This document shows positions 1 to 64,000 of a stretch of 64,000 nucleotides of DNA, piece by piece. The stretch is taken from positions 1 to 64,000 of the forward strand of contig QCPW01000005.1 of the NCBI GenBank assembly GCA_003209655.1, read 5' to 3'. This DNA is from Prochlorococcus sp. AG-442-M23. Its GTDB lineage: Bacteria > Cyanobacteriota > Cyanobacteriia > PCC-6307 > Cyanobiaceae. The translations under genes and the position numbers were made by a program. Numbering within the stretch: the first letter of the stretch is position 1; every line of letters begins with the position of its first letter. The notes beneath the pieces were generated by a model. It had not been told where the DNA came from and did not search any database. It saw only the letters and a list, made by a program, of their open reading frames with translations.

Positions 1-115
1 ATTAAAAAGTATAATTTATAAAATTACAACGCATTTTTTACAGAGAATAACAATAAAAAATCTTCAGATAAAAATACTTAAAAAATCTGAATGTTTTGAA
101 AGAAATTATTTTAAA

Positions 116-1498
116 ATGATAGAAAAAGGTCATGTAATTTCTGGATATATACCCTTTATTCCCCATAAAACGAGCATCATTATTTATAACTTTCTTGCTG
201 CAAATTATGGTTTAAGAGGTGATTTAAAAATTGCAATAGCTATCCTCGATTCAAAATTTCAAGTCTTAAGCAGCAAAACTTATAACTTTTCAATAAGAGA
301 TATATTTGTACTAGACCAAGAAAAATTTGCCAATGAATTTAAAAATATAAATGGCCAATATTGTATTGCTTTTGTTTTGAATGAAAAAATCCCAATTAAT
401 CATGCTGGCCATGGAGGACATCTCCGATTTTGGGGTGTTTGGGAAAACTTTTCATCATTCTCACATTCAATGCCTTTACCTTCTCCAATATCTTTTGCAA
501 GAAGTAAATTAAATAGACTTAAAAATCAATATCATGAGAGAATGATTTATCCTATAAATTCATTCACTGCATTACATTTTGGTCCTTTTTCAGAAAAGTT
601 ATGTATAAAAGAACGAGGAGATTTATCAGGTATTAGAAAAGTTCAGTATGGCTATACTGTACTAGTTGATAAAAATAAAAAAATTACCTCTTGTTTTCAT
701 AATAGTGAATTCAATAGGAACAAAAGACTTTTAAGTAGAAATATTGAACTTATTGAACATATTGTGCCTATCCCACCTTTAAATGGCATTGATATAGAAA
801 TGTTTTTTGGTGAATGTTCTTCCAAAGAATCTTTATTCGAGGCTAAATTATTAGAATATGATTATTCTAGTGATACTAAAACTTGTATAGAAAAAACAAT
901 ATTAGATCTTAAACAAATCAAATCTATTAAAGCTAGTGAAATATTCATCAACGAGGTTTCTAATAATCACGAGAGATGGATTGAACTTAAACCTAAATCT
1001 GGACTTCATGATTACTTTTTTATATCTTTATTTTATTTGGATGAGAAATATAAAATCTTATTTGATTGTGTTCATTCAGCCTATTTTAGCTCTAACCCTT
1101 ATGTAGCAAAAATAAATAAAAAGAAATTAAGAACATTAAAATTTGCACCTTTTCTTTTGAATCATAAAACTACCTCTAAAAAGAAAGAAAGAAAGATTTC
1201 ATTCTTATGTATTATTGGTGATGAGAATAAAGATATAAACGTCAGAATAAGAGTTTTTTCAAAAACCTCAAAAAACTTTGAATTAATTCATCAAAAGAAA
1301 ATAAAAAAAAGATGTGTTCATCATATTGATTTAAATAAAATTTTGGATAAAAATCTTTATAAAGATATAGAAGGGTTTTTAATTTGTCAGCTTGAAAGTG
1401 AAGAGGCAAATTTAAATTCTTATTTAATGCATTCAAATTATGATTTAAATTCAAAGAAGATCTCTGCATTAGCTGTAGACCATTTAACAGGAGGGTAG
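116..1498 (+). CDS. Unrecognised 460-aa protein of the surface-polysaccharide island
   Basis: I do not recognise this protein. It is soluble-looking, with no signal peptide and no membrane segment, and it is rich in Lys, Asn, Ile and Ser. Histidine/glycine-rich stretches occur early (NHAGHGGHLRFWG around residue 97). No Rossmann, GT-A/GT-B or hexapeptide signature is evident. The ATG at 116 has no strong Shine-Dalgarno sequence. It is a plus-strand singleton facing a minus-strand methyltransferase, in a stretch where nearly every other gene is a glycan-modifying enzyme, so a role in surface-glycan synthesis is plausible but only inferred from position. The gene could belong to an operon that begins before the window. 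Confidence 0.7.
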   Translation: MIEKGHVISGYIPFIPHKTSIIIYNFLAANYGLRGDLKIAIAILDSKFQVLSSKTYNFSIRDIFVLDQEKFANEFKNINGQYCIAFVLNEKIPINHAGHGGHLRFWGVWENFSSFSHSMPLPSPISFARSKLNRLKNQYHERMIYPINSFTALHFGPFSEKLCIKERGDLSGIRKVQYGYTVLVDKNKKITSCFHNSEFNRNKRLLSRNIELIEHIVPIPPLNGIDIEMFFGECSSKESLFEAKLLEYDYSSDTKTCIEKTILDLKQIKSIKASEIFINEVSNNHERWIELKPKSGLHDYFFISLFYLDEKYKILFDCVHSAYFSSNPYVAKINKKKLRTLKFAPFLLNHKTTSKKKERKISFLCIIGDENKDINVRIRVFSKTSKNFELIHQKKIKKRCVHHIDLNKILDKNLYKDIEGFLICQLESEEANLNSYLMHSNYDLNSKKISALAVDHLTGG

Positions 1499-1578
1499 AA
1501 AAGAAATATTTTTTTAAGAGTTAATAATTTCTTCAAATTTTTATCAAATTATCTTTGATGTTAAAAGGAAATTGACCT

Positions 1579-2511
1579 CTATTTCTTCGAAATGATACAT
1601 ACTAGTTCAGGAGCCAGATTAAATAATTTTAAAAACGGTTGAATTGGGTAGATAATAAATCTTAAAATCAATTTTAAATTCACTATATTTTTGCCTGAAT
1701 GTAATATAGCTGCATATAAAGAATCAATACGATTTATAGAGGATAAATATTCAACTTTAAAACCTGCATTATTTATAATAATTTCTAGTGCCTGCTTATT
1801 GTATAAGTGCACATGTATTGGAGGATCCCATCCATACCATTTTTCCTTAAAAACATATCTCCATATGGAATTTACATTTGGAATAAAAATAATAACTTTA
1901 GTATTATTTGATATGTTTTTATGTAAAATAGACAAGAAATTATATGGATTAAGAATATGTTCGAAAACATGATTTAGTGTCACATAATCAACTTCTGAAG
2001 CATATTGCATAGATAATTTAGAATTTATATCACTTTCTATCATTTTTACACCAATTCGTTTTGCAAAATTTATTGAACTTTTATTTTGTTCAATAGAAAT
2101 AACATCAAATCCTTTTTCTTTTGCAGCTAATGAAAAAAACCCGTTACCAGCTCCTAAATCAAGTATTTTTCTTCCGCGAATCATATTTAAATAAGGAAAG
2201 TCTTCTTCGCCAAATTTTAAAATATTTCTTAAAGTGTTTTTAAAATTTTTTTTGTTCTGATAGTGATCTTTAATCTTAAAAAGAAGATTTACTATTTTTT
2301 TATTAGAAATATTTTTTTCTTTTTCTTTATTTAAAAAATTATAATGATTTGAAATAGTTTTAATGTCTGGAGTAGGAAATAGGCTTATAACTTTGCAATC
2401 CAAACATTCACCATAAGAATAAGATTTTTCAGTTAAACGAATATTTTCTTTACAATTAGAAACTAATTTAATAAAATTACTTTTTTTACAAATAGGACAG
2501 AAAGGTTTCAT
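1579..2511 (-). CDS. Zinc-ribbon class I SAM-dependent methyltransferase
   Basis: A 310-aa predicted methyltransferase. The N-terminus carries a Cys4 zinc-ribbon pattern (C5-x2-C8 and C36-x2-C39). A class I Rossmann domain follows, with SAM motif I LDLGAGNG at residues 117-124, an acidic residue ending strand 2 (VISIEQN), and HVFEHILNP as the post-motif typical of the Methyltransf_23 family. Proteins of this build methylate NDP-sugars or glycan ends in O-antigen and capsule clusters. The substrate cannot be read from the sequence. A second zinc-ribbon methyltransferase lies 3.4 kb away (5954-6994), so two separate methylations of the same glycan are possible. Confidence 0.85.
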   Translation of the reverse strand: MKPFCPICKKSNFIKLVSNCKENIRLTEKSYSYGECLDCKVISLFPTPDIKTISNHYNFLNKEKEKNISNKKIVNLLFKIKDHYQNKKNFKNTLRNILKFGEEDFPYLNMIRGRKILDLGAGNGFFSLAAKEKGFDVISIEQNKSSINFAKRIGVKMIESDINSKLSMQYASEVDYVTLNHVFEHILNPYNFLSILHKNISNNTKVIIFIPNVNSIWRYVFKEKWYGWDPPIHVHLYNKQALEIIINNAGFKVEYLSSINRIDSLYAAILHSGKNIVNLKLILRFIIYPIQPFLKLFNLAPELVCIISKK

Positions 2512-2695
2512 TAATATATTTATGGCAAAATTAGTATTTTTATATATTAATAAATAAATATATAAAAATAGTTGTAAAATTTAGATTAATTCTTATTTTG
2601 ATTCAAAAATAATCTTATTAATGTTTTAAAACCAAGTTTATATTTTTGGCTTAATTATTAATTTTGTCTTTTCTTGATTTTCTAGTGTTATTAAA

Positions 2696-3520
2696 TTAAT
2701 ATTTTATCGAAAGTAAATCATATAAGTCCTTACGAGATTTTTTGACCATAATAAAATTTGGACCAATTAAATCATCTAGATCCCATTTATATTTTTCATG
2801 AAAATTAACCCCATTTGGATAAAGCTTGCCAATATAGTAATCGTTAGAGTAATCATTGAAATAATCTTTTAAAAAATATTTAGCAAATAAGTTTGCTTTC
2901 CCATACTCAAATTGTATTACATTGATTCGGGAAATTACTCTCTTAAATCCTTTTAAAACTTCTGATTCATATCCCTCTGTGTCTATTTTTAATAATGAAA
3001 TTTCACTAAGGTCATAATTATTTTTTAAAAATTCATGACCGGTTATTATTTTGACTGAGACATAATTACGATTTTCTTTATTTGTTAAATGACTATTATC
3101 TAATAATAATGTAGAGAGTTTATTATCTTTTGGGACGAGCATCTTTTCTTCGCTAACATCACTTCCTAGAGCAAAATTAAAGGTTTTAATGTCCTTATTT
3201 GATACTCTTTTTTGTAAATCGATAAATGTCTCAGGGACTGGTTCAAATGCAAAAATTAAGCATTTTTTATTTATATCTCTAGCTAATAATGAGTAGGTCC
3301 CAATATTTGCCCCCACATCGAATATAGAATTCAGATTATTACTTTGATTTAAAGTATTTAATAAAAATAATTCTCCATTATTTTTGCAATCATAATTAAG
3401 ATTTTCATATATGGAGTGATAAGTTATTGCAAATTTATCTAGTATTTTAAGTAATTTATTATTTCTATTCCTTGGGATAGACTTTTGCAAGTATGGGAAT
3501 AATTTTCTCCAGAAAAACAT
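2696..3520 (-). CDS. FkbM-family SAM-dependent methyltransferase
   Basis: A 274-aa protein of the FkbM methyltransferase family. SAM motif I is FDVGANIGTYS at about residues 67-77, followed by FEPVPETF (strand 2) and the family hallmark LLKIDTEGYE near residue 180. FkbM-type enzymes O-methylate sugars or polyketides and are common in surface-glycan loci. I place the start at the ATG at 3520. A TTG two codons upstream (3526) is in frame but adds nothing to the fold. The neighbours are other glycan modifiers. The acceptor is unknown. Confidence 0.87.
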   Translation of the reverse strand: MFFWRKLFPYLQKSIPRNRNNKLLKILDKFAITYHSIYENLNYDCKNNGELFLLNTLNQSNNLNSIFDVGANIGTYSLLARDINKKCLIFAFEPVPETFIDLQKRVSNKDIKTFNFALGSDVSEEKMLVPKDNKLSTLLLDNSHLTNKENRNYVSVKIITGHEFLKNNYDLSEISLLKIDTEGYESEVLKGFKRVISRINVIQFEYGKANLFAKYFLKDYFNDYSNDYYIGKLYPNGVNFHEKYKWDLDDLIGPNFIMVKKSRKDLYDLLSIKY

Positions 3521-3836
3521 ATTCAATATTTTTAAAACTTATTATAAAGTAATCTGAACTTTTAGAATCTTTATTTGAAGATATTTCCTTAATTCTTGAA
3601 AAAAATTTCAAATCAAAATTAATTATCAAACATAAATATATAGAGACTTTATTGGGGTTTCTGAATATAAGAAAAATTTGAGACCTGAGATAAGGTCATC
3701 AAGAAGGCTAAAGAATTTATTTACTTTCTATCCTATTAGGCATTAAAGGGATAAGGGTTTAAAATAGATCAGAGCCATTATTTGTTTTCTTTAAATAGTT
3801 TAATAAAAAAATTAATGTTTTATTTCAATTTAATTT
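3521..3836. other. Divergent intergenic region with no recognised gene
   Basis: This 316-bp gap separates the minus-strand FkbM gene from a plus-strand putative glycosyltransferase, so both promoters must lie here. The middle (about 3650-3770) is less AT-rich than the flanks and contains a weak hairpin, GACCT-GAGATA-AGGTC, at 3682-3697. I see no open reading frame or known RNA in it. It could be residue of a lost gene. Confidence 0.5.
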
Positions 3837-4961
3837 ATGTATAAACTTGCCCTAGTTAAAGAAGCTTGTTATCAAGACCTTTGGGTTTGCGACAAATCTA
3901 AGGGGTTAAAAAAATTATTATATTCAACTCTTTTAAGAACAGGTCCAATTGCACTTCTAGATGTTTTTAAGGGTGATTTTTTTATTTTGGAGACTAATAG
4001 ATCAAAACCTGCGAAAAACTTAAGAAGGAGGCAAGTACATCATTTGTCAGAAAAAGATTATATAGAAATTGAAAATACCAAATCTAAAATCTTTGAACAA
4101 ACTCCTAGAGAAACAGCTAAAAGTCCAGATGAAATTGATTGGCAAAAATACGATATTGTTATAAGTATTAATTTTGCAGTACCAATAAAAATTAGAAAAA
4201 AGTACAAAAATTTAGTATGGATATGTCTTACAGGAGAGGGTAAATATCCTGTTGGTCTAAATTACTGGGATTATTTAATTTCTCATAATTGTCCTTCATC
4301 TCCATGCTTAAATGGCTCAATAATAGATATGCCATATACATTAATTTCATCAAATTTTTTAATTAAGAATTTTAATAAAGGAGAGAAGAAAAATGGTTTA
4401 TATTTTGAAGTAAATAGTTTTAATAATATTGCGCCTAAATCTAATATAAATAGATTGCCTAATTCATTTAGGCATTTAAACATTCCATTAAGATTCCATG
4501 ATGGAGATATGAAATCACATATTGAAAAATTAATTTCTTCAAAATATTTTGTTAAGTATAAGGGCAGATCATTAAGAGGAAATAGTTTTATTGAGGCGAT
4601 CGCCTCAGAATGTGTTTGTTTTTTAAGCTTTTCAGATTGTTATGGTAAGCTTAATCTTCCTAGATTTTGTTATTATTCCAATCTCAATGAATTAGTAGAA
4701 AAGATAAAATTTTTAGAAAAAAATGATAATCATAGACTGAGATTAATCTCTGAACAAAAATTAGTGCTCGATGCAATTATAGCTAATGTAGATTTACAAT
4801 TTGATCAAGCAATTACATTAAAAAGAAATAATAATAAGAAAAATTTTAATATAAAAGAAAGAATATTTAAATTGTTTTCATATATTTATTATTCTTTATT
4901 AGTAAGAATAAAAATACATGGTATTGACTCTTTTGATTTCCTACCGCCTATGCATGAGTAA
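3837..4961 (+). CDS. Putative glycosyltransferase-like protein, 374 aa
   Basis: Family not assigned with certainty. The C-terminal third resembles the donor-binding half of exostosin- or GT4-like transferases: a KYKGRSLRGNSF stretch, then EAIASECVCF and YYSNLNELVEKI, the usual order for a nucleotide-sugar site followed by a 'pick the visible monster' helix. The N-terminal half has no clear motif. There is no signal peptide. The gene stands alone on the plus strand among minus-strand glycan genes. A 16-bp perfect palindrome containing the cyanobacterial HIP1 octamer lies inside it at 4592-4607. Function by context: transfer of a sugar during surface-glycan synthesis. Confidence 0.65.
   Translation: MYKLALVKEACYQDLWVCDKSKGLKKLLYSTLLRTGPIALLDVFKGDFFILETNRSKPAKNLRRRQVHHLSEKDYIEIENTKSKIFEQTPRETAKSPDEIDWQKYDIVISINFAVPIKIRKKYKNLVWICLTGEGKYPVGLNYWDYLISHNCPSSPCLNGSIIDMPYTLISSNFLIKNFNKGEKKNGLYFEVNSFNNIAPKSNINRLPNSFRHLNIPLRFHDGDMKSHIEKLISSKYFVKYKGRSLRGNSFIEAIASECVCFLSFSDCYGKLNLPRFCYYSNLNELVEKIKFLEKNDNHRLRLISEQKLVLDAIIANVDLQFDQAITLKRNNNKKNFNIKERIFKLFSYIYYSLLVRIKIHGIDSFDFLPPMHE
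4592..4607. repeat. 16-bp perfect palindrome containing a HIP1 octamer
   Basis: TGAGGCGATCGCCTCA reads the same on both strands and contains GCGATCGC, the highly iterated palindrome (HIP1) that is abundant in many cyanobacteria. It lies within the coding sequence at 3837-4961. It is strikingly GC-rich for this DNA, and I noticed no second copy in the window. Confidence 0.85.
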
Positions 4962-4979
4962 TTAAATCTATATTAATAT

Positions 4980-5951
4980 TTACCAATAACAACCATCTTC
5001 AACGTTTTTGTATACCTTTTCATTAGAAGGATAAACCCAGTATTTATTATACATTTTTCTGAAATCTTCAATTTCGTCCCATCTTCTCCCTTTTATGCCA
5101 AAAAGTATTTGCACTGCTCCCCCAAGATGAATAGATTTCTTACCACCTTTTTTTAGACGAGCAGCTAATGGCATGCCATAAGCTCCGCAACCAATTATTG
5201 CTACTTCGAAATCTATTTCAAGTGCTTGGTTAGTCATTCTACTTAATATCTCAAACCAATTTTGAGACTGATAGCAACTTCCTGGATATGTAATTGGTGT
5301 TCTTAAAGTCTTTAATTCAAATTCAGGCAAAATATTTTTATTTTTAAAAAGTAGTTTTCTTTTGTTATTAAATTGACTCTCTATTATTGAAGAAAAAGGA
5401 TGAATAACCAAGACTTTTTTACCTTCAAGAGCGAGAGTCCAAGGTTTAGATGAGAAGTATGGTTCGAGCATAATTAAATCGCAGACTTTTGCTTTAGATA
5501 AATATCTTTTATATTTATTTTCTCCCTCTACCCATGAACCGAGTAAATCAATTTCTTTCATAGATCTAATCATTTCTTTTTTAAAAAGATCAATGCTTTC
5601 TTCAGAAACAGGGAAAAAACCAGAAAGTTTATGGATATTATTCAAACGACAATTTTCTGAATAAGGGTATGCAGATGTTTCTGCCCATTGATAAATTTTT
5701 TCTAATTTATTCATTTTTATAATATTTTCATATCTAAATAGCGTATTTAATTCTGTATATCCAAATCTTGAAATCATGAAGGGATTTTTATTTTTTAATT
5801 TTTCAAAAATATAAGTTGATGTTTTTTTATTTGATAAAGAATTATTTGTTATTGAAAGTAATTTTATATTTTTTGAATAGTCATATAAGTTTTTTCTAAT
5901 AAATGGTTTTAAAAAAAATCTTAAAAGCTTTCTTAATATCTTTAAAATCAT
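4980..5951 (-). CDS. GT-D-fold-like glycosyltransferase (DUF1792-like)
   Basis: A 323-aa protein whose motif FMISRFGYTEL (about residues 58-68) matches the arginine-phenylalanine-glycine-x2-glutamate signature of the GT-D glycosyltransferase fold (DUF1792 type, first described for a streptococcal adhesin glycosyltransferase). A late glycine motif, IIGCGAYGMPLA, near residue 255 followed by HLGGAVQILFGIKG is also typical of that family. No signal peptide is seen. The first 22 residues are very basic and hydrophobic and may bind the membrane. It lies 2 bp from the methyltransferase gene at 5954-6994 and is probably co-transcribed with it. Donor and acceptor are unknown. Confidence 0.7.
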   Translation of the reverse strand: MILKILRKLLRFFLKPFIRKNLYDYSKNIKLLSITNNSLSNKKTSTYIFEKLKNKNPFMISRFGYTELNTLFRYENIIKMNKLEKIYQWAETSAYPYSENCRLNNIHKLSGFFPVSEESIDLFKKEMIRSMKEIDLLGSWVEGENKYKRYLSKAKVCDLIMLEPYFSSKPWTLALEGKKVLVIHPFSSIIESQFNNKRKLLFKNKNILPEFELKTLRTPITYPGSCYQSQNWFEILSRMTNQALEIDFEVAIIGCGAYGMPLAARLKKGGKKSIHLGGAVQILFGIKGRRWDEIEDFRKMYNKYWVYPSNEKVYKNVEDGCYW

Positions 5952-5953
5952 AT

Positions 5954-6994
5954 TTATTTTTTAATTTTATATTTCTCATTAGTTATCCGTGCCAATTGAG
6001 TCTCACCTCCTAATTTAGCAGTAGAGAAAATTATTTTTAAAAATATTTTTGGTGAAAATAAGAAGTCTGCCATAACCAAAATAATTGTAAAAATTGGGAC
6101 TAGATTTTTATTTAATTTGTACTTTATAAATGCCTCAATTGATTTAGGATTTTGTGCTTTTCTTAAAAACCTATAAGAAAAAAACATAAAAAGAAAATTT
6201 TTGAGAGAAAATGGTTCAACTTTATGTTCTATAATTTTTAGATTGTTAAGTCCACAAAATTTAATAAAGGTTTTCTTAGACCATCTACCAATATGATTAG
6301 GTGGCATATCAAGTAATGCTCCATTGATTTCATTAAATTCGATTATTTTTTCATTAGGAACAGCTATTAAAAGTTCCCCATTTTTACTTAATAGTTTTTT
6401 TAATCTACCTATTAATTTATGGACATTATCTAAATGTTCTAGTACTTGAAATAAACATATAAAATCATACTTATTATAAGGCATTTTATTTTGCTCATCT
6501 TTAATATCTATCGATAAACACTTTATGCCAAAACCCTCAATTTTTGATTTACCAAATTTAGAATACTCTATTGCAGTTATTAAACTTTTAGTAGTTATTC
6601 TTTTGTTAACTAATTTCCGAACAAATGCACCATCTCCAGAACCTATTTCAAGAATCTTTGGGTTTCTAAACTTTGAATTTTTAATAATTTCAATACTTTT
6701 AAAAAATTCCCATCTATTTTGAGGATATTTGTTCGTATTTGAAAAAATAAGATCATAAAACTTTTTGTCACCAGCAATGTAGGGAAAACTATATACAAAA
6801 TTACACTCTTCGCATTTATTTATATAAACATTAGATGATTTTTGCAAAGAATAAATATGTTCTTTAAGCTTTTCATACTTATCTCTATTTACTAATGGAT
6901 TTAAAAAATGAGAAGCTTGTTCAGAACACGAAGCTTTCCATATTTGAGTAGCGGTATTGCAAAAGCATAAAGGGCAAGTAGAAAAACTTCTCAT
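5954..6994 (-). CDS. Zinc-ribbon class I SAM-dependent methyltransferase
   Basis: A 346-aa predicted methyltransferase. Near the N-terminus are two Cys pairs, CPLC and, about 50 residues later, CEEC, which form a zinc ribbon. SAM motif I is ILEIGSGDGAF, followed by AIEYSK and the methyltransferase post-motif FQVLEHLDN. The C-terminal 90 residues are hydrophobic and basic (AFIKYKLNKN, FTIILVMADFLF) and may lie against the membrane. The start is placed at the ATG at 6994. A TTG three codons upstream (7003) is the alternative. It is tightly linked to the GT-D-like gene downstream. Likely role: C- or O-methylation of a sugar or glycan end. Confidence 0.85.
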   Translation of the reverse strand: MRSFSTCPLCFCNTATQIWKASCSEQASHFLNPLVNRDKYEKLKEHIYSLQKSSNVYINKCEECNFVYSFPYIAGDKKFYDLIFSNTNKYPQNRWEFFKSIEIIKNSKFRNPKILEIGSGDGAFVRKLVNKRITTKSLITAIEYSKFGKSKIEGFGIKCLSIDIKDEQNKMPYNKYDFICLFQVLEHLDNVHKLIGRLKKLLSKNGELLIAVPNEKIIEFNEINGALLDMPPNHIGRWSKKTFIKFCGLNNLKIIEHKVEPFSLKNFLFMFFSYRFLRKAQNPKSIEAFIKYKLNKNLVPIFTIILVMADFLFSPKIFLKIIFSTAKLGGETQLARITNEKYKIKK

Positions 6995-7236
6995 AGATTT
7001 CAATTTTTAATGAAATATAAATGCATTTACCTTTAATCGTTTTGATATACCGGTATTAAACTTACATTAATATGACTTAAGCAAAATAGAAAGGAAATTA
7101 TTTGTCAGTTATTGTAAATGTTAATATTAAGCTACAATGAAATTTTTATTGGTTGATAAATCCTTAATAGAAGTTACTTATAAAATCAAAAACTTTCTTT
7201 ATTATTAAGAAATTAAGTTATAGTTGGGATCTGAAA

Positions 7237-7827
7237 TTATTCTTCTTCCCAAAATTTAACTTTCTTAGTACAAACTGCATCGAAGTACATTTTATTAGTT
7301 TTTATATAATTTTTTAAATCTAAACATGTTGTATGTGGATGACCCTGTAATTCTGGAGAAACAAAACACAATTTAAATTTATTTTTTTTTAGGATTTTAT
7401 AAATTTCAAAATCTATTGGAAATTTTGTAAAAAAATCAATCCAAACCCAACTTAATTTATCTTTTAAAGATAAAACTGTATTAATAGATTCATATTCTGA
7501 TAACCTTACGGCACATCTCTTCTCTCCAGTTTTTATTGTTTTTACAATGTATGGAAATGATTGATCAAGAATGAAAAAATTATCTTTTTTGAAATTATTC
7601 ATTGTTTTAATCAATTCTTCCTCTAAACCATCTTCTTTTACATTCAATACTAAAGTTCCATGCATATAAAAGGATAACCATTCATTAAAGTCAACGTAAT
7701 CTGAAAATGGATCATGGCCGATAATTAAATTTTTATCATTAGATCTAATATCAACTTCAACTCCTATTCTTTTATCTAAATTTTTTAGTTTATTAATAGA
7801 ATTTATTCTATGGGCAATTATTTCCAA
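7237..7827 (-). CDS. Glycerophosphodiester phosphodiesterase-like TIM-barrel protein
   Basis: A 196-aa protein with the catalytic pattern of the GDPD/PI-PLC-like superfamily in order: H6-R7 (AHR), E24 and D26 (GVEVDIR), and H38 (IGHD). It is shorter than a typical GDPD (about 240 aa) and lacks the ENT motif after the first His. The only possible start is the TTG at 7827. An in-frame ATG-TAA pair sits directly upstream at 7828-7833. It follows the GT2 gene by 11 bp, so the two are probably co-transcribed. Hydrolysis or transfer of a phosphodiester on a glycan or its precursor is inferred from fold and context. No activity is proved. Confidence 0.72.
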   Translation of the reverse strand: MEIIAHRINSINKLKNLDKRIGVEVDIRSNDKNLIIGHDPFSDYVDFNEWLSFYMHGTLVLNVKEDGLEEELIKTMNNFKKDNFFILDQSFPYIVKTIKTGEKRCAVRLSEYESINTVLSLKDKLSWVWIDFFTKFPIDFEIYKILKKNKFKLCFVSPELQGHPHTTCLDLKNYIKTNKMYFDAVCTKKVKFWEEE

Positions 7828-7838
7828 TTACATTAAAT

Positions 7839-8537
7839 TTAATTATTAAACTTTAATTTAAAGCTATATTTGATTGTCTGCAATATGAATTTAATCCTTG
7901 AAACACAATTTATATTCCATTTAGAATGCCCTGATATCCTTGGCAGAAAATCAACATTTATCCTTTTTATTTTATAATTATTTTTTTTTGCTAAGTAATA
8001 GGAATATAAATCTAAAGAAAAATCCCTAGGTGGGTTAATCCAGGAATTAAAAAATTTTTTAGGAAAAATTGTTGGTTGTGCATTAACATCGTAAATTAAT
8101 TTTCCTAGTAAAAATGTTTCAAATAAACTCATTCCAAACGTGAAAATTTGATCATAAATAGGTCTGTTCTTTCTATTACCTTTAATAAAGATATTTTGTC
8201 CTTCAGATATATTTTCATATTCTTTAAAAGCTTTAATACAATCAAGTGGATCTGTTTGAAGATCTGCATGTGTCCAGCCTATTATTTTACCTTTACAAAG
8301 ACTTAAGCCTTTTAAAATACCCCCACCATATCCAAGGTTTTTTTCTAAATTAATATATTTTGCATGGGGATATTTAATTATAAGTTCAGAAATTATGTTT
8401 TTGGTATTATCTGTTGAGCCATTATTTACAAGGATTAATTCAATCTTATTATCTACAAAAAGATTTTTTGTTCTTTCAAGTATTAATTTAATTGTTCCTT
8501 CTTCATTAAAGCAAGGAATTACTATAGAGTATTTCAT
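7839..8537 (-). CDS. GT2-family glycosyltransferase
   Basis: A GT-A-fold family 2 glycosyltransferase of 232 aa. It begins YSIVIPCFNEEGTI and has the donor-site motifs VNNGSTDNT, NLGYGGGILKGL and WTHADLQTDP. It resembles dolichol-phosphate-mannose-synthase-type GT2 enzymes (the aDLQ variant of DxD) but has no C-terminal membrane domain. The ATG at 8537 is preferred because the family motif begins right after it. The frame stays open 25 codons further up, to an ATG at 8612. The GDPD-like gene follows. Likely sugar transfer from an NDP-sugar onto a lipid carrier or growing glycan. Confidence 0.87.
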   Translation of the reverse strand: MKYSIVIPCFNEEGTIKLILERTKNLFVDNKIELILVNNGSTDNTKNIISELIIKYPHAKYINLEKNLGYGGGILKGLSLCKGKIIGWTHADLQTDPLDCIKAFKEYENISEGQNIFIKGNRKNRPIYDQIFTFGMSLFETFLLGKLIYDVNAQPTIFPKKFFNSWINPPRDFSLDLYSYYLAKKNNYKIKRINVDFLPRISGHSKWNINCVSRIKFILQTIKYSFKLKFNN

Positions 8538-8738
8538 TTTTAATCTTTTAGAAACTAATAATCTATTTATATAAGGTTTAGAATATAGCAAAGTTTTAGT
8601 AATAAAAAACAAAATATATTTTTAATTAATTATATAGAAAAGATTGATAGAAAATTTTATTAAAAAGTTATGATTTGGATATTTCAAAAAAATTCATTTA
8701 TTATCTTTTATATTAAATATAAAAAATTATCACCTTAC

Positions 8739-10325
8739 TTATTGATGTCTTTTATATGGATGATTCTCCCACCTGTTAAAGCATGATTCCCAATAATTAT
8801 AAGTTTCTAATTCATCAGGGGTTCCCCAACAAATAAAGTAATCAACTTCAAATAATGCTACTTTTAATCCAATTTCTATAGATTTATTAATTACGCTATC
8901 TACATAATATTCCCCATTTACTTTTTCCCCACTAGCAATAGTAAGTTCTGAAGAACTTAAAAAATCCTTTGCTTTTTTAAATGTAAAGGTACCTATTAAA
9001 ACATGATCTTCTCTTGGATTGTTAAGGTTTTTCTTCACTGAAATGTTAGATATATAATTTTCACTTTCATATATCCAACTATACATTTTTGGTTTTTGTT
9101 GGGCACCTGGGTATCTTTTACATCCCCATACTAAAATATCAATCTCTTTTGTAGATAAAAGTTTTTGATATTTTTTTTCATCAAAAATGACTCCCATATC
9201 ACAAGCACTTATTATTAAAGGCTTTTCAAATTTGATATCATTATCTCCCATAGCTTTTAAAGCAGTACGAGCTTGACCATCAGTATTATTTTTTAAGGTT
9301 TTTATAATCATATCTTGTTTTTTATCATTAATAATGAGCGATGGTTTTTTATTTTTAATTAATTCTTTTCTAGTAACTATTTTTATAGTTTCCATTCTAG
9401 GAAGATCATTAATTGCTCTTGCATACATTTCAGAACCTGAAATTTTAATAAATGGCTTTGGAAGTTTATATCCTTTGTCCCTAAATCTTGAACCTTCTCC
9501 AGCCATAGTAATCAACAAACAACCTTCATATATTTTTTTATCCTTATAATTTTTATTAACTATTTTTTTAAAAATATCTGAATACCAGTTGAAATCTTCT
9601 AAATCTGAAGGAGTCCCCCATTGCATAAAATAATCAATTAAAAAAGTTGTTATTTTTAGATCATCTTTTATCATAGGTTTATATGCCATAGAAACATAAA
9701 ATTCGCTGTTAACTCTAAGATCCAATAAAACTGCACTTTTAAAATATTTCAACATCAATTGACCTGATTTAAAGTAATAGGTCCCGCTTGAGACCTCTTC
9801 CATCATTGGTTTGTCAGTAAAAGGCTTTTTCTCTTGAATATCAATGACAGAATTTTTATATTTTTTAACATAAGCATAATTAGTGTTTTTTAACATATGT
9901 GGATGGAAACCTGTATAAGTGAAAACACATCCATCAGGCTTATCTTTTTTTAAATGATTAATAAAATTGGGGAAATTAAAACAAGAATTAAAATCGCAAT
10001 AGTTAACTATAGTAGGAGTAGAAGAGTCCAAGACTGATTCGGCCTCTAAAACAGCATGAATAGGTCCTTCTTTATGTGGCTTTATAGAAATAATTGTAGT
10101 TTTTGGATGTAGATTTTTTAAAATTTTGCGAAGATTTAAATTCTGATCATTTAGATGATCTTCATTACAAATGAAAATAACTCTTTCAATTTTTTCAAAC
10201 ATTTTTACTACATGATTTATTATCTCTTTACCTCTTACTTTAATTAAGGGTTTTGGAGTCTTATATCCAGCATCTTTAAATCTTTTTCCAATTCCTGACA
10301 TTGGCACAACTAGCTGTATTCTCAT
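8739..10325 (-). CDS. Tandem double-domain sugar nucleotidyltransferase
   Basis: A 528-aa protein made of two consecutive NTP_transferase domains of about 265 residues each. Domain 1 begins VVPMSGIGKRF...KTPKP and domain 2 begins ITMAGEGSRFRDKG...KLPKP; both keep the G-x-G-x-R-F and KPKP-type motifs. Each has an Asp-containing metal site (NYCDFN; SACDMG), and each ends in a near-identical DYFxxWGTPxxLE block. Single-domain relatives activate sugar phosphates to NDP-sugars. Here both halves look catalytically complete. The gene starts 5 bp after the class II aldolase gene, so the two are probably one transcription unit. The substrate is unknown. It could make two different NDP-sugars, or act as an internally duplicated dimer. 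Confidence 0.85.
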   Translation of the reverse strand: MRIQLVVPMSGIGKRFKDAGYKTPKPLIKVRGKEIINHVVKMFEKIERVIFICNEDHLNDQNLNLRKILKNLHPKTTIISIKPHKEGPIHAVLEAESVLDSSTPTIVNYCDFNSCFNFPNFINHLKKDKPDGCVFTYTGFHPHMLKNTNYAYVKKYKNSVIDIQEKKPFTDKPMMEEVSSGTYYFKSGQLMLKYFKSAVLLDLRVNSEFYVSMAYKPMIKDDLKITTFLIDYFMQWGTPSDLEDFNWYSDIFKKIVNKNYKDKKIYEGCLLITMAGEGSRFRDKGYKLPKPFIKISGSEMYARAINDLPRMETIKIVTRKELIKNKKPSLIINDKKQDMIIKTLKNNTDGQARTALKAMGDNDIKFEKPLIISACDMGVIFDEKKYQKLLSTKEIDILVWGCKRYPGAQQKPKMYSWIYESENYISNISVKKNLNNPREDHVLIGTFTFKKAKDFLSSSELTIASGEKVNGEYYVDSVINKSIEIGLKVALFEVDYFICWGTPDELETYNYWESCFNRWENHPYKRHQ

Positions 10326-10330
10326 AATTT

Positions 10331-11335
10331 CTAATTATTAATTATTTTTCTATGAATCTCTAAATCCCAATTAATTAATTCATTTTTTTCTTTCTTAGTT
10401 AAATAATTTATTGAGGCATCTTTCGGTAATCTTGAAATTACCATTGATAAACCTAACAAAGTATCTTCATTAACTTCCTTAAATGTTCTTGGAATTAGTA
10501 TCCCTACATTTGGAATTAATACAACAGGTAATTTATTAGCTTGTAATTTTGATAATTGAATAAGTTTCTCAAGTGAATTAATTATTTTTAATCCATTTTC
10601 TAGAAAAACAACTTGATCTGGGAATAAATTACCTTTTGTTGCTATTAAAGAATGTATCTTTGAGAAAGCTATTTGATGAATGTAATCATTTTTTGGTAAT
10701 TTGTATTCTTTGCATGATAGATATTTATTAAATTTTTCTAAGTCAAGACTATTTTTAGTTAACTCAGAAAAATATAGTTTTTCTGAAATACTTTTAATAA
10801 TTTCAAAAACCCTCTCAGCAGATTCTGCACCTGCAACTATCCCATGATTGCCTAACAGAATTACATCTACAATTGGTTCTCTAATTATTTTTTTAATTTG
10901 ATTAGATAAATCAATACCAGGTTTTTTATAAGGAACTGATTTCCAATTAATTCCCTTCAAAAAAATATTAATTTTTTCTTGGTAATTTTCCTGTATTACC
11001 CAGCTGAGAGTATTAACGCAGTGTACATGAAGTACGTATTTATGAGGCATTAATGCATGCATAGTTGTCTCAATTGATGGACGCAAAGGAGAATTATTGT
11101 CCCAACTATTTTTAATTGGGTCTGGTTCATTTTTTTTTATGGAAGAAATAATTTTATTGTGATCAGTTTTAACAAAAATATTTTTATTTTTAGCATCTGA
11201 CATTTTTTGACCAGAAGCTTTTATGTACATAAAGCCATTACTTTTAAAAGAAATATTACCTCCTGGTCCTTGTACAAGATTTATATCTCTACCTATTTTT
11301 TCAGTTATATTAATAAAAGATTTTGATATTTCCAA
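10331..11335 (-). CDS. Class II aldolase/adducin-family protein
   Basis: A 334-aa protein of the class II (zinc) aldolase/adducin family. The typical GPGGNISF motif is at about residue 23, IKASGQKMSDA follows, then the metal ligands HVHCVNTLSW and later LLGNHGIVAG. Members include fuculose-1-phosphate and ribulose-5-phosphate aldolases/epimerases. The length exceeds the 210-230 aa of FucA/AraD because of a C-terminal extension of about 100 residues seen in longer members of the family. The only in-frame start is the TTG at 11335. It is the first gene of a unit with the double nucleotidyltransferase, suggesting that it makes or interconverts a phosphorylated sugar or polyol that is then activated. 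Confidence 0.85.
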   Translation of the reverse strand: MEISKSFINITEKIGRDINLVQGPGGNISFKSNGFMYIKASGQKMSDAKNKNIFVKTDHNKIISSIKKNEPDPIKNSWDNNSPLRPSIETTMHALMPHKYVLHVHCVNTLSWVIQENYQEKINIFLKGINWKSVPYKKPGIDLSNQIKKIIREPIVDVILLGNHGIVAGAESAERVFEIIKSISEKLYFSELTKNSLDLEKFNKYLSCKEYKLPKNDYIHQIAFSKIHSLIATKGNLFPDQVVFLENGLKIINSLEKLIQLSKLQANKLPVVLIPNVGILIPRTFKEVNEDTLLGLSMVISRLPKDASINYLTKKEKNELINWDLEIHRKIINN

Positions 11336-11565
11336 TTTAAAAATTAATATATTTTTAATTTTATATTATATTCTAACTTATTAATTTTTTAGAATATATA
11401 AATTTTAAAATATCATTTTATTCATTCGAAAAAAATATAAATAAAGATAATATATTGAAGTTGTTTCTTTTACTGAAATTAGGATTAATCTACTTGGATC
11501 AAAATAATAATATTTAAATTATGCATATTAAAATTTTAAAAAAAATTTTGATAAAAAAATAATTA

Positions 11566-12696
11566 CTAGATACTTTGAAATGAAGATATTATTACTTCTT
11601 TCATTTGCTTAGATGTAAACATTAAATCATACTTTTTTAAGATATGTAACTTTGCTCTATTTCCTGTTCTTACAAGATTATTTTCTGAAGAATTAAACAA
11701 TTTTTGAAGTGCTCTTAATATTGATTCCTTTTCAGGATTTACAAACCAACCTAATTTTTCTCTTTTTATTATGCTCCATGGTGTTTTTGTTGTGGTAATT
11801 ATCGGCAATCCAAAAAACATTGCTTCGGCGATTGCTATTCCAAATGATTCTGAATATGAAGGCAAAATAAAAGCGGACGCTTCGCTTAAAACTTTGCATT
11901 TCTCTTCATTAAAAACTGCTTCATTTAATTTAACTTTTCCATTTAATTTATTTTGAAGTATTATTTTTTGGAGTTTATTTATATATTCTTCAGATCCATT
12001 CCCATATATTAATATTTCCCAACCATTAAAATCTATATTTTTGCATGCGTCTAATAAAATTTCTAATCCTTTGATTGGTGCAATCCTAGAAATAGAGACT
12101 AATTTTTTTGAAAATTTATTTTCTTTATTTATTTTAAGCTTATTAAGTGGAATTCCTTCCGGAATATAAACAATTTTTTTAAATTTATATTTTAATTCCT
12201 TTATGCATTTTCTTTCTAATTCTGAAACAGCATGAAGAATATCGCATTTTTTAAAAAGTTTTTTTTCAATTAAAAAAATACTTATTAATTTTAAAATCTT
12301 CTTATTTTTAAATGGTATAGGTTGTAACATCCCAGCCGGGCATACAATTAAAATTTTATTAGGGTTTGTTTTCTTCCAAATATATGCTTCTTGACTAGTT
12401 TGTCTCCAAAGACCTTTTAAATATAAAACATCAGCATTAAAACTTTTTATTTTTTTTCTCATTGAAAATGAAATAGGGTATATTTTAGGACCAATTTTTG
12501 GAATTTTAATTATTGATAAATTTTTGGGTAAATCGTATTCTTCTTCATAACTAATATTTTCATTATCTTCTTGAGTTATTATTTGATGCTCATCTAAATT
12601 AAAGTGCTTTGCTAAACCTATAGCTAAATGAATGGTGCCTGTAGCAAGACCACCCATTTTAGTACTTAATGATTCTGTCAAAAATAAAATTTTCAA
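11566..12696 (-). CDS. GT4-family glycosyltransferase
   Basis: A 376-aa GT-B-fold enzyme. The N-terminal acceptor domain begins ILFLTESLSTKMGGLATGT. The donor half has SRIAPIKGLEILLDA, then PSYSESFGIAIAEAMFFGLP with the E-x7-E-type retaining-GT4 motif, and TTKTPWSIIKRE. The frame is closed upstream by a stop immediately before the TTG at 12696, so a TTG start is required. It is a minus-strand gene between the aldolase unit and the phosphatase/wzc pair, with about 200 bp of AT-rich DNA on either side. Predicted to add a hexose or deoxy-hexose to the repeat unit on the cytoplasmic face. Confidence 0.88.
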   Translation of the reverse strand: MKILFLTESLSTKMGGLATGTIHLAIGLAKHFNLDEHQIITQEDNENISYEEEYDLPKNLSIIKIPKIGPKIYPISFSMRKKIKSFNADVLYLKGLWRQTSQEAYIWKKTNPNKILIVCPAGMLQPIPFKNKKILKLISIFLIEKKLFKKCDILHAVSELERKCIKELKYKFKKIVYIPEGIPLNKLKINKENKFSKKLVSISRIAPIKGLEILLDACKNIDFNGWEILIYGNGSEEYINKLQKIILQNKLNGKVKLNEAVFNEEKCKVLSEASAFILPSYSESFGIAIAEAMFFGLPIITTTKTPWSIIKREKLGWFVNPEKESILRALQKLFNSSENNLVRTGNRAKLHILKKYDLMFTSKQMKEVIISSFQSI

Positions 12697-12891
12697 TTAT
12701 GAGATTAAATGCTTTTTTATTTTAATTACATCATATTAACACTAATATTTCATTTTAATAATTTATCAGAAATAATATAAAGCTATATTTAATTATTAAA
12801 TTTTATTATTCGCAATCAATAATTAGATTGGTAAAAATCCCTTCTTTGGATAATCAATTATAAGACTTTAATTTAAATAAGATTTTAAAAA

Positions 12892-13338
12892 TCAAATATG
12901 ACTTAGTAATTTGTATTGTGATGGCAATGGATTACTACCTTTATGAACTTCCATTAAATAATCTAATGATCTTTGTGGGGATAATTTGTGCTTTGATATA
13001 AGCCAAGCCATACATATAAGGGGAGATCTCTCAACACCAGCGTAACAATGTATGTAAATTGCACCAGAAGACTTTAATGATTCAATTATTTTAATAATTT
13101 CTTTTATTTCACAAATTTTAATTTCTTTTTTTACTTTGTGATCAGGCAATGTAAATCTTTTAAAATTAAACATTGATTTATAATTTTCGTCAATTGGAGC
13201 TTCTTTCTCATTACATAGATTTAAAATAGATTTTATATTCTTAGTAACTAAATATTCAAAGTGAGATTTCTTTAATGGAGCAGGACCAACTGCTAATTCG
13301 TTATTTAGTACCCAGTCCAGTTTAAATTTTTTTTTCAT
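12892..13338 (-). CDS. Dual-specificity protein phosphatase paired with the Wzc-type kinase
   Basis: A 148-aa phosphatase with the dual-specificity/PTP signature HCYAGVERS (nucleophile C98, phosphate-binding R104) and a candidate general acid D66 (TLPDH). The AWLI segment that follows is typical of the DSP family. The start ATG lies 2 bp after the wzc stop codon, so the two genes are almost certainly co-translated. In most bacteria the tyrosine-kinase co-polymerase is opposed by a Wzb-type low-molecular-weight phosphatase or a PHP phosphatase. Here a DSP occupies that place and probably dephosphorylates the tyrosine-rich tail of the kinase. That substrate is inferred from adjacency. Confidence 0.87.
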   Translation of the reverse strand: MKKKFKLDWVLNNELAVGPAPLKKSHFEYLVTKNIKSILNLCNEKEAPIDENYKSMFNFKRFTLPDHKVKKEIKICEIKEIIKIIESLKSSGAIYIHCYAGVERSPLICMAWLISKHKLSPQRSLDYLMEVHKGSNPLPSQYKLLSHI

Positions 13339-13340
13339 TT

Positions 13341-15692
13341 TTAATCATCTAGCCATTTAATGCTTTTATCAAAAATAATTTTTAGTTTCTCAAAAAATAA
13401 ATCTTTTACTCTATTTAATTGATTATTTTTTTCTCTCATCTTCTTTGCAGCGATAGCACCAGCATCCTTTTCTTCTGAATCTTCATTAGAACTATCTCCA
13501 TAAGTACTATATGCAGCATAAGCATAATCCTCATAACCATTGCTCAAAATATTTTTAGACTCCTTTTTAACTGCATTTGAAATAATTCCTAAAAAATTAG
13601 TACCACTTCTTATTGATCTATTAATAGATTCTTTTGGTAGATTTTTATTTACTGAATTAGTACTTACTAATAGAATAAGGCCATCAGATTTTTCAGAGAC
13701 TAATAATGAGTCGGCGAGACCAATTACTGGAGGTGTATCAAAAACTATTAAATCATATTTTTCACTTTCTTTAATTTCTTTGATAAAAGTTCTCATTTTT
13801 TCAGAATTTAAAAGTCTTGTAGGATCAGGTGGCTTAGTTCCTGAAGTTATAACATCCCAGTTTTTAAAACCTGGAACTGATTGAATTACGTCTGGAATTG
13901 TCAAATCTGAATTTGTAAGTAAATTTGATAGACCAGTAAGGTTATTCAAACCTAAGCGTAAATGAATTTGAGGTTTTCTTAAATCAGCATCAATTTGCAA
14001 TATTTTTAAATCCATCTCACTCAAAGTTTTTGATAATAAAATATTAATTAAAGACTTTCCCTCTTTAGGAACAGAACTTGTCATAGTAATAACTTTTATT
14101 GGATTATCACTATTGAGAAATCTTAGAGAAGTATATATGTTCCTAAGGGACTCTTGATAAAAAAATTTATCATAAGAATCTATGTTTTCATTTTTGTTAA
14201 TTAGTGATATATCATCAACTATTGATTTTTTTTCCTCTCTTAAATCTCTAAAGTATTCCACGTAAGGGACATGACCTAAAAATGGATACTTCAATTCATT
14301 TCTCACTTCCTCAGCCGAGTGAAAAACATTGTCAAATTTATCTCTTAAAAGAGCCAAAGCTAAAGCAATAAAAAATGAAATTATAGAGGCTTTAGTTAAT
14401 TCATTTGCATAACTGGGGTATATTCGAGAAGCCAAAAAACGTGGAGCTTTTATTACAGTCCAAGGCGAACTATCTTGTGCGAGTTCTAACTGAAGTTGCT
14501 CTTTGGCAGAGCTTATCCCTGCAAGATTATTTGTGGAACTTTGTAATTCAAAAACTATTGCACCATATTTATTAATTTCAACTAGTAAATCATCAAATTT
14601 CTTTGCTAAATTAGATAAATTTAATTTTTTAAGTTTAATATTATCTTCAGAAGATTTAATAGCAATATCAATTCCCTTTAACTGCTTTTCTTTGACTTTA
14701 GGTTTTAATTCTTTTAATCTAGCCTTTATATTTCTAACAATGTATGAATTTGGAGTATAAACCAGCAGTGCATCTGCAAGCTGTTCATTTAATTCTGTCA
14801 CTTGTGCATTTAATTTTTCTTCAGGATTTGTTACTTCGACAGAACCTGCACCTGCCTCCCCTACTAATTCTATAAATTTAGCAGAATTTAACTTTCCTAA
14901 TAAGATATCTTTTTTGATATTTTTTAATCTTTCTATACTTATTTCTAATCTCGAAATTTCACTCTTAATTTCATCGATGTCTTTTTTTAATTTTAATCCT
15001 TCATCTGAAGGGTTAACAAAATTATTTTCTCTTCTAAAGTTTTCTAGTTTTTCTAATAATTGACTGTTTTTTTTCCTTATCGCAGGTTCTTGAGCACTTA
15101 GAAAAGTTAAACCATCAGATAATTTCTTTTGCATTCTTTGTGAAGCATAGTTTACATAAAAAATACTAAGTTCCTCCAGCAATTCTTGATCATTTTTTGG
15201 GTTTTTACTTTGCAAGCTAAATTCTAAAATCCCTTTAGCAGACTTGTCTTTTTTAATATTTATTCTGTCTGATAAAGATTTTGGTTTAAGATTATATTTA
15301 GCAGAAATATCTTTTAAAACCAAATCACTTAATAACACTTCTCTTAGGGTTGGGATATCTTGTTCATAATCCGGACTAGTAGATCCTATAAAATTTTGAG
15401 CTGCTGAAAGAATATTTCCAGAAATAGTACTTGTCCCAGATATTTGTTTAATAGGATCTATTACTAGTATTGAAAACTCCCCTTTAAAAATAGGATTATA
15501 AATTTTTTCCTTTGTTGTTCGTAATAAACTAAAAGATGTAGATATTATTAAAGCTAATATAAAAAATCTCTTTCTCCTTAAAATAAGGCTAAGTAAAAAA
15601 TCAATAGAAGTTTTTTCTTCAGAATCTGAATTTATAAATAATTGTGAATGATTAATTTCTTCATTAGAATTATTTTGGGGTTTGTTATTCAA
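13341..15692 (-). CDS. wzc: Wzc-like polysaccharide co-polymerase with BY-kinase domain
   Basis: A 783-aa inner-membrane chain-length regulator and tyrosine autokinase. TM1 is about residues 42-58 (RRKRFFILALIISTSFS). A long periplasmic region with coiled-coil stretches (about 210-380) follows, then TM2 near 430-447 (ASIISFFIALALALL). The cytoplasmic BY-kinase has Walker A SSVPKEGKS (about 540), Walker A' LQIDADLRKP and Walker B IVFDTPPV (about 652). A tyrosine cluster, YEDYAYAAYSTY, lies near 722-735, followed by a charged tail. The frame forces a TTG start at 15692. It is divergent from wza across 80 bp and is followed at once by the phosphatase gene. Controls polymerisation and export of the surface glycan. 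Confidence 0.93.
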   Translation of the reverse strand: MNNKPQNNSNEEINHSQLFINSDSEEKTSIDFLLSLILRRKRFFILALIISTSFSLLRTTKEKIYNPIFKGEFSILVIDPIKQISGTSTISGNILSAAQNFIGSTSPDYEQDIPTLREVLLSDLVLKDISAKYNLKPKSLSDRINIKKDKSAKGILEFSLQSKNPKNDQELLEELSIFYVNYASQRMQKKLSDGLTFLSAQEPAIRKKNSQLLEKLENFRRENNFVNPSDEGLKLKKDIDEIKSEISRLEISIERLKNIKKDILLGKLNSAKFIELVGEAGAGSVEVTNPEEKLNAQVTELNEQLADALLVYTPNSYIVRNIKARLKELKPKVKEKQLKGIDIAIKSSEDNIKLKKLNLSNLAKKFDDLLVEINKYGAIVFELQSSTNNLAGISSAKEQLQLELAQDSSPWTVIKAPRFLASRIYPSYANELTKASIISFFIALALALLRDKFDNVFHSAEEVRNELKYPFLGHVPYVEYFRDLREEKKSIVDDISLINKNENIDSYDKFFYQESLRNIYTSLRFLNSDNPIKVITMTSSVPKEGKSLINILLSKTLSEMDLKILQIDADLRKPQIHLRLGLNNLTGLSNLLTNSDLTIPDVIQSVPGFKNWDVITSGTKPPDPTRLLNSEKMRTFIKEIKESEKYDLIVFDTPPVIGLADSLLVSEKSDGLILLVSTNSVNKNLPKESINRSIRSGTNFLGIISNAVKKESKNILSNGYEDYAYAAYSTYGDSSNEDSEEKDAGAIAAKKMREKNNQLNRVKDLFFEKLKIIFDKSIKWLDD

Positions 15693-15772
15693 AACTAAAA
15701 AAGATTTTTATTAGCTTATTATGTCATATAATAGGGTTGGTTACTAAGATAAATTGTTTAAAATCTTTATTA
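15693..15772. promoter_or_regulatory. Divergent wzc/wza promoter region
   Basis: Only 80 bp separates the TTG of wzc from the ATG of wza, so the promoters of both export arms, and of whatever is co-transcribed with them, must lie here or overlap the first codons. I do not see a convincing -10/-35 pair or operator. The call rests on geometry. Confidence 0.5.
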
Positions 15773-16873
15773 ATGAATAAATTTATTAAAAAATTATTTT
15801 TTTTAAAACTAGGTCTAATTACAACTATATTGCCTTTTAACCCTATACAAAATTCGTATGGTGAAACAATAAATAATTCTTTTCAAGATAATAATATATA
15901 TAGTGATATTAATTTACAAATTGATCCATATATTTTAGGTCCTGGTGACGAATTGAACATAGAAGTTTTGGATTCAGAGATTTCATCAGGAGAATATACT
16001 ATCCTTAATGATGGGAATATAAACATTCCTTTAGCAGGGGATGTAAATTTGAATGGCAGAACTTTAAAAGAAGCAATTACTGAAATTCAAAATAATCTAA
16101 AAAAACAACTTATAGAGCCAATAGTTTCTATTCAAATTATTAAACCCAGACCCATGACAGTTTTTGTTCTTGGAGAGGTTGATAAGCCAGGCATATATAC
16201 TTTAAATATGTCTGGAATTAAATCATCTATTGATACTTCAGGAGAGAGTATTCCAGGAATGCCTACTTTAATAAAGGCAATTCAAAAAGCAGGAGGAATA
16301 ACTCAATCAGCAGATCTCAAAGAGGTTGAATTAATAAGATTGTTGCCTGGAAATAAAGATGAGTATAAGATTTCAAAACTTAATCTTATAGATTTAATTT
16401 TTAATGGGGCAAGGAATAATAATCCTTACCTTTTTGATGGAGATATTATTAAGTTAAAAAAATCAACAGAATTGCCTTCAAAGAGAATTGAAACTATTAC
16501 TTATAATAATTTAACTCCAAATAAGATTCAGATAAGCGTTATTGGAGAGGTTGTAAAACCTGGAAGATTCTTAATAGATTCTAATACTCCATTACTTCAA
16601 TCAATTTTAGAAGCTGGGGGGCCAATAAATAGTAGATCCTCAAAATCAAATGTAGATTTGTATAGAATTAATAGAGATGGTACTGCTTCTCACGAAAAGT
16701 TCAAACTAGACTTTAAATCTGGAATATCTCCAAATAATCCATTATTGAAAGATGGAGATGTAGTAAGAGTTAGAAGAAATTTAATAACTAAAGCTTCGGA
16801 TTCTCTTGATACAGTTGCAAGACCACTTTCAAGTGTAGTAACAGTATATTCCTTGTTTAAAATAATAGATTAA
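15773..16873 (+). CDS. wza: Wza-like outer-membrane polysaccharide export protein
   Basis: A protein of about 366 aa with an N-terminal signal sequence (basic NKFIKKLFFLK, then a hydrophobic stretch), a Poly_export domain starting YILGPGDELNIEV, and two SLBB domains (VFVLGEVDKPGIYT and ISVIGEVVKPGRF). No lipobox cysteine is seen, unlike E. coli Wza, which fits other cyanobacterial homologues. I choose the ATG at 15773 because the signal peptide begins there. A TTG at 15737 would add 12 residues in front of it. Faces wzc divergently, and the pair forms the export channel and its cytoplasmic controller. Confidence 0.9.
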   Translation: MNKFIKKLFFLKLGLITTILPFNPIQNSYGETINNSFQDNNIYSDINLQIDPYILGPGDELNIEVLDSEISSGEYTILNDGNINIPLAGDVNLNGRTLKEAITEIQNNLKKQLIEPIVSIQIIKPRPMTVFVLGEVDKPGIYTLNMSGIKSSIDTSGESIPGMPTLIKAIQKAGGITQSADLKEVELIRLLPGNKDEYKISKLNLIDLIFNGARNNNPYLFDGDIIKLKKSTELPSKRIETITYNNLTPNKIQISVIGEVVKPGRFLIDSNTPLLQSILEAGGPINSRSSKSNVDLYRINRDGTASHEKFKLDFKSGISPNNPLLKDGDVVRVRRNLITKASDSLDTVARPLSSVVTVYSLFKIID

Positions 16874-16949
16874 AATTTTAATATGTAAAAGTGATTAGTA
16901 GATGTAAATTAAGTCTGAACATTTTTTTATATATTTAATATTTTTCTTA

Positions 16950-17858
16950 ATGAAAAAAAAATATCCTAAAATTTCAGTAGTAATACCATCCTTTAATCAA
17001 GGCTCTTTTATAGAAGAAACAATTTTATCTATTATTAATCAAAAATATCCAAACTTAGAATTAATCATCATTGATGGATTAAGTACAGATAATACTTTAG
17101 AAATAGTAAAAAAATACTTTGATTCAATAAATTACTTTGTTAGTGAAAAAGATAATGGCCAAGCTCATGCTTTAAATAAGGGTTTTCAAATTGCTTCTGG
17201 GGAAATATGTTCATATCTAAATAGTGATGATATTTATATTGATAATATTCTCTGGAAGATTGCATATCAATACAAAAAAAATCAATTTAAATGGATTTAT
17301 ACTGATGTTTTATTTGGGAAGACTATTGAAAATAGCCAATATTTTGAGGGAAGAATTTCATCATTCGAAGAGTTTTGTGCCATACAAACTATCGCTCAGC
17401 AAGGAGTATTTTGGCAAAATAACATTTTTAAAAAACCTTGGTTTGATGATAAATTGTTGTACGTGATGGACCATAAGTTTTTTATTAACTTATATAAGAA
17501 TTTTGGAAAACCAAAATATTTAAATACTACTGCAGCATTTTTTAGAATTCATGAAAATTCAAAAACCTCTAAATTTGAAAAAGTTTTGTTTAATGAGAGA
17601 AAAAAAATTGGATTTGAATATGCAGATCTTTCAGAAAATAAATATCAAAAAAGTAAAATAATATTAGAAATTAAGAGGTTAGAATCAAAAATAAAAATGA
17701 ATGAGAAATATTCTGATATCTTATCTTGCAAAAAACTACTGAGAAAAATAAAGTTGTTTCTCGAAATGGTAATTATATTTATTAAATCTCCTTTTAAACT
17801 AAGAGATCTATTTTTCTTTGGCTATTTAAAAAAATCAATAATTTCCTTTATAAAGTAA
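16950..17858 (+). CDS. GT2-family glycosyltransferase
   Basis: A 302-aa GT-A-fold enzyme with the standard family 2 opening KISVVIPSFNQGSFIEETI, followed by IIDGLSTDNTL, EKDNGQAHALNKGF and the metal-binding SYLNSDDIY. The C-terminal tail is basic (KKSIISFIK). Proteins of this type transfer a single sugar to an undecaprenyl-linked acceptor. It begins 76 bp after wza and is followed 8 bp later by a GT4 gene, so it opens the plus-strand assembly operon. The sugar is not predictable. Confidence 0.9.
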   Translation: MKKKYPKISVVIPSFNQGSFIEETILSIINQKYPNLELIIIDGLSTDNTLEIVKKYFDSINYFVSEKDNGQAHALNKGFQIASGEICSYLNSDDIYIDNILWKIAYQYKKNQFKWIYTDVLFGKTIENSQYFEGRISSFEEFCAIQTIAQQGVFWQNNIFKKPWFDDKLLYVMDHKFFINLYKNFGKPKYLNTTAAFFRIHENSKTSKFEKVLFNERKKIGFEYADLSENKYQKSKIILEIKRLESKIKMNEKYSDILSCKKLLRKIKLFLEMVIIFIKSPFKLRDLFFFGYLKKSIISFIK

Positions 17859-17866
17859 TTATTTTT

Positions 17867-19171
17867 ATGAAAAAAAGAATTAAGTATCTTCATTTGTCAG
17901 ATAATTTTTATCCTCTTATGACAGGAGGGACTGAAATATTTATCCAACAATTAATTAATGTTCAAATTAGTCTTGGTGACAAATATGACGTTAAGTGGGC
18001 ATGTCATAAATCAAATAATTCAGATCAAATAAAAATCAAAAATTTAGAAAATTATAAGATTTTCTTAGAGCCCGTGTTACAAAATAATAGATTAAATACT
18101 TTTTCTTTTATTGTTAAAGAAATCCCAGGTTTCTATGAGTTGCTAAAAAGATTTAAACCTGATATTGTTCATATTCATTCTTTTGGAAGTAGGACTACAA
18201 TAAATCATGTAGAAGCAATAAAAAATTTTGGAGCACAATTAATATTTACATTACATACCCCTCCATGTAGTTGTATGGGTAATTTATTAAATGCATCTCA
18301 TCAAATTTGTAAAGGCGATTTAAATGATACAAAATGTACCTTTTTCAGATTAAGATCAAAAGGTATTCCATATGTTTTTGCAAAAATAATTGCATCTCAA
18401 AATGGTTGGCCATTATCTCCTAATAAAAAAGATTTATTTTCTCGTTTATTAACATCAAGAAAATTAACTTCAAAAATGCATATTTCCTGGATAAATTTAA
18501 TCAATCAAGCTGATAATATTCATGTTTTATCAGATTGGGGCAAAGAAATGCTTATCAAACAAAAAATAAGTTGTAAAAAAATTCATCTTATTAGGACTGC
18601 TGGCCCTCAAAAATTATCTATTAAAAAAAATCTTCCCATGGAGGACGATTTCTTGAAATTAGTATTCTGGGGAAGATGTAACCCTGAGAAAGGACTTCAT
18701 ATTGTAATAGATGCAATATTAACTCTTAGTAAAGATTTGCCAATTAAATTAGATATATATGGACCTTACTGGGGAGATGACGATTATTCAAAAAATTTAA
18801 TCGAAAAAATCAAGTTTGATTCTAGAATTAATTATTTAGGTAATTTAAATCAAAAAAAACTTTTAAAGAAATTACAACATTATGATTTGGCAGTTATTCC
18901 ATCAATATGGTTTGAAACAGGACCTTTGACTGTTCTTGAGGCTTTTGCTGCTGGACTTCCTGTGGCCGGAACAAATTTAGGGGGAATAAAGGAATTATTA
19001 AATGATAAAGAAGGATGCTTTCTTTTACCTCCAGATAAATTAGCTTGGAAAAATTTATTTTTAAATATTCTGAAAAATAAAATAATTTTATCTAAATTTA
19101 AATCTCCAAGAATAAGAACTTTTTATGATGTTGAAAGCGATCTTGATAAGTTAATTTTAAAAAATATTTAA
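17867..19171 (+). CDS. GT4-family glycosyltransferase (cysteine-rich subtype)
   Basis: A 434-aa GT-B enzyme beginning KYLHLSDNFYPLMTGGTEIF. The acceptor half has the cysteine-containing LHTPPCSCMGNLL and a second block GDLNDTKCTF, a pattern shared by a GT4 subgroup. The donor half has VFWGRCNPEKGLHIVIDAI and PSIWFETGPLTVLEAFAAGL. It is longer than the neighbouring GT4s (about 370 aa) because of an insertion between these blocks. It follows the GT2 gene by 8 bp and is followed by a 122-bp AT-only gap, the largest interruption in this run of genes. Predicted cytoplasmic glycan assembly enzyme. Confidence 0.88.
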   Translation: MKKRIKYLHLSDNFYPLMTGGTEIFIQQLINVQISLGDKYDVKWACHKSNNSDQIKIKNLENYKIFLEPVLQNNRLNTFSFIVKEIPGFYELLKRFKPDIVHIHSFGSRTTINHVEAIKNFGAQLIFTLHTPPCSCMGNLLNASHQICKGDLNDTKCTFFRLRSKGIPYVFAKIIASQNGWPLSPNKKDLFSRLLTSRKLTSKMHISWINLINQADNIHVLSDWGKEMLIKQKISCKKIHLIRTAGPQKLSIKKNLPMEDDFLKLVFWGRCNPEKGLHIVIDAILTLSKDLPIKLDIYGPYWGDDDYSKNLIEKIKFDSRINYLGNLNQKKLLKKLQHYDLAVIPSIWFETGPLTVLEAFAAGLPVAGTNLGGIKELLNDKEGCFLLPPDKLAWKNLFLNILKNKIILSKFKSPRIRTFYDVESDLDKLILKNI

Positions 19172-19293
19172 AAAAATATCTTAAGAAAGATAAATTGGTT
19201 TTTTAAGATATAAATAAGATATAAGTAATTAGATTTATAAAATTATAAAGATTTATAATTATTTAAAAAAATGAATTACTTTTATAATTTTAA

Positions 19294-20418
19294 ATGAATA
19301 AAAAGAAAGTAAAAAGTTGCGATATTTTAATAGTTCTTAATTCTCTTGTGGCAGAGGGTTGCCCACAACTTGCTTTGAATTTAGCAGATTATTGGTCCTC
19401 AAAAGGAAAAAAAATTGAAATAATTTGTTTTGATAAATATCCATTAGAAATAATTGAAGAATTTAAAGCAATAAGCATTGATGTTCATTTTTATAAAAAT
19501 TTTAAAAAAAAATTCTTTAGATATTTTTTCCTAACATACTATACATATAAAGTTTGTCTTAAATTAAAACCTAAGGCTGTTCTTTGCTTCCCATTTGGAT
19601 GGCATACATTTATAGCTATAGGTGCAAAGTTTTCAGGTGTTAAGAATATATGCACACACATAGGCAATTATCCACCAATACATGAAAAATCAATTCAAAA
19701 ATTTAGATTTCTCGTTCATTTAGGAAGATTATTCACTAAAAAATGTATTTGTTGTTCAGACTATATTATGAAAGCTAGTAAAGATTATTTTTATTTACCA
19801 AATAAAGCCCTTTGTAGAGTTTATAACTGCTGTGATTTAAATAGGTTTAATAATTCAAAAAATAAAAATGAGATTAATCATGAAAAAATTTTAAATCTAG
19901 GAATGGTAGCTAGATTAGAGAAACATAAAGATCACATAACATTAATAAAATCCATAACTGAAATGAATAAGAACGGATTAAAAGTAATTTTAAATATTAT
20001 TGGCGACGGATCAAAAAGAAAAGAATTAGAAAAACTCTCAAAAGATCTTGGATTAGAATCTGTGATTAATTTTTTGGGAGCCAGGAGAGATATACCTGAA
20101 ATAATATCTCAATTAGATATTTTTGTTTTCTCAGCTAAAGAAGATGAGGGCTTTGGTATAGCTTTGGCTGAGGCTATGGCAGCAGGTATTCCAATATTGG
20201 CCTCAAATGTGGGTTCATGTCTTGAGATCTTAGGTAATGGTATATATGGAAGTTTTTTTAAAAAGGGTGATCCTAAAGATTTAGCATTAAAAGTGTTAGA
20301 AATGACTTATGATTCAAAAAATATTTATGAAAAAAGTTTAAAAGCGAGAAAATATGCTATTAATAATTTTTCTATAGAAAAAATGGCTGAATCTTATTTT
20401 GATTATCTAATTTTATGA
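19294..20418 (+). CDS. GT4-family glycosyltransferase
   Basis: A 374-aa GT-B enzyme. The acceptor domain has CDILIVLNSLVAEGCPQLAL. The donor domain has GMVARLEKHKDHITLI, IIGDGSKRKELEKL and the retaining-GT motif EGFGIALAEAMAAGIPILAS. The next gene has nearly the same donor half, suggesting an old tandem duplication. Its stop overlaps the start of the next gene by 4 bp (ATGA), so the two are translationally coupled. Donor and linkage are unknown. Confidence 0.9.
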   Translation: MNKKKVKSCDILIVLNSLVAEGCPQLALNLADYWSSKGKKIEIICFDKYPLEIIEEFKAISIDVHFYKNFKKKFFRYFFLTYYTYKVCLKLKPKAVLCFPFGWHTFIAIGAKFSGVKNICTHIGNYPPIHEKSIQKFRFLVHLGRLFTKKCICCSDYIMKASKDYFYLPNKALCRVYNCCDLNRFNNSKNKNEINHEKILNLGMVARLEKHKDHITLIKSITEMNKNGLKVILNIIGDGSKRKELEKLSKDLGLESVINFLGARRDIPEIISQLDIFVFSAKEDEGFGIALAEAMAAGIPILASNVGSCLEILGNGIYGSFFKKGDPKDLALKVLEMTYDSKNIYEKSLKARKYAINNFSIEKMAESYFDYLIL

Positions 20419-21503
20419 CAGTAAATTTTCATTTTCTAGATGGTTTAAAAATTGGGGGGATAGAAAACCTTGCCTTGACATTGTCGAGCGAAAGAGTGCA
20501 TAAAGAAAAAAATTATTTGATTAATTTGAATAAAAATATTAATGATCATTTAAATTATATTTCTAAAAATAAAAAATATAAAAATTTAAAAATAATTTCT
20601 TTGGAGAGGAAACGAGGTATATTAATTATACCATTGCTAATAAAATTATTTTCTAAAAATAAACCTCAAAATGTAATTATTTACTTTAATAATATTACTT
20701 CTCTTTGGGTTGTTTTAGGAGCAAAAATTTCAGGAATAAATAATTTAGCTATTTGTGTTCAAAATTCAATTAAAAGCTTATCTAATAAAAATTTAAAATT
20801 AATTTTTTTAATGCGAATTTTTAATATTTTAAATGTTAAACTTGTACCTTGTTCTAGTGCTATAAAAAATGCTTTTTTAAATTTTAATAAGAATATTAAA
20901 TTTGCCAAGGTTATTCAGAACTGTATAAATGTAAAAAGTTTTCAAAATCAAGTTCAGAGAAATAAAAAATTTAAAAAAATAAATTCACCCATTACCATAA
21001 TGATGGTAGCAAGGTTAGATGAGATAAAGGATCAAGAAACTTTGTTAAAAGCCTATTCAAAGATCAATCAAAAATGTAAGTTGGTTTTAGTAGGGGATGG
21101 TAATAAAAGATTATACCTTGAAGATATAGCCTCTCAACTTGGACTTAATATTAAAAAAATTTTTGTAGGTTCAAAGTTAGATATCCCGGCTATGTTAGCT
21201 GAGGCAGATATTTTTGCATTTTCTACAACTTTATCAGAGGGTTTTGGTATAGCTTTAATTGAGGCAATGGCAGCTAAACTACCTATTATTGCTACTGATG
21301 TTCCAGCTTGCAGAGAAGTTTTGGACAATGGTAAAGCTGGAATACTTATTCCAGTCGGAAGAGTCGACTTATGGATTAAGTCACTTAATCAAATAATTAG
21401 TTCTTCTACTAAACGAGATTACTATATTGAAAAATCTATTCAAAACATAAAAAAATATGATGTAAAGAATATAAAAAATAAATGGCTTAAACTTTTTAAA
21501 TAA
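20415..21503 (+). CDS. GT4-family glycosyltransferase, tandem paralogue
   Basis: A 362-aa GT-B enzyme with donor-half motifs MVARLDEIKDQETLLKAY, LVGDGNKRLYLEDIA and EGFGIALIEAMAAKLPIIA, followed by CREVLDNGKAGILIP. These align position for position with the preceding gene, while the acceptor halves differ (this one opens HFLDGLKIGGIENLALTL). It overlaps the previous gene by 4 bp and the next by 1 bp (TAATG). Likely transfers a sugar chemically similar to that of its paralogue but to a different acceptor. Confidence 0.9.
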   Translation: MTVNFHFLDGLKIGGIENLALTLSSERVHKEKNYLINLNKNINDHLNYISKNKKYKNLKIISLERKRGILIIPLLIKLFSKNKPQNVIIYFNNITSLWVVLGAKISGINNLAICVQNSIKSLSNKNLKLIFLMRIFNILNVKLVPCSSAIKNAFLNFNKNIKFAKVIQNCINVKSFQNQVQRNKKFKKINSPITIMMVARLDEIKDQETLLKAYSKINQKCKLVLVGDGNKRLYLEDIASQLGLNIKKIFVGSKLDIPAMLAEADIFAFSTTLSEGFGIALIEAMAAKLPIIATDVPACREVLDNGKAGILIPVGRVDLWIKSLNQIISSSTKRDYYIEKSIQNIKKYDVKNIKNKWLKLFK

Positions 21504-22672
21504 TGAAAATAATAATAGTTTTAAGAAATATTGGTCCTTATCACCAATCTAGATTTGAATCATTAGTAAATGCAAATTTAAAAGTATATGCATTTGAGAC
21601 AAGACCTGAATCTAAAGAATATTTATGGGGGTTATCAAATAGTCTTAAATATCAGGTAATTAAATTCCCAATATCTATTTCTCGAGAAAAAGATATTTCA
21701 AACAGAGAGATAGATTGTTTTTATAAAAAAAATATATCTTTAATTAAACCAGATGCTATTGTTTCAGTTGGATGGGCTGATCGCAGCTATCAAAGATTAC
21801 TAATATATGCTAACTCAAAAAATATACCCTGTGTAGTTGTAAGTGATTCAATAATAAAAAAAGAAAATAATAAAAAAAGATTTTTTTTAAAAGAGATTTT
21901 AAAAAAAATTATTTTAAAAGGTTATAGTTCAGCTTTTGTAGCAGGAAAGGAAAGTAAAGATTATTTATTAAAGCTAGGTTTTAAAGATGAAAGGATCTTT
22001 CATCCCTGGAATGTAATTGATAATAAATTTTTTGAAAACTATACTATAAAATCAAAGAAATCTGAATACAAATATTTTTTATGTGTAAGCCGTTTTTTAG
22101 AACGAAAAAATCTTTTTAATCTTATAAAAAGCTTTTCAAACTATCAAAAAGAAGGAGGAAGTTGGGGATTAAAAATTATAGGGTCTGGCGATCTATATGT
22201 AAAACTAAAAAAATATGTAGATACAATTATAAATAAAGAAAAAGTTGAAATAATAAATTGGTTACAGATAAATGATTTAGTACAATATTATAAAAACGCT
22301 TCAGGATTTATACTTCCAAGCTATTTTGATAATTGGGGATTAGTTGTAAACGAAGCTATTGCTTCTGGCTTACCTTGCATTGTTAGCAAAAATTGTGGAT
22401 GTGCAGTAGATTTAATAAAAAATAATCAAACTGGTTTTTTATTTAATCCAAACAAAAATGACGAATTGAAAATATGTATGAAAAAAGTAGACAATCTTAC
22501 AAAATATGAACAATTAAAAATGGTTTCACTTGCAAGATCTAATTTAAATAATTATGATTTAGATATTTTCTCAAAGAACTTAAAAAAAGCTATAGTTTTT
22601 TCAATAAAAAATCAGAGGAAATCACTTACTTCATCATTACTACTTAGATTAGTTTCTAGTATATGTTCATAG
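21503..22672 (+). CDS. GT4-family glycosyltransferase
   Basis: A 389-aa GT-B enzyme. It begins IIIVLRNIGPYHQSRFESL, a start found in GT4 enzymes that act on long chains. The donor half has LCVSRFLERKNLFNLIKSF, KIIGSGDLYVKL and PSYFDNWGLVVNEAIASGLP. The first base of its ATG is the last base of the previous stop codon, and its end overlaps the polymerase gene by 10 bp. It is in the middle of a translationally coupled chain. Substrates unknown. Confidence 0.9.
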   Translation: MKIIIVLRNIGPYHQSRFESLVNANLKVYAFETRPESKEYLWGLSNSLKYQVIKFPISISREKDISNREIDCFYKKNISLIKPDAIVSVGWADRSYQRLLIYANSKNIPCVVVSDSIIKKENNKKRFFLKEILKKIILKGYSSAFVAGKESKDYLLKLGFKDERIFHPWNVIDNKFFENYTIKSKKSEYKYFLCVSRFLERKNLFNLIKSFSNYQKEGGSWGLKIIGSGDLYVKLKKYVDTIINKEKVEIINWLQINDLVQYYKNASGFILPSYFDNWGLVVNEAIASGLPCIVSKNCGCAVDLIKNNQTGFLFNPNKNDELKICMKKVDNLTKYEQLKMVSLARSNLNNYDLDIFSKNLKKAIVFSIKNQRKSLTSSLLLRLVSSICS

Positions 22673-24033
22673 ATTTTCTATTTAGTTTAAAATTTTCAGA
22701 AATATTTTTTTTTATAATCCTTTTTACAATTTGTTTATGGGATATATTAAAAAACTATCAAGATAAAAATTGGTTTAATTTTTTTAAGCCAACTACATTA
22801 TTCGGCGTATTAGTAATTTTTTATTGTTTGGTTGGACCCATTATCACATCTGGTCAGCAAGATGGATCACTTTTGCATAGATCTGTCGATCATAGGGAGT
22901 TTTATGAAATTGGTTTGTTAGCAGCTCTCTTTTCTTATTTATCTTTTCAATTGGGTTTTAACTATAAAAAATATTTTAAGATAAATAAATTCGGTATTAA
23001 TAAATTAAAAAATTATCGACTTCAAATTAAAGATTATTTATTCATTCAGAAATGGGGCGAAAGAATTATTTTATTTGTATTATTAATGCAATTTATTAAT
23101 TATGGACCAAGCTTAATTTCTAGAGTTGTTAGTTTGTATACTGGGGTAGATATTTTGAAAAATGCAGGATACATAGGTCTTGCCTCTGGTAGCATTTCAT
23201 ATACAACTAATTTCCTGATAGTTGCCATAGCTTTATTATATATATGCTTATTAAACGGTATTAAGGAAAGAACTAAATTTATTTTTTACCTTGCAATAAC
23301 AGTTGGGTTATATGTGAGCTTAGGCTTTAGATATAGATTATTGTTATTATTTTTACCTTTAGCCTTAATTTATTTTTTTTATAAAAAAATAAAACCTAGT
23401 ATTATTTTTTTACTGAGCTTCATTTTTTCGGCACTGCTTATTTTTGGATTTATTCAAGTTTCTAGAGACTACGGAAGGGGCTTGGATTATGATCTTTTTT
23501 CAAGAAATATTTCAAAAACAGATAAATCATTTTTTGAATTCGTATTAAAATCAGCAACCGGCGACACTAATATTTTTAATACTTCTGCTGGTCTTATTTA
23601 TAAGACGCCTAATGAAATTAATTATGCTGGACTTAAACCAATTATAAATACCATTACTCTACCTATCCCAAGAATATTGTGGAAAAATAAACCAAAGGGA
23701 GAATATATTTTTGATGCTTATAAACGTATTTATGAAGGTTACTTAGAGGAGGTTGGTGCAGCACATCTTGGTTTCGCAGAATATTATTTAGTCGGTGGAT
23801 GGATTGCATTAATTACGGTTAACTTCTTTATTGGACTTTTTTTTAAGAAATTATGGTCCGAGTTTTTGATTAATTTTAATGATCCAATAGCTCAAATTAA
23901 ATATAGTTTATATTTAAGTTTTTTATTTATAGTTTTTACTAGAGGATATTTACTTCAAGTAACATTTTTATATTTTACAATTTTTATTCCTTTCATTTAT
24001 TTCTCTAATATTTGGAATAAAAGATATACATAA
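22663..24033 (+). CDS. Wzy-like oligosaccharide repeat-unit polymerase
   Basis: A 456-aa polytopic membrane protein with about 11 hydrophobic segments (for example FFFIILFTICLWDIL and IFLLSFIFSALLIFGFIQV) and a large polar loop around residues 270-370 that contains SRDYGRGLDYD and PRILWKNKPKGE. Layout and length fit O-antigen/capsule polymerases, which have little sequence conservation. The loop before the last helices is typically the catalytic periplasmic one. It lies between GT4 genes with overlapping ends. No other polymerase is seen in the island, so this is the best Wzy candidate. Confidence 0.8.
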   Translation: MFIDFLFSLKFSEIFFFIILFTICLWDILKNYQDKNWFNFFKPTTLFGVLVIFYCLVGPIITSGQQDGSLLHRSVDHREFYEIGLLAALFSYLSFQLGFNYKKYFKINKFGINKLKNYRLQIKDYLFIQKWGERIILFVLLMQFINYGPSLISRVVSLYTGVDILKNAGYIGLASGSISYTTNFLIVAIALLYICLLNGIKERTKFIFYLAITVGLYVSLGFRYRLLLLFLPLALIYFFYKKIKPSIIFLLSFIFSALLIFGFIQVSRDYGRGLDYDLFSRNISKTDKSFFEFVLKSATGDTNIFNTSAGLIYKTPNEINYAGLKPIINTITLPIPRILWKNKPKGEYIFDAYKRIYEGYLEEVGAAHLGFAEYYLVGGWIALITVNFFIGLFFKKLWSEFLINFNDPIAQIKYSLYLSFLFIVFTRGYLLQVTFLYFTIFIPFIYFSNIWNKRYT

Positions 24034-25109
24034 TGAAAATTTTACACATATCTTATTCTTATGACTTTAAGGATGGTGGCATAACAACCGTCGTTGAACA
24101 GTTAATAAGAGAACAAAAAAAAACGAAAATTAAAGTTGAATGGTTAGCAAGTAATCTTTTTTTAAGGCCTTTTAAACGTAGAAAATTAATTAAAGAAATT
24201 TTAAAAATCAATCCAACAATTGTTCATTTACATGGTCTATGGAGAGTTCATACCAGAATTACTAATGATTTATTAAAAGCTGGAATTCCATATGTAATTA
24301 CTCCTCACGGAATGTTGGATAAATGGGCTTTAAATCAATCAAAAGTAAAAAAAATTATATCTTGGTATTTATGGGAAAAAAAAGCATTGCATAATAGTTC
24401 TTTTATTCAAGTTCTTTCTTCTGGGGAACTTGAAGCTATAAAAAAGATAAATTCAACCTGGAAATGTAATTTAGTTTCAAATGGGATATTTTTGCCTGAA
24501 AAGAAAGAATTGAAGTTAAACACATATCCAAAAACTTGGGAAAATAAAATTCCTCGAAATTCAAATGTTTTGCTTTTTTTAGGGAGATTTCATGAAAAAA
24601 AAGGTATAAATGAATTGATAAAAGCATGGGCGGTTGTATCACAATATTCATGTAGCAAAAATTGGTGGATTTGTTTTGCTGGTTCTGGAAATCTAAATCT
24701 ATTTAAAAATTACGACGCTTTATCAGAAAATAAAAGAATTTTAGTTTCAAAACCAGTTTTTGATTTAGAAAAAGAAAAAGTATTTCGAAATTCTTCTGCT
24801 TTTATTCTGAGTTCTTTTTCAGAAGGATTACCCATGGCAGTTTTAGAAGCTATGTCATATGGTATTCCATGTTTAATAAGTGAAAACTGCAATCTTCCTG
24901 AAACTCTTAATATTGGTGCTGCCATAAAAACTAATCCATCAGTTGATGAAATAATTAAATCTTTAAAACATTTAATTAAAATGAACGATAAAGAGAAAAA
25001 AAAGATTTCTAAACTTGCTTATAATTATGTTTCTCTTAATCATAATTGGTCAAATATAACATCCAAATTAAATGATTTATACAGATCAATTTGTGAAGAT
25101 ATCTTATGA
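24033..25109 (+). CDS. GT4-family glycosyltransferase
   Basis: A 358-aa GT-B enzyme opening ILHISYSYDFKDGGITTVVE. It has the VHLHGLWRVH and YVITPHGMLDKWAL acceptor-site motifs seen in many capsule GT4s, then LFLGRFHEKKGINELIKAW and SSFSEGLPMAVLEAMSYGIP. It shares one base with the stop of the polymerase gene. A 64-bp AT-rich gap follows before the acetyltransferase. Predicted to work on the cytoplasmic face. Confidence 0.9.
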   Translation: MKILHISYSYDFKDGGITTVVEQLIREQKKTKIKVEWLASNLFLRPFKRRKLIKEILKINPTIVHLHGLWRVHTRITNDLLKAGIPYVITPHGMLDKWALNQSKVKKIISWYLWEKKALHNSSFIQVLSSGELEAIKKINSTWKCNLVSNGIFLPEKKELKLNTYPKTWENKIPRNSNVLLFLGRFHEKKGINELIKAWAVVSQYSCSKNWWICFAGSGNLNLFKNYDALSENKRILVSKPVFDLEKEKVFRNSSAFILSSFSEGLPMAVLEAMSYGIPCLISENCNLPETLNIGAAIKTNPSVDEIIKSLKHLIKMNDKEKKKISKLAYNYVSLNHNWSNITSKLNDLYRSICEDIL

Positions 25110-25173
25110 AAATGAATATATTTTAATTATTCAAAGATGTTTAATATAAATTTAAATAAGAAAAATATTGATA

Positions 25174-25725
25174 ATGAGACTTCAAAAATTAAATTTATAT
25201 GTGAAGAAAAAAAATAGAATTTCAAATATATTAGTTAAATTAATTTGGGATTTTTTTGGAAAACCCCTTTTTTCTAGTTACCTTCCTGGAACATGTTGGA
25301 GAAAATTAATTTTAAGAATTTTTGGGGCAGAAATTGGAAAGGGAGGAAAAATTAAAACAAATATAAAAATTTCAGAACCATGGAATTTATCAATAGGAGA
25401 TCATTGCTGGATTGGCGAAAACGTATGGATAGATAATTTGGCTTTAGTTAAAATTGGTAATAGAGTTTGTATCTCTCAAGGAGTATATATATGTACTGGT
25501 AATCATAACTATAAAAAAGAATTATTTAATTTAATTTTGGAAAAAATCCTTATTGAAGATGATTGTTGGATCGCTGCAAAGTCAATTATTGCACCTGGAT
25601 CTACATTAAAAAGAGGATCTGTATCCACTTTAGGGTCTGTAATCTCAGGTATACTTCAAGAAGATGGAATTTATAAAGGTAATCCAGCAAAGCTTTTAAA
25701 ATCAAAAAATGATTACATCAATTAA
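25174..25725 (+). CDS. WcaF-like hexapeptide acetyltransferase
   Basis: A protein of about 183 aa of the left-handed beta-helix acyltransferase family, close to the colanic-acid acetyltransferase WcaF. It has the imperfect hexapeptide repeats IGDHCWIGENVWIDN and IGNRVCISQGVYI, the catalytic-loop TGNHNY, then IEDDCWIAAKSIIAPGST and the closing YKGNPAKLLK. The start is taken at the ATG at 25174; a TTG at 25168 is in frame two codons earlier. The 3' end overlaps the next gene by 17 bp. It O-acetylates a sugar of the repeat unit. Which one is not readable. Confidence 0.9.
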   Translation: MRLQKLNLYVKKKNRISNILVKLIWDFFGKPLFSSYLPGTCWRKLILRIFGAEIGKGGKIKTNIKISEPWNLSIGDHCWIGENVWIDNLALVKIGNRVCISQGVYICTGNHNYKKELFNLILEKILIEDDCWIAAKSIIAPGSTLKRGSVSTLGSVISGILQEDGIYKGNPAKLLKSKNDYIN

Positions 25726-26509
25726 AATAATTGTCCCAACTTTAAATACATATTTAATTCTACCTAAGTTGATAAATTCATTAAAAATTCAAACTTGGAA
25801 AGATTGGAATTTATTATTTGTTGATGGAGATTCAACTAAAAAACATTTCGATTGGATAAAGACTGCATGTTTATCTGACCCTCGATTAAATGTTATAAAA
25901 CAAAAAGAAAACTTTAAAGGAATATATGGAGCAATGAATCAGGGTTTTAAAACAATAAAAGATAATGAATTAGTCCTTTTTTGGGGTTCAGATGATTGGG
26001 CGATATATCCAAGTGCATTTGAAGATGTTATTTTAAGAGTAAATTCTTATAAAAATAAATATGATCTTATAATTTGTAGAGGAAAATATATAGATTTTAA
26101 ATCACAAAAAATTATAAGAAATGCAATATTTTTAAAAAATAAATTTTTAATTTATCTTAATAGCAAAAATTTCAAGAAAAGTCTTTTTTTTGGACTGACA
26201 CCTCCTCACCAAGCTACTTTTTTTAACAAAAAGGCTTATGAAAAATTATCAAGCTTTTCAGAAAATTTTAAACTTGCTTCAGATTTGGATTATTTTCTTA
26301 GGTTTAGCTGTATAGATAACATTTCTATATTGGTACTTAATAATAATCTAGTTAATATGACTAACAATGGTATTAGTTCTCAAAGAAATATATTAAGATT
26401 TAAAGAAGTATTTTATTCTTATAAAAATATTTTTGGGATACTTTTTTTTGTGCCCTATACTTTAAGATATGTCCGAAGAATTTTAACAAAAGTTTTTAAT
26501 GTAAGATGA
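25709..26509 (+). CDS. GT2-family glycosyltransferase
   Basis: A 266-aa GT-A enzyme opening KIIVPTLNTYLILPKLINSL. Donor-site blocks are LFVDGDSTKKHF, GIYGAMNQGF and the metal-binding FWGSDDWAIY. The spacing of HQATFFNKKAY and the SDLDYFLRF block near residue 190 is that of WcaA/WcaE-type colanic-acid GT2s. It overlaps the acetyltransferase gene by 17 bp and the SDR gene by 4 bp, so it sits within one coupled operon. Predicted to add a sugar to the repeat unit. Confidence 0.88.
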   Translation: MITSIKIIVPTLNTYLILPKLINSLKIQTWKDWNLLFVDGDSTKKHFDWIKTACLSDPRLNVIKQKENFKGIYGAMNQGFKTIKDNELVLFWGSDDWAIYPSAFEDVILRVNSYKNKYDLIICRGKYIDFKSQKIIRNAIFLKNKFLIYLNSKNFKKSLFFGLTPPHQATFFNKKAYEKLSSFSENFKLASDLDYFLRFSCIDNISILVLNNNLVNMTNNGISSQRNILRFKEVFYSYKNIFGILFFVPYTLRYVRRILTKVFNVR

Positions 26510-27396
26510 ATATTTATTTATTTGGTAAGACCTCTCTATCTGGAGAGGTTTTTTATAGATACCTTAAGTTAAAAAAAATAAAATATAAAATTCATTATTT
26601 TTCTAGAGACGAAAAAAAAGGGTATAAAATTGATCTAAAAAATCCTGATTCTTTTTCTCTTATAAATAAGGAAGAATTTATATTAATTAGTTTTGCTCCT
26701 ATCTGGCATTTCGCTGATTTTTTAAATTATTTGTTTTATCAAAAAAATTTTAGTTTAAAAAAACTTAAAGGAATTATTGCTTGTTCCTCTACTTCTGCGA
26801 TAACTAAAAGATTTGAATTCAATAATTATGATAAGAATTTATCAAAAAAATTATTAGTATCTGAAAGAAAGCTAACATCATTATCTGAAAAACTTAATAT
26901 AAATTGCCAGATAATTCGACCAACTATGATTTATGGTTCTTTTAAAGAAATTCGAGATAATAATATTTCAAAAATTTTATCTATTATGAGACATTTAAAA
27001 GTGGTTTTTCTCCCATCTTTTTCAGGCTTGAGACAACCTATCCATGCGCATCAACTAGCAGAAGTAGTTTATTTTTTAATGTTAAAATCACTAAAAGAAA
27101 AAAATAGCTGTAGCAATAATTTAATTAATTTGGGTGGCGATATTATTTTAAGTTATAACGAAATTATAGAATCTTTGAAGAATTCATTAGGTAAAAATGA
27201 TGATGCAAGAAAATGCCTTATATTAAAAATACCAAATAGATTATTCTTAATTTCTATACTCCCAGTTATGATTTTTTCTCCGAAATCTTTTGCAGCATTA
27301 TCAAGAATCTGTTCTAATTTATCAGGATTCGAAAAAGCCTGCGAAATAATAGGTAGAAACCCTAGAAGTTTCCCTTTCTCCAAAGATTTCAATTAA
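26506..27396 (+). CDS. Degenerate NAD-dependent epimerase/dehydratase-like SDR
   Basis: A 296-aa extended-SDR-like protein. The nucleotide-binding loop reads FGKTSLSGEVFY, not the usual GxxGxxG. IACSSTSAITKR occupies the place of the catalytic Ser strand, no Y-x3-K pair is obvious, and IRPTMIYGSF marks the usual SDR substrate region. The same layout is seen in some WbpV/WcaG-like proteins beside WecA-type transferases, as here, where the WecA-like gene begins 1 bp after its stop. It may be an NDP-sugar 4-epimerase or reductase supplying the initiating transferase, or a non-catalytic relative. Confidence 0.75.
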   Translation: MNIYLFGKTSLSGEVFYRYLKLKKIKYKIHYFSRDEKKGYKIDLKNPDSFSLINKEEFILISFAPIWHFADFLNYLFYQKNFSLKKLKGIIACSSTSAITKRFEFNNYDKNLSKKLLVSERKLTSLSEKLNINCQIIRPTMIYGSFKEIRDNNISKILSIMRHLKVVFLPSFSGLRQPIHAHQLAEVVYFLMLKSLKEKNSCSNNLINLGGDIILSYNEIIESLKNSLGKNDDARKCLILKIPNRLFLISILPVMIFSPKSFAALSRICSNLSGFEKACEIIGRNPRSFPFSKDFN

Positions 27397-27397
27397 T

Positions 27398-28384
27398 ATG
27401 TCAAATATTCTCTATATTGGGTATTTTTTTTTAGGTGTATCTTCTTCTTTAATAATTTTGAATAATGGAATTAGATTTTTTGAAAGATTTTTTTTAGATA
27501 ATCCAAATAATAGAAGCTTACATCTCAAACCTGTTCCTAGTGCGGGTGGTATATCTTTTATCATACCTATATTAATTTATGATTTAATATTCTCTTATTT
27601 TAATAATTTTGAAGGAAGTATTTCGTTATCTTTTTTGTGTATACCTTTAATATTTATAAGTTTTTTGGATGATTTAATAAAGGTATCTCCCAAATATAGA
27701 TATCTTTTGCAATTATTGACTTCCTTTCTGATTTTAGGATTTAGTAAAATTAATTTATTTTTATTTGGCCCTATTCTTAATATCTTGATTTTTATTTTTC
27801 TAATTATTTTTATTACTGCAATTATAAATTTTACAAACTTTATGGATGGTTCGGATGGATTAGTAGCCGGGTGTATGTTTATTTTCTTTCTTATAATAAA
27901 TTATAAATTGAATTCGAACATATCTATAATTATCCTTTTAGGTTCCTTAGCCACTTTTATTTTTTGGAATTGGAGTCCAGCAAAAATCTTTATGGGAGAT
28001 ATAGGTAGTACTTTTTTAGGTGTATATTTTATTGCTAATATACTTCAGTTTAATAATATTAATGAAATTATAGGCTTATTATTAATTGCAAGTCCCTTTT
28101 TCGGAGACGCTTTAATTACTGTTTTTAGGCGCTTTTTAAAAAGGCAGAACTTATTTAAAGCTCATAGACAACATCTCTATCAAAGGCTATATTTAGGAAA
28201 ATTATCAAAACAACAGGTAGCCATAATATATATTTTGCAAAGTTTTGTTATAGGAGTTGTTTACGTAAAATTAAATTTTATTTACGAAATAGGAACTATC
28301 TTTGTTTCTCTATTTATAATGTATTTACTAGAAATAAAATATGCCGTGTCTTTTGAGGAGGCAATTAATAAAAAATTAATTTGA
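27398..28384 (+). CDS. WecA/WbpL-like undecaprenyl-phosphate sugar-1-phosphate transferase
   Basis: A 328-aa MraY/WecA-superfamily membrane protein with about 10 hydrophobic helices. Conserved cytoplasmic motifs are NNRSLHLKPVPSAGG, FMDGSDGLVAG (metal-binding Asp pair), FMGDIGSTFLG and the C-terminal HRQHLYQRL histidine motif. It moves a HexNAc-1-phosphate from UDP-sugar to undecaprenyl phosphate, the first step of repeat-unit assembly. It follows the SDR gene by 1 bp and is followed by the 4,6-dehydratase gene, the same neighbour order as wbpL-wbpM in Pseudomonas, suggesting a FucNAc- or QuiNAc-type first sugar. Confidence 0.93.
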   Translation: MSNILYIGYFFLGVSSSLIILNNGIRFFERFFLDNPNNRSLHLKPVPSAGGISFIIPILIYDLIFSYFNNFEGSISLSFLCIPLIFISFLDDLIKVSPKYRYLLQLLTSFLILGFSKINLFLFGPILNILIFIFLIIFITAIINFTNFMDGSDGLVAGCMFIFFLIINYKLNSNISIIILLGSLATFIFWNWSPAKIFMGDIGSTFLGVYFIANILQFNNINEIIGLLLIASPFFGDALITVFRRFLKRQNLFKAHRQHLYQRLYLGKLSKQQVAIIYILQSFVIGVVYVKLNFIYEIGTIFVSLFIMYLLEIKYAVSFEEAINKKLI

Positions 28385-28400
28385 GAATTTTTATTTTAAA

Positions 28401-30290
28401 ATGAATAGTTTTTTATTCTTAAAAATAAGCCACCTGTTAAGGTATTTACTGAATTTAAAAATTAAGCATAGAAAATTTTACTTCATATTTAGTGATCTAT
28501 TACTTTTGACTTTTTCGTATGTATCCTCATTATGGTTATTAAATTTAGGATATAATATTAAATATAAATATTTTTTGTTTTTTCTTTTTTTTACTTCACT
28601 TTATTTGGTTTTTGGTAATTACTATAAACATTTAACTAGATATTCTTCGAGTGTAGGGTTTTATAAATTAGCAATTAAAAATACTCTGTTGATTATTTCT
28701 ATACAAATAGTATTTAAATTATTTTTTGGTTTTTATTCTTATCCTTTTAAGTTTTGGTTGCTTTTATGTTTTTTAAGCTCCTCTTTTACAATTGCATTGA
28801 GAGTGTTCGTGAGGGATCTAATAACTTTTTTTAATATATCCCCTAGAAATAATGTAAGTAAAGTTGCAATTTATGGAACTGGTCAAAGTGAAGTACTTCT
28901 TAGTCAGCAGATTCTTTTGACAGGATCTCATAATATTATTGCATTTATTGATGACAATCCAGATTTGAAAAACAGAGATATAAATGGAATTAAAGTTAAA
29001 TCTTTAAAGCAAATATCTAATTTAGATTTTGATCAATTACTTGTTTCAACTTCATCAATTAATTCAAATAAATGGTTCAATATATTAAAACAAATAAAAA
29101 TAATAAAGCCTAGAATTAGGATCTTAAAAATTCCCTCAATTAATAGCATTGAAGAGGGAAAAGAAAAAATAGATGCTCTAAAACCTATATCTTTAGAAGA
29201 TCTATTATTTCGTAAAATTGTCCCTCCAAAGGAAAATTTAATTGGTCCAGGAATTAAAGATAGAGTTGCATTAGTAACTGGTGCGGCTGGTTCTATAGGT
29301 AAAGAGTTAAGTCGGCAAATACTTTCCTTGGAACCCTCAAAATTGGTTGTTGTTGATTTTAGTGAACCTAATCTTTTTGAGCTAAAAAATATGTTAATTA
29401 AAAATAATCTTCAAAATCAAAAAATATATTGCGAATTAGGCAATACTGCAGATTATAAATTTATGGAGAATATTTTCAAAAAGCATAATCCTGATATTTT
29501 GTTTCATGCTTCTGCTTACAAACATGTCACTCTATTAGAAGAGAATCAAATAGAGGCTGTTAAGAATAATATAAAATCTACTCTTAATATTTGTGAACTT
29601 GCTTATGAATTTAATACGAGTAAACTTATTTTAATTTCTTCTGACAAGGCTGTTAGACCGACAAGTCTTATGGGGGTTACAAAAAGGATTTCAGAACTAA
29701 TCGTAAGTAGCTATGCACATAAATCTAAAGATACAGTAAATAAAGAAAAATTAGTATTTTCTATGGTACGTTTTGGGAATGTTTTGGGTTCGTCAGGATC
29801 TGTAGTCCCCATTTTTCAAAAACAAATAGAGAATGGTGGGCCAGTAACTGTAACTGATCCTAGCGTCACAAGATACTTTATGACCCTTGAAGAAGCAGCT
29901 TCTTTAGTAATTCAATCATCTGTCTTGGCAAAAGGTGAGGGTGAAGTTTTTTTATTAGATATGGGAAAACCTATGCAAATAAAAAGACTTGCAGAACAAA
30001 TGATACTTTTAAATGGTCTTAAAATTAAAAATGAAGCAAATCCCGATGGAGATATTGAAATTGTATATAGAGGTTTAGGGTCAGGTGAAAAACTTTACGA
30101 AGAATTATTAATAGATGGTAAATCACTAAAGACAGATCACCCATTAATTTTTAAAGCAATCGAGAAATCTTTAGATTTTAATGAATTAAAAGAGAAACTT
30201 GATATTTTATATATACATCTAGATAATAACGAAATAAATAAAACAATTGAAACACTTCGAGAAATTATTCCTGAATGGTTGAGAGAATAG
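28401..30290 (+). CDS. WbpM/CapD-like UDP-HexNAc 4,6-dehydratase
   Basis: A 629-aa membrane-anchored nucleotide-sugar dehydratase. Four hydrophobic helices occupy about residues 28-140. A first nucleotide-binding domain (IYGTGQSEVLL) follows, then the catalytic SDR domain near residue 290 (VTGAAGSIGKELSRQI). The active site has ISSDKAVRPTSLMG with Met-x3-Lys in place of Tyr-x3-Lys, as in WbpM and PglF. VRFGNVLGSSGSVVP and TRYFMT follow. It converts UDP-GlcNAc to the 4-keto-6-deoxy sugar, the precursor of FucNAc or QuiNAc. It closes the plus-strand operon 16 bp after the WecA-like gene. An AT-only inverted repeat follows at 30299-30318. Confidence 0.93.
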   Translation: MNSFLFLKISHLLRYLLNLKIKHRKFYFIFSDLLLLTFSYVSSLWLLNLGYNIKYKYFLFFLFFTSLYLVFGNYYKHLTRYSSSVGFYKLAIKNTLLIISIQIVFKLFFGFYSYPFKFWLLLCFLSSSFTIALRVFVRDLITFFNISPRNNVSKVAIYGTGQSEVLLSQQILLTGSHNIIAFIDDNPDLKNRDINGIKVKSLKQISNLDFDQLLVSTSSINSNKWFNILKQIKIIKPRIRILKIPSINSIEEGKEKIDALKPISLEDLLFRKIVPPKENLIGPGIKDRVALVTGAAGSIGKELSRQILSLEPSKLVVVDFSEPNLFELKNMLIKNNLQNQKIYCELGNTADYKFMENIFKKHNPDILFHASAYKHVTLLEENQIEAVKNNIKSTLNICELAYEFNTSKLILISSDKAVRPTSLMGVTKRISELIVSSYAHKSKDTVNKEKLVFSMVRFGNVLGSSGSVVPIFQKQIENGGPVTVTDPSVTRYFMTLEEAASLVIQSSVLAKGEGEVFLLDMGKPMQIKRLAEQMILLNGLKIKNEANPDGDIEIVYRGLGSGEKLYEELLIDGKSLKTDHPLIFKAIEKSLDFNELKEKLDILYIHLDNNEINKTIETLREIIPEWLRE

Positions 30291-30511
30291 TTTATTAAAA
30301 TAATTTTTTAAAATTATTCTATATGAAGTATGAAAGAGTTTATGCAAATATTTTAGTAACTTCAGGCACTAGATTAGTTAAAAATAATAATTAAGAAGAA
30401 TTAATTGATTGGTTCCTAAAAAAATTACAAGATATAATAAAATTTACCTTTATTTAGCAAGTGGGAAATCATAGTACATTTGAATTTTTTATTATCTGTG
30501 TAATTACATAA

Positions 30512-31540
30512 TCAAAAAATTTTATAATAATTCTTATACCATTTCACAAATTCTTTTATCCCATTTTCTAATGAAGTATGAGGTTTGTAATTAATTAAAT
30601 CTTCTATATAAGTAGTATCAGCATATGTTTTTTTAACGTCTCCTAATTGCATTTTTTCAAATACCCTTATCGCTTTTTTATCAATCTCATGCTCTAAAAT
30701 TTCAATAAATTCTAATATATTTATTGGATTACTATTCCCAATATTGATAATCCTATGTGGAGTTAATTCAGGTAATTCTAATGAGTTTAAAATTTTATTA
30801 TCATTTAAATATTTTGGGGGTATATAAAGTAGTTTAAGAATTGCTTCACTAACATCATCAATGTATGTAAAATCTCTATACATATTGCCATTATTAAAAA
30901 TTTTTATTGGCTTGCCAGAGAGAATTGATTTTGTAAAGATCATTGGAGCCATATCTGGTCTACCCCAAGGACCATAAACTGTAAAAAGTCTTACTCCAGT
31001 AGAGGGTAGTTTAAAAAGATGACTATAAGAGTGTGCCATAAGTTCATTTGACTTTTTTGTCGCAGCGTAAAGACTTACTGGATAGTCAACAAAATCCTTT
31101 TCAGAGAAGGGAATTTTTTTATTCCCTCCATAAATTGAACTGCTACTTGCATATATCAAGTGTTGAACCTGGATTTCTTTGCAGAATTCAAGAATATTCC
31201 CAAACCCAACCAAATTAGAATTAATATAAGTACTGGGATTTTCTATTGAATATCTAACTCCTGCTTGGGCTGCAAGGTGGATAACTTTTTTAGGTAAATG
31301 CACTTTAGAAATATTTTTTAAAGAATTTTCATCCTTCAAATCTGATTTGAAAAATAAGAATTGTCCTTTACTTTTTGAAAACTTGTCTAGTTCTTTTAAT
31401 CTATTTTTCTTTAAATTCACATCGTAGTATTTATTTAGATTGTCTAATCCAATAACAAAAAATCCTTTACTAAGTAATTTTCTACATACATGAAATCCTA
31501 TAAAACCTGCACAACCAGTGACTAATATTTTTTCTTTCAT
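30512..31540 (-). CDS. UDP-glucuronate 4-epimerase-like NAD-dependent epimerase
   Basis: A 342-aa extended SDR. The NAD loop is TGCAGFIGFHVCRKLL, the catalytic Ser lies in ASSSSIYGG, the Tyr-x3-Lys motif is YAATKKSNE, and the substrate-binding VYGPWGRPDMAP and DFTYIDDVSEAI are characteristic of UDP-GlcA 4-epimerases (CapI/WcvA type). It would convert UDP-glucuronate to UDP-galacturonate. No UDP-glucose dehydrogenase is in the window, so that precursor would come from elsewhere. It is 12 bp downstream of the manC-type gene and likely co-transcribed with it. Confidence 0.88.
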   Translation of the reverse strand: MKEKILVTGCAGFIGFHVCRKLLSKGFFVIGLDNLNKYYDVNLKKNRLKELDKFSKSKGQFLFFKSDLKDENSLKNISKVHLPKKVIHLAAQAGVRYSIENPSTYINSNLVGFGNILEFCKEIQVQHLIYASSSSIYGGNKKIPFSEKDFVDYPVSLYAATKKSNELMAHSYSHLFKLPSTGVRLFTVYGPWGRPDMAPMIFTKSILSGKPIKIFNNGNMYRDFTYIDDVSEAILKLLYIPPKYLNDNKILNSLELPELTPHRIINIGNSNPINILEFIEILEHEIDKKAIRVFEKMQLGDVKKTYADTTYIEDLINYKPHTSLENGIKEFVKWYKNYYKIF

Positions 31541-31552
31541 AAAAATCTTAAT

Positions 31553-32995
31553 CTAATAATTTAGTCTACCGTAATCGTCTGTGAACCTTACGATATCATC
31601 CTCTCCAATATAGTCTCCACTCTGAATTTCAATTAGAGTTAAATTAATTTTTCCTGGATTACTTAATCGATGCTTTGAACCTAAAGGAATAAAAGTACTC
31701 TGATTTTCCTTTAAAACGAAACTCTTTTCTTCTAGTTGAACTTTTGCTGTTCCTTTAACTACTATCCAATGCTCAGTTCTATGATTATGCATTTGTAAGG
31801 AGAGTTTTGATCCAGGGTTTACTTCAATGCTTTTAACAAGCCACTTTTGATTCTCTATTAAAGAAGTATATGAACCCCATGGTCGATATATCTTTTTGTG
31901 AGTATTGACCTCTTTATATCCTTTTTTATCAAGTTTATTTAAAACACTTTTTATGTTGTGTAATTCATTTTTGTTAGCAGCAAGTATTGCATCAGATGTC
32001 TCAACAAGTATTAAATCTTTTAATCCCAGAGTAACTAAAAGACTATTTTCACTTTTGATATAGCAATTACTTGAGCCTTCATTAAAAACTTTACCTTTAA
32101 TAACATTACCTAAAGAATCCTTATTTTCGTTATCCCATAATGATTCCCAATTACCAATATCACTCCATCCTGCATCTAAAGGAAGGACTAAACCTAGATT
32201 AGTTTTTTCCATAACGGCAATATCTATTGGTATATTTGGCGATTTAGAAAAAGAATCTCCTTCAATTCTTATGAAATCTAGGTCTCTAACGCTATTACCT
32301 AGTGCTTTTTTACAATTTTCTAAAACTAAGGGTGCATGTTTATCAAGTTCTTTAATAATTAAGCTATTTTTGAATACGAACATTCCACTATTCCAAGTAT
32401 ATTTCTTTGACTTAATAAGTTTTTGAGCTAATTCTTTATTTGGTTTTTCTATGAATCTTTTAATACGACTACCTTTAATATTATTTTTATCTAGAACAAA
32501 TTGACTCTCTATATATCCATAACCTGTCTCAGGATGATTAGGAACTATTCCAAATGTAACTAAATTATTTTCTAATGCTGACTCGCATCCTAATTGCAAA
32601 ACTTTTAAGAAAACATTGAGATCTCTAATTATATGATCAGCAGACAATATTAATAGAAGAGGATCTTCGTACTCTTCTTCTAAAGCTTTGATAGCTCCAA
32701 GAGCAATTGCTGGTGCAGTATTTTTACCTTCATTTTCAAGTATTATTGCTTTTGGCTTTACATTTATATCTCTCATTTGTTCAGCCACTAAAAATCTATG
32801 TTCTTCATTACAAATAATTATTGGTTCTGTAATTCCACTTAAAAAAGATATTCGCTCTTGAGTTTGTTGTAAAAGCGACTTGTTATTATTTCCGTAAAGA
32901 GCTAAAAATTGTTTGGGATAGCTCTGTCTTGAAAGTGGCCATAATCTAGTACCTTTTCCTCCGCATAAGATTATAGGAATTATTTTTCGTTCCAT
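31553..32995 (-). CDS. manC: Mannose-1-phosphate guanylyltransferase/mannose-6-phosphate isomerase
   Basis: A 480-aa bifunctional type II PMI/GMP enzyme. The pyrophosphorylase signature CGGKGTRLWPLSR and KQFL are at the N-terminus, FIEKPN is the mannose-phosphate site, and the C-terminal cupin holds PWGSY, MHNHRTEHW and the RLSNPG loop. It makes GDP-mannose from mannose-1-phosphate (and isomerises fructose-6-phosphate), feeding Gmd and Fcl encoded nearby. The start is the ATG at 32995. A TTG one codon upstream is in frame. The 511 bp upstream appears empty and probably carries the promoter. Confidence 0.95.
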   Translation of the reverse strand: MERKIIPIILCGGKGTRLWPLSRQSYPKQFLALYGNNNKSLLQQTQERISFLSGITEPIIICNEEHRFLVAEQMRDINVKPKAIILENEGKNTAPAIALGAIKALEEEYEDPLLLILSADHIIRDLNVFLKVLQLGCESALENNLVTFGIVPNHPETGYGYIESQFVLDKNNIKGSRIKRFIEKPNKELAQKLIKSKKYTWNSGMFVFKNSLIIKELDKHAPLVLENCKKALGNSVRDLDFIRIEGDSFSKSPNIPIDIAVMEKTNLGLVLPLDAGWSDIGNWESLWDNENKDSLGNVIKGKVFNEGSSNCYIKSENSLLVTLGLKDLILVETSDAILAANKNELHNIKSVLNKLDKKGYKEVNTHKKIYRPWGSYTSLIENQKWLVKSIEVNPGSKLSLQMHNHRTEHWIVVKGTAKVQLEEKSFVLKENQSTFIPLGSKHRLSNPGKINLTLIEIQSGDYIGEDDIVRFTDDYGRLNY

Positions 32996-33506
32996 CAATA
33001 TTCAACTACATTAATAAAATATTACTATAAAGCTTTTAATTAACTCAATTAATAAAAAGCTAATATTTAAAAATTTTATTGCATAGTTAATTATTTGCCT
33101 TACGCACTAAATATTAGTAACTGGATATAAAGGATTTATAAGGATCAATTTACATAAATATTTCTATTGAAAAAGTATTCAAATCTTGTTTAGTTCATGT
33201 CTAAAATTTAGAGAAAAATCCTATTAAAAATGTGTAAATTTTTAGTCAACTTAAATTAGAAATCTTTTTTTAAATTTATTAAAAGATAAAAAATTTAAAT
33301 GAATTAAATTGAGAAATAAAAAATATTAAATCTGAATTTTTGAAAATTTTAAATTACATAAATCACACCTTTTAAAATTCTTAAAAGATATATTTCAGTT
33401 TTAAATTGTTCTTTTTTATCCTATAAAATTTACATCTACAATCAATTCGAAAAGATTAGATAAAAATTTTTAATTAATGATCGTAATACTTTTTAAATCA
33501 TTAGAG
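32996..33506. other. Empty AT-rich intergenic region
   Basis: About 511 bp between the minus-strand manC and fcl genes. All six frames are broken up by stops and I see no RNA gene, no repeat above chance in such AT-rich DNA, and no clear terminator. It must hold the promoter of the manC-epimerase pair. It could also be the scar of a gene lost from the island. Confidence 0.5.
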
Positions 33507-34505
33507 CTATTTGTTTCTCAATTTATTCTCTTTAAGTTCTTTTTTGTAGTCTTTATAGGTAATTGTTAGTCCTTCCTCCAGAGATATTTTTGATTTCCAC
33601 CCTAATTTTTCTAATTTTGAAACATTCAACAGTTTCCTGAATGTCCCATCAGGTTTATCCTTGTTCCAAATAATTTCACCTTTGAATTCAGTAATATTAG
33701 CAATCATCTCTGCAAGCTCTTTTATGCTTAAATCAATTCCTGTTCCAACATTGAGCCAATTTAAAGGCTCTCCTGATTGATCTAAAGGCACATCATTTTT
33801 ATTTGGATGCCAGTTCTCTAAGGCAAAAACTGAAGCATCCGCTAGATCATCAACATGCATAAATTCTCTCCTAGGATTTCCTGAACCCCAACACTCTATT
33901 TGATCTTTTTGATCTAATTTGTGTGAATGGAATCTATCAAGCAAAGCTGGTAGAACATGACTATTGGATGAATGATAGTTGTCACCTTTACCATAGAGAT
34001 TTGTTGGCATAAGGGATATAGCATCGAATCCATATTGTTTTCTTAATGCCTGACATAATTTAATTCCGCTAATCTTAGCTAATGCATACCATTGATTAGT
34101 CTCCTCAAGAGAGCTTTTTAGCAATTCATCTTCTTTTATTGGTTGACTTGAATTCTTTGGATAAACACAACTGCTGCCAAGAAAAAGCAACCTTCTTACT
34201 TTATTTTTCCATGCACTTTCGATTACATTATTTTGAATTTTTAAGTTATCTAATAAAAAGTCAACTGGGTATTTATCATTTGCAAAAATTCCACCCACTT
34301 TAGCAGCAGCGAAAATTACTATATTAGGTTTATTTTTCTTAAACCAACTAAAAACTAAATCAGAATTTTTAAGATTAAGTTCAGAACTATTAGGATAAAT
34401 AAGGTTTTTAAATCCTAAATTATTTAACTTTCTTATTATGGCACTTCCAACCATGCCACTTCCACCAGCTATAAAAATTTTTTCTTCTTTATTTAAAAGT
34501 GTCAT
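33507..34505 (-). CDS. fcl: GDP-L-fucose synthase
   Basis: A 332-aa SDR that epimerises and reduces GDP-4-keto-6-deoxymannose to GDP-L-fucose using NADPH. Motifs are IAGGSGMVGSAI (cofactor loop), FLGSSCVYPK (catalytic Ser/Cys), Tyr-x3-Lys in WYALAKISG, and the fucose-synthase blocks PTNLYGKGDNYH and NVGTGIDLSIKELAE. It starts 16 bp after the gmd stop, so the two enzymes of the pathway are encoded in order. Full length for the family (310-330 aa). Confidence 0.96.
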   Translation of the reverse strand: MTLLNKEEKIFIAGGSGMVGSAIIRKLNNLGFKNLIYPNSSELNLKNSDLVFSWFKKNKPNIVIFAAAKVGGIFANDKYPVDFLLDNLKIQNNVIESAWKNKVRRLLFLGSSCVYPKNSSQPIKEDELLKSSLEETNQWYALAKISGIKLCQALRKQYGFDAISLMPTNLYGKGDNYHSSNSHVLPALLDRFHSHKLDQKDQIECWGSGNPRREFMHVDDLADASVFALENWHPNKNDVPLDQSGEPLNWLNVGTGIDLSIKELAEMIANITEFKGEIIWNKDKPDGTFRKLLNVSKLEKLGWKSKISLEEGLTITYKDYKKELKENKLRNK

Positions 34506-34521
34506 CTAATATAGGTTCTTT

Positions 34522-35628
34522 TTATTCTTGGGAACTGTTTATTTGAAATCCTGATTTTTTTAATATAAAGTCTTTCCTTGCTTCTTCTTTATCGGACTCT
34601 ACCATTTCTTTTATTAATTCTTCTAGTGAAGTTTTTGGAGCCCAACCTAATTCTAGATTTGCTTTTTTTGATTCACCTAGAAGAAACTCAACTTCAGTAG
34701 GTCTAAAGTATCTAGGGTCAACCCTAATTACTATTTCCATAGTATCAGCTCTTCTTCCAACTTCATTTAAACCATCACCTTCCCAAATTATCCCAGCTTT
34801 ACCTTTCTCACTCCATCCGAGATAGTAGGCACTTATCTCAGCAAATTTTCTAATACTTTCAGCTCTTCCTGTTGAGATGACATAATCTTTTGGCTTATCT
34901 TGTTGAAGCATTAGCCATTGCATTTCTACATAGTCTTTTGCATGTCCCCAATCCCTTTTTGAATTTAGATTTCCCAAGAAAAGATTTTTTTCTAGACCCG
35001 CATCTATTCTCGCAAGCCCTCTGGTTATTTTTCTTGTTATAAAAGTTTCTCCTCGTCTTGGGCTTTCATGGTTAAATAAAATACCATTACATGCGTACAT
35101 ATCATATGCTTCTCTATAATTAACTGTGATCCAATATGCATATAATTTTGCGACACCATATGGACTTCTGGGATAGAAAGGTGTATTTTCATTTTGAGGC
35201 GTTTCTTGAACCAGACCATACAATTCACTAGTACTTGCTTGATATATTTTTGTTTTTTTTGATAGGCCTAATATTCTAACAGCCTCTAATATTCTTAAGG
35301 TACCTAAGGCATCACAATTAGCAGTATATTCTGGAGTTTCAAAACTAACTGCTACATGACTTTGAGCTCCTAAATTGTAAATTTCATCAGGTGAGATATC
35401 TTGTATAAGTCTTATTAAGTTTGTACTGTCAGTAAGGTCGCCATAATGCATGTAAAATCTTGGATTATTTTCATGTGGATCTTGATATAAATGGTCTACT
35501 CTTTGTGTATTTAAGCTGCTACTTCTACGCTTGATTCCATGTACTTCATAGTTTTTATTTAAAAGAAATTCAACTAGATAACTTCCATCTTGTCCAGTTA
35601 CTCCAGTAATTAAAGCTTTTTTATTCAT
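34522..35628 (-). CDS. gmd: GDP-mannose 4,6-dehydratase
   Basis: A 368-aa extended SDR. It has the NADP loop [12 protein letters not shown], the Gmd-specific [13 protein letters not shown], catalytic residues in ASTSELYG and [10 protein letters not shown], and the binding-loop [15 protein letters not shown]. It converts GDP-D-mannose to GDP-4-keto-6-deoxymannose. The first gene of the gmd-fcl unit, it starts with a clear ATG and has an AT-rich 553-bp region upstream. Together with fcl and the manC-type gene it shows that L-fucose, or a sugar derived from it, is part of the surface glycan. Confidence 0.97.
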
Positions 35629-36181
35629 AATGTTATTTTTTTATTATTCCTTTTTCAAAATGCATATCTCATTGTGAATTTTAATATAAGTTCAATTATA
35701 TAACTTGATAAAAGTGATTTCTATTCATCTAAATAAAAAGTTAATTTCTGGTTCAATCTTTTTACTTCCTTTTTTTTCTTTTAAAAATGTTCAAATAATA
35801 CTACTAAGACCCCAAAAAGTATGCCCCAAAACATTTCCTATAAATATGCTTCTTTTGAAGATTATTTATCAATCTTTTATTACTTATATAAAAAAGCCCC
35901 CCTCTGAAATACTCAGTCATAAAATTTGTTATCATTTTTAGCTGAAAAGATTTAAATTAATACCATTCTTATCCTAAAAAAAGCAACTATTTCATTGATA
36001 CTATTCTCCTTATAATTAATCACATTTTCTTCAGAGAAAATTAAATACAAATTCATAAATAAAATTTTTTTACTTAAATCAAATAGCAATCTGTTTGTAT
36101 ATTCATTCAAAATAATTCCTACTAAGTTTATTACTCACTATGAAAAGATTAAATATCCTGTGCATGTTCTTGACTTTTATA
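35629..36181. other. Intergenic region between gmd and tRNA-Arg
   Basis: About 553 bp with no convincing gene. One plus-strand frame (35705-35941, TTG start) is open for 78 codons, but the product is low-complexity and hydrophobic with no ribosome-binding site, so I treat it as chance. The region should contain the gmd promoter. It is also where an island junction next to the tRNA 3' end would be expected. I see no copy of the tRNA 3' end in it. Confidence 0.5.
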
Positions 36182-36255
<74 letters not shown>

Positions 36256-36717
36256 TAATGTTTCTCATCTTTTGATTACGCAGCTTTTCACTTAGTAAAC
36301 AAAACTTGAAAAAAAAGAAACAAATTAACTTTGTTTATAACCTTATTATCTTAATACAGCTTTGCACTTGCAACCAGTAATTCTTCAAATGTAAATTCTC
36401 ATAGACTAAATTCTTGTTATTAATATTAAATTCCAAGTTAAATATTTAATTAATTAACTATTTCTATATTGAATCTAAATCCTTTTTTGACGAAGGAAAT
36501 TAATGCAAATCAAAAAGGGTCAAGTTTATCGAGTTATTTTGTCAAATCAGAAAATTAATAAATTGAACTAATACATAAGAGAAGCTATATGAGATGTATA
36601 TTAAAAAAGCAAACTCATTTTTATTGATAATAAAAATTTGACTATGACAAGAAATTTTTGAAAAAAATAAATCTAACAGGAATTATAATATAGAATAAAA
36701 AAAATAATTTATGTATT
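36256..36717. other. Intergenic region between tRNA-Arg and the HTH gene
   Basis: About 462 bp, AT-rich, with no open frame of note. It contains the promoter of tRNA-Arg (minus) and that of the following HTH gene (plus). I found no hairpin or sRNA signature that I can defend. Confidence 0.45.
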
Positions 36718-37404
36718 TTGGCTAAAAGGCTTTCAGATAAACAAAAGGAAAAAATAACCCAAGAATTTATTGATGGAAGAAATATTAATGAATTAGTGAA
36801 AGAATTTGGTTACACTAAATTAACGATTACTAGATATTTAAAAAAAAATCTAGGAGAAAAAACTTACAAAACTTTTATAGAAAAGAGTAAAATCTCTAAG
36901 GGATTGTTAATTAATGAAGAAAAACCATCTTCAATCGATGATGAAAATCTACTTAATAAAAAAGTAGTAAAAAATAAAGTTTTACATAAAGAGGCTGATA
37001 ACTCTAAATTTAAACAAGAAGAATCACATTATGCTTTAAATGATTTTGTGGAAGTCGCACCTCTTAATTATGAAATTGATGAGATATCCCAAAAAGACTT
37101 ATCCTCAATTCCTATCTCAGATATAGATTTCCCAAAAGTTGTTTTCATGATTGTTGATAATAAAATTGAATTAAAAACTAAACTTCTTAATGAGTATCCT
37201 GAGTGGCAATTCCTTTCTAAAGAGGAATTAGAAAGAAATACAATAGAAATTTTTTATGATTTGAAAATTGCAAAACGCTTTTGTTCTAAAGAACAAAAAG
37301 TTATTAAAGTCCCCAATACTGATGTATTTAAAATTGTTGCACCGCTTTTGATATCTAGAGGGATTTCAAGAATTGTTACTTCTGATCAATTGATAGCATT
37401 ATAA
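36718..37404 (+). CDS. Helix-turn-helix protein of unknown function
   Basis: A 228-aa protein. Residues about 5-45 form a resolvase-like helix-turn-helix (KQKEKITQEFIDGRN, then ELVKEFGYTKLTITRYL), comparable to HTH_Hin-like domains. The middle is charged and low in complexity. The C-terminal 90 residues, with the FPKVVFMIVDNKIELKTKLL and ISRGISRIVTSDQL blocks, look like a small folded domain that I cannot name. The start must be TTG at 36718. An ATG at 36711 is out of frame and meets a stop after four codons. It may regulate transcription; no recombinase catalytic residues are present. Confidence 0.75.
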   Translation: MAKRLSDKQKEKITQEFIDGRNINELVKEFGYTKLTITRYLKKNLGEKTYKTFIEKSKISKGLLINEEKPSSIDDENLLNKKVVKNKVLHKEADNSKFKQEESHYALNDFVEVAPLNYEIDEISQKDLSSIPISDIDFPKVVFMIVDNKIELKTKLLNEYPEWQFLSKEELERNTIEIFYDLKIAKRFCSKEQKVIKVPNTDVFKIVAPLLISRGISRIVTSDQLIAL

Positions 37405-37413
37405 AATAAATAA

Positions 37414-37638
37414 TTATTCCTTCTTCTTATAAAAATTAAGTGTAAGGAGGTTTCCAAAAAGTGAACCAGTTATAAAGCTTGTTCCAGTTATAAACCCTAT
37501 AGGCAATGAAACAGTTTTATTTATTAATAAATCAACCTTGCTTCTATGATTACTATTTTGTATTCCTGTAACTAAAACAATTAAAAGACAAGAATTGAAA
37601 GTAATTACAAAAAATATCTTTTTTACTAGATAAGGCAT
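37414..37638 (-). CDS. Small LapA-like two-helix membrane protein
   Basis: A 74-aa protein with two hydrophobic helices (VITFNSCLLIVLVTGIQN and SLPIGFITGTSFITGSLFG) separated by a short polar segment with NKTVSLP. This layout, an N-terminal helix, a xQN...V.L.....SLP motif, then a glycine-rich second helix, matches the LapA domain (DUF1049) of small inner-membrane proteins. A short basic tail KKKE follows. It is convergent with the HTH gene and 28 bp downstream of rsmI. Function in cyanobacteria is not established; LapA in enterics takes part in LPS assembly control. Confidence 0.62.
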   Translation of the reverse strand: MPYLVKKIFFVITFNSCLLIVLVTGIQNSNHRSKVDLLINKTVSLPIGFITGTSFITGSLFGNLLTLNFYKKKE

Positions 37639-37666
37639 CTGGATATGCTTATTTAATCTTATGGTA

Positions 37667-38530
37667 TTAATATAAATTATAAATTATTTTTCGAGAAAGA
37701 TGCTCTTTTTTTGCTAAGTATTTTGAAGCGGCTGGTAAGCTTAGACCTGCATCAATTAATGCATTAAGTTCTGTTTTTATATGTGATTCATCAAAATCAA
37801 GTTTTTTATTTTTATTAATACCTTTTATCACAACGGTTATTTCCCCGATTATTGTTTTTCCTTCAAAAAACTCTAAAACCATATCTATATTATTTCCTAT
37901 ATTCTCTTCAAATTTCTTAGTTAATTCTCTTGAAACTTGAATCTCTCTTTCACCCCCACAATACTCTTTTAAATCTCTTAAAAGTTTTTTAAGTCTTTGA
38001 GGAGATTCAAATAATATAGTTGTCTTTTCATTTTTGCTAATTTCTAAAAGAATTCTATTTCTATCACTTTTTTTCCTTGGAAGAAAACCTTCAAAAATAA
38101 ATTTAGATGATGGCATTCCACTTGAAACAAGTGCAACTATAGCGGCACAAGGACCAGGAATGCAAATAATATCTATCCCTAATGATCTCGCCTTATTAAC
38201 TAAATCTTCTCCAGGGTCACAAATGCTTGGCATCCCAGCATCACTTACTAAAGCAATAGATTTACCTTCAAGCAGATTATTTATTAAAGAGGGTATTTTT
38301 TTAAAAGAATTATTTTTATTAAAGCTAATAAGATTTTTTTTGATTCCAAATTTAGTCATGATTTTTTTTGTTTGTCTAGTATCTTCACAGGCAATTAAAA
38401 AAACATTTTCAAGAATATTTATAGCTCTTGATGAGAGATCGTTTAAATTTCCAATTGGAGTTCCCACTAAATACAAAACACCATTTTCTGGTTCTTGATT
38501 TCTGTGCGATAATAAGAGTTTATTATTCAT
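37667..38530 (-). CDS. rsmI: 16S rRNA 2'-O-methyltransferase RsmI
   Basis: A 287-aa tetrapyrrole-methylase-fold enzyme that methylates the ribose of C1402 in 16S rRNA. The motifs are YLVGTPIGNLNDLSSRAI, CEDTRQTKKIM, LVSDAGMPSICDPG and PGPCAAIVALVSSG, followed by FEGFLPRKK, all diagnostic of RsmI (formerly YraL). Length is normal for the family. Its ATG lies 3 bp from the GTG start of cysQ on the other strand, so transcription of each must begin inside the other gene or overlap it. Confidence 0.96.
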   Translation of the reverse strand: MNNKLLLSHRNQEPENGVLYLVGTPIGNLNDLSSRAINILENVFLIACEDTRQTKKIMTKFGIKKNLISFNKNNSFKKIPSLINNLLEGKSIALVSDAGMPSICDPGEDLVNKARSLGIDIICIPGPCAAIVALVSSGMPSSKFIFEGFLPRKKSDRNRILLEISKNEKTTILFESPQRLKKLLRDLKEYCGGEREIQVSRELTKKFEENIGNNIDMVLEFFEGKTIIGEITVVIKGINKNKKLDFDESHIKTELNALIDAGLSLPAASKYLAKKEHLSRKIIYNLY

Positions 38531-38533
38531 TAC

Positions 38534-39442
38534 GTGGTTAAATTACCAGATGGGGTTGATATTAATAATCTTATCGATGATCTGAGAATTTTCAGTTGGG
38601 AGGCTGCAGATATTTTGCTCCAATACTCGCAAATTCTTAATAAATCAGCTGATAGAACTCATATTATTAAAAATAATAATGAAAAAGATCCCGTTACAAT
38701 AGCTGATCTAGAGGTCAATGATTTAATTATCAAAAGAATGCAATCTAAATATCCAAATATCGGTTGGAAATATTTAAGTGAAGAAAATGCAAAGGTTGAT
38801 CTTAATAATTGCGATATCAATTCTGAATGGGTTTGGATACTTGATCCCCTAGATGGTACAAAAGACTTTATTCAAGGGACAGGTGATTATGCAATGCATT
38901 TTGCCCTTAACTATAAGAAGAAACCTATTCTTGGAGTTGTACTTATTCCAGATAGAGACGAATTATGGATGGCAAATGGTGATAATGTTTGGTGCGACAG
39001 AAGAGATCATATAAATCGAAAATTAAAGACATTTTCTAATAAAAGTCTTTGTGAAATGACTTTGGTGACAAGTAAAAATCATAGTAATCCAACCTTGATG
39101 AATTTAATTGATAAAATTTGTTTTAAGAATGTTGTAATTATGGGAAGCATTGGTTGTAAAATCGCCTCAATAATTAGGGGTGAAAGTGATATTTATATCT
39201 GTTTAAGCTTGCCAGATAAAAGTTCGCCAAGGGATTGGGATTTCGCGGCTCCAGAAGCTATTTTAAAAACAGCTGGTGGAGCTGTTACGAATTTAGAAAA
39301 TCAGGAACTTTGTTATCAAAAACCGAATTTAGATCAGGGAGGAATAATAATTGCATCAAATAATAAAAAAATGCATGCAGAAATATGTTCTCAGATAAAA
39401 GAAATAATTAAAAAATATGATATTTATCCTTTTATCTCTTAA
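38534..39442 (+). CDS. cysQ: 3'(2'),5'-bisphosphate nucleotidase CysQ
   Basis: A 302-aa member of the inositol-monophosphatase/CysQ family that hydrolyses 3'-phosphoadenosine-5'-phosphate from sulfate assimilation. Metal ligands are in [31 protein letters not shown] and [11 protein letters not shown]. The only suitable start is GTG at 38534. It faces rsmI divergently with 3 bp between start codons, and its stop overlaps the pnp stop by 4 bp. It may be regulated together with rsmI because there is no room for separate promoters between them. Confidence 0.93.
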
Positions 39443-41604
39443 TTAAGTGGAGCAACAGGAGTTGGGGTCGGTGCTGGGTAAGACATCCCCCCATTTTGGC
39501 CAACACCTCTCAAAGTAAGATTAATTCTGCCTCTGCTATCAATTTCCCTTACTCTTACAGTTACTTCATCTCCTTGTCTTACAACATCTTCAACTCTCTC
39601 AACTCTGGCTTCAGACAACTGAGAAATATGGACCATGCCCTCTTTCCCAGGGAGGATTTCTACAAATGCTCCGATAGGGATAATTCTTGTAACAACCCCA
39701 GAGAAGATCTCGCCTTCATGAACTTTTCGAGTTAAGCCTTCAATTATTTTTTGAGCTTCTTCAGCAGCAGCTCCATCATGAGAGGCAATAGTTACAATTC
39801 CTCCATCTTCTATATCTATTTTAGTATTAGTCCTCTCAGTAATACCTTTGATAGTTCTCCCCCCTGGTCCGATAACAGTTCCTATAAGCTCTGGATCAAT
39901 CCTGAAGCTTAAAAGTCTTGGAGCATGAGGTGATAATGATTCTTGAGGTTTATCAATCGCTTCTTGCATTTTTTCTAAAATATGTAATCTTGCTGGACGA
40001 GCTTTTTTTATCGCATCAGAAATTATAGAAACTGGTAATCCTGCAATTTTCATATCCATTTGTAATGCAGTTATTCCTTTTTCAGTTCCAGCAACCTTGA
40101 AATCCATATCTCCTAGGAAATCTTCGATGCCCTGAATGTCAGTAAGTATTCGAACCTCTTTACCTTCTTTAATTAACCCCATAGCAGTACCACTCACTGG
40201 AGCTTTCAATGGAACACCAGCATCTAATAACGAAAGTGTACTTCCGCAAACAGATCCCATTGAGGTGGAACCATTAGAGCTTAATACTTCACTTACTACT
40301 CTTAAAACGTATGGAAATGTTTCCTTGCCAGGAAGAACTGGTATTATTGCTCTTTCTGCTAATGCTCCATGCCCAATCTCTCTTCTCCCCGGGGTTCTCA
40401 TAGGCCTAGTTTCTCCAACAGAGTAAGGAGGAAAATTGTAGTGATGTAGATAAGTTTTCTCAGTGCTTGGATTTAAATCATCCATTTCCTGTGCGTCACT
40501 GGGAGTTCCAAGAGTAGTAGTTGATAAAACTTGAGTCAGCCCCCTTTGGAATAAGGCAGATCCATGAACTCTCTTAGGGAGAATTCCCGCTTTTGCAGAT
40601 ATCTTTCTTACTTCGTCTAGATCTCTACCATCTACTCTTTTCCCGTCATTAATAATTTGAGACCTCATTAACTTTTTGGTTAATGCTTTAAAGTCCGAAT
40701 GAATTAATTTTTCATTTTCTGAAGTTATAACCTTTACTTGATTATCATCTTTAAGAGAGTTGATTTTACTTTGTACTTCAAGTTCGATCTTATCTAATTC
40801 GGAGTCTCTTTCTTCTTTAGATTGATCAAATTTCTTTAAAACTAAATCAATCGGTTTTGTGCAGTTTTTTTCTAAATAGGTAGCTAAAGTATCATCTGCT
40901 TCTTGTTCTAAAGGTTTAACTTGTTTAATTCCTAAGTCCTTTAGGAGATTTTCTTGTGCTTTGATAAGTTCTGTAACTGCCTCGTATCCAAAATCTATTG
41001 CTTCAATAGTGTCCTGTTCTGAGAGTTGATTTGCACCAGCTTCAATCATTACAATTCCTTCAGGGGAACCAGCAATAACAATATCCAGATCACCTTTTTC
41101 AATTTCTCTATAACTTGGGTTTAAGATGAAATCATCTCCTAATAAGCCTACCCTTACAGCAGCCATTGGTCCGTAAAATGGGATATCTCCTAATAACGTT
41201 GCTACAGAAGCCCCAGTTACTGCTAATACATCAGCAGGTACTCTCTCATCAAGTGAAAGGCAAGAAGCGACTATTTGTATCTCATCCCTCATCCATGATG
41301 GAAATAAAGGCCTCATTGGCCTATCTATTAATCTTGAAATTAATGTAGCCCTTTCAGGGGGTCTACCTTCTCTTCTCATGAAACCGCCAGGAATTCTTCC
41401 TGCAGCATATAATTTCTCCTCGTAATCACATATTAGAGGCAGAAAGTCTCCTACTTCTTGTTTAATTGTTTTTGTTGCAGTAACTAATAAAGATGTGTCA
41501 CCACATTCGATCATTACGGCTCCATTTGCTTGAGGAGCATATAGTCCTGTAGTTAGTCGTATCTCTCGTCCGTCAAACGTGATCGACGTATTTTTTCCTT
41601 CCAC
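39439..41604 (-). CDS. pnp: Polyribonucleotide nucleotidyltransferase
   Basis: A 721-aa PNPase: a phosphorolytic 3'-5' exoribonuclease that works in mRNA decay. Two RNase PH domains (first with [10 protein letters not shown] and [10 protein letters not shown]; second with GKRVDGRD and [17 protein letters not shown]), then the KH domain ([15 protein letters not shown]) and S1 domain ([18 protein letters not shown]), and a short proline-rich tail. The start is GTG at 41604. It follows rpsN by 190 bp. The stop shares four bases with cysQ on the other strand. Confidence 0.97.
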
Positions 41605-41794
41605 TTTTTAAATTATAAATCTATACATAATTCATTCTTACATTTTGTAGGGACATATTGAGTAAATCATTTAGATAAGGTTTAAAAATAATTATCAAAA
41701 TAGTTTATGGAATAAACTTAATCAGTTGGTAACACTTGTTTTATAGCGAAAATTGAAATTAAAAAACTTTTTTAAATATTAAAAATTTTTTTAA

Positions 41795-42097
41795 TTACCA
41801 ACTAGATTTTACAACCCCTGGAAGTTCTCCGTTATGAACTCTTAGCCTCAGTTGGTTTCTGCATAACCCAAAATCTCTATAAACTCCTCTTGGTTTACCT
41901 GTAGCCCAACATCTATTTCTAATTCTTGTTGGAGCCGAGTTCCTTGGAAGACCTTGTATTTTTCTATGTATTTTTAATCTTTCCATAGGATCTTTAGCAG
42001 AATTAAATTCATCCAATAATGACTTTCTTTTGGTGGAATATTTTTGTACTAGTTTTTTACGTTTAACTTCTCTAGCAATCATTGATTTTTTTGCCAT
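41795..42097 (-). CDS. rpsN: 30S ribosomal protein S14
   Basis: A 100-aa S14 of the longer, zinc-free bacterial/plastid type: it opens [12 protein letters not shown] and ends with [21 protein letters not shown] and the GLCRNQLR helix, with no CxxC zinc pairs. It binds 16S rRNA in the head of the small subunit. It lies apart from the main ribosomal operon, as is usual in cyanobacteria, between pnp and the rseP gene. Confidence 0.97.
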
Positions 42098-42160
42098 AAA
42101 AAATTCAAATTAATTTGTCTCACTATCCTAACAGCTAAACTAACAAAATTAAAAATTTTT

Positions 42161-43240
42161 TTATTGATTAAATAGTCTCTGTACTATTAGTAATTGACTC
42201 GTATCCCTAATTATTAATAAAACGCTTAACCCTACTAAAAGAAAAAAACTTGATTGAGTTACAGCGATTTGTATTTTAACTGGAACAGGTTTACCTCTAA
42301 ATGCTTCGATAAGAGTGAAAACTAGCTGACCTCCATCAAGAAGTGGTAAAGGGAGAGAATTCAGAACTGCTAAATTAATAGAGATCAAGGCAGCAAATAA
42401 TAAAATTCCAGTACCACCTTGTTCAGATAGCTGAGCTCCAATTTCGACAATTTTGACCGGGCCACTTAATTGTTGAGCTGTTGACGAGAAATTCGTTATT
42501 AACCCCTTGTAACCTTGGATTGTTTTTATAAGTAGTGATAAAAACTCCCGATTTGTATATTGAAAAAGTTCATTGATATTTTTTGTTTTTTGTGTCTCTT
42601 TTTTAATATTTGGCTGTAACTGAGCTCCAATTGTACCTTTACCATCGATGATTTGAGGAATAAGAATTAAGCTTTGATAAGAGTTTTCTCTTTCAATTTC
42701 TATTGATAATGATTCTTCAGATGAACTTTGGATTTTCTTCACTAAAGTAGAAACAGCTTGATCACCAACACCCAATACATTCCCATTCATTTTTAAAATT
42801 TTATCTCCTGGTTTCAAGCCTGCTTTAAAAGCAGCTTTTTCTGGTTGCGTTGCTAGAACTAAAATTCCTGGATCTGGGTCAAAGGGAATGCCAATAGAAG
42901 TTACGTTTATTATAAGGATTGAATAAGCAAGAAGTAAGTTAGCGAATACTCCAGCCGATATCACAATTACTCTTTGTATTATTGGTCTATTTTTTAAAAG
43001 ATTTGGATCTTTAGGATCAATATTATTGATTTCATCATCTGGGAAGGATACAAATCCTCCTAAAGGAAAGGCTCTAAAAGAGTAAGTAATGCCCCTAAAT
43101 TTTTTTTGTATTATTGAAGGGCCAAATCCAATAGAAAAACCATCAACGTATATTCCTTGGAATATTGCTGCAAGAAAATGACCTAGTTCGTGAAAAAAAA
43201 TAAGAAATCCTAATACTAGTATTGAGGTTAAAACATTCAT
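42161..43240 (-). CDS. rseP: Site-2 membrane metalloprotease RseP
   Basis: A 359-aa intramembrane zinc protease. Zinc motif H17-E-L-G-H21 is in the first helix, a single PDZ domain follows (PEKAAFKAGLKPGDKILKMNG near residues 130-150), and the third metal ligand is in NSLPLPLLDGGQ in the penultimate helix. Hydrophobic helices flank these. It is shorter than E. coli RseP (450 aa) because it has one PDZ domain, as in other cyanobacterial S2P proteases. It cleaves membrane-anchored substrates such as anti-sigma factors. It starts 9 bp after serS and is probably co-transcribed with it. Confidence 0.94.
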   Translation of the reverse strand: MNVLTSILVLGFLIFFHELGHFLAAIFQGIYVDGFSIGFGPSIIQKKFRGITYSFRAFPLGGFVSFPDDEINNIDPKDPNLLKNRPIIQRVIVISAGVFANLLLAYSILIINVTSIGIPFDPDPGILVLATQPEKAAFKAGLKPGDKILKMNGNVLGVGDQAVSTLVKKIQSSSEESLSIEIERENSYQSLILIPQIIDGKGTIGAQLQPNIKKETQKTKNINELFQYTNREFLSLLIKTIQGYKGLITNFSSTAQQLSGPVKIVEIGAQLSEQGGTGILLFAALISINLAVLNSLPLPLLDGGQLVFTLIEAFRGKPVPVKIQIAVTQSSFFLLVGLSVLLIIRDTSQLLIVQRLFNQ

Positions 43241-43249
43241 TTTTTTATA

Positions 43250-44527
43250 TTAGTTAGTTTTTATCAAAGATGATCCAAAGTATGGAACTAAAGCATCAGG
43301 AATTTTTACACTTCCATCAGATTGTTGACCATTTTCGAGTATTGCTGCCATTGTTCTACCTATTGCTAAGCCACTTCCATTTAGGGTGTGGAGATATGAA
43401 GTTTTATTGTCAATTTTTGTCCTTATGGAAGATCTACGAGCCTGAAAGTCTAGGCAATTACTACAACTAGATATTTCTCTATAACATTTACTACTAGGTA
43501 GCCAAACCTCAAGATCAAAAGTTCTGCTAGAAGAAAAACCTAAATCTCCAGTACAAATATCTACTAACCTATAAGGTAAATTTAGTTTTTTTAAAATGCT
43601 TTCTGCGTCAGTAGTTATCTCCTTATGAGCCTCTAAAGATCTATTTGGATCACTAAACCAATATAATTCAACTTTGTTAAATTGATGAAGTCTTATTAAA
43701 CCTTTTGTATCTCTTCCGTAACTACCAGCTTCTCTCCTAAAACAAGGACTGTAGGCTACATATTTCAAAGGTAAAATTTTTGAATCAATAATCTCATTTT
43801 TATGAAAAGCAGTAAGAGGTACTTCTGCGGTTGGAGAGAGCCATAAATCATCATTAAAACACTTAAAACTTTCATTTGAAAATTTTGGTAGTTGACCAGA
43901 TCCTTGAAGACTTTCTGAATTAACTAATGCTGGAGGCATTAACTCTAAATATCCATTATTTGAATGAACATCTAACATGAAATTAATTAAAGCCCTCTCC
44001 AACCTTGCCCCATTGCCCGTAAGAGTAATAAAACGACTTTTTGCAATTTTTGTTGATTTTATAGAATCAAATAGATTTAAATTTTCACCAATTTCCCAGT
44101 GGGTTTTGAGATTATCTTTTTTAAGAGGATCGCCCCATTCTTTAATTTGAATATTATTATTTTCATTTTCTCCAATAGGTGCATCTTTACTTGGGAAATT
44201 CGGTAATTTTGATATTTCATCTTGAAGTTGTTGATCTAATTTTCTTTTTTTTTCTTCAAATTCGGAAACTTTTATTCTGTATTTATTTCCCTTTTCTTTT
44301 AATTCATTAAGTTCTTGCGAATTAGCATTATTTGATTTTCTTATCTCTTGTCCAATTATTTTGCTTAATTTTTTACTTTCTGATTGTAGAGTTGATATTT
44401 CTATGTCAATTTCTTTTCTCTGTACTGAAAGTTTATGCAAGGAAGATATATCAAAAATTTTTCCTCTTAAGGATAAATTTTTTTCCACAAAAGATGGATT
44501 TTCTCTTATTAATTTTTGATCTAACAC
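43250..44527 (-). CDS. serS: Seryl-tRNA synthetase
   Basis: A 425-aa class II synthetase. The N-terminal coiled-coil arm covers about residues 30-110 (basic/acidic heptads such as [20 protein letters not shown]). The catalytic core has PLTAFHKNE, motif 2 [17 protein letters not shown] and motif 3 [16 protein letters not shown]. The start codon is GTG at 44527. Full length for a bacterial SerRS. Downstream is rseP, with 9 bp between them. Confidence 0.97.
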
Positions 44528-44654
44528 TCTTTTTTTAATTTTTTCATATCCTAATAAGATAGTTTATATCAAATCATTATCAGAGCTTTTTACTGAAAAA
44601 TTAATTAAATAAGGAATTACTAACTTTGATTATATTTCTTAAGTTAAAAATAAA

Positions 44655-46121
44655 TCATGAGGCAGAGCGTGCTCTGCCTGTTGAAGACCATTGTTTTAAA
44701 GAATCAATTTGCTCTTTAGCTGTCCTTGATAGCGGGACCAATTCAGAAACAGCCTTAATTAAATCTTTTTCCATTAGTTCTCTTTTCTCATCGAAGGAAA
44801 AGTGCATACCCTCAATTACTGCTTGTTCAAGTTCTGCTCCAGAATAACCATCCGTACGATCAATTATTGTTGAAAGGGGAAAGTTATAATTTGGTCTTCT
44901 TTTTTTTAAGTGCAAATCAAGGATGCTCAATCTCTCTTCAGAATTCGGCAAATCAAGAAAAAATATTTCATCAAATCTACCTTTCCTTAATAACTCTGCT
45001 GGGAGTTTATCAATGGCATTCGCGGTGGCAATTACAAATACAGCCGATTCTTTCTCGGCCATCCATGTTAACAAACTAGCTAAAACTCTTTGACTAGTTC
45101 CTCCATCACTTCTGGCATCTCCTCCAAATCCTTTGTCTATTTCATCAATCCATAGAATACAAGGTGACATGGCTTCTGCTCTTGAAATAGTCTCTCTTGT
45201 TCTTGCCTCACTTGATCCTACAAGACTTGAAAATAATCTTCCTACATCAAGTCTAAGAAGAGGCATTGACCAACTTTGAGAAATAGATTTGGCAGTTAAT
45301 GATTTCCCAGTGCCTTGTGGTCCAACTAGTAAGACACCTTTGGGAATAGGAAGCCCGTATTCTCTAGCTTCTTTTGAAAAAGCTCTATATCTTTGTTTGA
45401 GCCAGACCTTTAATACTTTTAATCCTCCAATCTCATTCTGAGTTGAATTACTTTCAAAAAATTCTAAGATTTCACTTCTGGCAATAACTTGTTTTTTTTC
45501 TTCAATAATGTCATTAATATCATCTTTACTTATTTTCCCTCTTTGAGTAAGAGATTTAGCCATTACTTGCTTAAGTTTTGTTTCACTTAAACCACTTGAT
45601 GCGATTGCAAGTTCGTTCAGCTCTTGTGGGCTTAAATCTGAATCAGTATTGAAAGCAATTTTTTTTATAAGATTGGTCAATTCACTTTGATCAGGCAAAG
45701 GTAAATTTATTATTGTAATTAAGTCATCAAGCTCTTCGGATAAGGGCAATATATGAGAACTAAGAATTAAGTTATTGCTTGTTTCTTTAAGTGAAAAAGA
45801 TAATTCTTTGATTGTTCTATTAATAGATGGATCATCATAAAATTTATGAAAGTCTTTAACCAATAATATTGTTTTTAATTCTGAAGTTTGTTCCTTTATC
45901 CAATTAAGAGCCCCTAGTGGATTATTAGAAAATTTCCCTTCTTCGTTAAGTACACCTTTGAGTCCGTTAACACAATCCCATGATACGAATCTTTTGATAT
46001 TTAGTCTTTTACAAGATTGACTAAGAATTTTATATAGTCTTTCTTCTTCCTTAGTTTTTATCCAAATTAAAGTAGTTCTTGATTTTATAAGTAATTCTAA
46101 ATTTTTACTCCAATCATCCAT
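44655..46121 (-). CDS. ycf46: Ycf46-type AAA ATPase
   Basis: A 488-aa AAA+ protein conserved in cyanobacteria and red-algal plastids. The N-terminal half (about 1-230) is alpha/beta and degenerate. The C-terminal AAA module has Walker A GPQGTGKS (about 270), Walker B ILWIDEIDKGFGG, sensor 1 VIATANAIDKLPAEL and the arginine-finger box RKGRFDEIFF. An AAA lid and a short tail follow. It has been linked to inorganic-carbon acclimation in Synechocystis, but its client is not known. It starts 21 bp after yidC. Confidence 0.92.
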   Translation of the reverse strand: MDDWSKNLELLIKSRTTLIWIKTKEEERLYKILSQSCKRLNIKRFVSWDCVNGLKGVLNEEGKFSNNPLGALNWIKEQTSELKTILLVKDFHKFYDDPSINRTIKELSFSLKETSNNLILSSHILPLSEELDDLITIINLPLPDQSELTNLIKKIAFNTDSDLSPQELNELAIASSGLSETKLKQVMAKSLTQRGKISKDDINDIIEEKKQVIARSEILEFFESNSTQNEIGGLKVLKVWLKQRYRAFSKEAREYGLPIPKGVLLVGPQGTGKSLTAKSISQSWSMPLLRLDVGRLFSSLVGSSEARTRETISRAEAMSPCILWIDEIDKGFGGDARSDGGTSQRVLASLLTWMAEKESAVFVIATANAIDKLPAELLRKGRFDEIFFLDLPNSEERLSILDLHLKKRRPNYNFPLSTIIDRTDGYSGAELEQAVIEGMHFSFDEKRELMEKDLIKAVSELVPLSRTAKEQIDSLKQWSSTGRARSAS

Positions 46122-46142
46122 TATATTTAGTAGGAGAATAGA

Positions 46143-47282
46143 TTATTTTTTGTTATTAGGTTCAAATGGTAATCTTTTATCTGAAATATTGGCAGTAGAT
46201 GGAATTACCTTATTATTATTTGTTAATTGATCATCAAGAATTTTTTGTAAGTTTGCTGGTAGAGCCTCTTTGTTTAAAAGAAAAGTTTGAAACGCTTGAA
46301 AAATGTTCGCTACAACCATATACAGTAGTACACCTGCAGGTAAAGGAAAAAATAAGAACATACCAGTAATCATTACCGGAGTTATTTTGTTTGCAGTAGA
46401 TTGTTGAGCATTTGAAGGCATACCTTGACTAGATAAAACTTGAGAAAGTAATAACGTTAAGCCAAAAGCTCCAACTAAAGTAGCAATATCCCAGTTTACA
46501 GAACCATCCACGTAAAATCCAACTTGTCCAAGAGCTTTTATAAACAAAAATCCACTTTTTGCAGCTAGGCCTGGAATTTTGGCTTCAATTGTTGCGTCTC
46601 CTGGTTTGATAGCTGTAACTAAACCATCTTGCGAAACCTTAATGTTTTCTGAACCCTTAGAAACTGTCCAGGTAGGAAGAAATTTTGAACCATTATCATA
46701 TTTTGAAAGAACTTCTGAATAGTTGTTGCCATTAGTTGTCTGTAAACTTATTTTTACTGATTCTTCAGTCCCTATTTTGTTACCATTAGGTAATGTTGCA
46801 ACGACCGGGAAATGTGACTTTTCAGTAATAAAAATAGAATGTCTTGGTGACTTATAAGGTTTTGGATCAATAGCTGCTATTTGTTCTTGAGGTAAAACTT
46901 TTAAATTGATATTGTAAGGGACATCTGCGAATGGTGAACCTCTTAGGGTTGCAAATAAAGCAAATAAAACGGGCATCTGAACTATTAAAGGTAAACATCC
47001 CGCAAGAGGACTACCAAATTCATTCATTAATTTACCTAGTTCTTCTTGCTGTCTCTTTGGATCACCTGAAAACTTAGATTTTATCTCTGCTTGCCTTTTT
47101 TGCATTACAGGTTGAGCAATTTTCATTCTTCTAGCACTTCTTATAGATCCTGCACTAAGAGGGAAAAGAGCAATTCTGATTACGACAGTTAGTGCAACAA
47201 TTGCCAAACCATAACTTGGAACTAATCCGTAGAAAAAATCTAGAATCGGGATTAGTAGTTTTTCTGAAATGAACCCGATCAC
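46143..47282 (-). CDS. yidC: Membrane-protein insertase YidC/Oxa1 with an Ig-like insert
   Basis: A 379-aa Alb3/Oxa1/YidC insertase. The conserved hydrophobic core is present: [20 protein letters not shown] with the groove Arg, the cytoplasmic coiled-coil [29 protein letters not shown], and the last helices [15 protein letters not shown] and [17 protein letters not shown]. Between them (residues about 165-247) sits a soluble insert with the pattern of a bacterial Ig-like (BIG2) domain ([34 protein letters not shown]). The start is GTG. It belongs to the rpmH-rnpA-PH-yidC group, the usual order in bacteria. Confidence 0.94.
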
Positions 47283-47354
47283 AATATTAAAAAGATTTTG
47301 GTTTTATTAGACACTTTATTTTACAGGATAAAGACACTTTTGTAATTAACTCAT

Positions 47355-47768
47355 TCAAGATTTTGTAGCAAATCCCTTAACCTCATTAGGATTTAATGTT
47401 TGTGATCTTTTAAGCATGTTTTCCTCAATAAAATTTTGTTTTTCTCTAAATAAAGGTAAGGATTTCATCTCAACCTTTGAACCATCGTTAAGTATTAAAA
47501 CCATATCTCCGTATGATCCAAACCCTCTAGGGATAGATCTTATCTCTTCAATATTGTTTAAAGATAATTGTGTTTTGTTTTTGCCAAACCAGCCACCATT
47601 AATTGTGATTCTTTTGTTAGTAATTTTATATCTTAACCATAAAGCTCTAACTAATGCTGCAAAAGTAAATGGAAGGCCTAAAAGAGTTAAGCCAGCAAAT
47701 AGATTTATTATTATATCGCTTTGGGCAGGACCACCTTCATAGAAAGTTTCCTCATTTATGTTAATCAT
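47355..47768 (-). CDS. bPH2 (pleckstrin-homology) domain membrane protein
   Basis: A 137-aa protein with a hydrophobic helix near residues 20-42 (IINLFAGLTLLGLPFTFAAL) and a short membrane-proximal basic part, followed by a bacterial PH domain: RYKITNKRITINGGWFGK, then LNNIEEIRSIPRGFGSYGDMV and VEMKSLP. Genes for such YdbS-type proteins lie between rnpA and yidC in most cyanobacteria. Its start overlaps the stop of rnpA by 4 bp. Function unknown; membrane biogenesis is suggested by its neighbours. Confidence 0.88.
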   Translation of the reverse strand: MININEETFYEGGPAQSDIIINLFAGLTLLGLPFTFAALVRALWLRYKITNKRITINGGWFGKNKTQLSLNNIEEIRSIPRGFGSYGDMVLILNDGSKVEMKSLPLFREKQNFIEENMLKRSQTLNPNEVKGFATKS

Positions 47769-48148
47769 TTTAAAAGACCAGATATAAAAATTAGGTGTTG
47801 AAATTCCTCCAATAATTTGGATTCATAATTGCAAGATTCAACATACTTTAGGTTAACAAGTAACCAATAAGGTTTGTGGTTCTCTTGGCTAAAATTTTTA
47901 GATAAGTAATCCTGTAATATTCTTCTTATTTTATTCCTTTCAACTGCTTTTTTAGAAACTTTCTTGCTTATGGCTATTGCAATTTTAAAATTATTTAAAT
48001 TATCAAAATTTTTGTGAGAGATAAGAATTTTTGGATTTGACCTTGCTATTTTTATAGTCATTAATTTTCCATAATACTTTATAGAGTTTTTATGAATATA
48101 GTCAAAAGTCCTGTGACCTTTTAGTCGCATAGCTTTGGGCAAGGCCAT
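47765..48148 (-). CDS. rnpA: Ribonuclease P protein component
   Basis: A 127-aa small basic protein that helps the RNase P RNA process the 5' end of tRNAs. The start ALPKAMRLKGHRTFDYI and the signature KKAVERNKIRRILQDYL are diagnostic. It follows rpmH by 14 bp and overlaps the PH-domain gene by 4 bp, which gives the common rpmH-rnpA order. Confidence 0.96.
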   Translation of the reverse strand: MALPKAMRLKGHRTFDYIHKNSIKYYGKLMTIKIARSNPKILISHKNFDNLNNFKIAIAISKKVSKKAVERNKIRRILQDYLSKNFSQENHKPYWLLVNLKYVESCNYESKLLEEFQHLIFISGLLK

Positions 48149-48162
48149 AATATTGAATATTA

Positions 48163-48300
48163 TTAAACAGCTATTCTTTCCCTACCTCTTTTTCTTCTGC
48201 TTTTAATGACTCTTCTTCCTGTGTGAGAACGCATTCTTACTCTAAAACCTGATACACGTTTCCTTTTTCTTGATGTTCCGCCGAATGTTCTTTTAGTCAT
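48163..48300 (-). CDS. rpmH: 50S ribosomal protein L34
   Basis: A 45-codon reading frame on the minus strand, ATG at 48300 and TAA at 48163. The product starts [20 protein letters not shown] and ends RGRERIAV, the entire length and sequence pattern of L34 (KRTFxG, GFRxRMxTxxGRxVL/IxxRRxKGR). It sits directly upstream of rnpA, as in almost all bacteria. Confidence 0.97.
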
Positions 48301-48331
48301 TGTTTTTTATACTCCTTAAACAATTTATCAT

Positions 48332-48901
48332 TTAATCGATCAAAATAGTTGCGCTCCCTAAATAACTCGAAACGGTATTCTTTCCAAAATACTGTCCATA
48401 AGAATGAAATTGATAGAGGCCAGTCCTTTTTGGATTAAATACTTTAAAAACTATTGCGTAAGTATCCTTATTACTAGGAATTGGTTTAAAAGGGAAAATA
48501 TCTAGTGAAGTATTATCTTCGTTGAGTTCAATATCTGCAGGTATATCTTTAATACATTTTGTACGAGATTCAAAACCTCCTATTTTTGCTTGACAAAAAC
48601 TTATTTTTTCTTCTTTAAGAGTTGATTTGAAAGTTTTAGGGATTTTCAAATTTATCTTTAAAAGGTCTGCTTTTCTATCAGAGGGTCTTAAAAAGAAAAA
48701 AATTGTATTCCTAGCTCTTTTTTCACTATCTTTTTGAAACCATTTTAATCTTCTATATCCTGAATTTTGGTCCCATTGGAACTCAAGACCTGCTTTGACT
48801 TCATTATTATTTAATAATGGAATAGAAAGTAAGAATGGGGAAAGTAATAATAATTTTAGAAATTTAGATTCTTTGAAGAAAATTTGGGTTTTATTATTCA
48901 T
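48332..48901 (-). CDS. DUF2808 exported protein
   Basis: A 189-aa secreted protein of the cyanobacterial DUF2808 family. The N-terminus has a signal peptide (FLKLLLLSPFLLSIPLL, probable cleavage after VKA near residue 37). The mature part keeps the family blocks RARNTIFFFLRPSDRKADLL and LKINLKIPKTF, with two Cys (in SFCQAK and RTKCIK) likely to form a disulfide, and the GLYQFHSYGQYFG block near the end. Role unknown. It lies 31 bp upstream of rpmH on the same strand. Confidence 0.87.
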   Translation of the reverse strand: MNNKTQIFFKESKFLKLLLLSPFLLSIPLLNNNEVKAGLEFQWDQNSGYRRLKWFQKDSEKRARNTIFFFLRPSDRKADLLKINLKIPKTFKSTLKEEKISFCQAKIGGFESRTKCIKDIPADIELNEDNTSLDIFPFKPIPSNKDTYAIVFKVFNPKRTGLYQFHSYGQYFGKNTVSSYLGSATILID

Positions 48902-48968
48902 TTAATTTGGGTTAGATGATAGTTTTTATCCTGGCTTTTAGTTTACATTAAAACATTTTTTTTGAAGA

Positions 48969-49352
48969 TTAACATCTATCGGTCCTTAAATTTGAGGCGC
49001 CTCTCAGATAAGGATGATTAATTGAGGAATTGGTTGGCAAAACTACTAATGCCATTAACCTAATACAAAAATCAACATCGTTAGCAATATACATTTGTTG
49101 GCAATCTAAAAATGCAACTGAATCAAGTCCAAAATGTTTCCTTGCAATAGAGGCTGGGAAACAGGCGTCAAGGTCTTTAGTCACAGTAAAAGTTATGGAT
49201 AAAATTTTTTGTGGATCTATACTATTTCTCAAAATTAATTCATCAATAAGTTCTACAACTGAATTCTCAATTTCCTTTGATGTATTTCCACTTGCAGTTG
49301 TAGCTCCTCTTATTGCAATAAAATTTTTATTATCAAGATAATCTTTACTCAT
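48969..49352 (-). CDS. aroH: Chorismate mutase AroH type
   Basis: A 127-aa AroH-fold chorismate mutase, the trimeric class known from Bacillus. RGATTASGNTSKEIENSV is the N-terminal signature with the substrate-binding Arg, TFTVTKDLDACFPA and ARKHFG follow, and MYIANDVDFCIRLMALV contains the second active-site Arg. It converts chorismate to prephenate for Phe/Tyr synthesis. It lies 8 bp downstream of the sppA gene and is likely to be co-transcribed with it. Confidence 0.95.
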   Translation of the reverse strand: MSKDYLDNKNFIAIRGATTASGNTSKEIENSVVELIDELILRNSIDPQKILSITFTVTKDLDACFPASIARKHFGLDSVAFLDCQQMYIANDVDFCIRLMALVVLPTNSSINHPYLRGASNLRTDRC

Positions 49353-49360
49353 ATCTAAAT

Positions 49361-50170
49361 TTAAGGTTTATATAACCAAAGAATTTTATTAATTGAATTT
49401 ACTTCAAAAAATATATTTTGAAAAATTTTCTCAATAATTTTACTACCAGGTATAAGCCCTAGTATTTTCTTTTTTTTCTTACCAAACGTTACAGGTTGTA
49501 TTTTTGGATCGATTTCTACCATTTCTGCTGCAAGCTTTCTCGCGAAAAATTCATCACCAATTTCATCAACCAAACCAAGTTCTTTAGCTTGAGTCCCAGT
49601 AAATATTCTTCCATCAGCAAACTTCTTTACATCTTCTACGGCTAAATTTCTTCCTTCGGCTACAGCCTCTGTAAATTGTTTGTAGCTTTCATCTATTAAT
49701 CCTTGCAAAAGTTCTCTCCCTCCATCACTTAAGGGTTTATCCGGTGAGAGAATATCTTTGTAAATCCCACTTTTTACAGTCTCAAATTTTATACCTATTT
49801 TATTCAAAAGTTCAGATAAGTTATTTCCTCTTATTATTACACCAATTGAACCCGTAATTGTTCCTGGATTAGCTACAATTTTATCTGATGCTACACCGAT
49901 GTAAACTCCTCCAGAAGCAGATATGTTTCCAAAACTAGCAATTACTTTACATCCTTTCTCTTTTAGTCGTTTAATAGCAGAATATATTTCTTGGCTATCA
50001 CCAACGGTACCTCCAGGAGAGTCTATTCTTAAAATTAATGCTGGAAATTCTCTATCTTCAATTTGTTTTAAAGCTTTGATGACAGAAACTCTTGTTGAAC
50101 TTGTAATTGGCTCATCAATTTTTATGCGAGCTAATCTTTTTTTTGACTTTCGTCTAAAAGGCCAAATCAT
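49361..50170 (-). CDS. sppA: Signal peptide peptidase SppA, short form
   Basis: A 269-aa member of the ClpP-fold S49 peptidases. The catalytic Ser lies in ISASGGVYIGVASDKI and the general-base Lys in the later KDILSPDKPLSDG region. GSIGVIIRG and ALILRIDSPGGTVGDSQEI are typical. It is the single-domain form, about half of E. coli SppA, and starts with a short basic N-terminus. I choose the ATG at 50170. A TTG at 50185 is in frame and adds 5 residues. It degrades cleaved signal peptides in the membrane. Confidence 0.93.
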   Translation of the reverse strand: MIWPFRRKSKKRLARIKIDEPITSSTRVSVIKALKQIEDREFPALILRIDSPGGTVGDSQEIYSAIKRLKEKGCKVIASFGNISASGGVYIGVASDKIVANPGTITGSIGVIIRGNNLSELLNKIGIKFETVKSGIYKDILSPDKPLSDGGRELLQGLIDESYKQFTEAVAEGRNLAVEDVKKFADGRIFTGTQAKELGLVDEIGDEFFARKLAAEMVEIDPKIQPVTFGKKKKKILGLIPGSKIIEKIFQNIFFEVNSINKILWLYKP

Positions 50171-50223
50171 TTTTTTAAGGTACAAATCATAAATCTACTT
50201 TAGAAAGACTATCAGCAGACTTA

Positions 50224-51165
50224 ATGAATTCAATCTTAAATTGGTTTTTAATGATACTCCCTTTTGCTCTCTGGGGGAGTTCTATGGCAGCTATGACCCC
50301 GCTAGTATCTAGTGCTGGCCCTGATTTGGTTGCGTCTTTAAGATTACTCCCAGCAGGAATTATTGTTCTTATAACAACATATTTACTTAAAAGAGATTTA
50401 AAAATTTATAAGTGCGATTTGAAATGGTTCATAGTATTTACAATTGTAGACGCGACCTTTTTTCAACTTTTTTTAACATATGGGATCTCAAAAACAGGTG
50501 CTGGGCTGGGATCTGTATTGATAGATTCTCAACCCTTGCTGGTCGCACTCTTGGCAAGAGTCGTTTTTGGTAATTTAATAAATCCAATTGGATGGCTGGG
50601 ATTACTCTTCGGCTTAGGAGGAATAATTTTTCTAGGAGTTCCAGAAGAACTTTTACAGAATTGGTGGTTAATGTCTAATAAAAGTATTAGTGATATTACA
50701 TTTAACATTGGCGAAATTTGGATGCTTGGAGCATCACTTGCGATGGCATTGGGAACAATTTTGATAAGATTTACATGTACTAAAAGTGATCCAGTTGCAG
50801 TAACAGGATGGCACATGGTTTTAGGTAGCGTTCCTCTTGTAATCAAACATTGCTTACAAACAAATTTTCAATTGCTCCCGAATTGGTCAATATTTGAATG
50901 GAGTCTGATGTCATTCGCAAGTATCTTTGGAGGTGCTTTGGCATATGGATTGTTTTTCTATTTTGCAAATAATAAAGAGATAACAGGATTTAGCACTCTC
51001 GCATTCTTAACTCCAATATTTGCTCTCCTTACCGGTGGAATTTACCTAAATGAGAGATTAACAATTATTCAATGGATAGGAGTAGTTTTTGTACTTATCT
51101 CGGTTTTCTTTGTCAGCCAGAGAAAGTCTTTATGGGAATTTTCAGATACTAGCACTAAGATTTAG
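50224..51165 (+). CDS. EamA-family (DMT) transporter
   Basis: A 313-aa integral membrane protein with about ten helices arranged as two EamA repeats. The first repeat begins LMILPFALWGSSMAAMTPLV, and the second contains LGASLAMALGTILIRFTC and LTPIFALLTGGIYLNERLT. The drug/metabolite transporter superfamily exports amino acids, nucleosides or other metabolites; the substrate is unknown here. It diverges from sppA across 53 bp and is followed by the GT4 gene. Confidence 0.92.
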   Translation: MNSILNWFLMILPFALWGSSMAAMTPLVSSAGPDLVASLRLLPAGIIVLITTYLLKRDLKIYKCDLKWFIVFTIVDATFFQLFLTYGISKTGAGLGSVLIDSQPLLVALLARVVFGNLINPIGWLGLLFGLGGIIFLGVPEELLQNWWLMSNKSISDITFNIGEIWMLGASLAMALGTILIRFTCTKSDPVAVTGWHMVLGSVPLVIKHCLQTNFQLLPNWSIFEWSLMSFASIFGGALAYGLFFYFANNKEITGFSTLAFLTPIFALLTGGIYLNERLTIIQWIGVVFVLISVFFVSQRKSLWEFSDTSTKI

Positions 51166-51193
51166 AAAGTAGCATTGGAAAATAGTCTTAAGA

Positions 51194-52285
51194 ATGCATA
51201 TAGTTTTAATTAGTACACCTATTGGTTTCCTAGGCAGTGGAAAGGGAGGCGGAGTTGAGCTTACTCTAAATTCTTTAGTTACTGGGTTGTTGGCTAAAGG
51301 ACATGAAGTAGATGTAGTAGCTCCAAAAAATTCAAAATTATTAGATGCTAGTAAAAAAGTAAAACTACATTTTGTAGAAGGAAATGAACAAAAAAGTTGG
51401 CAACATATAGATTATTATTCTTCTGTAAATATTCCTAATAATTCTCTTTTGTCTGGAATGATTGAAAAGGCTATAGCTATTGGGGAAAAAGCAGATATAA
51501 TTTTAAATTTTTCTTACGATTGGCTGCCGATTTGGATGACACTAAATATTAATATTCCAATAGCGCATATTATTAGCATGGGTTCTGAAAGTTTTGTGAT
51601 AAGTAATTTAATTGCAAATGTTTACTCCAAATTCCCAAATAATTTTGCCTTTCATTCAAAGACACAAGCTTACGATTATCCTTTTATCGTTAATCCAATA
51701 ATAGTTGGAAATGGATTTAACTTAGATAACTATATCTTCCAAGATTGTAAGAATGGCCCTCTTGGCTGGGTAGGAAGAGTAGCACCTGAGAAAGGTTTAG
51801 AAGATGCTGCATATGTGGCTAATGAGCTAGGTGAAAAACTTAATGTTTGGGGCATTATTCAAGATAAGTCATATGCCTTAAAAATTGAAAAATTGTTCTC
51901 TCCAGGGATATTAGAGTGGAAGGGCTTTTTAGAAACTCATAAGTTGCAAAAAGAACTTGGAACATGTAGAGCTTTATTAAATACACCAAAATGGAACGAA
52001 GCTTATGGAAATGTAGTGGTTGAAGCTCTGGCCTGCGGAGTACCTGTTGTTGCCTATAAGAGAGGAGGACCGAGTGAAATCATTCAGCATGGCAAAACAG
52101 GTTTCCTCTCTGAACCTAATAATAAAGAAAGCCTCTTAAGGTATTTGAAAATTATCAATAAAATTGACCGAAAGGATTGCAGAAAATGGGTAGAGAATAA
52201 TGCTTCTTCAAATATATTTGCTAGTAAAGTTTTGAACTGGCTTAAAACGGTTATTAAAGAAAAACAATCTCAAGATTTACCTTAA
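51194..52285 (+). CDS. GT4 glycosyltransferase, pterin-glucosyltransferase-like
   Basis: A 363-aa GT-B enzyme. Its N-terminus, ISTPIGFLGSGKGGGVELTL, matches the opening of cyanobacterial UDP-glucose:tetrahydrobiopterin alpha-glucosyltransferase (BGluT), an unusual enzyme that glucosylates a pterin and not a glycan. The donor half has GPLGWVGRVAPEKGLEDAA, WNEAYGNVVVEALACGVP and YKRGGPSEIIQHGKTGFL. It lies far from the glycan island, between a DMT transporter and an ArnT-like gene. I regard pterin glucosylation as the best guess. A glycan role is possible because the ArnT-like gene starts immediately after its stop. Confidence 0.85.
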   Translation: MHIVLISTPIGFLGSGKGGGVELTLNSLVTGLLAKGHEVDVVAPKNSKLLDASKKVKLHFVEGNEQKSWQHIDYYSSVNIPNNSLLSGMIEKAIAIGEKADIILNFSYDWLPIWMTLNINIPIAHIISMGSESFVISNLIANVYSKFPNNFAFHSKTQAYDYPFIVNPIIVGNGFNLDNYIFQDCKNGPLGWVGRVAPEKGLEDAAYVANELGEKLNVWGIIQDKSYALKIEKLFSPGILEWKGFLETHKLQKELGTCRALLNTPKWNEAYGNVVVEALACGVPVVAYKRGGPSEIIQHGKTGFLSEPNNKESLLRYLKIINKIDRKDCRKWVENNASSNIFASKVLNWLKTVIKEKQSQDLP

Positions 52286-54091
52286 ATGATAGTTTTAAAG
52301 TCTAAAAACAGGTTGCTTACTTTTTTAGTTATTTTGATCTTTGGAATAATAATTTTTTTAATAGGTATAGGCTCTACTGGATTGGTAGATGAAACTCCTC
52401 CATTATTTGCGGCTGCAGGGAGAGCGATGAGTGAATCTGGAGATTGGTTAACTCCTAAAGTAAATGGAATTTTTCGTTTTGATAAACCACCTCTCATATA
52501 TTGGTTAATGGGTTTGCTTTATTCACTCCCAAATAATGAAATATGGGACAGCCTTGGGACGATTTCAGCAAGACTTCCTTCAGCATTGGCTTCATTTTTT
52601 TTGATGATATTTATTGGAGATACGATTTATTGTTGGCCTCAAAATGAAGGGAAAAAATCAGACGCTACTATTGTTGCATCCTTGAGTTTTGCTTTGTCTC
52701 CATTAATTATTGTGTGGAGCAGAACTGCTGTGAGTGATGCTCTTTTATGCGGAATGTTAGGGATAAGTCTTCTTATGTTTTGGAGAAGGATGGCTTGTGA
52801 AAGAAAGGATAAATGTATTTCACCATGGATTTTTTTGGGGCTTGCTATTTTAACTAAAGGACCAGTTGCTCTTGTCATTGCAACTTTGACTATTTCATCT
52901 TTTTTGCTCAGTCAAAAAAATTGGAAGAATTTGCTCGAAAAAATAAATCCTAAAAGAGGTTTTTTGATTACTGGTCTAATAAGCTTGCCTTGGTATGTTC
53001 TAGAATTGATAAAGGAAGGGAAACCATTTTGGGATAGTTTTTTTGGTTATCATAATTTTCAGAGGTATACATCAGTAGTTAATAATCATGCAGAACCTAT
53101 ATGGTTTTTCTTTTACATTATGGTCATAGGATCATTACCATTTACCCCTTTTTTGTTCCATGGAATGTATGAGGCTTTTAAAGATGCAAGAATTAGTTTT
53201 AAAAAAGGTTGTAGTCCCTCAGAAACTTTATTTATCTATTCTTTATGTTGGTTGGTCTCTGTTCTTGTATTTTTTAGTATTTCTGCAACAAAACTTCCGA
53301 GCTACTGGCTACCTGCAATTCCAGCCGCAGCAATTTTAATAAGTAATAGTTTTACTAAGCTTCAAAATCAAAAAAAAGAATTTTCGTATTTTTGGATTTT
53401 TACTCTTTTAATCTTGATTGGTTTTTCAATAGCTTTCTTTTTATCAAATATTTGGTTGGGTTTAATAAAGGATCCTGAGATGCCAAATCTTGCTTCAGAC
53501 CTATTAAGTTCTGGAATAATTTTTAAGGCAAGATTGTTTTTCTTTGCGGTTGCATTTTTTGGGATTATTCTGTTTATCTTTAGATCCCAAAAAACTTTCC
53601 TCTATCTTCAAATATTATTGTTGATTGGACAATCTATTTTGATGCCATCAATCAGGAGAATAGGAGATACCACCAGACAATTACCTTTACGTAATATCTC
53701 TAAGCAAATATTAAATGTTCGTAAGGGAGGTGAAACTTTAGCAATGATTGGAATAAGGAAACCTTCATTGCATTATTACACCAAGCAGATTGTTTTTTAT
53801 GAATCTAGTAAAGAAGAAGGAGTAGTTAATTTATTTGAAAGATTTAACTTTGATAGGAGGAATAATTTTCAAGATAAACCTAATTACGATAATGAATACT
53901 TTTTGGTTGTCATAGATAAATATTCATCAAGGGAGAATCATTGGGCAAAAGTTAAGCATCAAAAATTAGGTGTGCATGGAATTTATAATTTATGGAGAAT
54001 CAAAAAAAGTGATTTAAATGCTCAAGCTAAAAATTTATTAAATAATGGTTTCAAAGCTAATTGGAGAAGTAAGCAAGTAGAAAAATTTTAA
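52286..54091 (+). CDS. ArnT/PMT-like membrane glycosyltransferase
   Basis: A 601-aa GT-C-type enzyme with 10-12 helices. The N-terminal signature DETPPLFAAAGRAMSESGDW with the catalytic acidic residue, then FRFDKPPLIYWLMGLLY, is that of ArnT (4-amino-4-deoxyarabinose transferase) and related PMT_2 proteins. The large C-terminal domain after the last helix (about 460-601) is soluble. It uses polyprenyl-phosphate sugars to glycosylate lipid A or proteins outside the membrane. Its ATG directly abuts the stop of the previous gene. Its stop overlaps the convergent RHH-like gene by 4 bp. Confidence 0.9.
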   Translation: MIVLKSKNRLLTFLVILIFGIIIFLIGIGSTGLVDETPPLFAAAGRAMSESGDWLTPKVNGIFRFDKPPLIYWLMGLLYSLPNNEIWDSLGTISARLPSALASFFLMIFIGDTIYCWPQNEGKKSDATIVASLSFALSPLIIVWSRTAVSDALLCGMLGISLLMFWRRMACERKDKCISPWIFLGLAILTKGPVALVIATLTISSFLLSQKNWKNLLEKINPKRGFLITGLISLPWYVLELIKEGKPFWDSFFGYHNFQRYTSVVNNHAEPIWFFFYIMVIGSLPFTPFLFHGMYEAFKDARISFKKGCSPSETLFIYSLCWLVSVLVFFSISATKLPSYWLPAIPAAAILISNSFTKLQNQKKEFSYFWIFTLLILIGFSIAFFLSNIWLGLIKDPEMPNLASDLLSSGIIFKARLFFFAVAFFGIILFIFRSQKTFLYLQILLLIGQSILMPSIRRIGDTTRQLPLRNISKQILNVRKGGETLAMIGIRKPSLHYYTKQIVFYESSKEEGVVNLFERFNFDRRNNFQDKPNYDNEYFLVVIDKYSSRENHWAKVKHQKLGVHGIYNLWRIKKSDLNAQAKNLLNNGFKANWRSKQVEKF

Positions 54092-54339
54092 CTAAGCCTT
54101 TTTTTAAGCATTTCATTATTAAGATCATCTAGGCTACATTTATTAGGGATTTCTATATCATCTAAATTTTCAAGTAACTCCAGGTCAATAACCGAGTCCT
54201 CTGCTAGAAAACTGAAAACCTCATTAATGCTAATACCCATATCTCTAGCCATTTCTGAAATGAGCCTTAAGGTATCTCTTCTTACAGAGATTTTAAGATC
54301 TATAGGAATATATTCATTTTTAGGGTTTACTGACTTCAT
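54088..54339 (-). CDS. Small CopG/ribbon-helix-helix-like protein
   Basis: An 83-aa protein. Residues about 12-45 (PIDLKISVRRDTLRLI, SEMARDMGISINEVFSFLAE) have the strand-helix-helix pattern of CopG-type DNA-binding proteins. The C-terminal 35 residues are acidic. It overlaps the end of the ArnT-like gene by 4 bp on the other strand. No toxin or partner gene is adjacent, so an antitoxin role is not supported. It may be a transcription factor or a chance resemblance. Confidence 0.65.
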   Translation of the reverse strand: MKSVNPKNEYIPIDLKISVRRDTLRLISEMARDMGISINEVFSFLAEDSVIDLELLENLDDIEIPNKCSLDDLNNEMLKKRLS

Positions 54340-54453
54340 ACTCTAAATCTTAAGACATTATGTAAATATCCGAATATATTATTTACAATATGCATTAAAC
54401 ATGTATTTGGCAATAAATAAAACTACCTATTTCATGCAGCTAAAACAATATTT

Positions 54454-55365
54454 TTAATTGGTTACATTTAGTAGGAAAGCCATTATAGGAACTGTAACTA
54501 TTGAAATTAAAGTCGTTGTAAAAAGGATTGTAGCTGCAATCTCTTGATTGGTTTTATATGCCTCAGCCATTAAGATCGTTGAAACTGCAGATGGAGTTCC
54601 TGCCTGAAGAACAACTGCTGATGTCTCATTAAGATCGAAATTTAAAAATTTGCTAACAAAAAATATAATCAAAGGCAAAATGAATAACTTTAATATTATT
54701 GAATATTTTATCCCTTTATTAAAATTAAAAAATTTAGTTTTGCTATTTGTGATTATCCCAAGCCTTGTACCAACGACAACTATTGCAAGAAGTATTACTA
54801 TTCTTGCTGGGATCCATAGATAACGTCCCAAAACGACTTCCAATCCTAAAAGATATACAACCAACACACCTATAATTCCTCTGGAGGCAGGGCTATTCAG
54901 TATTGCTTTTAAAAATTCTTTTAAATTTAAATTATTATTTGATTCTTCTTTTGTTTTAAGAAAGAAAGGTCCAAAGATCCAGGCAAAGAGAGTTGTTCCT
55001 AAATCAAAGCCAATTGTAAAATTAATAGTGTTCGTTGGGAGAAGGGCTATAGCAATTGGTATTCCAAGAAATGAAGTATTCCCAATTAAACCAGCTAACT
55101 GTAAAGAATAATTCGGTAGCCTTGTTTTAAAAAAAGTTAAATAATTAATTAGAACTATCAAAAATCCAATTGATAAAAAAGCAATGAAAGCTGTTTTAAT
55201 TAAATCTAGATCAATTCCTTCCTTTAATAATAGGCCCATCACACTCAGAGGAATTCCAAACTCAATAAGAGGTCTTGAAATAGATTCTGAAAGTTTTGGT
55301 TTTCTTTTCCCGATAAAAAAACCAAAAATTAAGAATGGAATGATATTTATAAAAAGATCGTAAAT
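54454..55365 (-). CDS. AEC-family permease, no canonical start codon
   Basis: An auxin-efflux-carrier-family permease. From the GTG at 55242 the product is 262 aa with eight or so helices (FLSIGFLIVLINYLTFF, LQLAGLIGNTSFLGIPIAIAL, AGTPSAVSTILMAEAY). However, the frame stays open upstream for 45 codons to a stop at 55376-55378 and encodes the expected first helix (NIIPFLIFGFFIGKRKPKLSESISRPLIEFG, quoted as two parts: NIIPFLIFGFFIG and SISRPLIEFG). No ATG, GTG or TTG occurs in that stretch, so the likely start is ATT at 55365 (303 aa, normal for the family). Transports an unknown metabolite or acts as an ornamental remnant if translation fails. Confidence 0.8.
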   Translation of the reverse strand: MYDLFINIIPFLIFGFFIGKRKPKLSESISRPLIEFGIPLSVMGLLLKEGIDLDLIKTAFIAFLSIGFLIVLINYLTFFKTRLPNYSLQLAGLIGNTSFLGIPIAIALLPTNTINFTIGFDLGTTLFAWIFGPFFLKTKEESNNNLNLKEFLKAILNSPASRGIIGVLVVYLLGLEVVLGRYLWIPARIVILLAIVVVGTRLGIITNSKTKFFNFNKGIKYSIILKLFILPLIIFFVSKFLNFDLNETSAVVLQAGTPSAVSTILMAEAYKTNQEIAATILFTTTLISIVTVPIMAFLLNVTN

Positions 55366-55437
55366 AGTATTAAATTATTTTTAATAATCCTACCTTTTTG
55401 GAGTATTGTTATGCTCTTAATTTAATGGAAATCTAAT

Positions 55438-55662
55438 TTAAATAATTTTCCATACGGCATTTTCTGGAATCAAGGGAGCTTTCGTTAAGTCTTCAGGTTC
55501 ACTAGTTAGAACACGCCAGTTGGGTACTCTACAACTTACATATGAGGGGCTTTCTATTAAAATTCCGGGTTTTTCATCAAAAGTGCAACTAAAACCCTCT
55601 TTCCAGTATCCACTTTCATTAAGACTTCCTTTAAACCAAACCCAGCATTTTGAGGTTTTCAA
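55438..55662 (-). CDS. Small conserved-looking protein, unknown function
   Basis: A 74-aa protein rich in Trp and Pro with three Cys (KTSKCWVWF, GFSCTFDEK, SYVSCRVPNW). There are no membrane segments. The only usable start is TTG at 55662. Its composition (W, C, G) is unlike random translated AT-rich DNA, which supports a real gene. I do not recognise the family. It stands alone between the AEC and SemiSWEET genes on the same strand. The Cys residues may bind a metal or form a disulfide, but that is a guess. Confidence 0.68.
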   Translation of the reverse strand: MKTSKCWVWFKGSLNESGYWKEGFSCTFDEKPGILIESPSYVSCRVPNWRVLTSEPEDLTKAPLIPENAVWKII

Positions 55663-55750
55663 AACTAATTTGTGATTTGACTTATCTTAATCGTTATTCA
55701 AAAATTATTCCAAATAATTTATACTTATAGAAAAATTAATTATCACTAAA

Positions 55751-56017
55751 TTATTTTCTTGCATAATAAATTTTTGAAAATAGTATTAAAAAATTTAATG
55801 TAAAAGTAATTATATTTGCAATTAGAATTGGCAAAGATGATATTTTGTACCCATAGATAATCCAAAAAAACACACCACATAAAAACATTATTAAAGTCAC
55901 CAAAGAGACATCTTCAGCTTTTTTAGTTTTTAATGTCTTTATAAGTTGAGGTAAAAAAGCAGCTGTAGTTAGAATTGCTGCAAAATATCCGAAAAACTCA
56001 ATATTGGAGGAATGCAT
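55751..56017 (-). CDS. SemiSWEET sugar transporter
   Basis: An 88-aa three-helix protein of the SemiSWEET/PQ-loop family: helix 1 FFGYFAAILTTAAFLPQLIKT with the PQ motif, helix 2 VSLVTLIMFLCGVFFWIIYG, helix 3 LPILIANIITFTLNFLIL. Such proteins dimerise to form a bidirectional sugar channel. The last base of its start overlaps the stop codon of the thioredoxin-fold gene (TAATG), which couples their translation. The sugar carried is unknown. Confidence 0.92.
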   Translation of the reverse strand: MHSSNIEFFGYFAAILTTAAFLPQLIKTLKTKKAEDVSLVTLIMFLCGVFFWIIYGYKISSLPILIANIITFTLNFLILFSKIYYARK

Positions 56018-56751
56018 TATTTACACTTCTCTGATAAAAAAGCCAGAGGGTCTTCCATTGTAGAAGAATAACCTAAGATATCATTGGAAAAATATTTATA
56101 AATAATTTGGTTTTTATTGTTTAAAATAAATGAAGCCCCTCTTTGAGGTAAATATTTATTATTAATAATATAATCTTTCCAGTTTTGAAGAATTTCTAAC
56201 ATATTAATAAGTCTATAAGTTGCTAATTCAAAGGGTCTTAAATAACCATCTCCACATGTGTTCTTGAAGAAAACACCGGGAAATTTAATTAAATCAAAAA
56301 GGTTTATGTGATCATCATCATAAAAAATTTGCTTTGAATTTCTATCACCTGTATAGCCTCTAAAAACTTCCTTAATTGTTTTGAATGAGTTTATCCCTGA
56401 TAACATTATCAACAAATTGATCCAACCTCCTAAACCTACATCAACTCCTTGTGAAACCTTAAGGTCTTGATGAATTTTATTGTCATAAACAACTTTTAAA
56501 TTCTTTTTTGGAAATCCTGTAAAATTACAAAATTTATCCTTACCAATTTCATTCCCAATTGCTATTGCAAAAATATCTATTTTTTTATTTTGATTATTAT
56601 TAATAAACTTTTTTAAATTTGTTGCATATTCAAAACTATCAAAATCACCCAACAGTCCAAAAACAACTATTAACTTATATTCTTTTGAACCCGAAAAATT
56701 AAAGTCTTTAATCAATTTATCGAGGTTATTTGTTTGATTGTTAGTTAGCAT
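56017..56751 (-). CDS. AhpC/TSA-like thioredoxin-fold protein
   Basis: A 244-aa protein whose fold resembles the AhpC/TSA-like (PRXL2/FAM213-type) peroxiredoxin relatives. The core strand YKLIVVFGLLGDFDSFEYA has the usual strand-turn-helix, but no Cys is at the peroxidatic position. FCNFTGFPKKNLKVVYD and GNLK-like blocks follow, and PQRGASFILNNKNQIIYKYF matches the C-terminal strand of these proteins. It is 141 bp from the divergent isiB gene and is translationally coupled to the SemiSWEET gene. Function unknown; a redox role without catalytic Cys is doubtful. Confidence 0.72.
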   Translation of the reverse strand: MLTNNQTNNLDKLIKDFNFSGSKEYKLIVVFGLLGDFDSFEYATNLKKFINNNQNKKIDIFAIAIGNEIGKDKFCNFTGFPKKNLKVVYDNKIHQDLKVSQGVDVGLGGWINLLIMLSGINSFKTIKEVFRGYTGDRNSKQIFYDDDHINLFDLIKFPGVFFKNTCGDGYLRPFELATYRLINMLEILQNWKDYIINNKYLPQRGASFILNNKNQIIYKYFSNDILGYSSTMEDPLAFLSEKCK

Positions 56752-56892
56752 AGTTATATTTTTATGAAATCAAATTTTCAAGAAAAGCTTTTTCTTACGT
56801 TAATTTGTATAAAAATTTACATGAAAAAGTTTTTATGAAAATTTTTTTATCTTATTTTAATTTTATTATTTTAAGGTAAACAATTTGAAGTT

Positions 56893-57417
56893 ATGACTGT
56901 AGGAATTTATTACGCAACTACAACTGGAAAAACTGAAGACGTGGCAGATCGTCTTCACAACTTTATTTCTTCTGCAGAATCACCTAAGGATGTATCCGAC
57001 GTTGATGATCTATCTGAGTTTGAAGGCCTTGATGGAATTATTTGTGGCATTCCTACTTGGAATACTGGAGCAGATGAGGAAAGATCTGGTACTGCATGGG
57101 ACTCAATTTTAGAAGACATTGGAGAGCTTAGTTTGTCAGGTAAAAAGGTAGCTATTTTTGGTTTAGGCGATTCATCTACCTATACAGAAAATTATTGCGA
57201 TGCAATGGAAGAATTACACAGCTATTTCGCAAAAGCAGGGGCAGATATGGTTGGCTATGTTGATAAGTCTGCATATACATTTGATGAATCAAAGAGTGTC
57301 ATGGGTGAAAGCTTTTGTGGATTGCCTCTTGATGAAGATAGTGAATCTGATTTAACTGATTCTCGTTTAGAAGCATGGGCGTCTCAACTAAAAAGCGAAA
57401 TCCCCTCATTGGCTTAA
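56893..57417 (+). CDS. isiB: Flavodoxin IsiB
   Basis: A 174-aa long-chain flavodoxin that replaces ferredoxin as a photosystem I electron acceptor when iron is scarce. FMN phosphate loop YYATTTGKTEDVA, the 60s loop GIPTWNTGADEERSG with Trp, and FGLGDSSTYTENYCDAM with the stacking Tyr are all present. The ATG at 56893 is preceded by an AT-rich leader of about 140 bp that must hold the promoter shared with the divergent gene. It lies 142 bp upstream of the antenna gene, the isiB-isiA-like arrangement seen in iron-stress operons. Confidence 0.96.
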   Translation: MTVGIYYATTTGKTEDVADRLHNFISSAESPKDVSDVDDLSEFEGLDGIICGIPTWNTGADEERSGTAWDSILEDIGELSLSGKKVAIFGLGDSSTYTENYCDAMEELHSYFAKAGADMVGYVDKSAYTFDESKSVMGESFCGLPLDEDSESDLTDSRLEAWASQLKSEIPSLA

Positions 57418-57559
57418 GTTTTTAAGATATTTCGTTTTTTTTGGTAACATTTGTTATTCCAAGACATGTTTTTTTTACATAAGTATTTAAAACCTGTAAA
57501 GATCTTTTAAAAATTTGTCTGATTAGCAATAAGCTCAATTTGCTGTTTATTTAAATCAA

Positions 57560-58618
57560 GTGTTACAAAACTACGGAAAATCTGATGTTACCTATGACTG
57601 GTATGCAGGTAATTCTGGCGTTGTTGGCCGTTCAGGTAAATTCATAGCTGCTCATGCTGCTCATGCAGGATTAATGATGTTCTGGGCAGGGGCTTTTGGA
57701 TTATTTGAATTAGCTCGTTATGACGCCAACATCCCTATGGGTGCTCAGAAAGCAATTGTTTTACCTCATTTAGCGGGTATTGGAATTGGTGGAATTGAAA
57801 ATGGAGTAATTACAGAGCCATATGCAATTGTTGTAATTTGTACGTTACATCTAATTTTTTCGGCGGTATTAGGAGCTGGTGGATTATTACATTCCAATAA
57901 ATTTGCAGGGGATTTAGGAGACTATCCGGAAAATAGTAAACCACAAAAATTCGATTTCGAATGGGATGATCCTGATAAATTGACTTTTATACTTGGTCAT
58001 CATCTAATTTTTTTAGGCCTTGGATCAATAATGTTTGTTGAATGGGCTCGAATTCATGGTATTTATGATCCTGCTTTAGGTTCTACAAGACAGGTGATTT
58101 ACAATTTAGATCTTGCTGCTATTTGGAATCATCAATTTGATTTCCTAAAAATTAATAGCTTAGAAGATATTATGGGTGGTCATGCATTCTTAGCCTTCTT
58201 AGAAATTATTGGAGGGGTTTTCCATATTTGTACAAAACAATTTGGAGAATATACAGAATTTAAAGGCAAAGGATTACTAGGTGCTGAAGCGATTCTTTCA
58301 TACTCCATAGTTGGTGTTTCTTATATGGCTTTTGTGGCAGCATTCTGGTGTTCCTCAAATACTACCATTTATCCAGTTGAACTTTATGGTGAACCTTTAA
58401 AACTTCAATTTGAATTTGCTCCTTATTTTACTGACTCAGTTGATTTAGGATCTGGAGAATATAGTTCAAGGGCATGGCTTGCAAATACTCATTTCTATTT
58501 GGGATTCTTTTTCTTACAAGGTCATTTATGGCACGCGCTTAGAGCCATGGGATTTGATTTCAAAAAGATTGGTCAAGCCTTTGACAATATTGAAAATACA
58601 AAAATTACACAAAATTAG
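57560..58618 (+). CDS. pcb: Pcb/IsiA-family chlorophyll-binding antenna protein
   Basis: A 352-aa protein of the six-helix CP43-like Pcb/IsiA family, which binds chlorophyll and feeds photosystem I or II. It opens NYGKSDVTYDWYAGN. His ligands are in each helix, for example HAAHAGLMMF, HLAGIGIGG, LGHHLIFLGLG, GGHAFLAFLEIIGGVFH and NTHFYLGFFFLQGHLWHALRA. It lacks the large CP43 loop E. The start must be GTG at 57560, because an in-frame stop precedes it and no ATG is present. It follows isiB by 142 bp and a strong terminator follows at 58630-58669. Probably an iron-stress antenna. Confidence 0.94.
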   Translation: MLQNYGKSDVTYDWYAGNSGVVGRSGKFIAAHAAHAGLMMFWAGAFGLFELARYDANIPMGAQKAIVLPHLAGIGIGGIENGVITEPYAIVVICTLHLIFSAVLGAGGLLHSNKFAGDLGDYPENSKPQKFDFEWDDPDKLTFILGHHLIFLGLGSIMFVEWARIHGIYDPALGSTRQVIYNLDLAAIWNHQFDFLKINSLEDIMGGHAFLAFLEIIGGVFHICTKQFGEYTEFKGKGLLGAEAILSYSIVGVSYMAFVAAFWCSSNTTIYPVELYGEPLKLQFEFAPYFTDSVDLGSGEYSSRAWLANTHFYLGFFFLQGHLWHALRAMGFDFKKIGQAFDNIENTKITQN

Positions 58619-58629
58619 ATTAACTAATT

Positions 58630-58669
58630 AAAAAAATCTTTTCTATTTCTAAATAGAGAAGATTTTTTT
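58630..58669 (+). terminator. Intrinsic terminator after the antenna gene
   Basis: An 18-19 bp hairpin: the arm A7-TCTTTTCTATTT at 58630-58648 pairs with AAATAGAGAAGA-T7 at 58651-58669 with only one G-T wobble, and it ends in a run of eight T. It begins 12 bp after the stop codon of the antenna gene, so transcription of isiB-pcb ends here. Confidence 0.9.
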
Positions 58670-58704
58670 TTGTAAAATTATTAAGTAAAATTTCTCATTT
58701 ATGA

Positions 58705-59355
58705 ATGATCTTAACAGAAACAAACTGCAAAGAGCTTTTTCAAAAAGCCTACGAAAATAGATATACCTGGAATAATGACTTTACTGGTTATAAAGGGAAA
58801 TGCATTTTTTCAAAAAATAATGATATCCATGAAGGTAAATTTGTTTTATGGAAAGATTTTAAGACGGAAATTCAGAATATTTATGATCAAGAAATAGTCA
58901 AAAGTATTTCCTCTCAATTATTTGAGGTATCTATTCATAGGGTAAAAAGAAAATTTACAGAAATTCACTCAAAAAATAATTTTAAATTAATCAAAGATTC
59001 AGATAGCGGAGTTGAAATAATAGTTTCTGGTAAATGTGAGGGTGATAAATATAGAGTGAAAGATAATTGTATTAATATGGTTTATAGAAAAATTCATGGA
59101 GTTATTATTGAAATTTTTGTTGAAGAATTCTTTGATACAGGAAGTGGCGTTCTTAGTAAAAGATATACAAGTCAACAAATTGATCCAAATACTTTTAAAC
59201 CCAGTAATTTGAAGTTGGAGTATGAGGATCGCTTTATAAATATAAGTTCTAAAAATATTTGGTTACTTAATTCAAGATTTATAAAATATTTAAATAAAAA
59301 TCAAGAAGAAGAAATACAAAAATTTGTTTTCGAGGATCTTGTCTTGCTAGGTTAA
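58705..59355 (+). CDS. DUF3386-family protein
   Basis: A 216-aa soluble protein of the cyanobacterial/plant DUF3386 family. It opens CKELFQKAYENRYTWNNDFTGYKGK, quoted as FQKAYENRYTWNNDF and GYKGKC. EGKFVLWKDFK and IVSGKCEGDKYRVKDN are further family blocks. The ATG at 58705 is used; a second ATG 4 bp before it (58701) is out of frame. It has no signal peptide. Function unknown. It follows the antenna terminator and overlaps the convergent small gene by 4 bp. Confidence 0.87.
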   Translation: MILTETNCKELFQKAYENRYTWNNDFTGYKGKCIFSKNNDIHEGKFVLWKDFKTEIQNIYDQEIVKSISSQLFEVSIHRVKRKFTEIHSKNNFKLIKDSDSGVEIIVSGKCEGDKYRVKDNCINMVYRKIHGVIIEIFVEEFFDTGSGVLSKRYTSQQIDPNTFKPSNLKLEYEDRFINISSKNIWLLNSRFIKYLNKNQEEEIQKFVFEDLVLLG

Positions 59356-59600
59356 TTATCTACTAGTCTAAATCCTTTATCAAGTAATTTCTGATAAAGA
59401 AGCCTAGCTCTGAAAGCTAGAATTTGTTCTTCGTTTTCATTGCTAATTACATGAAAGTAATTATTATCTAATTTGTTTTTGCTGAAACATACATTGGCCT
59501 CTCCTAATCTCAAGGTCCAATTATCTTTTTTTGCCAAATGTTGGTTAGGCCCAAGATCCCATGGGCATTTCTCCGGATATTTTTCTCTTTTAGATCCCAT
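59352..59600 (-). CDS. Small conserved-looking soluble protein
   Basis: An 82-aa protein with a charged composition and a WDLGPNQHLAKKDNWTLRLGE motif (given here as WDLGPNQH and NWTLRLGE), two Cys and a hydrophobic/basic helix near the end (EEQILAFRARLLYQKLLDKG). No membrane helix. I do not recognise a named domain. Its good ATG start and non-random composition suggest a real gene of the type conserved among marine cyanobacteria. Its stop overlaps that of the DUF3386 gene by 4 bp. Confidence 0.72.
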   Translation of the reverse strand: MGSKREKYPEKCPWDLGPNQHLAKKDNWTLRLGEANVCFSKNKLDNNYFHVISNENEEQILAFRARLLYQKLLDKGFRLVDN

Positions 59601-59697
59601 TGAATTTTTTTAACTACCCAATATTAAACATTTTTTAAAAGTTAGGCTATGAATTTAATTCTTACCCTTAAATTAGTAGTTAGAGTAAAATGTGTAG

Positions 59698-60336
59698 TTA
59701 CTTTTTAGTTGCAATTAAACAATAAAATGGGTCTTTTCTTAAAAAATTGAAAATATTTAGAGCTGGTTCATTAAACTTTTTGATTATTTTTGGCTCATTA
59801 AATCCATTTGATATTAATACTTTTCTTACATATATGACTCTCTCTTCTTCAGTAGATGAAGTCCATATGTTGGGAGCCTTATGCCAAAATGCTCTATTTG
59901 AAAAAGCTATTATAAACTTGCCTTGATTACTCAAAATTCTTACTATTTCTCTAGTTAAATTTTCTGGATATTGTAAATATTGCCAAGCTGCGACCATTAA
60001 ACAATAATCAACACTTTCATTTTCTAAGGGAATTTCTTGATTTAAATTGAAATTCTGTATCCAATAAGTATCAAAAATTTTGTTTTTCTCAAGTTCTTGT
60101 TTGTTTAATCCATGCCCAATGACCTTTTTATATTTTTTCTCCTCAGGTAAATAGCTATCCCAACTGGACATCAAATCGAGGACTGTTGAATATTCTGAAA
60201 TTTCTTTTTTATAAATATTCGAGAGATATTGCCTGAAGTTTGCATCTAAATGATAAACAAATTTTGGGTCAGAATAAAATTCTTGATCGTTGGTCTCATC
60301 AAGCTTTTTTCTTTGATAATTATTTAAAACTTCCAA
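59698..60336 (-). CDS. Class I SAM-dependent methyltransferase
   Basis: A 212-aa predicted methyltransferase. The core shows VLDLMSSWDSYLP at SAM motif I, GHGLNKQELEKN in place of the second strand, then ESVDYCLMVAAWQYLQYP (motif IV region) and ILSNQGKFIIAFSNR (strand 5). Motif I is degenerate compared with the usual GxGxG, but the strand order is right for Methyltransf_11. The frame needs a TTG start at 60336. No clear substrate clue comes from its neighbours. Confidence 0.85.
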   Translation of the reverse strand: MEVLNNYQRKKLDETNDQEFYSDPKFVYHLDANFRQYLSNIYKKEISEYSTVLDLMSSWDSYLPEEKKYKKVIGHGLNKQELEKNKIFDTYWIQNFNLNQEIPLENESVDYCLMVAAWQYLQYPENLTREIVRILSNQGKFIIAFSNRAFWHKAPNIWTSSTEEERVIYVRKVLISNGFNEPKIIKKFNEPALNIFNFLRKDPFYCLIATKK

Positions 60337-60488
60337 AACTATTTCTAAGTGATGTAATTCAAATTTAGTAAAAAGATTTTCATATTGTGATTTAGAAATT
60401 TATTTTGCATTTGATTAATTAAATATTTTTAAAAAAGCTAGACATCTATTAAAAAAAAGTTAAATTAATAATTAAAAATCTTGTTAAA

Positions 60489-60659
60489 ATGATTGATTTC
60501 AAAAGGGGAAAAAAAAGTAGATCTAAAAATTCCCTTTTCAATCCCTATAAAAACGGAATAAGTCAATACGATATGGCATATCTTTCATCAAAAAAAGTTT
60601 TAAAAAATAAAAATCTTAATCTACAATATGATTTTCATAAAGATAATTTAGCTGCATAA
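60489..60659 (+). CDS. Small basic 56-aa protein upstream of a MIF homologue
   Basis: A 56-codon open frame from the ATG at 60489 to the TAA at 60657-60659. The product is basic and hydrophilic: it opens IDFKRGKKSRSKNSL and ends FHKDNLAA, with a FNPYKNGISQYDMAYLSS block in the centre. It ends 2 bp before the ATG of the MIF-like gene, so the two are likely co-translated. I do not recognise it. It could be a real small protein or a leader peptide. It is supported by the spacing and the non-random Lys/Asn/Tyr pattern. Confidence 0.6.
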   Translation: MIDFKRGKKSRSKNSLFNPYKNGISQYDMAYLSSKKVLKNKNLNLQYDFHKDNLAA

Positions 60660-60661
60660 AT

Positions 60662-60997
60662 ATGCCTTATATAAATGTTTCTACTTCAGCAAAAATAGAG
60701 GATAAGAAAAAATTACTTGAAGAAATCTCAATATTAGTTTCGTCTTTAACAAATAAATCAAAAAGATTTGTTATGGCTAAATTAAATGATAATTTAGATA
60801 TGTATTTTGATGATGATAGCCCTTGTTGCTTTTTAGAAATTAAGTCAATAGGCTCTTTAAAACCTTCAGAAATGGCGAAGCCAATATCTAATTTTGTTTA
60901 TGAAAAAACTGGAATTCCTATAGATAAAATTTATATTTCTTTCGCGGATGTGCCTGCCTCATTGTGGGCTTGGAATGGAAGAACCTTTGGTCAATAA
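60662..60997 (+). CDS. MIF/tautomerase-superfamily protein
   Basis: A 111-aa homologue of macrophage migration inhibitory factor, a tautomerase-fold trimer. Pro2 (MPYINV) is in the catalytic position. The SSLTNKSKRFVMAKLND and LEIKSIGSL blocks match MIF strands and helix, and ISFADVPASLWAWNGRTFG is the typical C-terminus. In cyanobacteria the family is described as phenylpyruvate tautomerase-like, though the substrate in vivo is not known. It is 16 bp upstream of the DUF1824 gene. Confidence 0.92.
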   Translation: MPYINVSTSAKIEDKKKLLEEISILVSSLTNKSKRFVMAKLNDNLDMYFDDDSPCCFLEIKSIGSLKPSEMAKPISNFVYEKTGIPIDKIYISFADVPASLWAWNGRTFGQ

Positions 60998-61013
60998 TTT
61001 AAGTAATAATTAA

Positions 61014-61403
61014 ATGGAAATAAATAAATTAGCTGATTTAAACAGTCTTAGAACTGCTCCTCTTTTGAGCAGTAGGCAAGAAAAAAAACTATTAGAAGAA
61101 CTAGAAACTAATATTTATAATGCCGATTGGATAACAATAGGAATAATGGCACCTTCTGATACCAAAGCTATTGAAGCATTGCAATCAATTTCTAATAAAT
61201 ATTCCTTAATAAAATTTGGTAATTTAGATTCGCTTCATGCTGATGGATGTGTTTTTTTAAAAGGTAACCAAAAAACTGGTAATGTTTTTGTTAGATCTGA
61301 AAATGGTCTGGGAGAAGGCATTTTAATAACTTGTCAGTACGATCAAGATTCTGCAGAATCTAGTACTTTTGGACCATTTCCATTGAATTTTTTCTTAATT
61401 TAA
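61014..61403 (+). CDS. DUF1824-family protein
   Basis: A 129-aa soluble protein of the cyanobacterial DUF1824 family. LSSRQEKKLLEELETNIYNADW leads into the family blocks ADWITIGIMAPSDTKAIEAL, DGCVFLKGNQ and GEGILITCQYDQ, ending FGPFPLNFFL. No structure or function is established. It is in a unit with the small basic gene and the MIF-like gene. Distance to the following genes is small. Confidence 0.9.
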   Translation: MEINKLADLNSLRTAPLLSSRQEKKLLEELETNIYNADWITIGIMAPSDTKAIEALQSISNKYSLIKFGNLDSLHADGCVFLKGNQKTGNVFVRSENGLGEGILITCQYDQDSAESSTFGPFPLNFFLI

Positions 61404-61413
61404 ATTCTGATTT

Positions 61414-61683
61414 ATGTCTTTATTACCAAGTATGCAGTTCGAAAATTTTCTGACAGAGGAACTTCATCCTCTAATTAACCTTGAAAACTCTAATCAGAAT
61501 ATCAAAAGGATTCTTAAATATATAAATATGAAAGCAAAGAATAAAAATATTTTCAGAGAAGGGAATAAAAAATTTTCAAGAATTTGTTTTAATTTTCTTT
61601 TAAAGAAGCTTTGTTATTATTATCAATGGCATTGCTCTTTATTATTTAATAACTTTTTAACTCAATGTTTTTTCAGGATATAA
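61414..61683 (+). CDS. Doubtful 89-codon open frame between DUF1824 and glyQ
   Basis: An open frame with ATG 10 bp after the DUF1824 stop. It overlaps glyQ by 19 bp. The first half ([20 protein letters not shown], then [13 protein letters not shown]) has normal composition, while the second half is Lys- and Phe-rich with [12 protein letters not shown], more like translated noncoding DNA. It could be a small protein coupled to glyQ or a chance frame. I cannot assign a function. Confidence 0.25.
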
Positions 61684-62540
61684 TTCAAAACTTAAATAAA
61701 TTCTGGTCTGAAGAAGGTTGTTTGATTATGCAACCTTATGACACTGAAAAAGGTGCAGGAACAATGAATCCTCATACTTTTCTAAGAGCAATTGGTCCAG
61801 AACCTTGGAGTGTCGCTTATGCAGAGCCATGTAGGAGACCTACTGATGGAAGATTTGGAGATAACCCAAATAGGGCTCAACACTATTTCCAATATCAAGT
61901 AATTATCAAACCATCTCCTGATGGAATTCAAGAGAAATATTTATCTTCTTTAGAATTTTTAGGAATTAATCCTAAAGAACATGACATTAGATTTGTAGAA
62001 GATAATTGGGAGTCTCCAACTCTTGGGGCATGGGGAGTAGGCTGGGAAGTCTGGTTGGATGGAATGGAGGTAACACAATTTACTTATTTTCAACAATGTG
62101 GAGGTCTTGACTGTAACCCAATTCCTATTGAAATAACTTATGGAATTGAGAGAATAGCGACGTTTTTGCAAGATAAAGAAAGTATTTGGGATTTAGCTTG
62201 GAATAAATATTTTAATTACAGTGATATTTGGCTTCAATTTGAAAAAAATCAATGTGAATTTAACTTTAGAGAATCAAATCCAGATATTATTAGAAAACTA
62301 TTTGCTTTATACCAGGAAGAAGCCAAATCTCTTGTGGATAAAAAACTTACTTTTCCTGCTTTAGATTTTGTATTAAAGTGTAGTCACTGTTTTAATTTGC
62401 TTGATGCTAGAGGAGTAATTTCCGTGACTGATCGTGCACAATATATCGAAAAAATTAGAAAATTAGCAAGAGAAGTTGCATTCTCCTGGATGCAAGAACG
62501 GGAGTCTTTGAATTTCCCACTATTGAAAAAGGATATTTAG
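61665..62540 (+). CDS. glyQ: Glycyl-tRNA synthetase alpha subunit
   Basis: A 291-aa class IIc alpha subunit of the tetrameric GlyRS. It has [32 protein letters not shown], the class II motif 2 [19 protein letters not shown] and motif 3-like [12 protein letters not shown]. Full length for the family (about 290-300 aa). The beta subunit gene (glyS) is not adjacent in this window, as is usual in cyanobacteria. Confidence 0.97.
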
Positions 62541-62635
62541 TGAAAATAAAAAAATAGGAAGACTTTGTAAAATTTGTTACATAGGAATGAATCTATTAAT
62601 CCTTCCCAAAAAAGTTACCCTGAATACAATATTAG

Positions 62636-62667
62636 TACCCATCCGTATGGGTAATTTTCGTGTGAGG
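62636..62667 (+). promoter_or_regulatory. Porin 5' leader: hairpin and Yfr1-complementary ribosome-binding site
   Basis: A perfect 7-bp hairpin (TACCCAT-CCGT-ATGGGTA, 62636-62653) is followed by GTGTGAGG (62660-62667), whose GAGG is the ribosome-binding site, 4 bp before the ATG. GTGTGAGG is the exact complement of CCUCACAC, the unpaired core of the sRNA Yfr1, which in Prochlorococcus is known to act on som porin mRNAs. Pairing would cover the ribosome-binding site. Confidence 0.7.
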
Positions 62668-62671
62668 TAAA

Positions 62672-63955
62672 ATGAAACTCTTCCAACAAATGTTGGTTGC
62701 TAGTGCTTCTATAGGATTGTTAGCTCCTGTAGCCGCACAAGCTTCTGACTCATTAAATCTTGGAGGCATGAATGAATACAAACGTATTTCAAATTCATCT
62801 TCTAAAAGATATTTTGATAGTAAATCATTCGTTAATGATGATTTTGCAACATCTAATAATAGTGTGAAGGGAATAGAAGCATCTCAAACTAGTTTTGAAG
62901 CTGGTTCTTTCTCAGATACAACAACTCTTGATAGTAAAGTTATTTTTACAGTTGGGGCTCTTAGTACTCCAGTTGATGGAAATGGGGTCAATCGGGTAAG
63001 CGAGGCTACTAAAGCAACTTATATGATGCAAAGTAACCTTAATACAAGCTTTACTGGTGATGATAATCTTTACATAAGGTTGAAAACTGGTAACGCAACT
63101 GACTGGCAAAAAGAATACAAGTATGGAACATATTTGTCTTCATCTAAAGGGAACGGTGACCAAGTTAAAGTAGATAAAATTTGGTACTCCTTCCCAGTTG
63201 GCAATAACACATTTTGGATTGGGCCAAAAATTGAAAACTACTATATGCATGGCACTTCTCCATCAATATACAAACCTGTTCTTAAGCAATTCACTTTAGG
63301 AGGTAATGGAGCTGCTTTTGGCGCAAGTACTAATCCTGGAATTGGTTGGGCTTACAAAGCTGAGAACGGCTTCGCAATAAGTTCAAATGCTGTCAGTCAA
63401 GAAGGTGATGCTACTGGTGGTTGGGGAACAAATGAATCTAAGACCAGTTGGGCAAGTCAAATAGGTTATACAAAGCCTAATTACTCTGCTTCAGTTATCC
63501 TAAACATGAAGTATAATGGCTGGACTGATTCTTATTACACAACTCCATTAGGAAAAGCTAGAGATAACAATGCTAATAGTACAAATATTGGTTTGAGAGG
63601 TTGGTGGAGACCTGATGATACAGGTACCGCAGTTCCCTCAATATCTCTAGGTTATGACACTTCTGAGGTGGACGGACAAGCTGCGGACACATCTGCTTAT
63701 TTCGTTGGTCTAACATGGCAAGATACCTTTACTCTTGACGATAGAATTGGTGTCGCTTTTGGTCAGCCTCAAACCAGATCAGATGAATCAGTTGATCCAT
63801 TTGCTTGGGAAATTTACTACTCATATAAATTGAACGATTCTATGACTATTACTCCTGCTATATTTGGAGCAACAGATAGAAATGGTAGAACTGATGACCC
63901 TGATAAAGCTGAAGAAATGTTAGGTGCAGTTATTGAAACTACCTTTAAGTTCTAA
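62672..63955 (+). CDS. som: SomA-type outer-membrane porin lacking an SLH domain
   Basis: A 427-aa outer-membrane porin of the cyanobacterial Som/OprB-like family. It has a signal peptide KLFQQMLVASASIGLLAPVA with cleavage near AQA|S. The rest is a beta-barrel pattern (alternating strands, many Tyr, Ser, Gly), for example TDWQKEYKYGTYLSS, KIWYSFPVGNNTFWIG and the C-terminal IETTFKF ending with Phe. The SLH domain that Som proteins normally carry after the signal peptide, to bind peptidoglycan, is not visible. The gene has a strong ribosome-binding site and its own terminator, so it is probably highly expressed. Confidence 0.92.
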   Translation: MKLFQQMLVASASIGLLAPVAAQASDSLNLGGMNEYKRISNSSSKRYFDSKSFVNDDFATSNNSVKGIEASQTSFEAGSFSDTTTLDSKVIFTVGALSTPVDGNGVNRVSEATKATYMMQSNLNTSFTGDDNLYIRLKTGNATDWQKEYKYGTYLSSSKGNGDQVKVDKIWYSFPVGNNTFWIGPKIENYYMHGTSPSIYKPVLKQFTLGGNGAAFGASTNPGIGWAYKAENGFAISSNAVSQEGDATGGWGTNESKTSWASQIGYTKPNYSASVILNMKYNGWTDSYYTTPLGKARDNNANSTNIGLRGWWRPDDTGTAVPSISLGYDTSEVDGQAADTSAYFVGLTWQDTFTLDDRIGVAFGQPQTRSDESVDPFAWEIYYSYKLNDSMTITPAIFGATDRNGRTDDPDKAEEMLGAVIETTFKF

Positions 63956-63964
63956 ACAAAAGAT

Positions 63965-63990
63965 AAAAAACATCATTACAGGTGTTTTTT
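63965..63990 (+). terminator. Intrinsic terminator after the porin gene
   Basis: A 10-bp stem: AAAAAACATC (63965-63974) pairs with GGTGTTTTTT (63981-63990) with one wobble, a six-base loop (ATTACA) and a T run. It lies 9 bp after the porin stop codon. Confidence 0.85.
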
Positions 63991-64000
63991 ATATTACAAA

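Follow-up and report, generated by a model that had tools for sequence, protein, structure and literature searches.

What could four adjacent genes in a glycan island of Prochlorococcus sp. AG-442-M23 make together? They lie within a stretch of 64,000 nucleotides (the window), and the sequence-only reading had described them as an aldolase, a tandem nucleotidyltransferase (NTase), a GT2 glycosyltransferase and a GDPD-like phosphodiesterase on the minus strand, possibly forming a four-gene route to a nucleotide-activated sugar or polyol. The analysis confirmed their coordinates and spacing: the aldolase and NTase genes are 5 bp apart, the NTase and the likely GT2 start (the ATG at 8537) about 200 bp, and the GT2 and GDPD-like genes 11 bp. 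All four open reading frames are intact. The genes appear to be what remains of a module of seven genes, probably spread horizontally, which would make and attach a rare sugar, a reading to which we give a probability of about 0.68. The features are listed below, with GTK denoting a GT-C-like membrane protein fused to a phosphoribulokinase (PRK)-family kinase and HAD a HAD phosphatase.

10331–11335, minus strand: predicted class II (FucA/RhaD-type) aldolase, 334 aa, TTG start
8739–10325, minus strand: tandem NTase, whole open reading frame
9576–10325, minus strand: first NTase domain (about residues 1–250)
8739–9533, minus strand: second NTase domain (about residues 265–528)
7839–8537, minus strand: GT2 of predicted polyprenyl-phosphate type, 232 aa, open reading frame readable from 8612
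7237–7827, minus strand: GDPD-like TIM-barrel phosphodiesterase (predicted), 196 aa
7128–7236, minus strand: deletion scar, a decayed GTK start joined to post-HAD sequence

The aldolase matches PF00596 (E 1.2e-16, 61.5 bits against a cut-off of 22.2), a family that includes aldolases, epimerases, dehydratases and decarboxylases. In an alignment of 67 rows, Glu89, His103, His105, His164 and the phosphate-loop residues are each kept in at least 93%; by comparison with FucA we take Glu89 to be catalytic and the three histidines to bind zinc. By family and residues the protein is classed as an aldolase with putative aldol activity. The genome has no other PF00596 match, and the gene lies within the glycan island, both in keeping with the first reading.

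The NTase carries two stretches of NTP_transf_3 (E 5.8e-11), and no NCBIfam model reached its cut-off for this protein. Its first domain superimposes best on 4evw (Z 25.1), which together with sugar-1-phosphate enzymes such as GlmU heads a Z ranking that, here and for the GDPD-like protein, covers Foldseek matches only, so that families outside the list may match too. The second-domain signature (G276, G278, R280, K290, D376 and K431) is complete in 33/33 close and 15/15 wider homologues. That of the first domain (G11, G13, R15, K25, D111 and K166) is complete in 33/33 close homologues and in nine of the 15 wider ones, part of it being lost in L061 and L063–L067. Two active sites are ruled out by these six losses as a general rule for the wider family. 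With regard to the GT2, the Pfam match is to Glycos_transf_2 (E 4.1e-25) and the nearest solved relative is the dolichol-P-mannose synthase 5mlz (E 1.2e-10), with chondroitin synthase (1e-9), ArnC (1.8e-8) and the GtrB-type sll0501 (1.3e-7) also among the matches, suggesting a polyprenyl-phosphate glycosyltransferase with a DPMS/ArnC/GtrB-like catalytic domain.

The GDPD-like protein has no GDPD match in Pfam; the best of its relatives that were compared with PF03009 scores 17.3 bits (E 0.0055), below the gathering threshold of 23.6. The assignment is made instead because of the predicted structure (mean pLDDT 95.6) and a conserved HR / E-x-D / H motif. Foldseek gave 19 rows at E <= 0.001, every one a GDPD, and the model aligns with 2pz0 over 182 residues (Z 18.3, rmsd 2.3), a score that other GDPDs equal, as do two entries bearing the title beta-1,3(4)-glucanase. 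The motif residues (H6, R7, E24, D26 and H38) align with those of 1o1z and 2pz0, and are invariant in 45 close and 16/16 wider homologues. The protein thus shares its predicted fold and catalytic motif with glycerophosphodiester phosphodiesterases and might hydrolyse glycerophosphodiesters, but it differs from them in its length of 196 aa, its sub-threshold Pfam score and its company of sugar-activation genes.

In the cyanobacterial family, the GDPD-like gene was found in 17 of 300 genomes. An NTase match at E <= 1e-20 is present in 18 genomes, which include all 17, and the two genes lie 0.2–3.7 kb apart in each carrier. The hypergeometric probability is about 8e-27 with this cut-off, which was picked after the list was seen, and about 2e-16 with a laxer set of 43 genomes (NTase match at E <= 0.001). 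The association of the genes in the family is more than chance. The island is crowded with glycan genes of many kinds, as would be expected if the four were an unrelated assortment in a hypervariable region; this explanation, to which we attach practically no probability, is contradicted by the 17/17 co-occurrence and by the recurrence of these genes together in distant bacteria.

Relatives of the GDPD-like protein are encoded in 266 stretches of one genome collection, of which the best 80 were examined, and the set therefore favours close copies of the window type. Enough flanking sequence is present in 57 related loci, and there the unit comprises seven genes, encoding GTK (56 loci), HAD (56), the double NTase (53), the aldolase (52), the GT2 (51), GtrA (40; PF04138, the GtrA/DPMS membrane domain) and the marker, the GDPD-like protein. 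The predicted co-occurrence is thereby borne out in distant bacteria, while the unit of four genes gives way to one of seven. Five of the 57 loci have no GT2 match and yet keep the aldolase, NTase, GDPD-like, GTK and HAD genes, and some others lack the aldolase or the NTase. Of the seven neighbour pairs seen most often, five have a median gap of -4 bp when starts are chosen mechanically. The kinase domain of GTK matches PRK (E 8.9e-34 to 8.3e-37) in seven of eight homologues tested, and its membrane part gives weak GT87 and ALG3 matches, near or under the cut-off.

The marker gene occurs in eight phyla. Furthermore, the same cassette is found on an E. coli IncR plasmid and an Azospirillum plasmid, and in rearranged form on a Hirschia plasmid; the first four genes of the E. 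coli plasmid module were detected in two of 5426 E. coli genomes, both times plasmid-borne. The module has probably spread horizontally. Other front ends adjoin the double NTase and GDPD-like genes, namely RPE, xylose-isomerase-like proteins, Zn-dehydrogenases and a PRK-like/FBA-II-like/RPE fusion, and these too belong to ketose-phosphate or sugar-isomer families.

The window has lost GTK and HAD in a deletion of about 2.9 kb that was seen in none of its relatives. The missing stretch corresponds to 10915–13795 (2,880 bp) of locus L054, the junction falls between about 7128 and 7188, and the same flanks lie 2.7–2.9 kb apart in the four other genomes having both. The membrane GT-C held by 56/57 related loci was not found in the window cassette. 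The window likewise has no GtrA: both PF04138 matches found in this genome are on other contigs. A search of this genome (97.8% complete) for GTK, run without a positive control, gave no match at E 0.1, and that for HAD gave a weak paralogue alone (85 residues, E 2.4e-5). The window copy is a truncated derivative, either decaying or borrowing the missing functions from other loci.

That the four genes are, in this strain, a remnant without present function is a serious prospect, if somewhat short of even odds. Besides the missing GTK and HAD, the decayed GTK start and the lack of a GTK match elsewhere in the genome, the window branch of the GDPD-like tree is long (0.18 against 0.078 for its sister), and dN/dS in pairs with the window is raised for the GDPD-like gene (0.20–0.31 against 0.15–0.21) and the GT2 (0.13–0.20 against 0.09–0.12). 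In contrast, all four reading frames persist, and the aldolase and NTase give 0.18–0.22 with the window against 0.19–0.22 among complete relatives, although such values are averages over branches and compatible with a recent loss of function.

In uncultivated viral contigs, the synthesis half of the module adjoins a dCMP-hydroxymethylase-like gene and a TAGT-like glycosyltransferase, with no GT2, GtrA or GT-C in the stretch seen. The front end there is either the aldolase with a fused HAD-PRK, or an isomerase-like protein with dehydrogenases and RPE, in each case with the double NTase and GDPD-like genes. The acceptor is apparently DNA, and a donor related to the sugar of the module may decorate it. 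The pairing recalls phage DNA glycosylation (T-even glucosylation and RB69-type arabinosylation); the viral contigs differ in adding the front end, the double NTase and the GDPD-like gene. Without the TAGT arrangement, the viral contigs L162 and L163 carry the bacterial seven genes, L185–L187 have a relative of the NTase and match the GT2 weakly, and L053 has none of the module genes.

What is observed is which genes are present and in what order, their conservation and motifs, the predicted folds and the missing stretch; from these we infer all the reactions, the sugar class and the surface-glycan acceptor. The class II aldolase would build a ketose phosphate, on which the PRK-family kinase and the HAD phosphatase would move or trim phosphates. 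From this the double NTase and GDPD-like protein would produce a sugar activated with a nucleotide, most probably a ketose, for instance a pentulose. The GT2 and GtrA would load this sugar onto polyprenyl phosphate. Outside the inner membrane, the membrane protein of GT-C-like (GT87/ALG3-like) type would then attach it to a surface glycan. A nucleotide-activated product, as first proposed, is the natural reading because the partner is a polyprenyl-phosphate-type GT2 or a viral TAGT-like glycosyltransferase. Conversely, the suggestion of a phosphodiester in the final glycan finds no support, as the GDPD-like gene accompanies the synthesis genes even in viral stretches without lipid-linked transfer genes. 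The scheme leaves the second NTase domain and the GDPD-like protein without an account of their roles, and the fusion of the kinase to a membrane GT-C-like part is odd if the kinase acts early.

The transfer half resembles Gtr-type O-antigen glucosylation (GtrA, GtrB and GtrC) in its polyprenyl-phosphate-type GT2, its GtrA, its branch-adding membrane glycosyltransferase and its mobile operon, of which the window keeps the GT2 type and has neither GtrA nor the membrane GT-C. Known Gtr operons borrow UDP-glucose, whereas this module brings its own sugar-synthesis genes and fuses the GT-C-like part to a PRK-family kinase.

The synthesis half follows the kinase, HAD and NTase logic of GDP-heptose formation. 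On such a scheme, the aldolase would give a ketose-1-phosphate, the kinase would add a second phosphate, HAD would remove the first and one NTase domain would activate the product, the other being structural, regulatory or devoted to a second donor and the GDPD-like protein repairing side products. We regard this as possible, at clearly less than even odds. The profile matches of the NTase include the solved '6-deoxy-D-mannoheptose pathway' proteins 6jq8 and 5xhw, the viral HAD-PRK fusion is in keeping with the scheme, and the six incomplete first domains suggest that two active sites are dispensable in some variants. However, both signatures are kept in all close homologues, and the double NTase and GDPD-like genes occur together in L061, L063 and L165, where no kinase or HAD was found. 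In addition, a kinase of the GHMP or PfkB type is expected for heptose activation, and that of the related loci is of the PRK family in seven of eight tested; GDP/ADP-heptose synthesis also differs in lacking a class II aldolase front end, a double NTase and a counterpart of the GDPD-like protein.

In CDP-polyol routes (TarIJ; C. jejuni HS5.18/HS5.17), a nucleotidyl group passes to a phosphate derived from a ketose, and the module likely shares this chemistry. An unlikely alternative is that the product is a polyol- or ketose-phosphate in the form of a CDP-polyol, like CDP-ribitol or CDP-6-glucitol. It would be transferred together with its phosphate, giving a surface polymer with phosphodiesters that the GDPD-like protein would trim or recycle. 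The front ends do resemble ketose-phosphate enzymes, LicC and an inositol-phosphate cytidylyltransferase are among the NTase profile and fold matches, and PF01128 (IspD) scores 27.9 bits against a cut-off of 27, covering residues 4–59 only of what is a double-domain protein, not a full-length single-domain IspD/TarI. A precedent comes from C. jejuni HS:5, where fructose-6-P is activated with CTP (PMC10918830). On the other hand, the best NTase folds are 4evw and the sugar-1-phosphate enzymes, the GT2 is of the polyprenyl-phosphate hexosyltransferase (DPMS) type, the seven genes include no reductase, and the GDPD-like gene also occurs where the acceptor is apparently DNA.

The double NTase and GDPD-like protein might also constitute a new ketose activation at the anomeric carbon, making the same kind of donor for bacterial glycans and phage DNA. 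One NTase domain would put a nucleotide on a ketose-1-phosphate; attack by the anomeric hydroxyl would give a 1,2-cyclic phosphate, which the GDPD-like protein would form or open to the ketose-2-phosphate, and the other domain would make the NDP-ketose. Interchangeable front ends would feed this core, and the donor would serve polyprenyl phosphate and surface glycans in bacteria and hydroxymethylated cytosine in phage DNA. This variant is improbable, and slightly more so because of the incomplete first NTase signature in 6/15 wider relatives.

For the preferred rare-sugar module, the pentulose is an inference, since no xylulose cluster with these genes was found. The Yersinia O:10 cluster, whose O-antigen has an L-xylulose side chain, is reported with none of the module genes (PMC11380512), which counts against the reading, and the passages of PMC10072801 consulted describe no xylulose cluster in detail. 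No named pathway or description of the module was found in open-licence PMC literature listings, in agreement with the earlier note.

Bacteria of several phyla may therefore display an uncharacterised rare sugar, the GDPD-like gene lying mostly in the same module among the best 80 of the 266 stretches, and the viral version, if the reading is true, would be a DNA modification chemistry supplied by a related donor. The module is compact and its halves are separable. As the truncated case, the window copy is a poor choice for a first assay, and in this the first reading is corrected. Prochlorococcus marinus MIT 9401 (L092), a named strain, keeps the module except for the adjacent GtrA, and its sugar should be accessible by ordinary biochemistry. 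With regard to phages, the collection searched with the window GDPD-like protein gave no match at E 0.01, and none was found in the two phages looked into, Bellamy and S-CAM9. Relatives of the NTase are nonetheless present in 19 phage records, 18 of them from Synechococcus phages, and Bellamy also encodes a relative of the aldolase, S-CAM9 a weak one of HAD.

The four genes of the sequence-only reading are present as described among the open reading frames of the window, which is a surface-glycan island in a Prochlorococcus-like genome (1.63 Mb, 27 contigs, 97.8% complete):

10331-11335, minus strand: aldolase (Pfam PF00596, E 1.2e-16)
8739-10325, minus strand: double nucleotidyltransferase (NTase), 528 aa, with two MobA-like stretches in Pfam
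7839-8537, minus strand: GT2 glycosyltransferase (clear Pfam family match, E 4.1e-25)
7237-7827, minus strand: GDPD-like protein, 196 aa

The 196-aa protein is considered GDPD-like on the basis of its predicted structure and conserved residues, despite the fact that no Pfam GDPD match was found for it. The predicted structure (pLDDT 95.6, built from 45 sequences) has GDPDs as its best structural matches (2pz0, Z 18.3, rmsd 2.3, 182 aligned), and the residues H6, R7, E24, D26 and H38, which are invariant in 45 close and 16/16 wider homologues, align with the HR/E-x-D/HD region in GDPDs of known structure. The double NTase was predicted with pLDDT 92.3, and among solved structures it comes closest to 4evw (Z 25.1), which is from Vibrio and carries the title nucleoside-diphosphate-sugar pyrophosphorylase. 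The NTase signature, with six residues per half, is intact in both halves of 33/33 close homologues; among 15 homologues sampled more widely it is kept by the second half in all and by the first half in nine, the deviating loci being L061, L063 and L064-L067. The nearest solved relative of the GT2 is dolichol-phosphate-mannose synthase, with ArnC and GtrB lower in the list.

Co-occurrence in other genomes, which had been left to be checked, was found in an evenly drawn sample of 300 family genomes, where the handles point to one draw for both the GDPD-like and the NTase searches. The GDPD-like gene is present in 17 of these genomes and an NTase match in 43, of which 18 reach E <= 1e-20 (with only one domain matched in three of them). 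All 17 genomes with the GDPD-like gene fall within these 18, and in 17/17 the two genes lie 0.2-3.7 kb apart. Gene neighbourhoods were inspected in stretches from 20 of the family genomes, and in six of them (L054-L059) the cassette extends by two genes, which in L054 encode a HAD phosphatase and a ~690-aa protein that joins a GT87-like membrane part to a kinase at its C-terminus (GT-C/kinase).

A GDPD-like alignment searched against genomes of 84,980 species gave 266 coding stretches, the best 80 of which were analysed with seven gene profiles; 57 loci with at least 6 kb on both sides were counted and 23 were dropped as too short. Among the 57 loci, the GT-C/kinase and HAD genes were each found in 56, the double NTase in 53, the aldolase in 52, GT2 in 51 and GtrA in 40. 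The real unit is thus this set of seven genes, and the proposal of a four-gene unit was not borne out. The commonest order is NTase-GtrA-GT2-GDPD-GT-C/kinase-HAD-aldolase (26/57 loci), with an aldolase-first variant in seven. Of the seven most frequent pairs of neighbours, five have a median gap of -4 bp, with gene starts picked mechanically. Such a module was not named among the titles listed in searches of the open-licence PMC literature.

The module is likely to have spread between lineages. The rows of the GDPD-like tree cover eight phyla (according to the submitters' titles), and the cyanobacterial rows require three label changes, forced by starred branches, although label changes in the tree alone are no proof of transfer. 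Plasmid-borne copies of the module occur in E. coli (IncR; 2/5426 genomes), Azospirillum and Hirschia. Its carriers include Azospirillum brasilense, on plasmid p5 (L076), Prochlorococcus MIT 9401 (L092) and Polynucleobacter.

The window copy is truncated. Its DNA identity to the relatives L054, L082 and L084 is 81-85%, breaks just past the GDPD-like gene and restarts past HAD, so that positions 10915 to 13795 of L054 (2,880 bp) are missing. In a draw of 249 genus genomes, both flanks were found in four others (G270, G385, G432 and G444), 2.7-2.9 kb apart, the gene content between them being read in G270 (L054) only; the GT-C/kinase and HAD genes are also present in the named relatives L082-L084. 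The window nests within the clade of these relatives in the GDPD-like tree (support 100/99), and the loss of the stretch is therefore derived. The junction may instead be an assembly error; the start of the GT-C/kinase gene persists there as a scar carrying insertions and deletions. Elsewhere in the same genome, a search run without a positive control in the 97.8% complete assembly gave no GT-C/kinase match, and HAD has only a weak paralogue. GtrA was not found in the operon of the window's clade (L082, L084, L054); the genome has two GtrA matches, both on other contigs. The dN/dS values of pairs including the window are 0.13-0.31, as against 0.09-0.22 between complete relatives, being equal for aldolase and NTase and raised for GDPD-like and GT2, which would be compatible with a working or a non-working copy.

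The kinase domain belongs to the phosphoribulokinase (PRK) family in seven of the eight proteins tested (E 8.9e-34 to 8.3e-37), with the Walker lysine in 60/66 aligned rows. The eighth protein comes from Prochlorococcus (L084), and L054 reaches no better than E 0.2; the kinase has therefore diverged in the window's own clade. This looks like a kinase step that already mattered less by the time the gene was deleted in the lineage of the window. In L054 (10844-12901) and L084 (10576-12636) the GT-C/kinase gene is intact, with a PRK-like domain beyond clear Pfam recognition.

Across different front ends, the double NTase and the GDPD-like protein are the parts that mostly stay together. The common module sets aldolase, kinase and HAD beside them, while L061, L063 and the type II viral contigs (listed below) join them with ribulose-phosphate 3-epimerase (RPE), an isomerase-like TIM barrel and dehydrogenases. 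In L062 (10828-14709), they adjoin a 1293-aa protein in which three parts are fused: a stretch resembling uridine kinase/PRK (weak, E 0.011), a barrel like that of class II FBA, and an RPE domain. Exceptions are Scandinavium L077, with GDPD-like and HAD genes and a single-domain NTase relative ~4.8 kb off, and the picocyanobacterial L068-L070, with split NTases, one of which has a decayed signature in L068. Another exception is L060 (genome G129), where the NTase was matched but no GDPD-like gene; its kinase-like and FBA-like stretches form one protein, with RPE separate. In the picocyanobacterial variants L064, L065, L066 and L067, the GDPD-like gene (matched in all four loci) stands with HAD, the double NTase and another NTase-like protein.

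Since most front-end families handle ketose phosphates, our best guess for the product is a nucleotide-activated ketose, for which the gene company suggests polyprenyl phosphate or DNA as acceptors. The double NTase and the phosphodiesterase could act through a 1,2-cyclic phosphate, a route that we consider improbable (roughly one chance in eight). The deviating first NTase half in 6/15 wider homologues makes it less likely and favours a heptose-like logic, which is a tentative possibility. Gtr operons and heptose activation are the nearest known plans, but the enzyme set of the module is not known from either.

Six contigs of uncultivated viruses in IMG/VR carry the synthesis half, i.e. the sugar-making genes without GT2, GtrA and GT-C, in four genotypes by NTase identity:

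Viral type I (L166/L167, L181, L182): dCMP-hydroxymethylase-like gene, GDPD-like, HAD and PRK-family kinase fusion, aldolase, double NTase, TAGT-like glycosyltransferase, C5-methylase
Viral type II (L164/L165): thymidylate-synthase-family gene, xylose-isomerase-like TIM barrel, two Zn-dehydrogenases, RPE, double NTase, GDPD-like, TAGT

The first gene is present in five of the six, the L181 contig starting just before the GDPD-like gene. In L167 its nearest relative is T4 dCMP hydroxymethylase (E 2.6e-63), and the protein retains an Asp, presumably D179, that is replaced in the 6l18 row. TAGT scores above the Pfam cut-off in L165 (E 2.3e-11) and below it in L167 (E 7.6e-4), and was called in the other contigs by a profile built from these two. 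GT2, GtrA and GT-C had no matches in the stretches seen of the six contigs, and what matched the GT-C/kinase profile there is the kinase portion of the fused HAD-PRK protein. Conversely, no hydroxymethylase or TAGT match was obtained in the 80 bacterial loci (best 80 of 266). In two further entries of the viral collection, L162 and L163, all seven genes of the bacterial module are present, and these contigs may represent host sequence. The compact operons at L167:9294-16279 and L165:4106-11447, and those in L166, L164, L181 and L182, are apparently of a DNA-modifying type and have the sugar-activation core in common with the bacterial module.

Pentose modifications already described in phages are that with arabinose in RB69 and Mosigvirus, with a cluster of isomerase, epimerase, kinase and NTP-transferase whose pathway is uncharacterised (PMC6024577, PMC13390438), and that in the Thanatos phage, with a UDP-xylose pyrophosphorylase (PMC12838424). 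A distant relation of those proteins to the ones described here is possible. In the named Synechococcus phage Bellamy (L078:6001-9303), a cluster with glycosyl- and methyltransferases includes the double NTase along with a relative of class II aldolases, with no GDPD-like match in the stretch seen.

Elsewhere in the window, the gene at 4980-5951, absent at the corresponding place in L054, has a GT-D-fold match slightly under the Pfam cut-off (26.8 vs 27) and adjoins a methyltransferase-type gene. A dual-specificity-type phosphatase (PF00782, 12892-13338) adjoins a candidate chain-length/tyrosine-kinase-like protein (13341-15692), and homologues of both are paired again in L060:697-3582.
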